A stretch of 30,060 bases of DNA from a virus. Where the stretch lies: positions 1 through 30,060 of the IMG/VR virus record IMGVR_UViG_3300043464_001146; one strand, given 5' to 3'. The notes below the pieces were generated by a model, which was not told where the DNA came from, did no database searches, and worked only from the letters and a program-made list of their open reading frames with translations. Both the position numbers and the translations under genes were made by a program. This document shows positions 1-30,060 of the stretch, piece after piece; the stretch's first letter is position 1; every line of letters starts with the position of its first letter.

Positions 1-29
1 CGCTGCAGGAGAAAGAAAGATGCCTACAG

Positions 30-44
30 CCCCCCCCCCCCCCC
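30..44. repeat. Homopolymer of 15 C
   Basis: Fifteen consecutive C residues lie in the otherwise gene-free left edge (1-141), outside any convincing coding frame. Such a run can slip during replication or sequencing, so its true length is uncertain. The rest of 1-141 contains only a small hairpin (GGCTCA at 92-97 pairing with TGAGCC at 103-108, loop TTTCG) just downstream of the leftward Cro-like gene. It has no T tract, so I do not call it a terminator. Confidence 0.85.
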
Positions 45-141
45 TACCAAAGAGCTAGGGAGCGAGCGCCGACCGACGTAGGCCGGCTGCAGGCTCATTT
101 CGTGAGCCACCAGTGGTTCAGACTGCTGGATATGCATACAG

Positions 142-342
142 TTACTTGCCGCCAGAGTCAGCCGCCTCGGCTACCGCTGACTTTTGCGATTTCCAGATGG
201 CGTGCAGCTGCCAGAGGCGTCCATCAGGGATCTCCTCCCACTGGCTGACTGCCTGCGAGGTAACTCCAAGCCGCCTTGCTAGCTCAGCCCTTGACCCGGC
301 CCACGCGACAGCCTCCGACAAGGTGATTACTGGTTTGTCCAT
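142..342 (-). CDS. Cro/YdaS-like helix-turn-helix regulator
   Basis: This 66-residue protein has one helix-turn-helix at about residues 10-37 (AVAWAGSRAELARRLGVTSQAVSQWE), the pattern of YdaS/Cro-type phage regulators. It is transcribed divergently from the CI-like gene, with two operator copies (353-364 and 376-387) in between. By analogy with lambda it would be Cro, repressing the repressor promoter and leading a leftward operon whose later genes (perhaps replication) lie outside the window. No strong ribosome binding site is visible before the ATG. The role is inferred from fold, size and position; YdaS-type toxin-antitoxin annotation is the main alternative. Confidence 0.8.
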   Translation of the reverse strand: MDKPVITLSEAVAWAGSRAELARRLGVTSQAVSQWEEIPDGRLWQLHAIWKSQKSAVAEAADSGGK

Positions 343-352
343 GTACCAATTG

Positions 353-364
353 TAAGCTTACTTT
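353..364. promoter_or_regulatory. Operator copy 1 (switch region)
   Basis: The sequence TAAGCTTACTTT lies between the divergent Cro-like and CI-like genes. The identical 12-mer recurs at 943-954 upstream of the early operon. The core AAGCwTnCTT is shared with three more sites (376-387, 881-892, 911-922). This is the most likely binding site of the CI-like and/or Cro-like protein. Confidence 0.7.
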
Positions 365-375
365 TATGATTCCAG

Positions 376-387
376 CAAGCATACTTG
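376..387. promoter_or_regulatory. Operator copy 2 (switch region)
   Basis: CAAGCATACTTG is a near-perfect 12-bp dyad with one mismatched pair, 23 bp from copy 1. It lies upstream of the repressor if translation begins at 414, but inside the coding region if it begins at 366. This is an argument for the 414 start. Confidence 0.7.
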
Positions 388-413
388 ATTTAATTGCGCG
401 TACAACGGACGCC

Positions 414-812
414 ATGAACGAAGTCGGCGTGCGCATAGCCGAGTTGCGCGCAGAGAAGGCTCAGACACTTGCTACGGTCGCCAAGGCCGTGGGCGTGTCG
501 GGCGCTGCCGTTCAGCAGTGGGAGGCGGGATCAAGCAAGAACATCAAACTCGCGAACCTGACTCGCCTGGCAGAACACTTTGGCGTGTCGATCAGATGGC
601 TTGTGTCGGGCGAAGGCCCGCGACAGCCGGAAGAAGCTGGCACCGCCTTTGAGTCGCAGGCTCTTGCGCTGTTTCGCCAACTTGGCCCCGATGGTCAGCA
701 TGCAGCGCTTTCGCATCTCAACTGGATGGTTGCAAACGATTCAACGTCTAAGCAGGCAAGCGCCAGCAACCCCTACGCTGGCCTAAAGGCTCCAGTAAAG
801 TCCACGAGCTAA
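414..812 (+). CDS. CI-like phage repressor (XRE HTH), short form
   Basis: This 132-residue protein opens with an XRE/lambda-repressor-type helix-turn-helix, about residues 1-60 (VRIAELRAEKAQTLATVAKA, then GVSGAAVQQWE and LTRLAEHFGVSIRWLVSGEG). The C-terminal half (ALFRQLGPDGQHAALSHLNW) has no recognisable S24/LexA peptidase domain, so RecA-dependent self-cleavage is not evident. An in-frame ATG at 366 would add 16 residues. I prefer 414 because it keeps operator 2 outside the gene, although neither start has a strong ribosome binding site. A GC-rich hairpin follows the stop. It is flanked by operators on both sides, as lambda cI is by oR and oL. Confidence 0.85.
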   Translation: MNEVGVRIAELRAEKAQTLATVAKAVGVSGAAVQQWEAGSSKNIKLANLTRLAEHFGVSIRWLVSGEGPRQPEEAGTAFESQALALFRQLGPDGQHAALSHLNWMVANDSTSKQASASNPYAGLKAPVKSTS

Positions 813-826
813 CGCTGCGCCTTACT

Positions 827-863
827 GGCGCCAAACGCCTTCCAGGCGCTCCATGGCGCCTTT
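827..863 (+). terminator. Probable terminator after the repressor
   Basis: GGCGCC (827-832) pairs with GGCGCC (855-860), and an inner stem CGCCT (836-840) pairs with AGGCG (844-848) around loop TCC. A short T-rich TTTCCT follows. The structure sits 15 bases after the repressor stop and before the early promoter. The U tract is weak, so the efficiency is uncertain. Confidence 0.5.
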
Positions 864-880
864 CCTCGGTTGACCAAAAT

Positions 881-892
881 CAAGCTTTCTTG
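881..892. promoter_or_regulatory. Operator copy 3 (early promoter set)
   Basis: CAAGCTTTCTTG has outer CAAG/CTTG half-sites like copy 2 and lies 30 bp upstream of copy 4. A T-rich stretch follows it. It is the distal operator of the right-hand set. Confidence 0.6.
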
Positions 893-910
893 TTTTTTTG
901 CTTTTTTGAT

Positions 911-922
911 AAAGCATGCTTG
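911..922. promoter_or_regulatory. Operator copy 4, overlaps the early -35
   Basis: AAAGCATGCTTG contains the perfect 10-bp palindrome AAGCATGCTT. Its last three bases fall in the TTGACA -35 box (920-925), so bound repressor would block RNA polymerase. Confidence 0.7.
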
Positions 923-948
923 ACATACCCTGCCAATGTATTTAAGCT
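920..948 (+). promoter_or_regulatory. Early (pL-like) promoter
   Basis: A perfect -35 TTGACA (920-925) is followed by a 17-bp spacer and a weak -10 TAAGCT (943-948). It lies 37 bp upstream of the first early gene. Operators 4 and 5 cover the -35 and the -10. The poor -10 is the weak point of the call; overlap with two operators is the main support. Confidence 0.65.
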
Positions 949-954
949 TACTTT
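943..954. promoter_or_regulatory. Operator copy 5, overlaps the early -10
   Basis: TAAGCTTACTTT is identical over 12 bp to operator 1 at 353-364. It covers the -10 box of the early promoter. Confidence 0.7.
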
Positions 955-984
955 ACACCGCACTGACAGCGGCAGGAGAGAACG

Positions 985-1293
985 ATGTTTGATCTGAACG
1001 CAGCACACCGACGCGCTTACGATGAAGTTTGGGGCGCCTTGCCGTCCAACGATCCCGTCCCGGCATTGTTTGCCGCCGGATATACGGTTGGCGCACAGGA
1101 AGACCTGGCGCAGTGGCTCATGGAAGAGGAAGTCTGCACGCCCGCCCAACTGGTGCGCGCAGTCCAGGCCGGCACTCTGGCCGCCTGGTACCACGAGTTC
1201 AGCAACGCCTGGGCAACCCGTCGAGCCTGGCAACTGAAGCGCCTGCACGCACTCGGCGAAGACATGTCCGATGCAACGGAGGGCTGGCAATGA
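985..1293 (+). CDS. Hypothetical early protein
   Basis: This 102-residue protein is the first gene of the early operon, with a good ribosome binding site (GGCAGGAGAG) before the ATG. It is helical and acidic with many Trp and Ala residues, and shows no signal peptide or membrane segment. I do not recognise the family. The stop overlaps the next start (ATGA), so translation is coupled. First genes of such operons are often host-takeover or anti-host proteins, but nothing in the sequence shows this. Confidence 0.75.
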   Translation: MFDLNAAHRRAYDEVWGALPSNDPVPALFAAGYTVGAQEDLAQWLMEEEVCTPAQLVRAVQAGTLAAWYHEFSNAWATRRAWQLKRLHALGEDMSDATEGWQ

Positions 1294-1502
1294 GCACTCT
1301 GACTCTGCACACCAGCGAGCCGGTCAGCATCAGCACGCAGGACATTCACGGAGGCGTCTGTGCGCCTTTCCGTGTGCTGAAGGTCTCCGTTGTCTGCAAC
1401 GACGGTCACCGCATGACTGTCGACATCTGTTGCCCGATTGACTCGACGCCGGACATTGACCTGTCTGCGCAGCAAGTCGTGTTGCGCAAGGAGGCGGCAT
1501 GA
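1290..1502 (+). CDS. Hypothetical small early protein
   Basis: This 70-residue product starts at the ATG overlapping the upstream stop (ATGA). It looks like a compact beta-rich protein, with VLKVSVVCNDGHRMTVDICC in the middle. Three cysteines (residues 24, 36 and 48-49 region) are present but not spaced like a standard zinc site. The family is not recognised. The 3' end overlaps the next gene, again by ATGA. Confidence 0.65.
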   Translation: MSTLTLHTSEPVSISTQDIHGGVCAPFRVLKVSVVCNDGHRMTVDICCPIDSTPDIDLSAQQVVLRKEAA

Positions 1503-1651
1503 CTGCACGCCAACAGATTGAGCAGGCGGGCCGTGCGCCCGTGCTGGGCTGGTGCGACCAGCGCCGCAAAGGCCACCCGGTGAATCTCACCAAAACGGAC
1601 ATCCGCAAGACATGGGCAGCAGTCCAGAAAGTTCAGGAGAAACAGAAATGA
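1499..1651 (+). CDS. Hypothetical 50-residue basic protein
   Basis: This small gene fills the space between two others with an ATGA overlap at each end. It is preceded by GGAGG in GCAAGGAGGCGGC, an excellent ribosome binding site. The product is basic (MTARQQIEQAGRAPVLGWC start) and ends KVQEKQK. The family is not recognised. Exact tiling with its neighbours is the main evidence that it is real. Confidence 0.6.
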   Translation: MTARQQIEQAGRAPVLGWCDQRRKGHPVNLTKTDIRKTWAAVQKVQEKQK

Positions 1652-1815
1652 GCAACTCGCATTCAACAAGGTACGGCCAAGGCTGGCGCGACTGCCAGCA
1701 GCAACAGCGGCAGCACGATGCCGCAGAGGGAATCATCAACGCGGCCATCTGGGGCGCTGCCCTGTGGGCGGTGCTGGGCTTGGTTCTCGTAACTTTGTGG
1801 GGAGTGATGCTGTGA
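1648..1815 (+). CDS. Small single-span membrane protein
   Basis: This 55-residue protein has a Gln-rich polar N-terminus and one strong transmembrane segment near the C-terminus (about residues 31-53, AAIWGAALWAVLGLVLVTLW). The topology is probably N-in, with almost nothing after the membrane span. It is tiled by ATGA and GTGA overlaps between its neighbours. Small membrane proteins in early operons can affect host physiology or superinfection, but the function here is unknown. Confidence 0.65.
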   Translation: MSNSHSTRYGQGWRDCQQQQRQHDAAEGIINAAIWGAALWAVLGLVLVTLWGVML

Positions 1816-2432
1816 AGGTCTATCAAGCAATTGCAGCAGTGGCGGCAACGATGGCAGAAGCCGGCATTGCAAAAGCCCGCAAGAATCAGGCGCAGGGCTA
1901 CTCGTTTCGCGGGATTGACGATGTGTATAACGCGCTCGGGCCGGTACTGGCTCGCAACGGGCTGGTTGTGCTGCCACGCACCCTGAGCCGCGAGTGCATA
2001 GAGCGCCAGACGGCAAAAGGATCGCCGCTGTTTTACGTCACCGTCGAAGTCGAATTCGATTTCGTGTCCGCAGAAGACGGCAGCAAGCACACCGTCAAAA
2101 CATACGGCGAAGCGATGGACAGCGCAGACAAGGCCACCAACAAGGCCATGAGCGCGGCTTACAAGTACGCAGCAATGCAGGCGTTTTGCATCCCGACAGA
2201 AGGTGACAACGACGCCGACGCACACACGCATGACGTTGCGCCAAGGCCCGCGCAGCGCGTCAACGACGCGGAAGCTGCACTCATCTTGGACAGCCTTAGA
2301 GAAGCTGCTGTAGACGGCCTGGAAGCCCTTCAGGCGCGGTTCAAGTCCATCCCCAACAGCCCGACAAAGACCGCCGTCTGGACGCAGCACCAGGCCGCAT
2401 TGAAATCAGCCGCAGAGAAGGTGCCAGCATGA
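1812..2432 (+). CDS. erf: ERF-family single-strand annealing protein
   Basis: This 206-residue protein matches the ERF superfamily (P22 Erf type), which anneals complementary single strands in phage recombination. The signature region includes KARKNQAQGYSFRGIDDVYN at about residues 21-40, then VLARNGLVVLPR, and the YGEAMDSADKATNKAMSAAY segment around residues 105-125. The GTG start at 1812 overlaps the previous stop (GTGA) and has GGGGAG 7 bases upstream; the earlier ATG at 1764 would lie inside the membrane protein gene. It is paired with a YqaJ exonuclease and an SSB-tailed protein, a Red-like module. The variable C-terminus probably mediates contacts with DNA or partners. Confidence 0.9.
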   Translation: MKVYQAIAAVAATMAEAGIAKARKNQAQGYSFRGIDDVYNALGPVLARNGLVVLPRTLSRECIERQTAKGSPLFYVTVEVEFDFVSAEDGSKHTVKTYGEAMDSADKATNKAMSAAYKYAAMQAFCIPTEGDNDADAHTHDVAPRPAQRVNDAEAALILDSLREAAVDGLEALQARFKSIPNSPTKTAVWTQHQAALKSAAEKVPA

Positions 2433-2647
2433 ACACGCAAACCTATCCCAACAAACCGATGCGCAGGCGTGGCGATGTTTTCCGTAGCGATGCCACCGGC
2501 GCGTTGCGCAACCTCGTTGATGTAGTGCGGCGCAGAGATGCCGACTATGTGATGGCGCACCAGTGCAAGCCGGCAACGGACGAAGACTTAGGCCGCGCGC
2601 TGTGCCGTGCAGAAGATGCGTTGGACGAACTGGACGGGCGGCTGTGA
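2429..2647 (+). CDS. Hypothetical protein between annealase and nuclease
   Basis: This 72-residue protein has a basic N-terminal half (PMRRRGDVF) and an acidic C-terminal helix (ATDEDLGRALCRAEDALDEL). It is coupled by ATGA to erf and by GTGA to the exonuclease gene. The family is not recognised. Its position suggests an accessory role in recombination, but that is inference only. Confidence 0.7.
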   Translation: MNTQTYPNKPMRRRGDVFRSDATGALRNLVDVVRRRDADYVMAHQCKPATDEDLGRALCRAEDALDELDGRL

Positions 2648-3258
2648 ACGACGCAGAGAAGTCTGCGTTCCTGTCGGCTCGCTGCGGCAAGCTCACGGCC
2701 AGCCGCATGCATCAGGCGCTGGACATGACGGCGAAAGGCGCTGAAGGCGCAAAGCGTCGAGCACTGAAGTACGAAATTCTTGCCGAGCGCATCACCGGCG
2801 ACACGGTGCCGCACTTTGTCAATTCGTTCATGCAGTGGGGCATTGAGCAAGAGCCTGCCGCGAAGTCGGCATTTGAACTTGCAACGGGTCAGCTGATTAC
2901 CCCGTGCGGGACGATTGACCACCCAGAGATTGATTTGTTTGCAGCAACTCCCGACGGGTTCCTGCCTGGCGGCGTAATCGAGTTCAAGTGCCCGCAGACG
3001 ACGACGCATGTTTCGTGGCTACTGGCTGGCGGCGTACCAGACCAGCACAAGCCGCAAATCCTGGCCCAGTTGGCATGCACGGGCCGCGAGCATGCGGTGT
3101 TTGTCTCTTTCGACCCGCGTGTGCGTGATCCTCGCAAGCAGTTGCACATCGCTGAGTGGACGCCTAAGCGCGAAGAGGTCGAAGAGATCGAAGAACACGC
3201 CCGCAAATTCCTTGCGGAAGTGGAAGCAATGTTTGAACAACTAACGGAGAAAGCATGA
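2644..3258 (+). CDS. YqaJ-type recombination exonuclease
   Basis: This 204-residue PD-(D/E)xK nuclease is of the YqaJ/lambda-exonuclease group, which resects double-strand ends to give single strands for the annealase. Visible are the N-terminal LSARCGKLTASR motif (residues 10-21), GIEQEPAA with Glu70, the catalytic ATPDGFL (Asp104) and IEFKCP (Glu113, Lys115), and the PQILAQLACTGRE helix (Gln138, Gln142). The GTG at 2644 overlaps the preceding stop. An upstream ATG at 2563 in the same frame would overlap the previous gene by 84 bases and add an Arg-rich stretch unlike the family, so it is rejected. Confidence 0.92.
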   Translation: MNDAEKSAFLSARCGKLTASRMHQALDMTAKGAEGAKRRALKYEILAERITGDTVPHFVNSFMQWGIEQEPAAKSAFELATGQLITPCGTIDHPEIDLFAATPDGFLPGGVIEFKCPQTTTHVSWLLAGGVPDQHKPQILAQLACTGREHAVFVSFDPRVRDPRKQLHIAEWTPKREEVEEIEEHARKFLAEVEAMFEQLTEKA

Positions 3259-3521
3259 GCACTCAGTTTGACAACAACAACACCGGAGTTATTTCCAAAA
3301 ACCTGCGAAAAGAAGCGGACACGCATCCGGACGTGAAAGGCCAGATCACCGTAGAAGGTGTTGAGTATTGGCTAGATGGTTGGCAGCGACAGCGCAACGA
3401 CGGCACGGGTTCTTTTTACTCGCTGCGGGTTAAGCGCAAAGACGCTCCTGCTGCTGCGCCCAAGCCCTCACAAAAACCCGCACCGCGACGCGCGCAAGAA
3501 GACGAAGACATCCCGTTCTAG
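3255..3521 (+). CDS. SSB-tailed small recombination protein
   Basis: This 88-residue protein has a compact N-terminal domain (residues 1-62, VKGQITVEGVEYWLDGWQRQ region) and a Pro/Ala/Lys linker. It ends in EDEDIPF, essentially the acidic tip of bacterial SSB (DDDIPF), which docks onto many repair proteins. The body is too short for a complete classical OB fold, so it may be a reduced ssDNA-binding protein or an SSB mimic. It closes the erf-yqaJ module and is followed by a long non-coding repeat array. Confidence 0.75.
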   Translation: MSTQFDNNNTGVISKNLRKEADTHPDVKGQITVEGVEYWLDGWQRQRNDGTGSFYSLRVKRKDAPAAAPKPSQKPAPRRAQEDEDIPF

Positions 3522-3838
3522 GCAGACCCGGCGAGTCATGGCAAGGCGGGGTCACGCATGGCGCGGCATGACTAGGCAGGCGTGCCTTGGCGCGGCTCGG
3601 CAAGGCACGGCAAGGACTGGCGAAACAAGGCAGGCGTGGCTGGGCAGGGCGGGGCGAGGCGAGGCGACACCCGGCGCGGTGAGGCAGGCAGGGCGTGGCT
3701 TGGATCGGCGCGGCAGCGCAAGGCCCGGCGAGGATTGGCAGGCAAGGCGGGGCGAGGCCAGGCAAGGCGCGGCGGGGCGAGGCAGGCATGGCAGGGCGGG
3801 GCCGGGCTCGGCATGGCGCGGTGAGGCATGGCAGGCCG
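3521..3838 (+). repeat. Degenerate GGCNN pentamer array 1
   Basis: About 318 bases consist almost entirely of a period-5 motif, consensus GGC followed by two variable bases (GGCAA, GGCGG, GGCGA, GGCAT and similar). The G-rich strand is the coding strand. Because 15 bases make five codons, all frames stay open and give low-complexity Arg/Gly/Ala reading frames on both strands; none has a plausible ribosome binding site or normal composition. I treat the tract as non-coding. It fills the gap between the SSB-tailed gene and the twin hairpins. Confidence 0.85.
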
Positions 3839-3846
3839 TTTTCAGT

Positions 3847-3866
3847 GGTCAGGGACAGCCCTGACC
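3847..3866 (+). promoter_or_regulatory. Perfect 8-bp hairpin in a 5' leader
   Basis: GGTCAGGG (3847-3854) pairs perfectly with CCCTGACC (3859-3866) around the tetraloop ACAG. No U tract follows, so it is not an intrinsic terminator. It directly abuts a second hairpin and lies 38 bases before the ATG at 3904. Confidence 0.75.
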
Positions 3867-3883
3867 GATGCGAATGGCGCATC
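3867..3883 (+). promoter_or_regulatory. Second perfect hairpin in the same leader
   Basis: GATGCG (3867-3872) pairs with CGCATC (3878-3883) around loop AATGG, with no gap after the first hairpin. The ribosome binding site AGGAGAGAG follows a few bases later. The pair could coaxially stack and act as a protein-binding leader, an RNase or pausing site. Confidence 0.7.
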
Positions 3884-3903
3884 AACTTAGGAGAGAGTGA
3901 CAG

Positions 3904-4671
3904 ATGGCTACGACAAAGAGTACCGAAATCGAAGTCCCGGAGATTCGACGCGAGCGACTCACCGTCAACGTGCTTGGTCGCACCCCGCTGATTCTGAATC
4001 GACTCAGCGAAAAGGTGCTGCATGAGCTGCTAATGCCGAAAGGCCGCAAGAACGCGGCAGAAAAGGCTAGCAGCTTGAAGCATGACCCGATGGCAGAGTT
4101 TCGCAGCTCACCGCACCGGATCAACGACGACAGCGCCGCAACCTTGCTGGCTATGCCAAGCACCGCATTTAAAGGCGCGCTCAGAACAGCAGCAATTGAT
4201 GTGCCCGGCGCAGCCAAGTCGCAGATCGGCCGGCTGACGTTTATCGAGGGCGAATACATCCAAATCTTTGGCGTCCCCAAGGTTCTGATGACGCCCGTGC
4301 GCAGCGCCGACATGAACCGCACACCGGACATCCGCACCCGCTGCATCGTTCCGCATTGGGCCGCAACGATCCATGTGCATTTCGCGTCGTCAATCATTAA
4401 AACCACAAGCATCGTCAACCTGCTGACCCAGGCCGGGTTAACGATCGGTGTGGGCGATTGGCGTCCGGAGAAAGGCAGCGGAACTTTCGGCCAATTCGAC
4501 ATTGGCATGGCCGAAACCGATCCGGCGTTTGCGCAGGTTGTGAGTACGGGCGGCAGGGCTGCGCAGATTGCGGCAATGGATGACCCGCAGTGCTATGACG
4601 ATCAAACCGAGGAATTGATGGGCTGGTTCGATGTCGAGGTGAAGCGTCGCGGATTTAAGGTGGCTGCGTAA
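3904..4671 (+). CDS. Phage protein with RAMP/Cas7-like motifs
   Basis: This 255-residue protein belongs, as I remember it, to a widespread phage family that usually lacks a named function and sits near recombination genes. It starts with a basic, RLTVNVLGRTPLILN-type strand. Residues 84-94 (MPSTAFKGALR) resemble the PGSSLKGALR signature of CRISPR RAMP proteins. Residues 178-198 form a Gly-rich stretch (VGDWRPEKGSGTFGQF) like the RAMP C-terminal glycine loop. RAMP similarity is my inference, not an established assignment. The ribosome binding site is AGGAGAGAG. The stop overlaps the next start (TAATG). Confidence 0.75.
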   Translation: MATTKSTEIEVPEIRRERLTVNVLGRTPLILNRLSEKVLHELLMPKGRKNAAEKASSLKHDPMAEFRSSPHRINDDSAATLLAMPSTAFKGALRTAAIDVPGAAKSQIGRLTFIEGEYIQIFGVPKVLMTPVRSADMNRTPDIRTRCIVPHWAATIHVHFASSIIKTTSIVNLLTQAGLTIGVGDWRPEKGSGTFGQFDIGMAETDPAFAQVVSTGGRAAQIAAMDDPQCYDDQTEELMGWFDVEVKRRGFKVAA

Positions 4672-5147
4672 TGGAAACGATCAGCGAGTGGCTAGACGAG
4701 ATTGAGCGCGAGCGCCCCAACATTACACCAGACGAACTGGTGGAGTTGGCGCAAGACCCCGACTGTCCGGCGCACAACTGCTTTGAGTGGGACAACGAAA
4801 AGGCGGGGCACGCACATCGCGTGTGGCAAGCCCGCACTCTGCTTTCGCGCAGGGTTGTCATCACCACCGACAGTTACTCGCTGACCGTCCCCAGGTATGT
4901 GCGCAACCCCGAGGCGCAACCGTCAACGCAAAGTTATATCGCCACCCGCTCTATCAGCGTTGAGGACTTGCAGCACCAGACACTGGCGCAGGAGTTTGCA
5001 CGCGCCCGTGCATTGCTGGAACGCACGCGGGAGTTGTCGCGGATGTTTGGGCTGATGCGCGAAGTGGACGAGATGGTGGAGCGCCTGGGGTTGATGAGCG
5101 CAAGGGTTGTGCGTCGCCGGCCAGATGAGGATGGGCTGGCGGCGTAA
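4671..5147 (+). CDS. Conserved phage protein, partner of the RAMP-like gene
   Basis: This 158-residue protein is coupled to the preceding gene by a one-base TAATG overlap. The N-terminal half has the pattern DELVELAQDPDCPAHNCFEW followed by a helix (HAHRVWQARTLLSRRV), which I have seen in many phage early regions without a known function. The C-terminal half is a long charged helix (residues about 105-150, FARARALLERTRELSRMF) that may form a coiled coil. With 3904-4671 it forms a two-gene cassette bounded by pentamer arrays on both sides. Confidence 0.75.
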   Translation: METISEWLDEIERERPNITPDELVELAQDPDCPAHNCFEWDNEKAGHAHRVWQARTLLSRRVVITTDSYSLTVPRYVRNPEAQPSTQSYIATRSISVEDLQHQTLAQEFARARALLERTRELSRMFGLMREVDEMVERLGLMSARVVRRRPDEDGLAA

Positions 5148-5260
5148 GGCAGGCGTGGTCAGGACAGGCGCGGCGCGGCGGGGCGGGCGGGGCGGGGCAG
5201 GCGAGGACTGGCATGGCCCGGTAACGCGGGGCACGGTGTGGCAGGCGAGGTGTGGCGGTG
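5148..5260 (+). repeat. Degenerate GGCNN pentamer array 2
   Basis: The same period-5 GGCNN pattern and the same G-rich strand as at 3521-3838 fill the space between the two-gene cassette and the next gene. It fades out into AAAGGAAAGGCAAGAC, which serves as ribosome binding site for 5282. With the first array it brackets 3904-5147. Confidence 0.75.
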
Positions 5261-5281
5261 ATTGGAAAGGAAAGGCAAGAC

Positions 5282-5467
5282 ATGGCGGGCACGGTAAGTC
5301 CATTCGACACGCGGCACCTGCCGCAGCTCCAAGAAGCATTCGGCAAGCAGTGGGTGCCGCATGCAGGCAGGCCGAAAAAAGCGCGCGACACGCTCACGCC
5401 TAAGCTGCGGGCCGCTGAGCGCCTGCTGCGAAACCACGGGTACGAAGTGCGGAAACCTGGTGAATGA
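5282..5467 (+). CDS. Small basic protein upstream of the methylase
   Basis: This 61-residue protein starts at an ATG with AAGGAAAGG upstream; an in-frame GTG at 5252 would lie in the repeat array and is less likely. It is basic, with RPKKARDTLTPKLRAAERLL and NHGYEVRK, and is probably DNA-binding or helical. Its 3' end overlaps both candidate starts of the following locus (GTG 5460 and ATG 5464), so it is coupled to the methyltransferase. The family is not recognised. Confidence 0.65.
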   Translation: MAGTVSPFDTRHLPQLQEAFGKQWVPHAGRPKKARDTLTPKLRAAERLLRNHGYEVRKPGE

Positions 5468-6266
5468 GCTGGCTTTATTCGCAGGCGCTGGCGGCGGAAT
5501 ACTTGCCGGAAAGTTGCTCGGATGGAGAACCGTCTGCGCCGTCGAGTGGGAACCCTACGCAGCTTGCGTACTTGCCGCCCGACAGAATGACGGCCTTCTC
5601 CCGCCTTTCCCGGTTTGGGATGACGTTCAGACCTTTGACGGAAGACCATGGGCGGGAATTGTTGATGTCGTATCTGGCGGCTTTCCGTGCCAGGACATCA
5701 GCATCGCCGGGAAAGGCGCAGGCATCACCGGAGAGCGCAGCGGAATGTGGCGACACATGGCGCGGATCGTTGGCGAGATTCGACCGCGCTACGTCTTCGT
5801 GGAAAACAGTCCAGCACTCATTACTAGAGGACTTGGAGTCGTCCTCGGTGACTTGGCCGCGCTCGGGTATGACTGCAAATGGACAGTGCTGGGAGCTGCC
5901 GACGTTGGGGCGCCGCACCAGCGCGACAGATTCTGGCTTGTGGCCCACGCCAACAGTCTGCGGGAACTACAACCGCAAGGGAGCATCAGCGACCAGTGGC
6001 GACGGGTTGGCGACTGCTGTGCAGAAATGGCCGACGCCGACTGCGCGTTGTCACAAGGGGGGGGGGAATTCCATGACACGCAAGGATGGGAAGAGTCGTT
6101 CCGACATGCTCGACTGGGTGGTGGAGTACCAGACTGGTATGCGTCTGAACCCGGCGTGGGTCGAGTGGCTGATGGGGTGGCCGCTCGGGTGGACAGACTT
6201 AAAGCCCTTGGAAATGGACAAGTGCCAGCCTGCGCAGCAGCAGCATGGAGACTGCTAACAGAATGA
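5460..6266 (+). CDS. C5-cytosine DNA methyltransferase
   Basis: This 268-residue protein transfers methyl from SAM to C5 of cytosine. Motif I is ALFAGAGGG (about residue 5), motif IV is GGFPCQDIS with catalytic Cys77, motif VI is ENSP at 115-118 (usually ENV), motif VIII is QRDRFWLVAHA (154-164) and motif X is LKALGNGQVP (247-256). It is short compared with M.HhaI (327), with only about 60 residues where the target recognition domain should be, so specificity is unclear. The GTG at 5460 precedes motif I directly; earlier in-frame sequence belongs to the preceding gene. A G10 tract (6057-6066) lies in the gene. It probably protects phage DNA from host restriction. A second protein is encoded in the +1 frame over almost the full length. 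Confidence 0.88.
   Translation: MNELALFAGAGGGILAGKLLGWRTVCAVEWEPYAACVLAARQNDGLLPPFPVWDDVQTFDGRPWAGIVDVVSGGFPCQDISIAGKGAGITGERSGMWRHMARIVGEIRPRYVFVENSPALITRGLGVVLGDLAALGYDCKWTVLGAADVGAPHQRDRFWLVAHANSLRELQPQGSISDQWRRVGDCCAEMADADCALSQGGGEFHDTQGWEESFRHARLGGGVPDWYASEPGVGRVADGVAARVDRLKALGNGQVPACAAAAWRLLTE
5464..6258 (+). CDS. Overlapping-frame phage protein (WPTPT / LNPxWVEWLMG family)
   Basis: This 264-residue reading frame starts at ATG 5464, four bases after the methyltransferase GTG, and stays open until 6258. It has motifs I know from a recurrent family of phage proteins near Dcm-type genes: SRFGMTFRPLTEDHG (48-62), WKTVQHSLLEDLESSSVTWP (113-132), two WPTPT repeats (160-164, 189-193) and LNPAWVEWLMGWPLGWTDL (228-246). 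The WPTPT repeats coincide with AHANS and ADADC of the methyltransferase, and the last motif with its motif X region. Its function is unknown. It may be a true overlapping gene, or a shadow that looks conserved because the methyltransferase is conserved. Confidence 0.5.
   Translation: MSWLYSQALAAEYLPESCSDGEPSAPSSGNPTQLAYLPPDRMTAFSRLSRFGMTFRPLTEDHGRELLMSYLAAFRARTSASPGKAQASPESAAECGDTWRGSLARFDRATSSWKTVQHSLLEDLESSSVTWPRSGMTANGQCWELPTLGRRTSATDSGLWPTPTVCGNYNRKGASATSGDGLATAVQKWPTPTARCHKGGGNSMTRKDGKSRSDMLDWVVEYQTGMRLNPAWVEWLMGWPLGWTDLKPLEMDKCQPAQQQHGDC
6057..6066 (+). repeat. G10 homopolymer inside both overlapping frames
   Basis: Ten consecutive G lie within the methyltransferase (reads Gly-Gly-Gly-Glu) and the overlapping frame (Lys-Gly-Gly-Gly-Asn). 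Loss of one G, or a +1 shift, would move translation from the methyltransferase frame into the other frame; gain of one G does the reverse. Both frames look continuous through a length of ten. Confidence 0.85.
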
Positions 6267-6598
6267 GATACGCAAAGGTCAACGCCAGCGCGCTGGCGCG
6301 GATGATGAAAACGCTGATGGACGACGAAGTGTCGTCACGCGAACTAGCAGAGAAGACCGGGCTGTCGTACATCACGATCCTGCGCTACATCGCGGCGCTA
6401 CACAAAGAGAAGGTTGTGCACATCGTGGAGTTCCGGCGCGACAGGCTTGGCAGGCCGTGCGAGCGCGTATTTGCGTTTGGCAATGCCAAGGATGTGAAGC
6501 GCGTGCCCAAGACTCCACTGCAGATGAAGCGCGAGAGCCGTGCTCGGCTGAAACAGATTCGGATGAATCAGATGCTCGCAGGGAGGTTGGCAGCGTGA
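6263..6598 (+). CDS. Winged-helix/HTH regulator-like protein
   Basis: This 111-residue protein begins at an ATG overlapping the methyltransferase stop (ATGA) with GGAG upstream; an in-frame ATG at 6245 is possible. Residues about 10-50 form a helix-turn-helix (MDDEVSSRELAEKTGLSYIT and ILRYIAALHKEKVVHI), followed by a beta-wing-like VEFRRDRLGRPCERVFAFG and a basic tail. This architecture fits small winged-helix phage regulators. The target is unknown; candidates are the attP or promoter regions nearby. Confidence 0.7.
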   Translation: MRYAKVNASALARMMKTLMDDEVSSRELAEKTGLSYITILRYIAALHKEKVVHIVEFRRDRLGRPCERVFAFGNAKDVKRVPKTPLQMKRESRARLKQIRMNQMLAGRLAA

Positions 6599-6927
6599 AC
6601 GATACGAATCACTCGAAATTATCAGAGGACGATAATTCGCCTAACTCTCCTATGAGCAACTTACTGAGAGCCGCAGCCGTTAGAGCCTTGCGAAACATGC
6701 AAACCATCAGACAAGGCGGTCGATGGCCCGGAAGAGATGCTTACATTCGCACACTTTGCGACGAATCAATTGACGCGATATACGACGCATTGGACAAAGA
6801 GACGGTGCAACACATGCACGGGTTGGGCTGTTGGAGTTGGGGGCCGGCGCATTACCTATGTGCGTGCGCAGAGATTGCGAGGCGGCGCGGATGGCATGCG
6901 CAAAGCGGGCAGGATCAAGCCAAATGA
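6595..6927 (+). CDS. Hypothetical early protein
   Basis: This 110-residue protein has a GTG start overlapping the previous stop (GTGA), with GGGAGG upstream. It has a polar Asn/Ser-rich N-terminus (residues 1-22), then a helical domain (MSNLLRAAAVRALRNMQTI) and a Trp/Cys/His-containing C-terminal part (MHGLGCWSWGPAHYLCACAE). The Cys and His residues are not in a clear zinc-finger spacing. The family is not recognised. It is coupled to the next gene by ATGA. Confidence 0.65.
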   Translation: MNDTNHSKLSEDDNSPNSPMSNLLRAAAVRALRNMQTIRQGGRWPGRDAYIRTLCDESIDAIYDALDKETVQHMHGLGCWSWGPAHYLCACAEIARRRGWHAQSGQDQAK

Positions 6928-7115
6928 GCGAAAACACGTTGATGCCAGCCGTGGCCGGGACTGTCTACTGGCGCGATCCGGTCATTGAGCCGCCACCGCG
7001 AGGCGTGAAGCTGCTGGTGCTGACATCAGGTGGCGTGACTGTCATCGGGGACTGGGTGACCAACAGCAACTTTGTGGCCTGGTCGCCGATGCCGAAGAAG
7101 GAGCCTGCAAAATGA
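6924..7115 (+). CDS. DUF551-like small protein
   Basis: This 63-residue protein starts at the ATG overlapping the upstream stop (ATGA). Its pattern is Pro-rich EPPPRGVKLLVLTSGG, then VIGDWVTNSNFVAWSPMP. This is the pattern of small phage proteins in the DUF551 style (P-x-x-G-x-x-VLV then G-x-W then AW-x-P-x-P). The function is unknown in that group. It is part of the tightly coupled small-gene run ahead of the integrase. Confidence 0.65.
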   Translation: MSENTLMPAVAGTVYWRDPVIEPPPRGVKLLVLTSGGVTVIGDWVTNSNFVAWSPMPKKEPAK

Positions 7116-7342
7116 GCCTGATGCTCACCGCATACCTGATGGAAAAGTACGGCCCACGTTTGGGCACCGATGAACTGGCAGAGGTACTGGGCATCAGCCC
7201 GCGCACGCTTGCGAACAAGGTCTACAGGTGCGAAGTTCCGCTCCCTGTCTACAAGGATCAAGGCAAGGTTTGGGCTGACTGCAGGGATGTTGCCGAGTAC
7301 CTGGATGCTTGCAGGGCTAAGGCGAAGGCAGAAGCAGAGTGA
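7112..7342 (+). CDS. HTH protein, excisionase or PrtN-like candidate
   Basis: This 76-residue protein has a helix-turn-helix at about residues 17-40 (LGTDELAEVLGISPRTLANK), then VPLPVYKDQGKVWADCRDVAEYLDACRA. The layout of LMEKYG, HTH, LPV and D-V-A-E-Y-L-D resembles pyocin activator PrtN-like proteins, and the size and basic nature resemble AlpA/Xis excisionases. It is the second-last gene before the convergent integrase, a usual place for a directionality factor. Which of these roles it has is not resolved by sequence. Confidence 0.65.
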   Translation: MSLMLTAYLMEKYGPRLGTDELAEVLGISPRTLANKVYRCEVPLPVYKDQGKVWADCRDVAEYLDACRAKAKAEAE

Positions 7343-7683
7343 GCCAACATTCTGTCGAACAAATGTGGGAGGCGCTGGCCGCTTACCAGCGCTATGCGTC
7401 ATTGCGCGGGTACGGCGAACATTGGGAAAGGATGCTCATTGCCCGCAGCGAGACTGATTGCTATCAGGTCAGCGACGCCGCTTGGCTGTTTGCAATGACT
7501 TGGCTAGACGAATCGTCTTATGATGCGCACGAAGCAGTTGAGTGCGTTTGCGGCTCGTTAATGGCAGGTACCGAGAAAGCAAAACGATCTTACAGGCAAG
7601 ATGCTGCGTCGCTAATTCTTACTGCAATTGAAAAACACGACAGCAGAAAGCTAATACTCAGTTTTGTCGGAGCCAACAACTAA
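7339..7683 (+). CDS. Hypothetical protein at the end of the early operon
   Basis: This 114-residue protein starts at a GTG overlapping the previous stop (GTGA). It is helical, acidic and aromatic (VEQMWEALAAYQRYASLRGY, then WLFAMTWLDESSYDAHEAVE). It has no membrane segment or known motif. Its stop codon overlaps the stop of the convergent integrase gene by two bases, so early transcription would run into antisense of int unless a factor stops it. Confidence 0.65.
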   Translation: MSQHSVEQMWEALAAYQRYASLRGYGEHWERMLIARSETDCYQVSDAAWLFAMTWLDESSYDAHEAVECVCGSLMAGTEKAKRSYRQDAASLILTAIEKHDSRKLILSFVGANN

Positions 7684-8681
7684 GGCGATGGCAGAAGCGA
7701 CTCAGGCTTGAGTTGGGTGTATCTCTTCAGCATTGCCCATGACTTGTGCCCGCTCACCAGTGCAACCTGCTCAATGCGCAAGCCGGACTCAAACAGCCGG
7801 CTGATGCCTTCGTGCCTAAGGTCGTGGAACACCAAGTCCTCAACTTTCGCCACCCGGCAAGCCAGTAAAAAGTTGTCGCTGACCCACTCGGGGATTACGG
7901 GAAACACTCGGTCATCAGTCTTGGGCTGACGCTGAATGATTGCCAGCGCGTCGCCCAGCAGCGGGATGCGCTCATCGTTGCCAGCTTTCTTGCGCGGGTC
8001 TTTGCGATCGTGAATCGTCAGCATCCGCGCACCGACGTCAACGTCCTGCCAGCGCACGCGGACGATCTCGCCACGCCTCATGCACGTTGCAATTGCGAAG
8101 TCGATGATGTCGCGCAGCAGCACCGGCGCAGCTTCACGCACGGCAGCAAGCTCATCAGGCGTCGGCCTGCGATCTCTTTCTGTGCCTGGGCCAATCAGCC
8201 CAAGGTGCGTCAGCAGCGGTCGCGCCTGGCCGACCAGGTCCGGAAAGGTTTCGCCCAGGGCCATGGCCGAATACTTCAAGACCGTCCCGAGCTTGCTGAT
8301 CTCCATGCCGATCGTGTACGACCCTGCGCCTGTCTTGCCGCGTCGCTGGCAGTAGAGCGCCAGACGTTGCGGCTTGATGCCAGCGATGACCTCATCACCC
8401 AGGTCGCGCTCAAGCCAGCGCAGCATGTAGACCTCGTTCGATTGCGGCGCGATCGGCCTGGCGCCTTCGTCGCGCAGCTTAATGTACTCGGTGATTGCAT
8501 CGCCAACCGTTGCGCCCTCGGTCGACTTCACGACTGCGCCGCGCTCGATGTCGGCCTCGGTTTGCCGTGCCCAGCGTTCAGCGTCTTTGCGGCTGGCGAA
8601 CGTCTTGCATAGCGTTTTGTTACCCTTCCTGCGAACAAGCACGCGAAACGTGCCCGCAGCGGTTTGCACAATGCTTGCCAC
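7680..8681 (-). CDS. int: Tyrosine recombinase (phage integrase)
   Basis: This 333-residue integrase catalyses attP x attB recombination. The N-terminal part (VRRKGNKTLCKTFASRKDAE) is an arm-binding-type domain; residues about 60-160 form the core-binding SAM-like domain. The catalytic domain has Arg in CMRRGEIVRVRW, Lys in the DRKDPRKKAG hairpin, HDLRHEG (His-x-x-Arg), SGHKSWAMLKRYTQLK with the second His and the nucleophilic Tyr. The GTG at 8681 has AGGAG eight bases upstream; a GTG at 8690 in frame would have AGGA touching it. A probable attP lies immediately upstream. Confidence 0.95.
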   Translation of the reverse strand: MASIVQTAAGTFRVLVRRKGNKTLCKTFASRKDAERWARQTEADIERGAVVKSTEGATVGDAITEYIKLRDEGARPIAPQSNEVYMLRWLERDLGDEVIAGIKPQRLALYCQRRGKTGAGSYTIGMEISKLGTVLKYSAMALGETFPDLVGQARPLLTHLGLIGPGTERDRRPTPDELAAVREAAPVLLRDIIDFAIATCMRRGEIVRVRWQDVDVGARMLTIHDRKDPRKKAGNDERIPLLGDALAIIQRQPKTDDRVFPVIPEWVSDNFLLACRVAKVEDLVFHDLRHEGISRLFESGLRIEQVALVSGHKSWAMLKRYTQLKPESLLPSP

Positions 8682-8682
8682 G

Positions 8683-8877
8683 CGTATCACTCCTGATATG
8701 CCCCGATATCAAAAGTATCGCGGGTCTAGTGAAACGGAATGATACGGGAAGGTTCAAAGTGTGTGTTTGTGCGGGTTTCTGGTTATACTTGACATCCTTG
8801 CCTCCGTAGCTCAGTGGGACCAAAGCCGAGCATTTATGCGGCTCTTCACCCCCTCGTATCACTTCCCGTATCAAAAA
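8683..8877. other. Probable attP with arm-type repeats
   Basis: Directly upstream of int lie repeated sites. CGTATCAC occurs at 8683-8690 and 8855-8862. CCCGATATCAAAA (8702-8714) matches CCCGTATCAAAA (8865-8876). GATACGGGAA (8741-8750) is the exact inverse of TTCCCGTATC (8863-8872). Between them, 8800-8818 reads GCCTCCGTAGCTCAGTGGG, the 5' acceptor and D-arm start of a tRNA, a typical integration core. A complete tRNA is not present. A -10-like TATACT lies at 8784-8789, upstream of the core. The att assignment is inferred from position and repeats. Confidence 0.6.
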
Positions 8878-8900
8878 TGAAACGGCCCATCACTTTTCTG

Positions 8901-8929
8901 TTGACTGGTTACTAGTAACCATCTAATAT
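8901..8929 (+). promoter_or_regulatory. Strong sigma70 promoter with 16-bp palindromic operator
   Basis: TTGACT (8901-8906), a 17-bp spacer and TAATAT (8924-8929) make a near-consensus promoter for the genes at 8974-9909. A perfect palindrome TGGTTACTAGTAACCA (8906-8921) fills almost the whole spacer. It is unrelated to the AAGC operators, so another dimeric regulator probably binds here. Confidence 0.75.
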
Positions 8930-8973
8930 TCACTCATGCGCTGCACGACGCGGCGCGCCAAACGGAGAGCAAC

Positions 8974-9213
8974 ATGGCACTTACAATCGAAAACAGGCTT
9001 GCGATTTACAAAGCACTGGAAGCCGAAGAACGCAAAGCATCGAAGATGTTTGACAAAGCTGCCGCTTACTACGACATCACCCCTGATGGCTACGGCGGCA
9101 CCGCAGAGCGAGAAGCGGCATCGGTAATGATGAGCCTTCGAAAAGCTCAGCTTGACGCAGCCCGTGCCGTAGCGACCGAGTATTTCAACACCTACATTTG
9201 CGAGGCAGCATGA
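8974..9213 (+). CDS. Hypothetical protein, first gene after attP
   Basis: This 79-residue helical protein has a good ribosome binding site (CGGAGAG) and lies 45 bases after the promoter. It is mainly charged helices (NRLAIYKALEAEERKASKMF, MMSLRKAQLDAARAVATEYF) and could be coiled coil. It shows no membrane segment or DNA-binding motif. The family is not recognised. With its own strong promoter outside the early operon, it is a candidate lysogeny-expressed or delayed-early gene. Confidence 0.65.
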   Translation: MALTIENRLAIYKALEAEERKASKMFDKAAAYYDITPDGYGGTAEREAASVMMSLRKAQLDAARAVATEYFNTYICEAA

Positions 9214-9401
9214 ACAAAACCGAATCCCTCGGTGCGCAAATCGCAGCCTTACTCACCGAGATGAACGGATTGCGCCGCGCTAACGGCGCCCTTCCAAGCC
9301 TTGCCAGCAAAAACGGCAAGCGGTTCGCTGAACTAGAGTTTGCGCTTGACGAAGTCAAGCACGCATTGAACAAACGAAAAGCAGGAACGAAAACAAGATG
9401 A
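9210..9401 (+). CDS. Hypothetical small helical protein
   Basis: This 63-residue protein starts at the ATG overlapping the previous stop (ATGA); an in-frame ATG at 9198 lies inside the upstream gene. It is predicted helical (SLGAQIAALLTEMNGLRRAN, then FAELEFALDEVKHALNKRKA) with a basic end. The family is not recognised. The tail overlaps the next start, again by ATGA. Confidence 0.6.
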   Translation: MNKTESLGAQIAALLTEMNGLRRANGALPSLASKNGKRFAELEFALDEVKHALNKRKAGTKTR

Positions 9402-9694
9402 AAATGCTTACACAACTTGATCGCGTAAATCTTGGCGGCAAGCAGTACAGCGTCAGGACACTGAACGATGGCAGCGTCGAGATTTTTACGCAATGGGAAG
9501 GCTTTGACGTTTCAAAGCGCAGTTTCGTCAATCAACCATGCATTCTGCGCAGCGCATACGTTTCGCCTAGTAGCAGGCTTGGTCGCAAAGTGCTTGCAGC
9601 AAGGGATGCGGCGCATCCTCGCCCGCTGCGCGAGCGACTCTGCACTCCCGTCAACATTGAAACCGCAGGCCATTTATTGGCAAGTAATGAATGA
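9398..9694 (+). CDS. Hypothetical protein
   Basis: This 98-residue protein is ATGA-coupled on both sides. The N-terminal half looks like a small beta sheet (RVNLGGKQYSVRTLNDGSVE) and the C-terminal half is basic (SSRLGRKVLAARDAAHPRPL). No known domain was recognised. Confidence 0.6.
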   Translation: MKMLTQLDRVNLGGKQYSVRTLNDGSVEIFTQWEGFDVSKRSFVNQPCILRSAYVSPSSRLGRKVLAARDAAHPRPLRERLCTPVNIETAGHLLASNE

Positions 9695-9909
9695 AGCCTG
9701 ACACCCGCCCATCAGCCGGCCGCGTAGCCGCCCACCGTGCGCGGCTGCGCGAGCAGGGTCTGCGCCCCTTAGAAGTGTGGGCCTACCCAGAAGATCACGC
9801 GCGCATCAAAGACTTTGCCCGGGAGATCAGTCGCGCGAGTGCCACCGAAGCCGACGACGCAGTTGAGCAATCGCTTGGGCCTGCAACTGACACACCCGCG
9901 GCTCGGTGA
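9691..9909 (+). CDS. Small basic protein, antitoxin-like N-terminus
   Basis: This 72-residue protein has the pattern RVAAHRARLREQGLRPLEVW, reminiscent of DUF3018/MazE-type and other phage RHH-like proteins, followed by AYPEDHARIKDFAREI. It may bind DNA as a dimer. No toxin gene is next to it. Its last 83 bases overlap the 3' end of the sigma-factor gene on the other strand, so the two transcripts are antisense to each other here. Confidence 0.6.
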   Translation: MKPDTRPSAGRVAAHRARLREQGLRPLEVWAYPEDHARIKDFAREISRASATEADDAVEQSLGPATDTPAAR

Positions 9910-10381
9910 CGCCCAGCACCTCTGCGATCTGCTTAAGCGTCATGTCGTGTTCGCAGCGCAGCATTAATACCTGCTGCTCGCGAGCCGGCAGTCGCTCAAG
10001 CATTGCCGCGAGCGCTTGCATAGCTTGCTTGTGAGCGAGCACAGACGACGGGTCAGCAGACGCGCCCGCGCGCTCGATGTCGTCGAGGCTCACCATCTCG
10101 CCGACCGCGTTGCCGTTCGCACGCTGACCGCGGCGCACTGAGCGCGGCACCCAATCATCACGACGCAGCTCGTCGAGCATCGCGCCGCGTGCGCGCTTGA
10201 TTGCGAACCCCTCGAAGGGCACGCCTTGCGACGGGTCAAACCGACAGCGCGCGTCGATCAACCCGATCATTCCCGCCTGCACTAGATCGTCGACCTCAAT
10301 GTTCGCGGGCAGTCTTGCCTTAAACCGCCGGGCGATCGCACGAACAAACGGCAGGTATTGAGCGACGTCGACATCAATCAA
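9827..10381 (-). CDS. Short FliA-like sigma factor
   Basis: This 184-residue sigma70-family protein is of the FliA/WhiG type. Region 2 is clear (DDLVQAGMIGLIDA core-binding helix; FEGFAIKRARGAMLDELRR with DWVPRSVRR, residues about 30-85). Region 4 is LERLPAREQQVLMLRCEHD plus the MTLKQIAEVLGVTEPRVCQL helix-turn-helix (about 128-170). Region 3 is shortened compared with FliA (about 240 residues). The only sensible start is TTG at 10381, overlapping the metallophosphoesterase stop by 8 bases with no clear ribosome binding site, so it depends on coupling. It may direct host RNA polymerase to phage late promoters or change flagellar expression. Confidence 0.88.
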   Translation of the reverse strand: MIDVDVAQYLPFVRAIARRFKARLPANIEVDDLVQAGMIGLIDARCRFDPSQGVPFEGFAIKRARGAMLDELRRDDWVPRSVRRGQRANGNAVGEMVSLDDIERAGASADPSSVLAHKQAMQALAAMLERLPAREQQVLMLRCEHDMTLKQIAEVLGVTEPRVCQLQAQAIAQLRRRLRWHSRD

Positions 10382-11438
10382 CAGGTCGCGATGATCTGAT
10401 CATCGCCAGGTAGTCGGCGCCCTCTTGCGGGTCCCACCAAATTTTGATCATATCGGGATGGGTTTCGGGTAGCCGCGGGTCGATCACAGTCATCGCCGCA
10501 GGCCCGAGCCGCTGATCTCGAAATCCTTTCTCCATCGCGTAGCGGTCGAACACTTTGTAGCTAGCGACCTGCAGCGCATGGCAGACGCGACCTGTCTCTG
10601 CGTCCTTGATCACACCATAGCCGCTGACGTGCCGGTGACCGCTGACCGCGAGGTGATCGCGCGCGCCGAACTGCAGCGACCTCATCTGCGAGTGCGCCGG
10701 GTTGTACATCGAATGCCCTGCGAAGTCGTGTCTTGCATTGACGATCACCCGTCGCTGATTCGGAAAGCGCAGCTCCAGGCGAGCAGCGCTCGGCTGATAC
10801 AGTGCTTTTGACTGGCGAGCAATGAATCGAATCGGGTCGCCTGCGCCGCTCCACGCGTCGTGATTGCCCCCAAGCATGTAGAGCCAGCGGGTCCGACTAA
10901 TAAACCACTCAGCCAGCTTCCACGCCTGGCTCGCAGACGTGCTCTGCTCCGCGTAAAGCTTTGCCAGCCGGCCGACCCAATTATTCGTCGTGTCCCCAAC
11001 GTTTGCGCCCCACACGCCTGAAAGCTTTGTCAGGTCACTGTGCTTGCGCAGCAGCTCCAGGTCAGTGCCATCATCATCGACGTGCGGGTCGCCAAAGTGC
11101 AGGATCGCGATCGGGCCAGGCAGCGATACAGTCACCGCTATTGACTTAGTCGCATCGTGCGACTCTCGTTTTTTTGCAAACTGCTTGATGCGATGCTCGA
11201 CAAGGTCATCGACCGGGATGTCGTCGTCAGGCAAGTCAGCGATTCGAAACTCGGTCGGTTGCTCGGTCTTCGTCAGGATCGACTCGCCACGCTGCAAAGC
11301 AGGAAACCCTAAAGCACGAAGCCGATTCGCAACCGTGCGCCGGTGTACATCAAACTCGGCTGCGATCTTACTTGTCGACCCGTTGTGCCTTGCATACGCG
11401 TCGCGCAGCTCAGACTCGGTGACTTTTCGTTGCACCAT
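10374..11438 (-). CDS. HTH-metallophosphoesterase phage protein
   Basis: This 354-residue protein has an N-terminal helix-turn-helix of the Fis/resolvase type (residues 8-45, AYARHNGSTSKIAAEFDVHR then RTVANRLRALGF) and a calcineurin-like phosphoesterase domain: GDPH (116-119), NVGDTTNN (147-153), GNHD (191-194) and GHRH (267-270). These supply the two-metal ligands. The substrate is unknown; related phage proteins occur near sigma or late regulators. The ATG at 11438 overlaps the GNAT stop (TGATG). Longer in-frame versions would run backward into the GNAT gene and read as Arg-rich shadow. Confidence 0.88.
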   Translation of the reverse strand: MVQRKVTESELRDAYARHNGSTSKIAAEFDVHRRTVANRLRALGFPALQRGESILTKTEQPTEFRIADLPDDDIPVDDLVEHRIKQFAKKRESHDATKSIAVTVSLPGPIAILHFGDPHVDDDGTDLELLRKHSDLTKLSGVWGANVGDTTNNWVGRLAKLYAEQSTSASQAWKLAEWFISRTRWLYMLGGNHDAWSGAGDPIRFIARQSKALYQPSAARLELRFPNQRRVIVNARHDFAGHSMYNPAHSQMRSLQFGARDHLAVSGHRHVSGYGVIKDAETGRVCHALQVASYKVFDRYAMEKGFRDQRLGPAAMTVIDPRLPETHPDMIKIWWDPQEGADYLAMIRSSRPVD

Positions 11439-11857
11439 CAGATTGATCTCGTCCAGTAAATTGAGTCGGGCAACGCCCATGGAACCGTCGGCCAATAAGG
11501 CCGAAAGCCGCAGGCGATAAGGTTTCGAGCGGAAGGGTAATTTCGCGCGGTCGTGTCGCTGATTGCCACGCGCGCACCGATGCGCCTGGCGTGCGCGATC
11601 CGCGCGTTGATCATGCGACGCTGCAAGCTGCGCCCGCGGGCGACAGGCAGCACGCCAGCGCGTGCCAGGTAGACCGCACCAGGCCATGAGACGACCGGGT
11701 TCATGCCCGCGAATCCGACGGCCGCGCCGTCTTCGTCAAGCGCAAGCCACCACCATTTGACCCTCGACGGATGCAATGGTTCATCGCCTGGCAGGCATAC
11801 GGTCTGCAGATCGATCAGCACTTGCTCGTTGCCGATCACCCTGCAGACGCGGATCAT
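11438..11857 (-). CDS. GNAT-family acetyltransferase
   Basis: This 139-residue protein has the GNAT layout: beta strands WWWLALDEDGAAVGFAGM, then YLARAGVLPVARGRSLQRRM, where the ARGRS loop and following helix are the acetyl-CoA pyrophosphate site, then the ARNYPSARNLIACGF motif near the end (NxxAxxLYxxxGF-like). Such phage acetyltransferases sit beside lysis or structural genes and their substrates are unknown. It is coupled to both neighbours by short overlaps. Confidence 0.85.
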   Translation of the reverse strand: MIRVCRVIGNEQVLIDLQTVCLPGDEPLHPSRVKWWWLALDEDGAAVGFAGMNPVVSWPGAVYLARAGVLPVARGRSLQRRMINARIAHARRIGARVAISDTTARNYPSARNLIACGFRPYWPTVPWALPDSIYWTRSI

Positions 11858-12111
11858 GGGGTGAGCCGCGCGATCTCAAACTCCGCGGCGCGCACGCAGT
11901 AGCGACGCTCGATCACGCGGATCAGATGCAGCTCGGCAAGCCGCGCGAGCATCATCGCTCGGCCTGCGCTGTCTGCAGCGTCGGCGATCTCGTTGGTCTT
12001 GAGCAGCGCCCGAGCCATTTGCGCTGATCGAATCGAGCGCGCGAGCAGATCATTGATCGTCGCGATCGTTGCTACCGTGCCGGCTTCGATCTCGCCGATC
12101 TGGTCAATCAT
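11854..12111 (-). CDS. Hypothetical helical protein
   Basis: This 85-residue protein has an ATG at 12111 with GAAGGTGAAG upstream and an ATGA overlap with the lipoprotein stop. It is entirely helical in appearance (IGEIEAGTVATIATINDLLA, AADSAGRAMMLARLAELHLI), without membrane spans. The family is not recognised. A longer in-frame version beginning at 12300 would overlap the lipoprotein and holin genes and is rejected. Confidence 0.65.
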   Translation of the reverse strand: MIDQIGEIEAGTVATIATINDLLARSIRSAQMARALLKTNEIADAADSAGRAMMLARLAELHLIRVIERRYCVRAAEFEIARLTP

Positions 12112-12257
12112 TGCTTCACCTTCAAGTCGGCCGGCACGCTGCGCAAAGGCGCCGGAATCGTGAGCAGCTCGATCGGTGGCGACGGGATGCTGCAGATCAC
12201 TGGCGCAGGCGTGGCGCACCCGCAGAGCAGCAAAGACGCGAGCGCAGCGCGGATCAT
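12108..12257 (-). CDS. Proline-rich lipoprotein, Rz1-like o-spanin candidate
   Basis: This 49-residue protein has a short hydrophobic signal (MIRAALASLLLCGC) with a plausible lipobox LCGC. The mature part, about 32 residues, is rich in proline (TPAPVICSIPSPPIELLTIP), as in Rz1 outer-membrane spanins. It follows the i-spanin in the lysis cassette but is separated from it by a holin-like gene rather than embedded in it. The start overlaps the holin-like stop (ATGA). Confidence 0.7.
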   Translation of the reverse strand: MIRAALASLLLCGCATPAPVICSIPSPPIELLTIPAPLRSVPADLKVKQ

Positions 12258-12487
12258 TTCTGCACCGCCGACACGATGAACGGCGCGACTTTCTCGACAC
12301 TGCGCCCGACGACGTAGCCTGTCATCGCGTACTGAACAACGCTCCACAGCGCGAGCACTTCAGACTCAGACAGATCGGGCTGCGCGTACCCAAGCCAGCG
12401 CGCAGCAATCAGCGCAACAAACGTCAGCATCGTGATGGGGCGCCAGGACCGTGCAAGCCAGCCGACCCCAGCAATCGAATCATTCAT
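12254..12487 (-). CDS. Second holin-like membrane protein
   Basis: This 77-residue protein starts MNDSIAG, followed by a basic SWRP turn, a hydrophobic helix (PITMLTFVALIAARWLGYA), a polar stretch (QPDLSESEV) and a second hydrophobic region (LALWSVVQYAMTGYVVGRS). It ends VEKVAPFIVSAVQK. The SWRP...GYVVGRSVEK pattern is that of small phage holins of the 3TM type. It lies between the i-spanin and the lipoprotein. It may be the holin, with 13404-13607 as pinholin or antiholin, or the reverse. Confidence 0.7.
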   Translation of the reverse strand: MNDSIAGVGWLARSWRPITMLTFVALIAARWLGYAQPDLSESEVLALWSVVQYAMTGYVVGRSVEKVAPFIVSAVQK

Positions 12488-12944
12488 TCGTCGCCCTCGT
12501 CACAGTCGAAACCCAATCGGCCAGGCCGATGACTTGCTCGCGGCATGCTTTGTGAGCCGCCTGCGCGTCGAGCATCCACTGTGCCGCGGCCTGCTCGCTC
12601 GTAGCGCCGTCTGCTGGCGCCTGCTCGTTGAGCGCAGCGACGACCGGCGCAGACAGGCACGCCGTGCTGCTGCTGGCCGTCGAGCGCACAACCTCGGCCT
12701 TCACGCGCGCCGTCTCTTTGATCTCTGCGCGCCTGCGGGCCAGGGTAGCCGCCAGACGCTCGCCAGCGGCGCGCGCAGCGCCCTCTGCCTCGCGTACCTG
12801 CGCCATTGCCTCGGCGCGCTCTGCGGCCGTTTTGACGCGTTCTGAGGCAGCGCCTTGCTGTAAGCCTAAAACGTAAGCGAACGCGTGCGTGATGACTACA
12901 AGCAGCAGGCCGAGCGCCGCCATCTGCATCTGCCCGAAAATCAT
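12480..12944 (-). CDS. Rz-like i-spanin
   Basis: This 154-residue protein starts MIFGQMQMAAL and has one N-terminal membrane anchor (residues about 6-28, ALGLLLVVITHAFAYVLGL). A long Ala/Glu/Arg-rich coiled coil follows (AAERAEAMAQVREAEGAARA region to about residue 80). A C-terminal domain with four cysteines-containing stretches (STACLSAPVVAALNEQ and AHKACREQV) ends the protein. It spans the periplasm to disrupt the outer membrane together with a lipoprotein. The ATG at 12944 overlaps the endolysin stop (ATGA). Confidence 0.8.
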   Translation of the reverse strand: MIFGQMQMAALGLLLVVITHAFAYVLGLQQGAASERVKTAAERAEAMAQVREAEGAARAAGERLAATLARRRAEIKETARVKAEVVRSTASSSTACLSAPVVAALNEQAPADGATSEQAAAQWMLDAQAAHKACREQVIGLADWVSTVTRATNE

Positions 12945-13411
12945 TTCGACGCCTCGGTGCATTGCTTGAACTCTGCGCGTCTGCGGGTTACAAGACCCTG
13001 CAGCTCACGCCCGCCTGCTCGCGTCCATCGCAGCAGCTCAGCACACGCGCCCGCGTAATCGGGCGGCGTCTGCTGCAGGCGTTTCACTAGGCTCGACGAG
13101 CACGCTGCGCCGGTCCCGACGTTGTAGGCCCAGGAGGTGTACGCGTCCCACTCGGCTTGGTAGAGCGGCACGTCGCCGATGCAGACGCGCAGCCGTTGCT
13201 CATGCTCTGCGACGCTCGCGCCCAGGCGCACCAGCGCGCGCTCGACGGTTGTCGTATCGCCGCGCTTGACGCCTTTCGTCTCGCCGAACCCGATCGTCTG
13301 CACGCCGACGCCGTCGTCGTAAGCCTTTGACCGGTAGCCTTCATGCAGCGCAAGCGAGATCAGTGCCGCGCCACTGATTGCAAGTGCTGACGCGATGATT
13401 CGTTCACGCAT
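12941..13411 (-). CDS. SAR-type endolysin (GH24 lysozyme)
   Basis: This 156-residue lysozyme cleaves the glycan strands of peptidoglycan. The N-terminus is a weakly hydrophobic, Ala/Ser/Gly-rich segment (IIASALAISGAALISLAL), the mark of a signal-anchor-release endolysin that is exported without holin. The triad Glu (HEGYRSKAYDD), Asp and Thr (QTIGFGET) has T4-lysozyme spacing (Glu+9 Asp, Asp+6 Thr). The GH24 WAYNVGTGA and RRRAEFKQC-type tail are present. The ATG at 13411 overlaps the holin gene; an in-frame GTG at 13420 is an alternative. Confidence 0.9.
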   Translation of the reverse strand: MRERIIASALAISGAALISLALHEGYRSKAYDDGVGVQTIGFGETKGVKRGDTTTVERALVRLGASVAEHEQRLRVCIGDVPLYQAEWDAYTSWAYNVGTGAACSSSLVKRLQQTPPDYAGACAELLRWTRAGGRELQGLVTRRRAEFKQCTEASK

Positions 13412-13607
13412 CGTTGCCACCTTGCTGTTTCTTCGTTGCGACTTGCCACCACTTGAAGATCAGAAAGGAAATCTGCAGCAAGACATACAGCAAAGTCACA
13501 AGCAAAACGATATCGTTGAGCGTGTAGCCCGCAACCGTCAGGCCCGCGACGACCGTCGGCGGCGTTGCTTTGGCAGCTTCCTGCACGATGTCGGCCTTGG
13601 ATTGCAT
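13404..13607 (-). CDS. Phage holin
   Basis: This 67-residue protein has a polar N-terminus, a moderately hydrophobic stretch (PPTVVAGLTVAGYTLNDI) and one strong transmembrane helix (VLLVTLLYVLLQISFLIFKW). It ends in a charged tail (KKQQGGNDA), as in class II holins. It is the first gene of the lysis cassette, right after a terminator, and overlaps the endolysin start. With a SAR endolysin it would act as a pinholin that depolarises the membrane. Confidence 0.8.
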   Translation of the reverse strand: MQSKADIVQEAAKATPPTVVAGLTVAGYTLNDIVLLVTLLYVLLQISFLIFKWWQVATKKQQGGNDA

Positions 13608-13617
13608 TTCGTCCTCA

Positions 13618-13643
13618 CGAAAAAAAAGCCGCTCGCGCGGCTT
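13618..13643 (-). terminator. Intrinsic terminator between tail and lysis genes
   Basis: On the - strand, AAGCCGC (13643-13637) and GCGGCTT (13632-13626) form a perfect 7-bp stem with a 4-base loop, followed by about eight T. It ends transcription of the tail operon before the holin gene, so lysis genes need read-through, antitermination or their own promoter. Confidence 0.9.
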
Positions 13644-13664
13644 GTTGGTTGATGTGCTTGCGGG

Positions 13665-14279
13665 TTACCAGTCGGCAGTCGCGTCGTACTCGATCACGTC
13701 ATCGATTGACGTCAGAGCTTCGACCTCTGACTTTTTCTGCCAGCTCACCTGATAGAGCGCGGTGCCACGCTCAACGATCGCGTTGTTCAAGCCGACGATG
13801 AACGCGGCGTCTGCTGGGTGGTCGATGTTGTCGAAGTCGCGCCACACAAAGCCTGCTGGCGGATTAGTGCCGGCGGCGATTGTGTTCGTCCACGCTTGCA
13901 CGTTGCGCTGCCCCAGCTCGTCGGCGTCGAACAGTGCGCCGTCGTAGCTTATCGGCTCGTTGTTCTTTGACTCGCGGGCTGCAGATATTTGATCGAGCTT
14001 CACGCGCTTGTACCAGGCCAGCGTTTTAGCCTCGACCCATCTGCGCGTCGTCTGATCCCATGCCCATGTCGCGCTGTCGCTGTCGTCCGGCTTGTCTGGT
14101 TGATAGTCAACAAGCAAGCCGGTTTCGATGTCGACTCGCTGCGCCTTAGTGTCGACCTTGTCTGACCATGCGCCCATGCCGTCGGGCACGTTTGCGTCGA
14201 CCCATTCAGCAGGCCCGCCTAGACTTTGACCACTGAACAGACCGGTCTGCAGATCGTAAAAATAGGCGGTCTTGTTCAT
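13665..14279 (-). CDS. Tail fibre or fibre-assembly protein (DUF4376-type)
   Basis: This 204-residue protein has an N-terminal fibre-type region (KTAYFYDLQTGLFSGQSL; WVDANVPDGMGAW) and a C-terminal DUF4376-like domain (WYKRVKLDQISAARESKNNE, YDGALFDADELGQRNVQAWT, then WRDFDNIDHPADAAFIVGLN). That domain is common in phage tail fibre and fibre-assembly proteins. The ATG at 14279 overlaps the J-like stop (ATGA); longer versions overlap that gene. It is the last gene of the tail operon, before the terminator. Confidence 0.8.
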   Translation of the reverse strand: MNKTAYFYDLQTGLFSGQSLGGPAEWVDANVPDGMGAWSDKVDTKAQRVDIETGLLVDYQPDKPDDSDSATWAWDQTTRRWVEAKTLAWYKRVKLDQISAARESKNNEPISYDGALFDADELGQRNVQAWTNTIAAGTNPPAGFVWRDFDNIDHPADAAFIVGLNNAIVERGTALYQVSWQKKSEVEALTSIDDVIEYDATADW

Positions 14280-17200
14280 CGCTTGATGACCTCGGCGCGG
14301 ACTGTAATGCCGTAAAAACTGCAATTTAAATACTTCGACCCGTCCCAATTTGAACGCGTTGCGCTCAAATAAACTCGGTAAGTATTTCCAGCGACCAGCG
14401 GTCCTTCAATCTTTAGGACCGCGGAATTCTTTACCCACGACCCCGCGCTTGGTGGAGCGCACACGATTGTGAAATCCGCATTCCCGGCGAACAATGTATT
14501 CGTTGTGACGTTACGGCACAGAAAGTTGACAACCACGTCCTGATCACCGAAAACAGTGTTATTTGTAAATTCGAAATAAGCGAAGCAAGTCAAGTTTGCG
14601 GTCGCTGAAAGAGTGGCGTCGACCGGCGCAACAAAATCAGGCAACGTGTAGATTGTCGCGCCCCCTGGTTGCCCGGTCCCGACTGAAAACTGATATTGCT
14701 CGACCCCCGACCGATACACCTGCGTCGCCGCGTTCTCGACGATCAACCCTGTCGACACGTCATAGACCGGCCCATCGACCCACGGAGACAGCTCGGTCTG
14801 CGTAGCGCCGGCGCGGCCCATGTAGAACATCGTGCCAAAAACGTAAGACTCAGCATTACCCCCGCCTGTCTTGCCGTTTTTTCGAAGAAACAGCATCGCC
14901 TTTGAAATTGGCAGACCGTTGCCGCTCAAAGTTGACGGAACGGTAAAGAACCCGCCGATACGCGCGCCCCACCCGGCTAAAGTGGTGACCGGCCAACCGT
15001 CATTTGATTTGCTCGCGACAATAATTTCGGTGGCGTAGTTGTCTAGCCTGTCGTAAAACGCGACCTGTAAATATGCGTTGCAATCAATCGGCTGGACGTA
15101 CCCTGACAATTCAAAGCGCTCACCTGGCTGTACGTTTGCCTGGTTGTCAGGAATAACCCGAAAATACAGGTCGACAACCCCATTACCGGGCCGATACCCT
15201 GTTTCTTGCATCCAAACGGTTCCAGAGCCAGCCAGCATCCAGTCTGGAAGGTTTATATTTTGCGCGCTGCCAGTGAAGTTGACTCCGGCATTTCTGTTTG
15301 TACCTGTAAACCCTTGGAAGTCCCACCCGCTAATACCCGCAAGCAACTGAGAATTCGGGATCAGATTGTTCGAGTTGCGCGTCGCGATGATCGAATTCGA
15401 CCCGCTGACCGTGTGCGCCAGATACGCAAACTCACCGAGCACGCCCTGCTGATTGACGGTGCGTGCGCGGAACACATACGCAGAACCAACCGCGACCGGC
15501 TCGATCACGCAGCTCGTCGAGTTGCCGGCTTGCATTGCGTATGCAGAAAACTCGGTATCCGCGCCCGACTTGTACTGCACCTCGATGAAGCCGCCGGTGA
15601 GCACAAGCGGATTCGTCTGCGCGTTCCATGAGACCTTCACGCCTTGCACCGCGACGCCGTCGCTTCGACGTCTGGCATAGAGCGCGCCGCTCGTTGCTGT
15701 CAGACCGATGACCGCAGACCGCGCCCACGGATTCGGCAGGTTTGATGCGACCGGTGGCGGGAACGATGTCGACAGCGTGTAGTCCCACGAATAAGCCGCT
15801 GCGTCGTCTGCACGCAGCGTCAGCTCGACCACACCCGGCGCGGTCCACTCCCAACCAACAACCATAAACGTCCGCGCCGACCAGCCGAAGCGCGACAGCG
15901 TGACGCTCACTCGGTCGAGCACCTGCAGTGCGAATGCCTGGCGCAAGTTGCACCGCAGCCTCGCGGTCGTCTGCCTGCGGCCACGCTCAAGATGCAGACG
16001 CGCAAGCCGCTGCGCAGTCGACACCGAGCGGGTCATCGGCAGATTGAGATTCGTCCAAAGCGTCGCGCCGTCCGCCGTCGCGTAGGTCGACGACGACGTG
16101 GGTGGGTAATCGACCGAGATGTATCCGTCCGACTGGTTAACGAACGTGCCGCGCACTGCGTTGTACAGGTCCGATCGCGGCGTCGTCGGCGTTGAGCTGA
16201 CGTAATCGATAACGTCGTCAGCGGTCAGCGTAATCGATGGCGCGGTCCACGTCCCAGGAACAATGCGCCAAATACCCTCAGACCACGACATCGAACCACT
16301 CATGGACGACAGGATTGCATCAATCGACGCTTGTGGCGTTTGCGTCAGCTCGATCACCCCATCACAAGAGAACCGTCTTTCGGTTACGCTGCCTCGCGTT
16401 ATCGCGGACACACCGAAGTCTGCCGCAGCGGGAACGCCCGCGCTTGCCACCAGTACATCACAAGCATTAGCAGCGGCGTTGAAGTTGGTTGCTTCAAAGT
16501 CGCTCGACGACGCGCCGACGTAGGTGATCATGTAGTCGCGCAGCACAAGCGCGGGATTCGACGAAAACGCCGTCGTATTAGTCCGCGGGTCAAAGAGTTG
16601 TTTGCCGCGCAGCCGCACCTTGATGTTGCCCACGCCGCTGGGATAAATCGACGGGTCGCGCACCATGACAAGGTAGAGATAAGCAATCCCCTGGCCTTGG
16701 TGCAGCGTCGTGATTTTCGCCGGGAATGTCGCCTGCAAGACCGAGTCGACAGCCTGCGTCGTTGATCCCAGGTGAGGGATCAATCGAAGGAAAGGTGTTC
16801 CGGCCGACGTTGTGTAGTCGACAGCCACGCGCCCATTTAGGTGACCTGATGCCGTACCGGAAATCGTTGTGCCGACAACTGAGTAAGTTACCGGCACCGG
16901 TATCGGGTCGTCTGGGTAGTAAGCGGTGACACTGACAATTGTCGCGCCGTTAGGAATCGTTGCCGACCAGACGCCACTTGCATTGGCGTTAGCCTGCACG
17001 TTGCCTGCGTTGGTCTTGTCTGACTTGAAGAAATTGCCCGACGTCACCCACCCGTTGCCGTCGACGCTCGCAAGGCCCGCCGGCCGGTCGTCGATGTAGA
17101 CCTCAAGCATCGAATCGATCGGACCCTCGCACAACGCAAGCACGATGTGCAGCTCGTTGTTCGACGTGCCAGTGCTGTCTGCAAACGCGTAGGTGCCGCC

Positions 17201-17491
17201 AATGATTGACTCACCATAGACAACGCGCCGCGGCGTCGTCGCACTGCGCACCGACACAAGCTGATCAGCGCGTTGCTGCTGCGCCGCCCTGTCAGCGTTG
17301 CGCCGCGCGTCGCGCGACGCCACTGCCCCGATGACCGCGTTGCCGGCAAACGACAGAATCGCGCCGGTCGCTGCGATCATTGTCGAGGTCGCAGTCGTGA
17401 CACCAAAAAGAATAGGCGCCGCATAAGGAGCGACGACAATTGACGCGACTGCGACGATCAGGCCAAGAAAGCCAAGAAAGCCATTACTCAT
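14276..17491 (-). CDS. J-like tail tip attachment protein
   Basis: This 1071-residue protein is the central tail fibre or tip protein that contacts the receptor. The first 60 residues are hydrophobic (GLIVAVASIVVAPYAAPILF), followed by RRVVYGESIIGGTYAF and LCEGPIDSM, a signature of J/gp-type tail proteins. Residues about 350-600 carry the baseplate-hub-like beta domains (LARLHLERGRRQTTARLRCN). The C-terminal third is a Ser/Thr/Gly-rich receptor-binding region. The ATG at 17491 (MSNGF) overlaps the upstream stop; a start at 17503 adds four residues. Confidence 0.85.
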   Translation of the reverse strand: MSNGFLGFLGLIVAVASIVVAPYAAPILFGVTTATSTMIAATGAILSFAGNAVIGAVASRDARRNADRAAQQQRADQLVSVRSATTPRRVVYGESIIGGTYAFADSTGTSNNELHIVLALCEGPIDSMLEVYIDDRPAGLASVDGNGWVTSGNFFKSDKTNAGNVQANANASGVWSATIPNGATIVSVTAYYPDDPIPVPVTYSVVGTTISGTASGHLNGRVAVDYTTSAGTPFLRLIPHLGSTTQAVDSVLQATFPAKITTLHQGQGIAYLYLVMVRDPSIYPSGVGNIKVRLRGKQLFDPRTNTTAFSSNPALVLRDYMITYVGASSSDFEATNFNAAANACDVLVASAGVPAAADFGVSAITRGSVTERRFSCDGVIELTQTPQASIDAILSSMSGSMSWSEGIWRIVPGTWTAPSITLTADDVIDYVSSTPTTPRSDLYNAVRGTFVNQSDGYISVDYPPTSSSTYATADGATLWTNLNLPMTRSVSTAQRLARLHLERGRRQTTARLRCNLRQAFALQVLDRVSVTLSRFGWSARTFMVVGWEWTAPGVVELTLRADDAAAYSWDYTLSTSFPPPVASNLPNPWARSAVIGLTATSGALYARRRSDGVAVQGVKVSWNAQTNPLVLTGGFIEVQYKSGADTEFSAYAMQAGNSTSCVIEPVAVGSAYVFRARTVNQQGVLGEFAYLAHTVSGSNSIIATRNSNNLIPNSQLLAGISGWDFQGFTGTNRNAGVNFTGSAQNINLPDWMLAGSGTVWMQETGYRPGNGVVDLYFRVIPDNQANVQPGERFELSGYVQPIDCNAYLQVAFYDRLDNYATEIIVASKSNDGWPVTTLAGWGARIGGFFTVPSTLSGNGLPISKAMLFLRKNGKTGGGNAESYVFGTMFYMGRAGATQTELSPWVDGPVYDVSTGLIVENAATQVYRSGVEQYQFSVGTGQPGGATIYTLPDFVAPVDATLSATANLTCFAYFEFTNNTVFGDQDVVVNFLCRNVTTNTLFAGNADFTIVCAPPSAGSWVKNSAVLKIEGPLVAGNTYRVYLSATRSNWDGSKYLNCSFYGITVRAEVIKR

Positions 17492-18042
17492 GTCTGGCCC
17501 CACTTGATCTGGGAATCACGCGCAAGTGTGGAGACACCTTCTAGCAACAAGTCGCCAGGGTATCGGGCCTTCTGGTCTGCATCGTTGTAATAGCCGCCAG
17601 GCGCGCGGCCCAATCGCGCAAGTACATTCTCAGTTGAGATTCGGATCGTTGCGGGTGAGCCGTCTTGAATGGTCATCGTGTCCATTTGCCCGCGGTACAG
17701 CAGGCGACCTTCGATGATCCCGTAGCCGCTATCGAGCGGCGCAGCCCACACTCGGCAGGCTCGGCCCTGATAGTTTTCATTCTGAGCGGTCGAAAGGTAG
17801 CCGGATGGCACGCCTGAAATCGTGATCGCCAAGCCGATCGACTGTGTGTCGTTCTTCTCAGTGATCGGCTCAAGCTCGATCAGGTTTCCAGTGCCGAGCC
17901 ATGTGAACCCGTCCCAGATCACCGACTGAAACGCAGTGCAAAACCTTACCGTGCCACTGTCGAAGTCGAGCTGACAAAACGTCAAGATGCGAACGTTCGA
18001 CGACGCGAGTGCGGTCTGCGCCGTTGCGGACCATGCCCTCAT
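17488..18042 (-). CDS. Minor tail protein (tip complex)
   Basis: This 184-residue protein lies between the J-like gene and another minor tail gene, as do lambda K/I-type or BR0599/DUF2163-type proteins. It begins RAWSATAQTALASSNV, then CQLDFDSGTVRFCTAF and WDGFTWLGTGNLIELEPITE, the beta-rich start of tip-complex proteins that form part of the distal tail ring. The C-terminal YYNDADQKARYPGD is compatible with this. The family call rests on position and general pattern. Confidence 0.7.
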   Translation of the reverse strand: MRAWSATAQTALASSNVRILTFCQLDFDSGTVRFCTAFQSVIWDGFTWLGTGNLIELEPITEKNDTQSIGLAITISGVPSGYLSTAQNENYQGRACRVWAAPLDSGYGIIEGRLLYRGQMDTMTIQDGSPATIRISTENVLARLGRAPGGYYNDADQKARYPGDLLLEGVSTLARDSQIKWGQT

Positions 18043-18659
18043 CAGAGCACCTCTTGCAAATCGATCGAGATCGACTCAAAGGTTGCGAGGCTGCGCTCGA
18101 AACTGATCTCGTTTTGCGCGAGCACAAAATTCGCAGTGGGTTTGTCCCAGGTAATGATCGCGCCATCGCTGCGCGCCGCACGCACTGGCGGGTCGATCGT
18201 GACGTTTGAGAACACGCCCGAGCCGTTTGCGGTCGCGTCCTGCGTGACCGTATGAAGCTGGCCCGACATTCCGATCTTGTCACCTGCAAGCAGTGTGGCG
18301 CCTGCCGCTGCGCTTCTGATGCCAATCGTTCCAGCGTATTGCGACACGTTACCGTTTAGGACGGGCGACGATCGCATAGTGCCAAGTGGCGCAGGCCGGC
18401 GTATGTCCCACAACGACAGCGTGTCGACACGCGAGCGCAGTCGATGCACCAGGCCCTCGATTGCCGCGGCGTATGCTTCCGACGACGTACTGCGCGCAGG
18501 CCAGGTGATGCGCGCGGTCCAGAAACTTGAGCCTGCGAATTCGACGGTCTGCAGATAACCGGAGTACGGTGATCGCGACTCAGCAAAACTGCTTTTCAGC
18601 GTCAGGACAAACTGCGACGGCACGAACCCGCGCGTCGTTGGTAGTGTGATCGCCGCCAT
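18042..18659 (-). CDS. Minor tail / distal tail protein
   Basis: This 205-residue beta-rich protein follows the tape measure gene, where distal tail proteins are encoded. It has FVLTLKSSFAESRSPYSGYL, a segment like those joining tube to tip, and a later hydrophilic beta domain (WDIRRPAPLGTMRSS). No enzymatic motif is visible. It overlaps both neighbours by one base to a few bases. Confidence 0.7.
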   Translation of the reverse strand: MAAITLPTTRGFVPSQFVLTLKSSFAESRSPYSGYLQTVEFAGSSFWTARITWPARSTSSEAYAAAIEGLVHRLRSRVDTLSLWDIRRPAPLGTMRSSPVLNGNVSQYAGTIGIRSAAAGATLLAGDKIGMSGQLHTVTQDATANGSGVFSNVTIDPPVRAARSDGAIITWDKPTANFVLAQNEISFERSLATFESISIDLQEVL

Positions 18660-20743
18660 TAGGCCCTCGCGAATGCGCCGCCGCGCCGCATGCTTTCCAT
18701 GATGTCTGCCTTGGTCTGCTCGCGCGTTGCGTTCAGTGCCTGCATGACTTGCGACGCAGACACGCCTGGCGCGATGTTGTAGGTCAAATAGACCGAGCTG
18801 CCGCCGAGCGCGTGATTCGGGATAACCGTGCCGGCCGATTTAGGCACAACAAGCTCGGGGCCTTGCTCGCCGACAAGGTAGGGGTGGCCGGCTTCCATTG
18901 GCCCGCCAGATGCAAGTGGTGCGATACCAGAAGCCAGCGCAATAGCTTCAGCGCTCGGCTTAGTAAATAGGCCAAGCAAGCCAGCCAGTCCACCGGATCC
19001 GCTTACAGCTTTGTCAAGCGCGCCCATCAGAGGCTTAGTGATCTGCGTGCGCAGAAGTATCTTGGTGATGTCAGACAGCAGGCCTTGCAGCACTTGGCGT
19101 GCAGACCCGCCATTCACAACGATCGATTCAAACGCCGATTCAATTGGGGCAAGCAAGTCTTTGGCTGCGTCTTTCGTGCCCTCTAACAGCTCTTTGACCT
19201 TGTCGATCTCAAAGCCAGCGGCCATGCCAGCGTCCTGCAATTCCTTCAGGTACGCTTTGACCTTGTCTTTGTCGGTCGTGCCGTATAACTCGTCGCGCGC
19301 TTTTTGTAGAAGCGCAGACCCTTGTAGCGCGATTGAAGTCTGCTCTCTCATCGCGGTGATGGTCGCCAGTCGCTGACTTTCTGCGACATTAGAATCTTCC
19401 ATGTCGTAGTTTTTGAGCGCGTCGGTTAACTCCTGCTGTATTTTCTTTTGCTCTTTCAGTAATCCAATTGCGCGAGCTATGTTTATAGCGCCAGAATCGT
19501 AAAACTCTGACTGCTTTGGCAGTGCCTGCTCGGCCAGTTTTAACTGTAGCTTTTGCTCTTCGTTGAAGTCTTGAAGCGTAGCAAGCTGATCAAGCATCGA
19601 GATGTAATTGCTGCGAGCGGTCGTGTCTTCTCGCTCGACCTTTGGCGGCTTTGGCGGCGTGATGCCACTGGACACTTTCGGTGCTTGCGGCTTTCGTGGC
19701 TCTGGAGTGTTTACCTTTTGGCCTGCGCCTGCAGCGTCGATTTGATTCTGCAGCGTTCCGTAATACTGCAAGTCACGCAGCTTTTGTTCGATTTGCACTT
19801 TAACGGCAGCGATGCGGCCCTCTGCTGCTGTACGCGCACCTCGTCCAAACGCTGATCCTTCACCGCTTGCGAGCTTTTGATCTTCAGCTACCTTGGCCTG
19901 AAGATCGGTTATTTCTTTCGTAACTCTCGCAATGTTGTCTGCAGGCCCACCGAGCGAAAGCCCGTATCTAAAAATAGCAGAAAAGAACCCGCCAGCCATC
20001 TCGCGGCCGACCCGAAATTGCTCGATCAGCTCGACCAACTTTGGAATGAGACCCATCGCGAGCTGCTGCTTGAATACATCGCTCTCATGCGACAGCTTAC
20101 GGAATGCGTTCTCCAGCTTTTCGGCCTGTCCTGCCTGCTCCGTAGTGACGGTCGCCGCCTCGCGTGTCAGACCTGCCAAGTCTTTGAGCAGCGGCAAATA
20201 CTCGCCGCCAGACTTACCCAGCAGAGCCTGCGCAATAGCCGTCTTGTTCGCGCCGTCTTCGTACTTGTTGAGAGAGTCTGCGATCTCTTGCAGCACCTGA
20301 TCAACAGGCCGAAGGTTTCCGGCTGCGTCGCGCGTCTTGATGCCTAACGCATCGAACGCCTCGGCCGCTTTGCCGGTTTCCTTGTCGGCGCCGATCATCG
20401 CCTTGACAAGTTTTTCTGACGCAGCGGTGATCTGATCAAGCGTCACACCAGTCGGTGCGAGGGTATTGAAGATCGACGAGAGCGACTCGACGCTTGCGCC
20501 TGTTCTTTCTGCTGCGTCATCGAACGCCGAGAGCTGCGATACCGCGGTCTTGAACTGCCCAACAATCTCGCCAACGGTAAGCGCTGCACCGATTGCACCG
20601 AGCGCGGTCTTGACCGAATTGGCAGCAGCCGCCATGCGGTCAGAGTTTTCCTGCGTGATTCTTGTCGCCGCTTCCATGTCGGTACGCAGGCGCGCAACGT
20701 TTGCAGATAGCTCGACAAGCAATTGTCCGACGACAGCCATCAC
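18659..20743 (-). CDS. Tail tape measure protein
   Basis: This 694-residue protein sets tail length. It starts GQLLVELSANVARLRTDMEA with coiled coil, has a hydrophobic Gly/Ala segment (residues about 45-65) and a TMP core motif (FDALGIKTRDAAGNLRPVDQ, then ALLGKSGGEYLPLLKDL). Long charged coiled coils follow, and a C-terminal membrane-like patch (GGLAGLLGLFTKP). By the usual 0.15 nm per residue it implies a tail near 100 nm. It begins at 20743 or 20740 (tandem ATG) overlapping the chaperone extension stop. Confidence 0.88.
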   Translation of the reverse strand: MMAVVGQLLVELSANVARLRTDMEAATRITQENSDRMAAAANSVKTALGAIGAALTVGEIVGQFKTAVSQLSAFDDAAERTGASVESLSSIFNTLAPTGVTLDQITAASEKLVKAMIGADKETGKAAEAFDALGIKTRDAAGNLRPVDQVLQEIADSLNKYEDGANKTAIAQALLGKSGGEYLPLLKDLAGLTREAATVTTEQAGQAEKLENAFRKLSHESDVFKQQLAMGLIPKLVELIEQFRVGREMAGGFFSAIFRYGLSLGGPADNIARVTKEITDLQAKVAEDQKLASGEGSAFGRGARTAAEGRIAAVKVQIEQKLRDLQYYGTLQNQIDAAGAGQKVNTPEPRKPQAPKVSSGITPPKPPKVEREDTTARSNYISMLDQLATLQDFNEEQKLQLKLAEQALPKQSEFYDSGAINIARAIGLLKEQKKIQQELTDALKNYDMEDSNVAESQRLATITAMREQTSIALQGSALLQKARDELYGTTDKDKVKAYLKELQDAGMAAGFEIDKVKELLEGTKDAAKDLLAPIESAFESIVVNGGSARQVLQGLLSDITKILLRTQITKPLMGALDKAVSGSGGLAGLLGLFTKPSAEAIALASGIAPLASGGPMEAGHPYLVGEQGPELVVPKSAGTVIPNHALGGSSVYLTYNIAPGVSASQVMQALNATREQTKADIMESMRRGGAFARA

Positions 20744-20952
20744 CGACCCCTGTGCAAACGTTCGTTCATTCCAGCCTCTGCCCTGCGTGCCATGTCAGCG
20801 CGCTCGGCTTCCTTGTGCTCGATCGCAAAGACCGCGATCCACTCGCTGAATTCTTGCGGACTAAGCGTCGCTTCTAGCTCGCCTACGGTGCGATGCAGCT
20901 CACGCGCCAGGCGAAACAGAAAGCGACGCTCAGGCCGCTCGATCAGTTTTTT
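20740..20952 (-). CDS. T extension of tail assembly chaperone (reached by -1 frameshift)
   Basis: After the slippery site, the -1 frame reads LIERPERRFLFRLARELHRT, then VGELEATLSPQEFSEWIAVF, typical of T-domain/DUF4035-like extensions that recruit tape measure and tail tube. It ends at 20740, overlapping the tape measure start. The reading frame could be opened upstream as an independent gene from 20988, but that start has no ribosome binding site and lies inside gpG. I treat it as expressed only as a gpG-T fusion of about 178 residues. Confidence 0.8.
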   Translation of the reverse strand, partial: KKLIERPERRFLFRLARELHRTVGELEATLSPQEFSEWIAVFAIEHKEAERADMARRAEAGMNERLHRGR

Positions 20953-21275
20953 TCGGTGTTTTCCTGCGCGAGCTTGCCGATGCCGCACACGCGCTGCGCG
21001 GCTTGGTAGAGCGCGAGCGTCGCCTCAAACTCTGACGCGCCCCAGGTCGACCACTGCTCTGTCGTCCAGAACGGCTCGCCCTCTGCGTCGATCACGCTGA
21101 GCGCGAGCAGCTTTGGCACTGCGTTTGACGGGTCAGAGCGCGCAGAGTCGATGACCTCAAACAGCAGATTCAGAGGCATCGCGCGCACGATGACGGACCC
21201 GCCCAGCGCGGGTACGTCGACCTCTTCCTGTTGCAGCGATGGCGCCGCAACGTCAGACCGGCGAAGCACGCCCAT
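20943..21275 (-). CDS. Tail assembly chaperone gpG
   Basis: This 110-residue protein is the short product of the G/GT pair and coats the tape measure before tube assembly. It has VDVPALGGSVIVRAMPLNLL and a helical acidic part (LLALSVIDAEGEPFWTTEQW, FEATLALYQAAQRVCGIGKL). It ends TEKN at a TGA at the slippery site. The ATG at 21275 overlaps the tail-tube stop (TGATG). Confidence 0.85.
   Translation of the reverse strand: MGVLRRSDVAAPSLQQEEVDVPALGGSVIVRAMPLNLLFEVIDSARSDPSNAVPKLLALSVIDAEGEPFWTTEQWSTWGASEFEATLALYQAAQRVCGIGKLAQENTEKN
20946..20952 (-). promoter_or_regulatory. Programmed -1 frameshift slippery site A AAA AAC
   Basis: On the - strand, the gpG frame reads GAA AAA AAC TGA, so the heptamer A AAA AAC is in the canonical X XXY YYZ register and followed at once by the stop. 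A one-base back-slip continues into CTG ATC GAG and the T domain. A downstream stimulator was not resolved by eye. Confidence 0.9.
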
Positions 21276-21682
21276 CAGGCAGTACCGCGGGTCAGATTCA
21301 GCACACCCGACATCGTGATTGGCGCCATCAAGTTGTCGCCAACCGACCCGCCGACAGGCTGATAGGTTTCGAGAATCGCATTCCCCGTGTATTTAGGGTT
21401 CGTCGCGGACACGGACGTATTCACACCGCGGATTTCGATCGGCACAACAGACCCAACAATCGAGAACAGGGTCGCGTCAACGGCGCTGGCTGCGTAGTCC
21501 TGGAAGAATTCGACGCTCAGGCTCCAGTCCTTGAGCGAGCCGATGCGGCTGCGTGCCGCGTCGCCCATTGCGGTGTCGTCCTGCATTTCAGACTTGTACG
21601 ACAAAGTCACCGACTTGACGAAAGCCGACAAGTTGACTGAGTTGATTGAAACGTGAGCGTTCGTAAGTACCAGGTTAGCCAT
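21275..21682 (-). CDS. Tail-tube-like protein (downstream paralog)
   Basis: This 135-residue protein begins MANLVLTNAHVSINSVNLSA and has DDTAMGDAARSRIGSLKDWS (residues 35-54), the pattern of phage major tail tube proteins. The first 60 residues align without gaps to the upstream 241-residue protein (shared MAN-VLTNA, NL, DDT, GD, RSR, G-LK). It lies directly upstream of the chaperone, the classical tube position, and downstream of two terminators. Confidence 0.85.
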   Translation of the reverse strand: MANLVLTNAHVSINSVNLSAFVKSVTLSYKSEMQDDTAMGDAARSRIGSLKDWSLSVEFFQDYAASAVDATLFSIVGSVVPIEIRGVNTSVSATNPKYTGNAILETYQPVGGSVGDNLMAPITMSGVLNLTRGTA

Positions 21683-21693
21683 GGCAGCACCTC

Positions 21694-21717
21694 AAAAAAA
21701 AGCCCGCGCGAGCGGGC
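21694..21717 (-). terminator. Intrinsic terminator, second of a tandem pair
   Basis: On the - strand, GCCCGC (21717-21712) pairs with GCGGGC (21707-21702) around a 4-base loop, followed by eight T. It sits between the two tail-tube-like genes, just before the downstream one. Confidence 0.88.
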
Positions 21718-21724
21718 ATGGACG

Positions 21725-21749
21725 AAAAAAAACCCGCCGAAGCGGGTTT
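21725..21749 (-). terminator. Intrinsic terminator, first of a tandem pair
   Basis: An 8-bp perfect stem (AAACCCGC, loop CGAA on the + strand, GCGGGTTT) is followed on the - strand by a T-run. Also has a T-rich flank on the other side, so it may work in both directions. Confidence 0.88.
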
Positions 21750-21771
21750 GTGTTTTGTGTGGGCGGGTTAC

Positions 21772-22497
21772 TTAGGCGAGGCCGACCGCCGCGACAAAGC
21801 TGATCGACGGCCCGGTGCCGGTCACCGTGTAGGACACTCGGTAATAAGTGTCAGTCCTTGGACCCGCGACGCTGGCGAACTGGAATTGGTTGGTGCCGAC
21901 GCTGGCGGCCGAGAATGTTGTGACAGTCACGGGTGAAGTAAATCCAACGTTGTCATCGGACTGCACGACAACCGTGATCGCAGGCGAAGTACCGCTCAGC
22001 GTCAGCACATGCAGCGCCATGCACACAGTCTGCGAAGCGCTCGCCGCGCCAAGCAAGCACGCGGTGCCGGTTCCGCTTGCGCCTACCGTTGCATTCACCA
22101 ACAGTTGCCCGCGCGCGATCGGCAGGCCAACACCCTCGCCCGCCATCGTGAACTTCGACAGCTCGCCGACTGTCGCGCTGTGAGGGGTGTAATCGCCCTG
22201 GCTCATTAGCCCGACGAATGCAGTGCTGCCCGCGGTCAGTGCGGCAGGCGCGATCGTCACCGGCACGTTTGCAAGGCCAACGTCAGCGAAAGCAAACGCG
22301 TCGACCGTGTCATTCCAAAAGCCCTCGCAGGCGAAGGCGAACTTTTTAAGACCGCCGGTGCGACTGCGCGATGAGTCACCGATCACCGTGTCGTCGAGCA
22401 ATTCGGCAGCGGTGCCCAGGCTTAGCATATTCGCGTCGCCGGCGAGGTTGTACTCGGCCACCCACAAGCCGGCGTTAGTAAGGACGGTGTTTGCCAT
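21772..22497 (-). CDS. Tail-tube-like protein (upstream, longer paralog)
   Basis: This 241-residue protein begins MANTVLTNAGLWVAEYNLAG and shares DDT, GD, RSR, G-LK with the downstream paralog, without gaps over 60 residues. It is a longer tube-like protein with an added beta-rich C-terminal domain (VCMALHVLTLSGTSPAITVV, YYRVSYTVTGTGPSISF). That part looks like a surface decoration or Ig-like fold. Which paralog builds the tube is not clear from sequence. Two terminators follow it, so it is probably made in large excess. Confidence 0.8.
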   Translation of the reverse strand: MANTVLTNAGLWVAEYNLAGDANMLSLGTAAELLDDTVIGDSSRSRTGGLKKFAFACEGFWNDTVDAFAFADVGLANVPVTIAPAALTAGSTAFVGLMSQGDYTPHSATVGELSKFTMAGEGVGLPIARGQLLVNATVGASGTGTACLLGAASASQTVCMALHVLTLSGTSPAITVVVQSDDNVGFTSPVTVTTFSAASVGTNQFQFASVAGPRTDTYYRVSYTVTGTGPSISFVAAVGLA

Positions 22498-22500
22498 GCA

Positions 22501-22902
22501 TCACTCGCGATAGAGAAAGATGAAATCTTGAGACGAGACCCGCGTGTCGGGTAGCCACTGCTCTGAGCCGATGGTCTGGCGACCGTCGTCGGCGAAGGCG
22601 TTGATAATCTCGGTGCCGCCGGTCGTGCCGTTGTACCAATCGAACGCGTCGAGTAAAGCTGCGTGCGTTGCAATCTCGCTTGTTGCAGTCGTCGCGATGA
22701 CGGTGAACTGCACGCGCTGGCGCACAAGGTTGACGGCGTCGCCCATCGCTCGCTGTCGACCTTCGCCGCCGATCATGTCGAACACAACGTGCGGTCGAGT
22801 TGCATTAGCAGGCGCGACGCCGTTGTACATCCGATTAGCAATCGCGGCGACAAGGGTTGCGGTCGCCGCAGTCCGCGCGACGATTGCTGACTCGATCGAC
22901 AT
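22501..22902 (-). CDS. Tail completion protein (DUF3168 type)
   Basis: This 133-residue protein starts MSIESAI at 22902, overlapping the gp10-like stop (TGATG). It has RMYNGVAPANATRPHVVFDM and RVQFTVIATT followed by a C-terminal beta strand, the pattern of DUF3168 tail terminator proteins. These cap the tail tube and join it to the head. An alternative in-frame start at 22929 lies inside the upstream gene. Confidence 0.82.
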   Translation of the reverse strand: MSIESAIVARTAATATLVAAIANRMYNGVAPANATRPHVVFDMIGGEGRQRAMGDAVNLVRQRVQFTVIATTATSEIATHAALLDAFDWYNGTTGGTEIINAFADDGRQTIGSEQWLPDTRVSSQDFIFLYRE

Positions 22903-23387
22903 CAGATGCGCCCTCTGTCTCTGCGCCACTCAAGGCGCTCGACGCCTTTGCGCGTCAAGCGCGCCACTTCCTCGACTGCGCTTGTCGCGGTCTGGTCGAA
23001 TGCGCGGCGCATGAAGCCGCTCGGTCTGACGCCTGGGTGATGCACGATCTCACGCAGGATCGTCGAAATCAGCATCGACTTTTTCTTGCTTGCGCGAATG
23101 ACGTGCGCCTTGGCACCAAACTCAACAATGTGCGCGTACCAGGCTTTTTTATTGCCCGCTACGACTTGCAGGTTTAGGTATCCGGTGCGCTTGTTCGTCC
23201 TGCGCTTAATCTTGATCGAGTCGCGAAGATCACCAGAGTCGACTGGCGCATTGGCTACAGCCTGCTGCTGCACGACCTTTGCGCCACCGCGCAGCGCCGA
23301 TGCCATGACTTGCACCTCAAGTTTCACCGGGAATTGCTTCAGCGACTCAGCAAGCTCAGCCATGCCGCTCATCTGAACGTTAGCCAT
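22902..23387 (-). CDS. HK97 gp10-like head-tail protein
   Basis: This 161-residue protein matches HK97 gp10: AESLKQFPVKLEVQVMAS, AVANAPVDSGDLRDSIKI, YAHIVEFGAKAHVIRASKKK, then HHPGVRPSGFMRRAFDQTAT. These proteins help complete the head-tail interface in siphophages. It is coupled to the adaptor gene. Confidence 0.9.
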   Translation of the reverse strand: MANVQMSGMAELAESLKQFPVKLEVQVMASALRGGAKVVQQQAVANAPVDSGDLRDSIKIKRRTNKRTGYLNLQVVAGNKKAWYAHIVEFGAKAHVIRASKKKSMLISTILREIVHHPGVRPSGFMRRAFDQTATSAVEEVARLTRKGVERLEWRRDRGRI

Positions 23388-23724
23388 TCGTCAGGCCCTC
23401 ACTTGCCATGATGCGAACCTCGCGGCTGCGCATGCCTTGTTCAAGCACAGCGCGGATGTCGAAAACCCGAGACTCGTAGAGAATGCGATACGAAGTCGCC
23501 GTTTTGCCGACGCCCCACTCGGGCCGATAGCGCATCGTGATCTGATGCGTAACCTCAGACTGCACGGCCTGCGCTGCGAACATCTCGCGCCCGCTCATCG
23601 GTCGGATGTCAGCGCGGTCGGTAAATAGGTCGGTCCACGTCGTTGACTGCTGGCCGACACTATCAACCGTCGATGACCGCGTCTGCACAGTCACGACCGA
23701 CGATAGGTTTCCGGCTTTCATCAA
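23380..23724 (-). CDS. Head-tail adaptor (joining protein)
   Basis: This 114-residue protein has the head-tail joining family pattern: KAGNLSSVVTVQTRSSTVDS, TWTDLFTDRADIRPMSGREM, HQITMRYRPEWG, YESRVFDIRAV. It forms the stopper or adaptor ring below the connector. It overlaps both neighbours by 4-8 bases. Confidence 0.88.
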   Translation of the reverse strand: MMKAGNLSSVVTVQTRSSTVDSVGQQSTTWTDLFTDRADIRPMSGREMFAAQAVQSEVTHQITMRYRPEWGVGKTATSYRILYESRVFDIRAVLEQGMRSREVRIMASEGLTNG

Positions 23725-24290
23725 GCCAGCTCGTTTACGACGTAACGCGCGAGCAGCGAATCGGCGAACGGGTTCGCCTCGACCGGCTTCTCAGAGTCTG
23801 CCTCGCGGTTCTCGTAGAGCGTGCCAGCCTTCAGCAAAATCCACGCCTTGATCGAAGCCGGGATTGTCGATGCCGTGTAGCCGCACTGGTACTGGATCGC
23901 AACCGCGTTGGTCGTAGTCAATGTCGCGGGCCAGGTGTAGCCGTATGCCGGGATGACCCAGGCACTGAGCTGCGACGCGTCAAGCGTGTAAGTCGATGCG
24001 CTGAGCGTCGTCAACGTGCCCGCGATGTTGACGTATTTGACCCAATCCACAGACGTGATCGGACCCTTTGGTATCTCAATTGAGTCAGGGAAGTCGTCGT
24101 AATAACGGATCATCGTGCGCGGCGCCAGTGATCTGCCAGTGAGTTGCTCGGCCTGCTGCCGTGCAGCGGTGATGTAGATCGAGATCATCGAGTCGTCTGT
24201 GTCGATGCCGATGCGCGAGTGCAGCTTGAACTCAGCGACGGTCACCGGCTCGACGCTCGGTGCGGTCTGCTCAATCAGTCCGATTCCCAT
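23721..24290 (-). CDS. Head-tail connector gp6-like protein
   Basis: This 189-residue protein matches the gp6-like connector family: PVTVAEFKLHSRIGIDTDDS, ISIYITAARQQAEQLTGRSL, then PASIKAWILLKAGTLYENRE. It forms the ring beneath the portal. It lies between the repeat protein and the adaptor gene. Confidence 0.88.
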   Translation of the reverse strand: MGIGLIEQTAPSVEPVTVAEFKLHSRIGIDTDDSMISIYITAARQQAEQLTGRSLAPRTMIRYYDDFPDSIEIPKGPITSVDWVKYVNIAGTLTTLSASTYTLDASQLSAWVIPAYGYTWPATLTTTNAVAIQYQCGYTASTIPASIKAWILLKAGTLYENREADSEKPVEANPFADSLLARYVVNELA

Positions 24291-24299
24291 TACTACCCC

Positions 24300-25745
24300 T
24301 TACGCACTGCGCCGATAAGGCGCGGTCGATGTTCTGTCTTGCGCTGCGCTAACGGTGCGCGATGTTGCCGCCGGCGCCGTGCGCATCGCGTGTACGTTTG
24401 CACCCCACGACCCGCCTGCGCCTGGCAGGCTTGGCAGCGTGAACACGCCGGCCTGCAGCCCGGTCGCGCTTGCGGTTCCCAACAGACCTGGCAGACCATT
24501 CGGCACAGACGCGGCGAAGGTTGCGGCGTTTGCCGCGCCGACCTTGCCCGTAATGATTGTCGAGAGCGCGACGGCAGACAGTCGGCCGGTCGCGACTGCA
24601 GCGCCGAGCGCGCCAGGCACGATGCTCGACACGAAGATTTGCGCGGTAGAACCGATCGCGACTGCGCCGCCAACATTGCCGCCGACGACGCCACCCGATC
24701 CAATACCCGCAGGAAGCCCCGTAGCGGCCGCGGCGCCGGCGTTTGCACCCAGCACCACCTGAGCCAGCACGGCAGCAGCCTTGCCCGTTCCTGCAGCGTT
24801 GCCGGCCGTTCCTGCGATAACGGTGGACACCGCAACGCTTGCGGTCAGCCCCGCGCCAGTTGCTGCGCCGACCGATGTCGTCACAAGCGTGGGCGCCGAT
24901 ATCGTTGCAAGCTGACCGGCAGCACTTGCTGCGCCGACCGTGCCCGCGATGACTAGCTGCGAGCCAACCAGCGCCGCTGCGCCGACTGCAGTCGCCGTGC
25001 CGACGTTGCCGGCGATGATGAGCTGCTGACTGATAAGTGCGGTCTGGCCTGAGCCAGTCGCCGCGCCGACGTTACCTGCGATCTGGTTGCCGGACAGAAT
25101 GCCGGCTGCAAACCCGGCCGCGGTCGCGGTGCCAACGGCGCCAGCGACAACGGTCGACACAGCAACCGATGCGGTCAATCCGGCGCCGGATGCGGTGCCG
25201 GTATTGCCTGCTACAACGAGCTGCGATCCAATCAGCGCGACCTGGCCGGTTGCCGTTGCCGTGCCGACGCTGCCGGCGATCGCGTTGCCAGACAGGACGC
25301 TCGACGCTTGACCGGTTGCTGTTGCGGTGCCGACGCTGCCGGCGACGACGGTCGACACGCGAATCGATGCGACTGCGCCTGCTGCGGTCGATGTGCCGAC
25401 GTTGCCGGCGATAACGACCTGCGAGCCAATCAGCACGGCCTGACCGGCTGCTGTTGCCGTGCCGGCGTTGCCTGCGATTGTCGTCGCCGACAGCACGCTC
25501 GCCGATTGACCGGTGGCCGCTGCCGCGCCGACGTTGCCGGCGATTACGACCGAAACCGAGATCGATGCGGTCGCGCCTGCAGCAGTCGATGCACCCAGGT
25601 TACCCGCGATCGTCTGAGCCACCGCGATCGATGCGGTCTGGCCCGCGGCTGCTGCGGCACCAAGGTTGCCGGGTATCGTGACCGCTGAGCTTGCCGCCGC
25701 GGACGAAGACTTAAGCTCAAGCCAGTAAAGACGCGTGGTTGCCAT
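24300..25745 (-). CDS. 18 x 22-residue repeat protein in the head cluster
   Basis: This 481-residue protein begins MATTRLYWLELKSS and then has 18 uninterrupted repeats of exactly 22 residues (23-418), each like IAGNVGTATAAGQAASV plus a variable five residues. It ends in a 63-residue Pro/Thr/Arg-containing tail. It is almost all Ala, Gly, Val, Thr, Ser, Ile and Gln. Consecutive repeat ends cycle through SxxVST, LSGN/LSAT and IGSQ types, so there is a 66-residue super-period in the middle. Such periodicity fits a beta-solenoid or fibre. The ATG at 25745 has AAGGGG upstream. Function is unknown; decoration or adhesin is my guess. Confidence 0.75.
   Translation of the reverse strand: MATTRLYWLELKSSSAAASSAVTIPGNLGAAAAAGQTASIAVAQTIAGNLGASTAAGATASISVSVVIAGNVGAAAATGQSASVLSATTIAGNAGTATAAGQAVLIGSQVVIAGNVGTSTAAGAVASIRVSTVVAGSVGTATATGQASSVLSGNAIAGSVGTATATGQVALIGSQLVVAGNTGTASGAGLTASVAVSTVVAGAVGTATAAGFAAGILSGNQIAGNVGAATGSGQTALISQQLIIAGNVGTATAVGAAALVGSQLVIAGTVGAASAAGQLATISAPTLVTTSVGAATGAGLTASVAVSTVIAGTAGNAAGTGKAAAVLAQVVLGANAGAAAATGLPAGIGSGGVVGGNVGGAVAIGSTAQIFVSSIVPGALGAAVATGRLSAVALSTIITGKVGAANAATFAASVPNGLPGLLGTASATGLQAGVFTLPSLPGAGGSWGANVHAMRTAPAATSRTVSAAQDRTSTAPYRRSA
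24492..25679 (-). repeat. 66-bp coding repeats (18 copies)
   Basis: The repeats encode residues 23-418 of the preceding entry. Their length is exactly 18 x 66 = 1188 bp with no insertions or deletions, although the DNA copies are diverged. Groups of three copies repeat as a 198-bp unit over the central part. Confidence 0.85.
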
Positions 25746-25770
25746 CTTGATCACGCCCCTTTCTGCATCA

Positions 25771-27558
25771 TCAAAGCGAAGTTACTTTCAGCGTCGGCGT
25801 CCAGGGCCAGCTACTGATTACCGAATAATCGGATGGCGTAATCGAGAAACTGGTCTGAGCAGGACTCGGGAAACAGACTGTGCGTGCTGGTGGGCGAAAG
25901 ATTTGCCACGGGTTTTTGGCAAGAGAGGCTATTTCGGCTGCTGTAAGTGCCCTATTGTGGACTAAAAATACTGCTGTACTGGCTAAGTCAGTATAACCAC
26001 TTACGCCAACCCCGCCGATATTTAAGCCTGTTCCGCTTGTTCTTGTCTGTGCAGCGTTATTATTACTAGCCCTTAAAATACCGTTTTGCCAAATTTGAAG
26101 GCCAGTCGGCGAGTTATTAAACGACCATACATCATTGCCAAATGTTAATCCAGCAGCAGAAACCCTATTTGTTCCGGTGCTTCCGCCATAATCAAAATAT
26201 ACAGTTCCATCAGAATACGGTAAGTGCGCGTGAAATCTTTCTGCGTTAGCTAAAGAAGTTCCAAACGCAAGTGATTCTCGGTTAGTGCTATCCCTTTTGC
26301 GGTACAGTAATGTTGCACACGCTTGGCCAGTAGGTGTTTGTGCTGATGTTAATAGCTGAAACCCGTTAATACCGGCAGGCGGGGAATATTCAAGTCCATT
26401 TTTGCTCGGTGCAATCCGAGCAGAACCCCCAGTAAGCTGGGTATTACGAACAAGATTGACGTTCGGCGACGATCCAGTCCACGCGCCAACCAACCCCAGA
26501 GCAATTGGGTGGCTCCAATCAACCTGAACAGCCCCCTGCGGCTGCTGACGCAACTGAGGCGACCGAATCCTGCCGGCCCAATTCCGTACCAGCGAGACTG
26601 TCTGACTCTTGACTGTCGTCGGCCCACTCAGCAGATCAAACTTGATCGACCCAGAATCTTCTGGTGATTCAGCATCGAAGTTGAAATCGATATTCGTGCC
26701 AGCGCCGGGTTGTGCGACTGGCGATAGCGTCGTCTGGTAAACCTGCCCAGCGGATGATGAGAGTATGTAGTCGTTTCGGTCGCTGACGGTTTCGTCGAGC
26801 GCGGAGAATAGATTGCCGCTGGGCAGCGAAATTAGGATGGACTGCTGGGGCTTTAATAGCTGCCACCAGCCACCCTGAGATGACAGTGAAACAGCCTCGC
26901 TCTCAGTTAATGGTCGGTTCCAAATTGCAAGCACCAAGTGCGTACCGACAACCCCGCCGGCATTAACAGGACCATTTTTCCCGAGATACCAAGGCGAAGT
27001 GATAGTGGGAGAAGCGGCGACCGTGGACGAACTTAGTACATTTAGACCGTTAATATACGAACGAACGCCGCTTGAACTAGATATAGCTAGATATGCGTTT
27101 ACTACACCAAGTAATTTAAATGAACCAGTACCTGAATAGTTTGTCCCGCCCCATCGAGGGGCCAACGTACCAGTTGGAGCGGCGCTAAAGTTTAATGGTA
27201 AATTGCCGCCGCCGCTGGTATTGTCCCTAATGTAAGCGTTCGAATAAGAATTTATATTAGCTACAGAGAAAACCGATATGGACTGCGCCGTTTCGGTCCG
27301 AGTTGAAAACATCCAATAGTCGGAATTCATAGTGCTATTTCTAGCACCAACTCCATTAAATGTTGACTGCCTAGAATAGCCAGTTGACCCAGATGCGATG
27401 CTCATAGAACTCATCGTGACCAAATCAAGCGGACTGGTCGGAGAGCTTTGAGAAAAATCATAAAACCGGACTAGCCCACGCGATAATGGGTTACTCCAAT
27501 CAATCCGCACAGCCCCCTGCGGCTGTTGCCTCCAACGCTGACGAAGAAAATAGCTCAA
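25771..27558 (-). CDS. Two-module LamG-like virion protein
   Basis: This 595-residue protein has two modules, each beginning with an RQQPQGA motif: RQRWRQQPQGAVRIDWSNP at the N-terminus and LRQQPQGAVQVDWSHP near residue 340. Each is followed by a beta-jellyroll-like region (LVLAIWNRPLTESEAVSL; FLVHNRALTAAEIASL) and an NPWQxF/PQ-type end. The pattern is that of LamG/concanavalin-like domains in phage virion proteins, suggesting carbohydrate binding. The N-terminal half is AT-richer than its neighbours. The start overlaps the next gene's stop (ATGA). Confidence 0.75.
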   Translation of the reverse strand: MSYFLRQRWRQQPQGAVRIDWSNPLSRGLVRFYDFSQSSPTSPLDLVTMSSMSIASGSTGYSRQSTFNGVGARNSTMNSDYWMFSTRTETAQSISVFSVANINSYSNAYIRDNTSGGGNLPLNFSAAPTGTLAPRWGGTNYSGTGSFKLLGVVNAYLAISSSSGVRSYINGLNVLSSSTVAASPTITSPWYLGKNGPVNAGGVVGTHLVLAIWNRPLTESEAVSLSSQGGWWQLLKPQQSILISLPSGNLFSALDETVSDRNDYILSSSAGQVYQTTLSPVAQPGAGTNIDFNFDAESPEDSGSIKFDLLSGPTTVKSQTVSLVRNWAGRIRSPQLRQQPQGAVQVDWSHPIALGLVGAWTGSSPNVNLVRNTQLTGGSARIAPSKNGLEYSPPAGINGFQLLTSAQTPTGQACATLLYRKRDSTNRESLAFGTSLANAERFHAHLPYSDGTVYFDYGGSTGTNRVSAAGLTFGNDVWSFNNSPTGLQIWQNGILRASNNNAAQTRTSGTGLNIGGVGVSGYTDLASTAVFLVHNRALTAAEIASLAKNPWQIFRPPARTVCFPSPAQTSFSITPSDYSVISSWPWTPTLKVTSL

Positions 27559-28358
27559 GGCACCCTCACCCAGCCGGAATTGCTCAAGTCAGCAATCGGG
27601 CGAGAATACGAGAATGAGACTGGCAGGAAGACCGTCATCGATTTTTGTGGGGCAAAGAGTTGCCACGGGTTTGCAGAAAGCTCAGCAACCTCACCGTCTA
27701 GCAATGCTCGCTTCCAAGACGCGGACAGATATGTAAACCACAAATATGTTCCGGCGTCCTGCGTGAATCCTATACGAGACGGTCGCGCATACGTCCCCGC
27801 ATAAGCAGCGCGATAGGTCGCATCAGATGTCGCTAGAATCCCGTTTATGAATAAGCGGGTTCCTATTCCAGGAGCCGACGTGATCATTAAGACGTTGATC
27901 TTGCGTCTTTCAATCGGTGTACTTGCCGTCAGAAGCGGAACATAATTTGCAACATAAGAGAGTTGCCCACTTGTATTGACGACGAGACTATCTCCATTAC
28001 CCCCACCCCAAGACGGTCCGCGATAAAACGCGCTGCCCGTAAACGAATCGTATTCGGCAGACATCACGGACATTAGTGTCTGAGGGAATGTAACTCCAGA
28101 TTGAAGGCCGTCCCAAGGATGTCTGATTGCGAGCCATTCAAAATATCTAACTGTGCGCCAAGCACGCGCGCCGCGAAGGCTGGCTATCGGCAATGTGTCG
28201 CTGTTCAAAAACTGTACTGGATAACGCTGGCTTGCGTTTTGCCCTCTGTGCAGCGGGGTTCCTGCCTGAACCATCTCGTAGGCAAAAGTCGAAGACTCGT
28301 TGATCCGCGCAGGATATTGCGGCTGCTGCCTCCAACGACGGGACAGGAATTGAGCCAT
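27555..28358 (-). CDS. LamG-like virion protein, third RQQPQ module
   Basis: This 267-residue protein repeats the module: MAQFLSRRWRQQPQYPARIN, a beta-rich middle (SFTGSAFYRGPSWGGGNGDS; RLFINGILATSDATYRAAYA), and ELSANPWQLFAPQKS near the end. It lies directly upstream (in transcription) of the two-module protein. It probably forms a surface lectin-like domain; whether head or tail is not known. Confidence 0.75.
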   Translation of the reverse strand: MAQFLSRRWRQQPQYPARINESSTFAYEMVQAGTPLHRGQNASQRYPVQFLNSDTLPIASLRGARAWRTVRYFEWLAIRHPWDGLQSGVTFPQTLMSVMSAEYDSFTGSAFYRGPSWGGGNGDSLVVNTSGQLSYVANYVPLLTASTPIERRKINVLMITSAPGIGTRLFINGILATSDATYRAAYAGTYARPSRIGFTQDAGTYLWFTYLSASWKRALLDGEVAELSANPWQLFAPQKSMTVFLPVSFSYSRPIADLSNSGWVRVP

Positions 28359-28361
28359 CGC

Positions 28362-28814
28362 TCAGACCGCAATGCCCCAGACCTCTGCAATCTGAACGGC
28401 ACCAGCAGTGAATGTCGCGCCGCTGTCGTTCTTGAATACGAGCTTGGTCTTGACGGGCAGAATCCCACCGTATGCAGCAGCCAGCGAGAAAATCTTACGG
28501 TGCGCGGCAGTATTCCCGACCAACGGAAGAGATCCGACAAAATGCATTTCCGCTTCGTCAGCAGAAGTCAAGCCAGAGTCACTGACAGACTTACCGAAGT
28601 TAGTGCCGTCGATTGAACCAACCGCAAAGATCACGCACTGCTCGTTGCCAGTCGTCGTGCCGCAGGTAATCGCAAGGTCGATCAGCACGTCGAGCGGGTC
28701 GTTTGTTGCGTGATTGATCTCGGCAGACGTGACATATGAGCCGGTTGTCAATGTCGCGAGACCTGTTACGGTAAGCGCCGCTGCTGTTTGAACGTGGGAC
28801 TTAATATCTGCCAT
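28362..28814 (-). CDS. Hypothetical virion protein
   Basis: This 150-residue protein is rich in Ala, Thr and Gly with a beta-strand pattern (VTGLATLTTGSYVTSAEINH, FAVGSIDGTNFGKSVSD, KLVFKNDSGATFTAGA). It looks like a small head decoration or stabilisation protein. It starts inside the 3' end of the lipoprotein gene. No named family was recognised. Confidence 0.7.
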   Translation of the reverse strand: MADIKSHVQTAAALTVTGLATLTTGSYVTSAEINHATNDPLDVLIDLAITCGTTTGNEQCVIFAVGSIDGTNFGKSVSDSGLTSADEAEMHFVGSLPLVGNTAAHRKIFSLAAAYGGILPVKTKLVFKNDSGATFTAGAVQIAEVWGIAV

Positions 28815-28926
28815 TTCTTTCTCTCAAAATTGGTTTCTCTTCGATGCTGATCTTTTCCGACTTAGTCGGCTCTGGATCACCGCACGACATCAGTGTCAGC
28901 AACAAAAGAAAAGCCAACAGTTTCAT
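28801..28926 (-). CDS. 41-residue lipoprotein in the head cluster
   Basis: This small gene starts at the ATG overlapping the upstream stop (TGATG) and runs 41 codons. The signal MKLLAFLLLLTLMSC ends in a lipobox LMSC, followed by a charged mature part of 27 residues (GDPEPTKSEKISIEEKPILR). It overlaps the next gene by 14 bases. Small phage lipoproteins can block receptors and exclude superinfection (T5 Llp is an example), but this one could also be a spanin-like or other envelope protein. Confidence 0.65.
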   Translation of the reverse strand: MKLLAFLLLLTLMSCGDPEPTKSEKISIEEKPILRERNGRY

Positions 28927-29360
28927 CAGGCCAGCGCGGCCTGCACGTCGTGCGGAAAGACAACCGGCAAGCCTAGAACCTCTGCGCGAGACGCGGGCTG
29001 GATCGCCATATCTTTGATGAGGTCCGCTTCTGCCTGAGTCAGCACCGCAGGCACCATCGCATCGAGCAGGCCGCGAGTATTTGGGTGACCGACATCGATG
29101 CCGGAGTCCTGCGAGACGAACTTCATCGCCCACTTCACAGCGGAATTTGATCCGGCCACAGCTTCCAGCTTGTCGAGGATTGCAGCGCCAGCAGCACCGT
29201 GGGCAGCAAGCACGCCGCGAGCGGTCACGAATTTCTCTTTGACCATCGAGAAGTCGCGCGCGTTCATCATGTTCGCCAGTACTCCTGGCGAATTGGAAAG
29301 AAAAGGCGCGTACCCGCGATTAAGCGGATCACTCATAAGCTCTGATTTGAGAGTAGTCAT
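28926..29360 (-). CDS. Conserved phage virion-associated protein
   Basis: This 144-residue protein begins TTLKSELMSDPLNRGYAPFL, a recurrent start of phage structural-region proteins, with ANMMNARDFSMV and a C-terminal LTQAEADLIKDMAIQPASRA then EVLGLPVV. It is helical. The function is not known; related genes lie near tail or head accessory genes. Confidence 0.7.
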   Translation of the reverse strand: MTTLKSELMSDPLNRGYAPFLSNSPGVLANMMNARDFSMVKEKFVTARGVLAAHGAAGAAILDKLEAVAGSNSAVKWAMKFVSQDSGIDVGHPNTRGLLDAMVPAVLTQAEADLIKDMAIQPASRAEVLGLPVVFPHDVQAALA

Positions 29361-29362
29361 GA

Positions 29363-29827
29363 TCAGCTAATCGTAAAAATGTCGTTCGTAGCGTTTGCCC
29401 AATCGATCTTCAGCTCGCCGCCGACGATGCTGCGGTCGCTGCCCAGGTCGACGAACGCAATCGCGCGAGTCGTAACCGACTCATAGATGATTGCCCACCT
29501 GGCATTCGTGAACCCCGAGGCGTCCTGCGCAATCGTGACGATGTCAGCGCGCAGAGTCGGCACGCCGCTCTGAAGCGCAAAGGTCTTAGTCGTCAACGAC
29601 GGCCCGCCAGTCACATAGGACGTTCCAGTTGCGACCTGAGATGTCGACAAGTTTGTGGTGCCACCAGCACCCCAACGCGGGTCGGCTGTAGTGGCTACCG
29701 GGTCAATGCCCGAGTTTGCAGCAGACTTCACAAACGCGATCTTGAGCGTGTCAGCGCTCAGGTCGATCAGTTTTGTGCCGAGCGCCATCAGGCCAGCTCT
29801 AAAAATAACAACGTCACCGACTGCCAT
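29363..29827 (-). CDS. Conserved phage virion protein
   Basis: This 154-residue protein has LIDLSADTLKIAFVKSAANS, YVTGGPSLTTKTFALQSG and ARWAIIYESVTTRAIAFVDL, a pattern common to small phage structural proteins of unknown role. It begins with a good ribosome binding site (GAGGTGA). It lies between the capsid gene and the virion accessory genes, so it may be a head decoration protein. Confidence 0.7.
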   Translation of the reverse strand: MAVGDVVIFRAGLMALGTKLIDLSADTLKIAFVKSAANSGIDPVATTADPRWGAGGTTNLSTSQVATGTSYVTGGPSLTTKTFALQSGVPTLRADIVTIAQDASGFTNARWAIIYESVTTRAIAFVDLGSDRSIVGGELKIDWANATNDIFTIS

Positions 29828-29895
29828 TGCGTCACCTCATCATTTGACAAATGAGAACAGCGCCAGCCTTTTGAGCCGGCGCCATCCTTCGCTGC

Positions 29896-30060
29896 TTAAG
29901 TCGCGGAGTGCGTGTATGCCTTGACCGCGCCGGAATCGACCAGGTTGCCGCCCATGCGCGCCCAGGCCAAGAATCCGACTTGTCCGAGCTTGGTGTAAGC
30001 CGAGTCGGTAAAACGGAACATCTGCACGTCCATCGCGTCGCGCACTTTGGAGTAGCTGAA
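29896..30060 (-). CDS. Major capsid protein, C-terminal fragment
   Basis: The last 54 codons are within the window; the 5' end is outside. It reads FSYSKVRDAMDVQMFRF, then LGQVGFLAWARMGGNLVD and ends KAYTHSAT. This is the end of HK97-like major capsid proteins, with a P-domain-like GQVGFLAW motif. Its position at the start of the structural cluster agrees. Confidence 0.75.
   Translation of the reverse strand, partial: FSYSKVRDAMDVQMFRFTDSAYTKLGQVGFLAWARMGGNLVDSGAVKAYTHSAT

Follow-up and report, generated by a model that had tools for sequence, protein, structure and literature searches.

Overlapping frames in a phage genome: a proposed nested two-subunit C5-cytosine DNA methyltransferase

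Here, we describe a phage locus in which two frames of the same strand, overlapping almost completely for nearly 800 bases, are both conserved protein-coding sequence. We propose that the locus encodes a nested two-subunit C5-cytosine DNA methyltransferase, with a catalytic alpha subunit in frame 1 and a recognition beta subunit in frame 2; the probability that we attach to this reading is about 0.88, with translation, assembly and activity inferred. In double-stranded DNA genomes, long overlaps on the same strand are rare, and annotation usually dismisses them; in several phages and an E. coli prophage that we checked, one of the two frames alone is annotated.

The two frames and their motifs

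The window analysed is a stretch of 30,060 nucleotides, positions 1 to 30,060 of the IMG/VR virus record IMGVR_UViG_3300043464_001146. Beta covers 98% of the alpha gene, and the features of the locus are as follows.

5460..6266, plus strand: alpha subunit, frame 1; GTG start, TGA end, 268 amino acids; C5-cytosine methyltransferase large domain
5460..5468, plus strand: double start RTGAATGAG; alpha GTG at 5460, beta ATG at 5464, in-frame TGA directly before the beta ATG
5464..6258, plus strand: beta subunit, frame 2 (+1); ATG start, TAA end, 264 amino acids; putative target-recognition region and motif IX
5478..5498, plus strand: alpha motif I, FAGAGGG (SAM binding); invariant in the relatives' alignment
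5679..5693, plus strand: alpha motif IV, GFPCQ (catalytic cysteine); invariant in the relatives' alignment
5802..5810, plus strand: alpha motif VI, ENS; bases shared with beta SSWKT (5794-5808)
5919..5930, plus strand: alpha motif VIII, QRDR; aligned to M.HhaI
5941..5955, plus strand: beta first WPTPT segment, in the recognition region; homologous LPTP segments in split and single-chain enzymes
5982..6206, plus strand: alpha linker, residues 175-249; disorder predicted, mostly near-neutral in frame 1
6028..6042, plus strand: beta second WPTPT segment
6145..6201, plus strand: beta motif IX, LNPAWVEWLMGWPLGWTDL; matches, by profile, the motif IX that single-chain enzymes carry in frame
6207..6227, plus strand: alpha motif X, LGNGQVP; frame 1

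Frame 1 is free of stops over 5361-6266, with GTG 5460 as its conserved start. Alpha matches PF00145 across motifs I-VIII (Pfam search, E 2.8e-33) and PHROG 363 over its full length (PHROGs search, E 4e-69), and carries motifs I-VIII and X but no motif IX; the motifs I, IV, VI, VIII and X on which a preliminary description of this DNA had based its call of a C5-methyltransferase are all in place. Motifs I, IV (PCQ), VI and VIII in one chain mark a C5-cytosine methyltransferase, and alpha has them. What a single-chain enzyme has in addition, a recognition region and motif IX, is missing from alpha, and motif IX sits instead in the +1 frame. Across relatives the same arrangement holds, with motif X in frame 0 and motif IX in +1. 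Alpha is not a single-chain PF00145 member, and we suggest, without activity data, that alpha and beta together work like one.

The fold predicted for alpha has M.HhaI as its best match (Z 15.8, rmsd 3.6, 175 residues aligned), and the alpha profile matches motifs I-VIII of the same enzyme (3.6e-20). Alpha residues 175-249 have pLDDT values below 50 in the fold prediction, and the bases that encode this linker double as the putative recognition region and motif IX of beta.

Several neighbouring open reading frames were also noted. Upstream, two minus-strand ORFs (3430-4023 and 4923-5339) are rich in Pro, Ala and Arg and repetitive in composition. Downstream lies an HTH ORF (6245-6598), whose first ATG, if used, makes all three forward frames coding over 6245-6258; its second ATG (6263), which overlaps the alpha stop as ATGA, is the likelier start.

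Conservation and selection in the overlap

That frame 2 is open is not chance. When the synonymous codons of the window's frame 1 were shuffled, keeping its protein and codon usage, frame 2 acquired a mean of 5.1 stops and none of 300 shuffles was stop-free. Among viral contigs, a search for relatives that used frame 1 as its sole query gave 80 loci (75 unique), every one of which has a frame-2 homologue at the same +1 position. Frame 2 is open in 74 of the 75 unique loci, with a single stop observed against 346 expected, so the free occurrence of frame-2 stops in relatives, which the preliminary description had named as a refutation, is not what is seen. A wider set of 111 loci has no internal frame-2 stops against 552 expected; this set was chosen partly via frame 2, and the 75-locus figure is the unbiased one. 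Among the 111 loci, antisense stops are as frequent as expected and stops in the +2 frame are in excess.

Two of the 75 unique loci carry a single lesion in one frame with the genes otherwise intact, namely a beta nonsense codon in one (L157) and an alpha stop in the other (L022/L096), both of which we read as sequencing error or recent loss.

Selection in the overlap was measured over 49 independent pairs (mean identity 0.82) by simple counting, with no full codon model, on the principle that a change in a +1 overlap may be silent for both proteins, for just one or for none. Overall dN/dS is 0.35 (interval 0.29-0.41) for alpha and 0.52 (0.46-0.59) for beta, and both frames stay below 1 across most of their length. 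Beta does so in every segment: 0.57 (0.33-0.93) at codons 2-60, 0.66 (0.44-0.96) at 61-105, 0.55 (0.38-0.78) at 106-160, 0.53 (0.48-0.58) at 161-225 and 0.32 (0.19-0.50) at 226-265. Its N-terminal 100 codons together give 0.62 (0.46-0.82). Over codons 161-225, the recognition region, alpha is near neutral at 0.92 (0.83-1.03) whereas beta is constrained.

Three controls suggest that simple counting does not create this signal: the ratio is 0.88 (0.73-1.08) for the shadow frame of the integrase of the same phage, 0.93 (0.82-1.04) for codons that precede the beta start in other nested genes, and 0.99 (0.71-1.34) over the first ~95 codons of split and single-chain genes. With the integrase interval reaching 0.73, a ratio of ~0.7 alone would be unconvincing, and the beta value for codons 61-105 leans also on the absence of stops. 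Single-chain relatives were dropped as a plain single-coding control over their whole length; their last ~60 codons keep a +1 reading, so only the first ~95 codons were used. Split and single-chain genes alike show shadow constraint over these last ~60 codons, and a simple one-chain enzyme leaves some of this constraint unexplained.

Where frame 2 codes, the synonymous sites of frame 1 are suppressed. Over codons 226-240, whose bases encode beta motif IX, only 1.5% of comparisons show a difference at fourfold sites, against 15% at codons 46-60 and 26% at codons 106-120; for reference, the figure is 46% in the integrase at similar protein identity, and saturation is ~70%. At codons 106-120, where motif VI and SSWKT share bases, fourfold sites stand at 0.39 of expectation. 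The onset of suppression shifts with the beta start. It falls within the first 60 codons in genes of the window's type; in other nested genes, with a later beta start, codons 1-105 stand at 0.90-1.00 of expectation and codons 106-150 at 0.50-0.62; and in split and single-chain genes the drop comes at codons 121-150. Because window-type pairs are closer (0.79 protein identity) than those of the control groups (0.62-0.67), moderate values of 0.58-0.77 were judged against ~0.7 for the integrase, and only strong troughs were taken as suppression. Run on relatives, the comparison of dN/dS and synonymous sites that the preliminary description had proposed finds both frames constrained.

Split and single-chain relatives and the identity of beta

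The preliminary description had also reported that frame 2 is fully open from 5464 to 6258 and carries two WPTPT segments and LNPAWVEWLMGWPLGWTDL, all of which is borne out. Its label of a second phage protein holds as far as frame 2 is protein-coding, but the product is not an unrelated one: judged from split and single-chain relatives and from profile matches, beta is the part of the same methyltransferase that holds the target-recognition region and motif IX, and alpha is the rest.

In split actinophage genes (Euratis gp33/34, Pharaoh gp79/78, Dylan gp7/6, and others like them), alpha ends just after motif VIII, and a gene in the +1 frame holds an LPTP recognition region and motifs IX and X. 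In single-chain relatives (L269, L272-L276, L280, L290, L323, L326, L327), motifs I-VIII, the recognition region and EWM(M/Q)G (motif IX) follow one another in one frame, usually with motif X, GNGVVP, in that frame as well; LPTP segments are present in the first eight of these. In profile comparisons, beta matches the motif IX of single-chain enzymes (probability 96.8, E 2e-10) and the +1-frame beta of split enzymes (E 1e-22), split beta matches the single-chain C-terminus (E 4e-48), and alpha matches the single-chain N-terminus with motifs I-VIII (E 4e-40). Sequence comparison of this kind shows that alpha and beta jointly contain what single-chain relatives contain. The N-terminal ~100 residues of beta have no counterpart in split or single-chain enzymes.

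Among protein families, beta matches PHROG 1008 ("DNA methyltransferase", 6e-31) and, around its last 40 residues, PHROGs 26627, 35493 and 27243 ("unknown function"; 2e-12, 2e-6 and 1e-8, respectively), which we infer are best read as fragments around motif IX and not as separate functions. Neither Pfam nor NCBIfam gave a match to beta, and its sequence profile found no convincing solved relative. The fold model of beta alone is of low confidence (mean pLDDT 54.4) and has no fold match in the PDB, so that a folded recognition domain is not shown; disorder in the absence of a partner would give the same low-confidence prediction, and we use the model only to note likely disorder. The idea that beta is a duplicated copy of alpha was rejected on profile comparison (probability 0.2).

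Some relatives have unusual arrangements. In L272-L276, past motif VIII, the +1 frame still reads SETWPTSG...LLPTP and is still under constraint, as though a frame change had turned a split or nested ancestor into the single chain. In a Spirochaetia contig (L241, 3000-4167), alpha stops after motif VIII and a frame-2 gene has the recognition region, motif IX and an alpha-like motif X region, an intermediate between the nested and split forms. In Vibrio phage 1.236.O (L165, 2001-2699), annotation covers the frame-2 gene alone, called a hypothetical protein, and omits the methyltransferase frame. E. coli PT62 (L387) has both frames open and frame 1 alone annotated, and E. coli PCP07014 (L388) has stops in both frames at nearly the same place (~1866-1873), in what is a RefSeq pseudogene and a decayed prophage copy.

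Nested loci are common among relatives. With the Pharaoh alpha chain as query, 80 loci divide into at least 37 nested, ~20 single-chain and ~14 split, with a few unresolved, the second count resting on a loose pattern that was read by eye; with the alpha chain of Escherichia phage K1ind3 as query, at least 35 of 46 loci are nested. Contigs with nested loci are assigned to Pseudomonadota, Patescibacteria, Verrucomicrobiota, Planctomycetota, Spirochaetota, Acidobacteriota and Thermodesulfobacteriota, the phylum-assigned genome loci having been chosen via frame 2, and phages of Escherichia, Paenibacillus, Vibrio and Mycobacterium have nested loci as well. Nested loci make up most of an unrooted tree of the catalytic part; split and single-chain genes are interleaved in one supported group, and one further single-chain group lies elsewhere. 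This suggests that the nested state is old in the class and that fusion and splitting have been repeated, although an unrooted tree does not prove direction.

The motif division itself is already known from M.EcoHK31I, the closest precedent, in which the gene for the small subunit lies inside that for the large one, in another frame, and beta is the shorter chain (176 amino acids against 309). Our locus differs in that beta spans 98% of the alpha gene and starts only 4 nt after it. M.EcoHK31I (YGGCCR) is a two-polypeptide C5-methyltransferase (Lee, Kam and Shaw 1995, summarised in PMC3404938) and, according to PMC3404938, has motifs I-VIII and X in its large subunit and motif IX in its small subunit, just as in our alpha and beta. 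That paper also assigns a recognition domain of M.EcoHK31I to its larger subunit, a placement that is itself a prediction; in our locus the region is constrained in beta and not in alpha, and the two systems may differ in this respect too. M.AquI (CYCGRG) is a split C5-methyltransferase (PMC3404938), and the split actinophage relatives resemble it, with motifs I-VIII in alpha and the recognition region, IX and X in beta. In the window, by contrast, motif X is in alpha, so that the small subunit does not hold both IX and X, and the genes are nested, not end to end. With M.HhaI and M.HaeIII, alpha shares motifs I-VIII and the predicted large-domain fold; those enzymes, unlike alpha, hold their recognition domain and motif IX in the same chain. 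A further parallel is ORF30/ORF29 of phage K1ind3 (methylase / "Mte8-like"), in which both overlapping genes are annotated, with motif X in alpha and IX in beta; this pair comes from a very diverged clade and has a different N-terminal part.

Where searched, the literature on overlapping viral genes and frame transitions gave no description of such a case. The near-complete overlap, the evidence of selection on both frames and the spread over several bacterial phyla and phages appear to be new.

Proposed mechanism, alternatives and implications

We infer that both frames are translated and that their products form an active heterodimer with a protective role. Alpha would provide the large domain for SAM binding and catalysis (motifs I-VIII and X), with a disordered linker in place of the recognition domain, and beta would supply the target-recognition region and motif IX. 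A single ribosome-binding region probably serves both starts, which by inference would hold the subunits near equal numbers. Alpha and beta would then assemble into one active enzyme that combines catalysis, cofactor binding and DNA recognition. This enzyme would methylate a specific cytosine-containing site, most likely marking or protecting phage DNA; by analogy with phage methyltransferases in general, the likely use is to mark it against restriction.

The double start of the window reads GTGAATGAG, its start codons 4 nt apart as the preliminary description had noted. Across relatives, 111 of 112 loci have ATG as the beta start, and in 101 of the 112 TGA or TAA stands immediately before it. 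Frame-1 codon 2, which creates this ATG, is AAT in 103 of 111 loci and AAC in none, though AAC is more frequent than AAT elsewhere. About one fifth of loci have a non-start codon (TTA, CTT, CTA or CTC) at the alpha start position, so alpha must begin elsewhere in these. A Shine-Dalgarno-like word lies 5' of the start pair in 66 of 112 loci, which is weak evidence in the absence of a chance control. We also weighed whether an upstream gene that ends at the beta ATG (ATGA) might serve as a coupling signal, and set this aside: the upstream open stretch is short and variable, with a median of 16 codons, and is not a conserved gene.

Alternatively, a programmed +1 ribosomal frameshift near motif VIII could give one long chain in which motifs I-VIII run on into the recognition region and motif IX of frame 2, with plain alpha made as well. 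The fused product would hold motifs I-IX, and single-chain relatives do have frame-2-like C-terminal parts fused in frame. On this model, however, the first 100 codons of frame 2 would go unused, yet they are under selection, the frame-2 ATG is kept nearly without exception along with its biased frame-1 codon, and motif X remains in frame 1; we consider a frameshift unlikely, though it survives better than the other alternatives. Another possibility is that frame 2 encodes a separate protein with a job of its own, for example a regulator or anti-restriction factor, whose overlap with the methyltransferase is incidental. The N-terminal ~100 residues of beta, for which we find no counterpart, could act in such a way, but in its C-terminal half beta is homologous to whole enzymes, namely to their recognition region and motif IX, and all classifiable nested loci have motif IX in the +1 frame and not in alpha, leaving this idea very little room. 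Least tenable of all is the view that frame 2 is a non-coding shadow, its similarity being frame-1 conservation seen out of frame, a choice between dual coding and shadow that the preliminary description had left undecided: frame 2 has no Pfam family, and single-chain relatives do show some of the +1 similarity around motif VIII as a shadow, but this view is already contradicted by the selection tests, with stops nearly absent, frame 2 constrained where frame 1 drifts, fourfold sites nearly frozen over motif IX and suppression setting in at the beta start, as well as by single-chain enzymes that encode the same sequence in frame.

The nested two-subunit methyltransferase that we favour may have a wider history, which we put forward tentatively and with somewhat more doubt than confidence. 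A class of phage and prophage enzymes across phyla would be obligately dual-coding, its nested state old and its single-chain and split members derived by frame changes. On the branch of the window, the first ~100 residues of beta would be newly overprinted with a function of their own (such as subunit docking), made only by out-of-frame reading of the catalytic domain.

The locus offers a near-complete overlap of ~800 bases in which a role is identified, by inference, for both products. Many natural variants exist, and relatives with a later-starting, split-off or fused second frame serve as built-in controls, making this a good system for studying how overlapping genes arise and persist. The finding also suggests a function for protein families now listed as of unknown function, and it carries a caution: expressing only the annotated frame of such a methyltransferase may yield an inactive enzyme.
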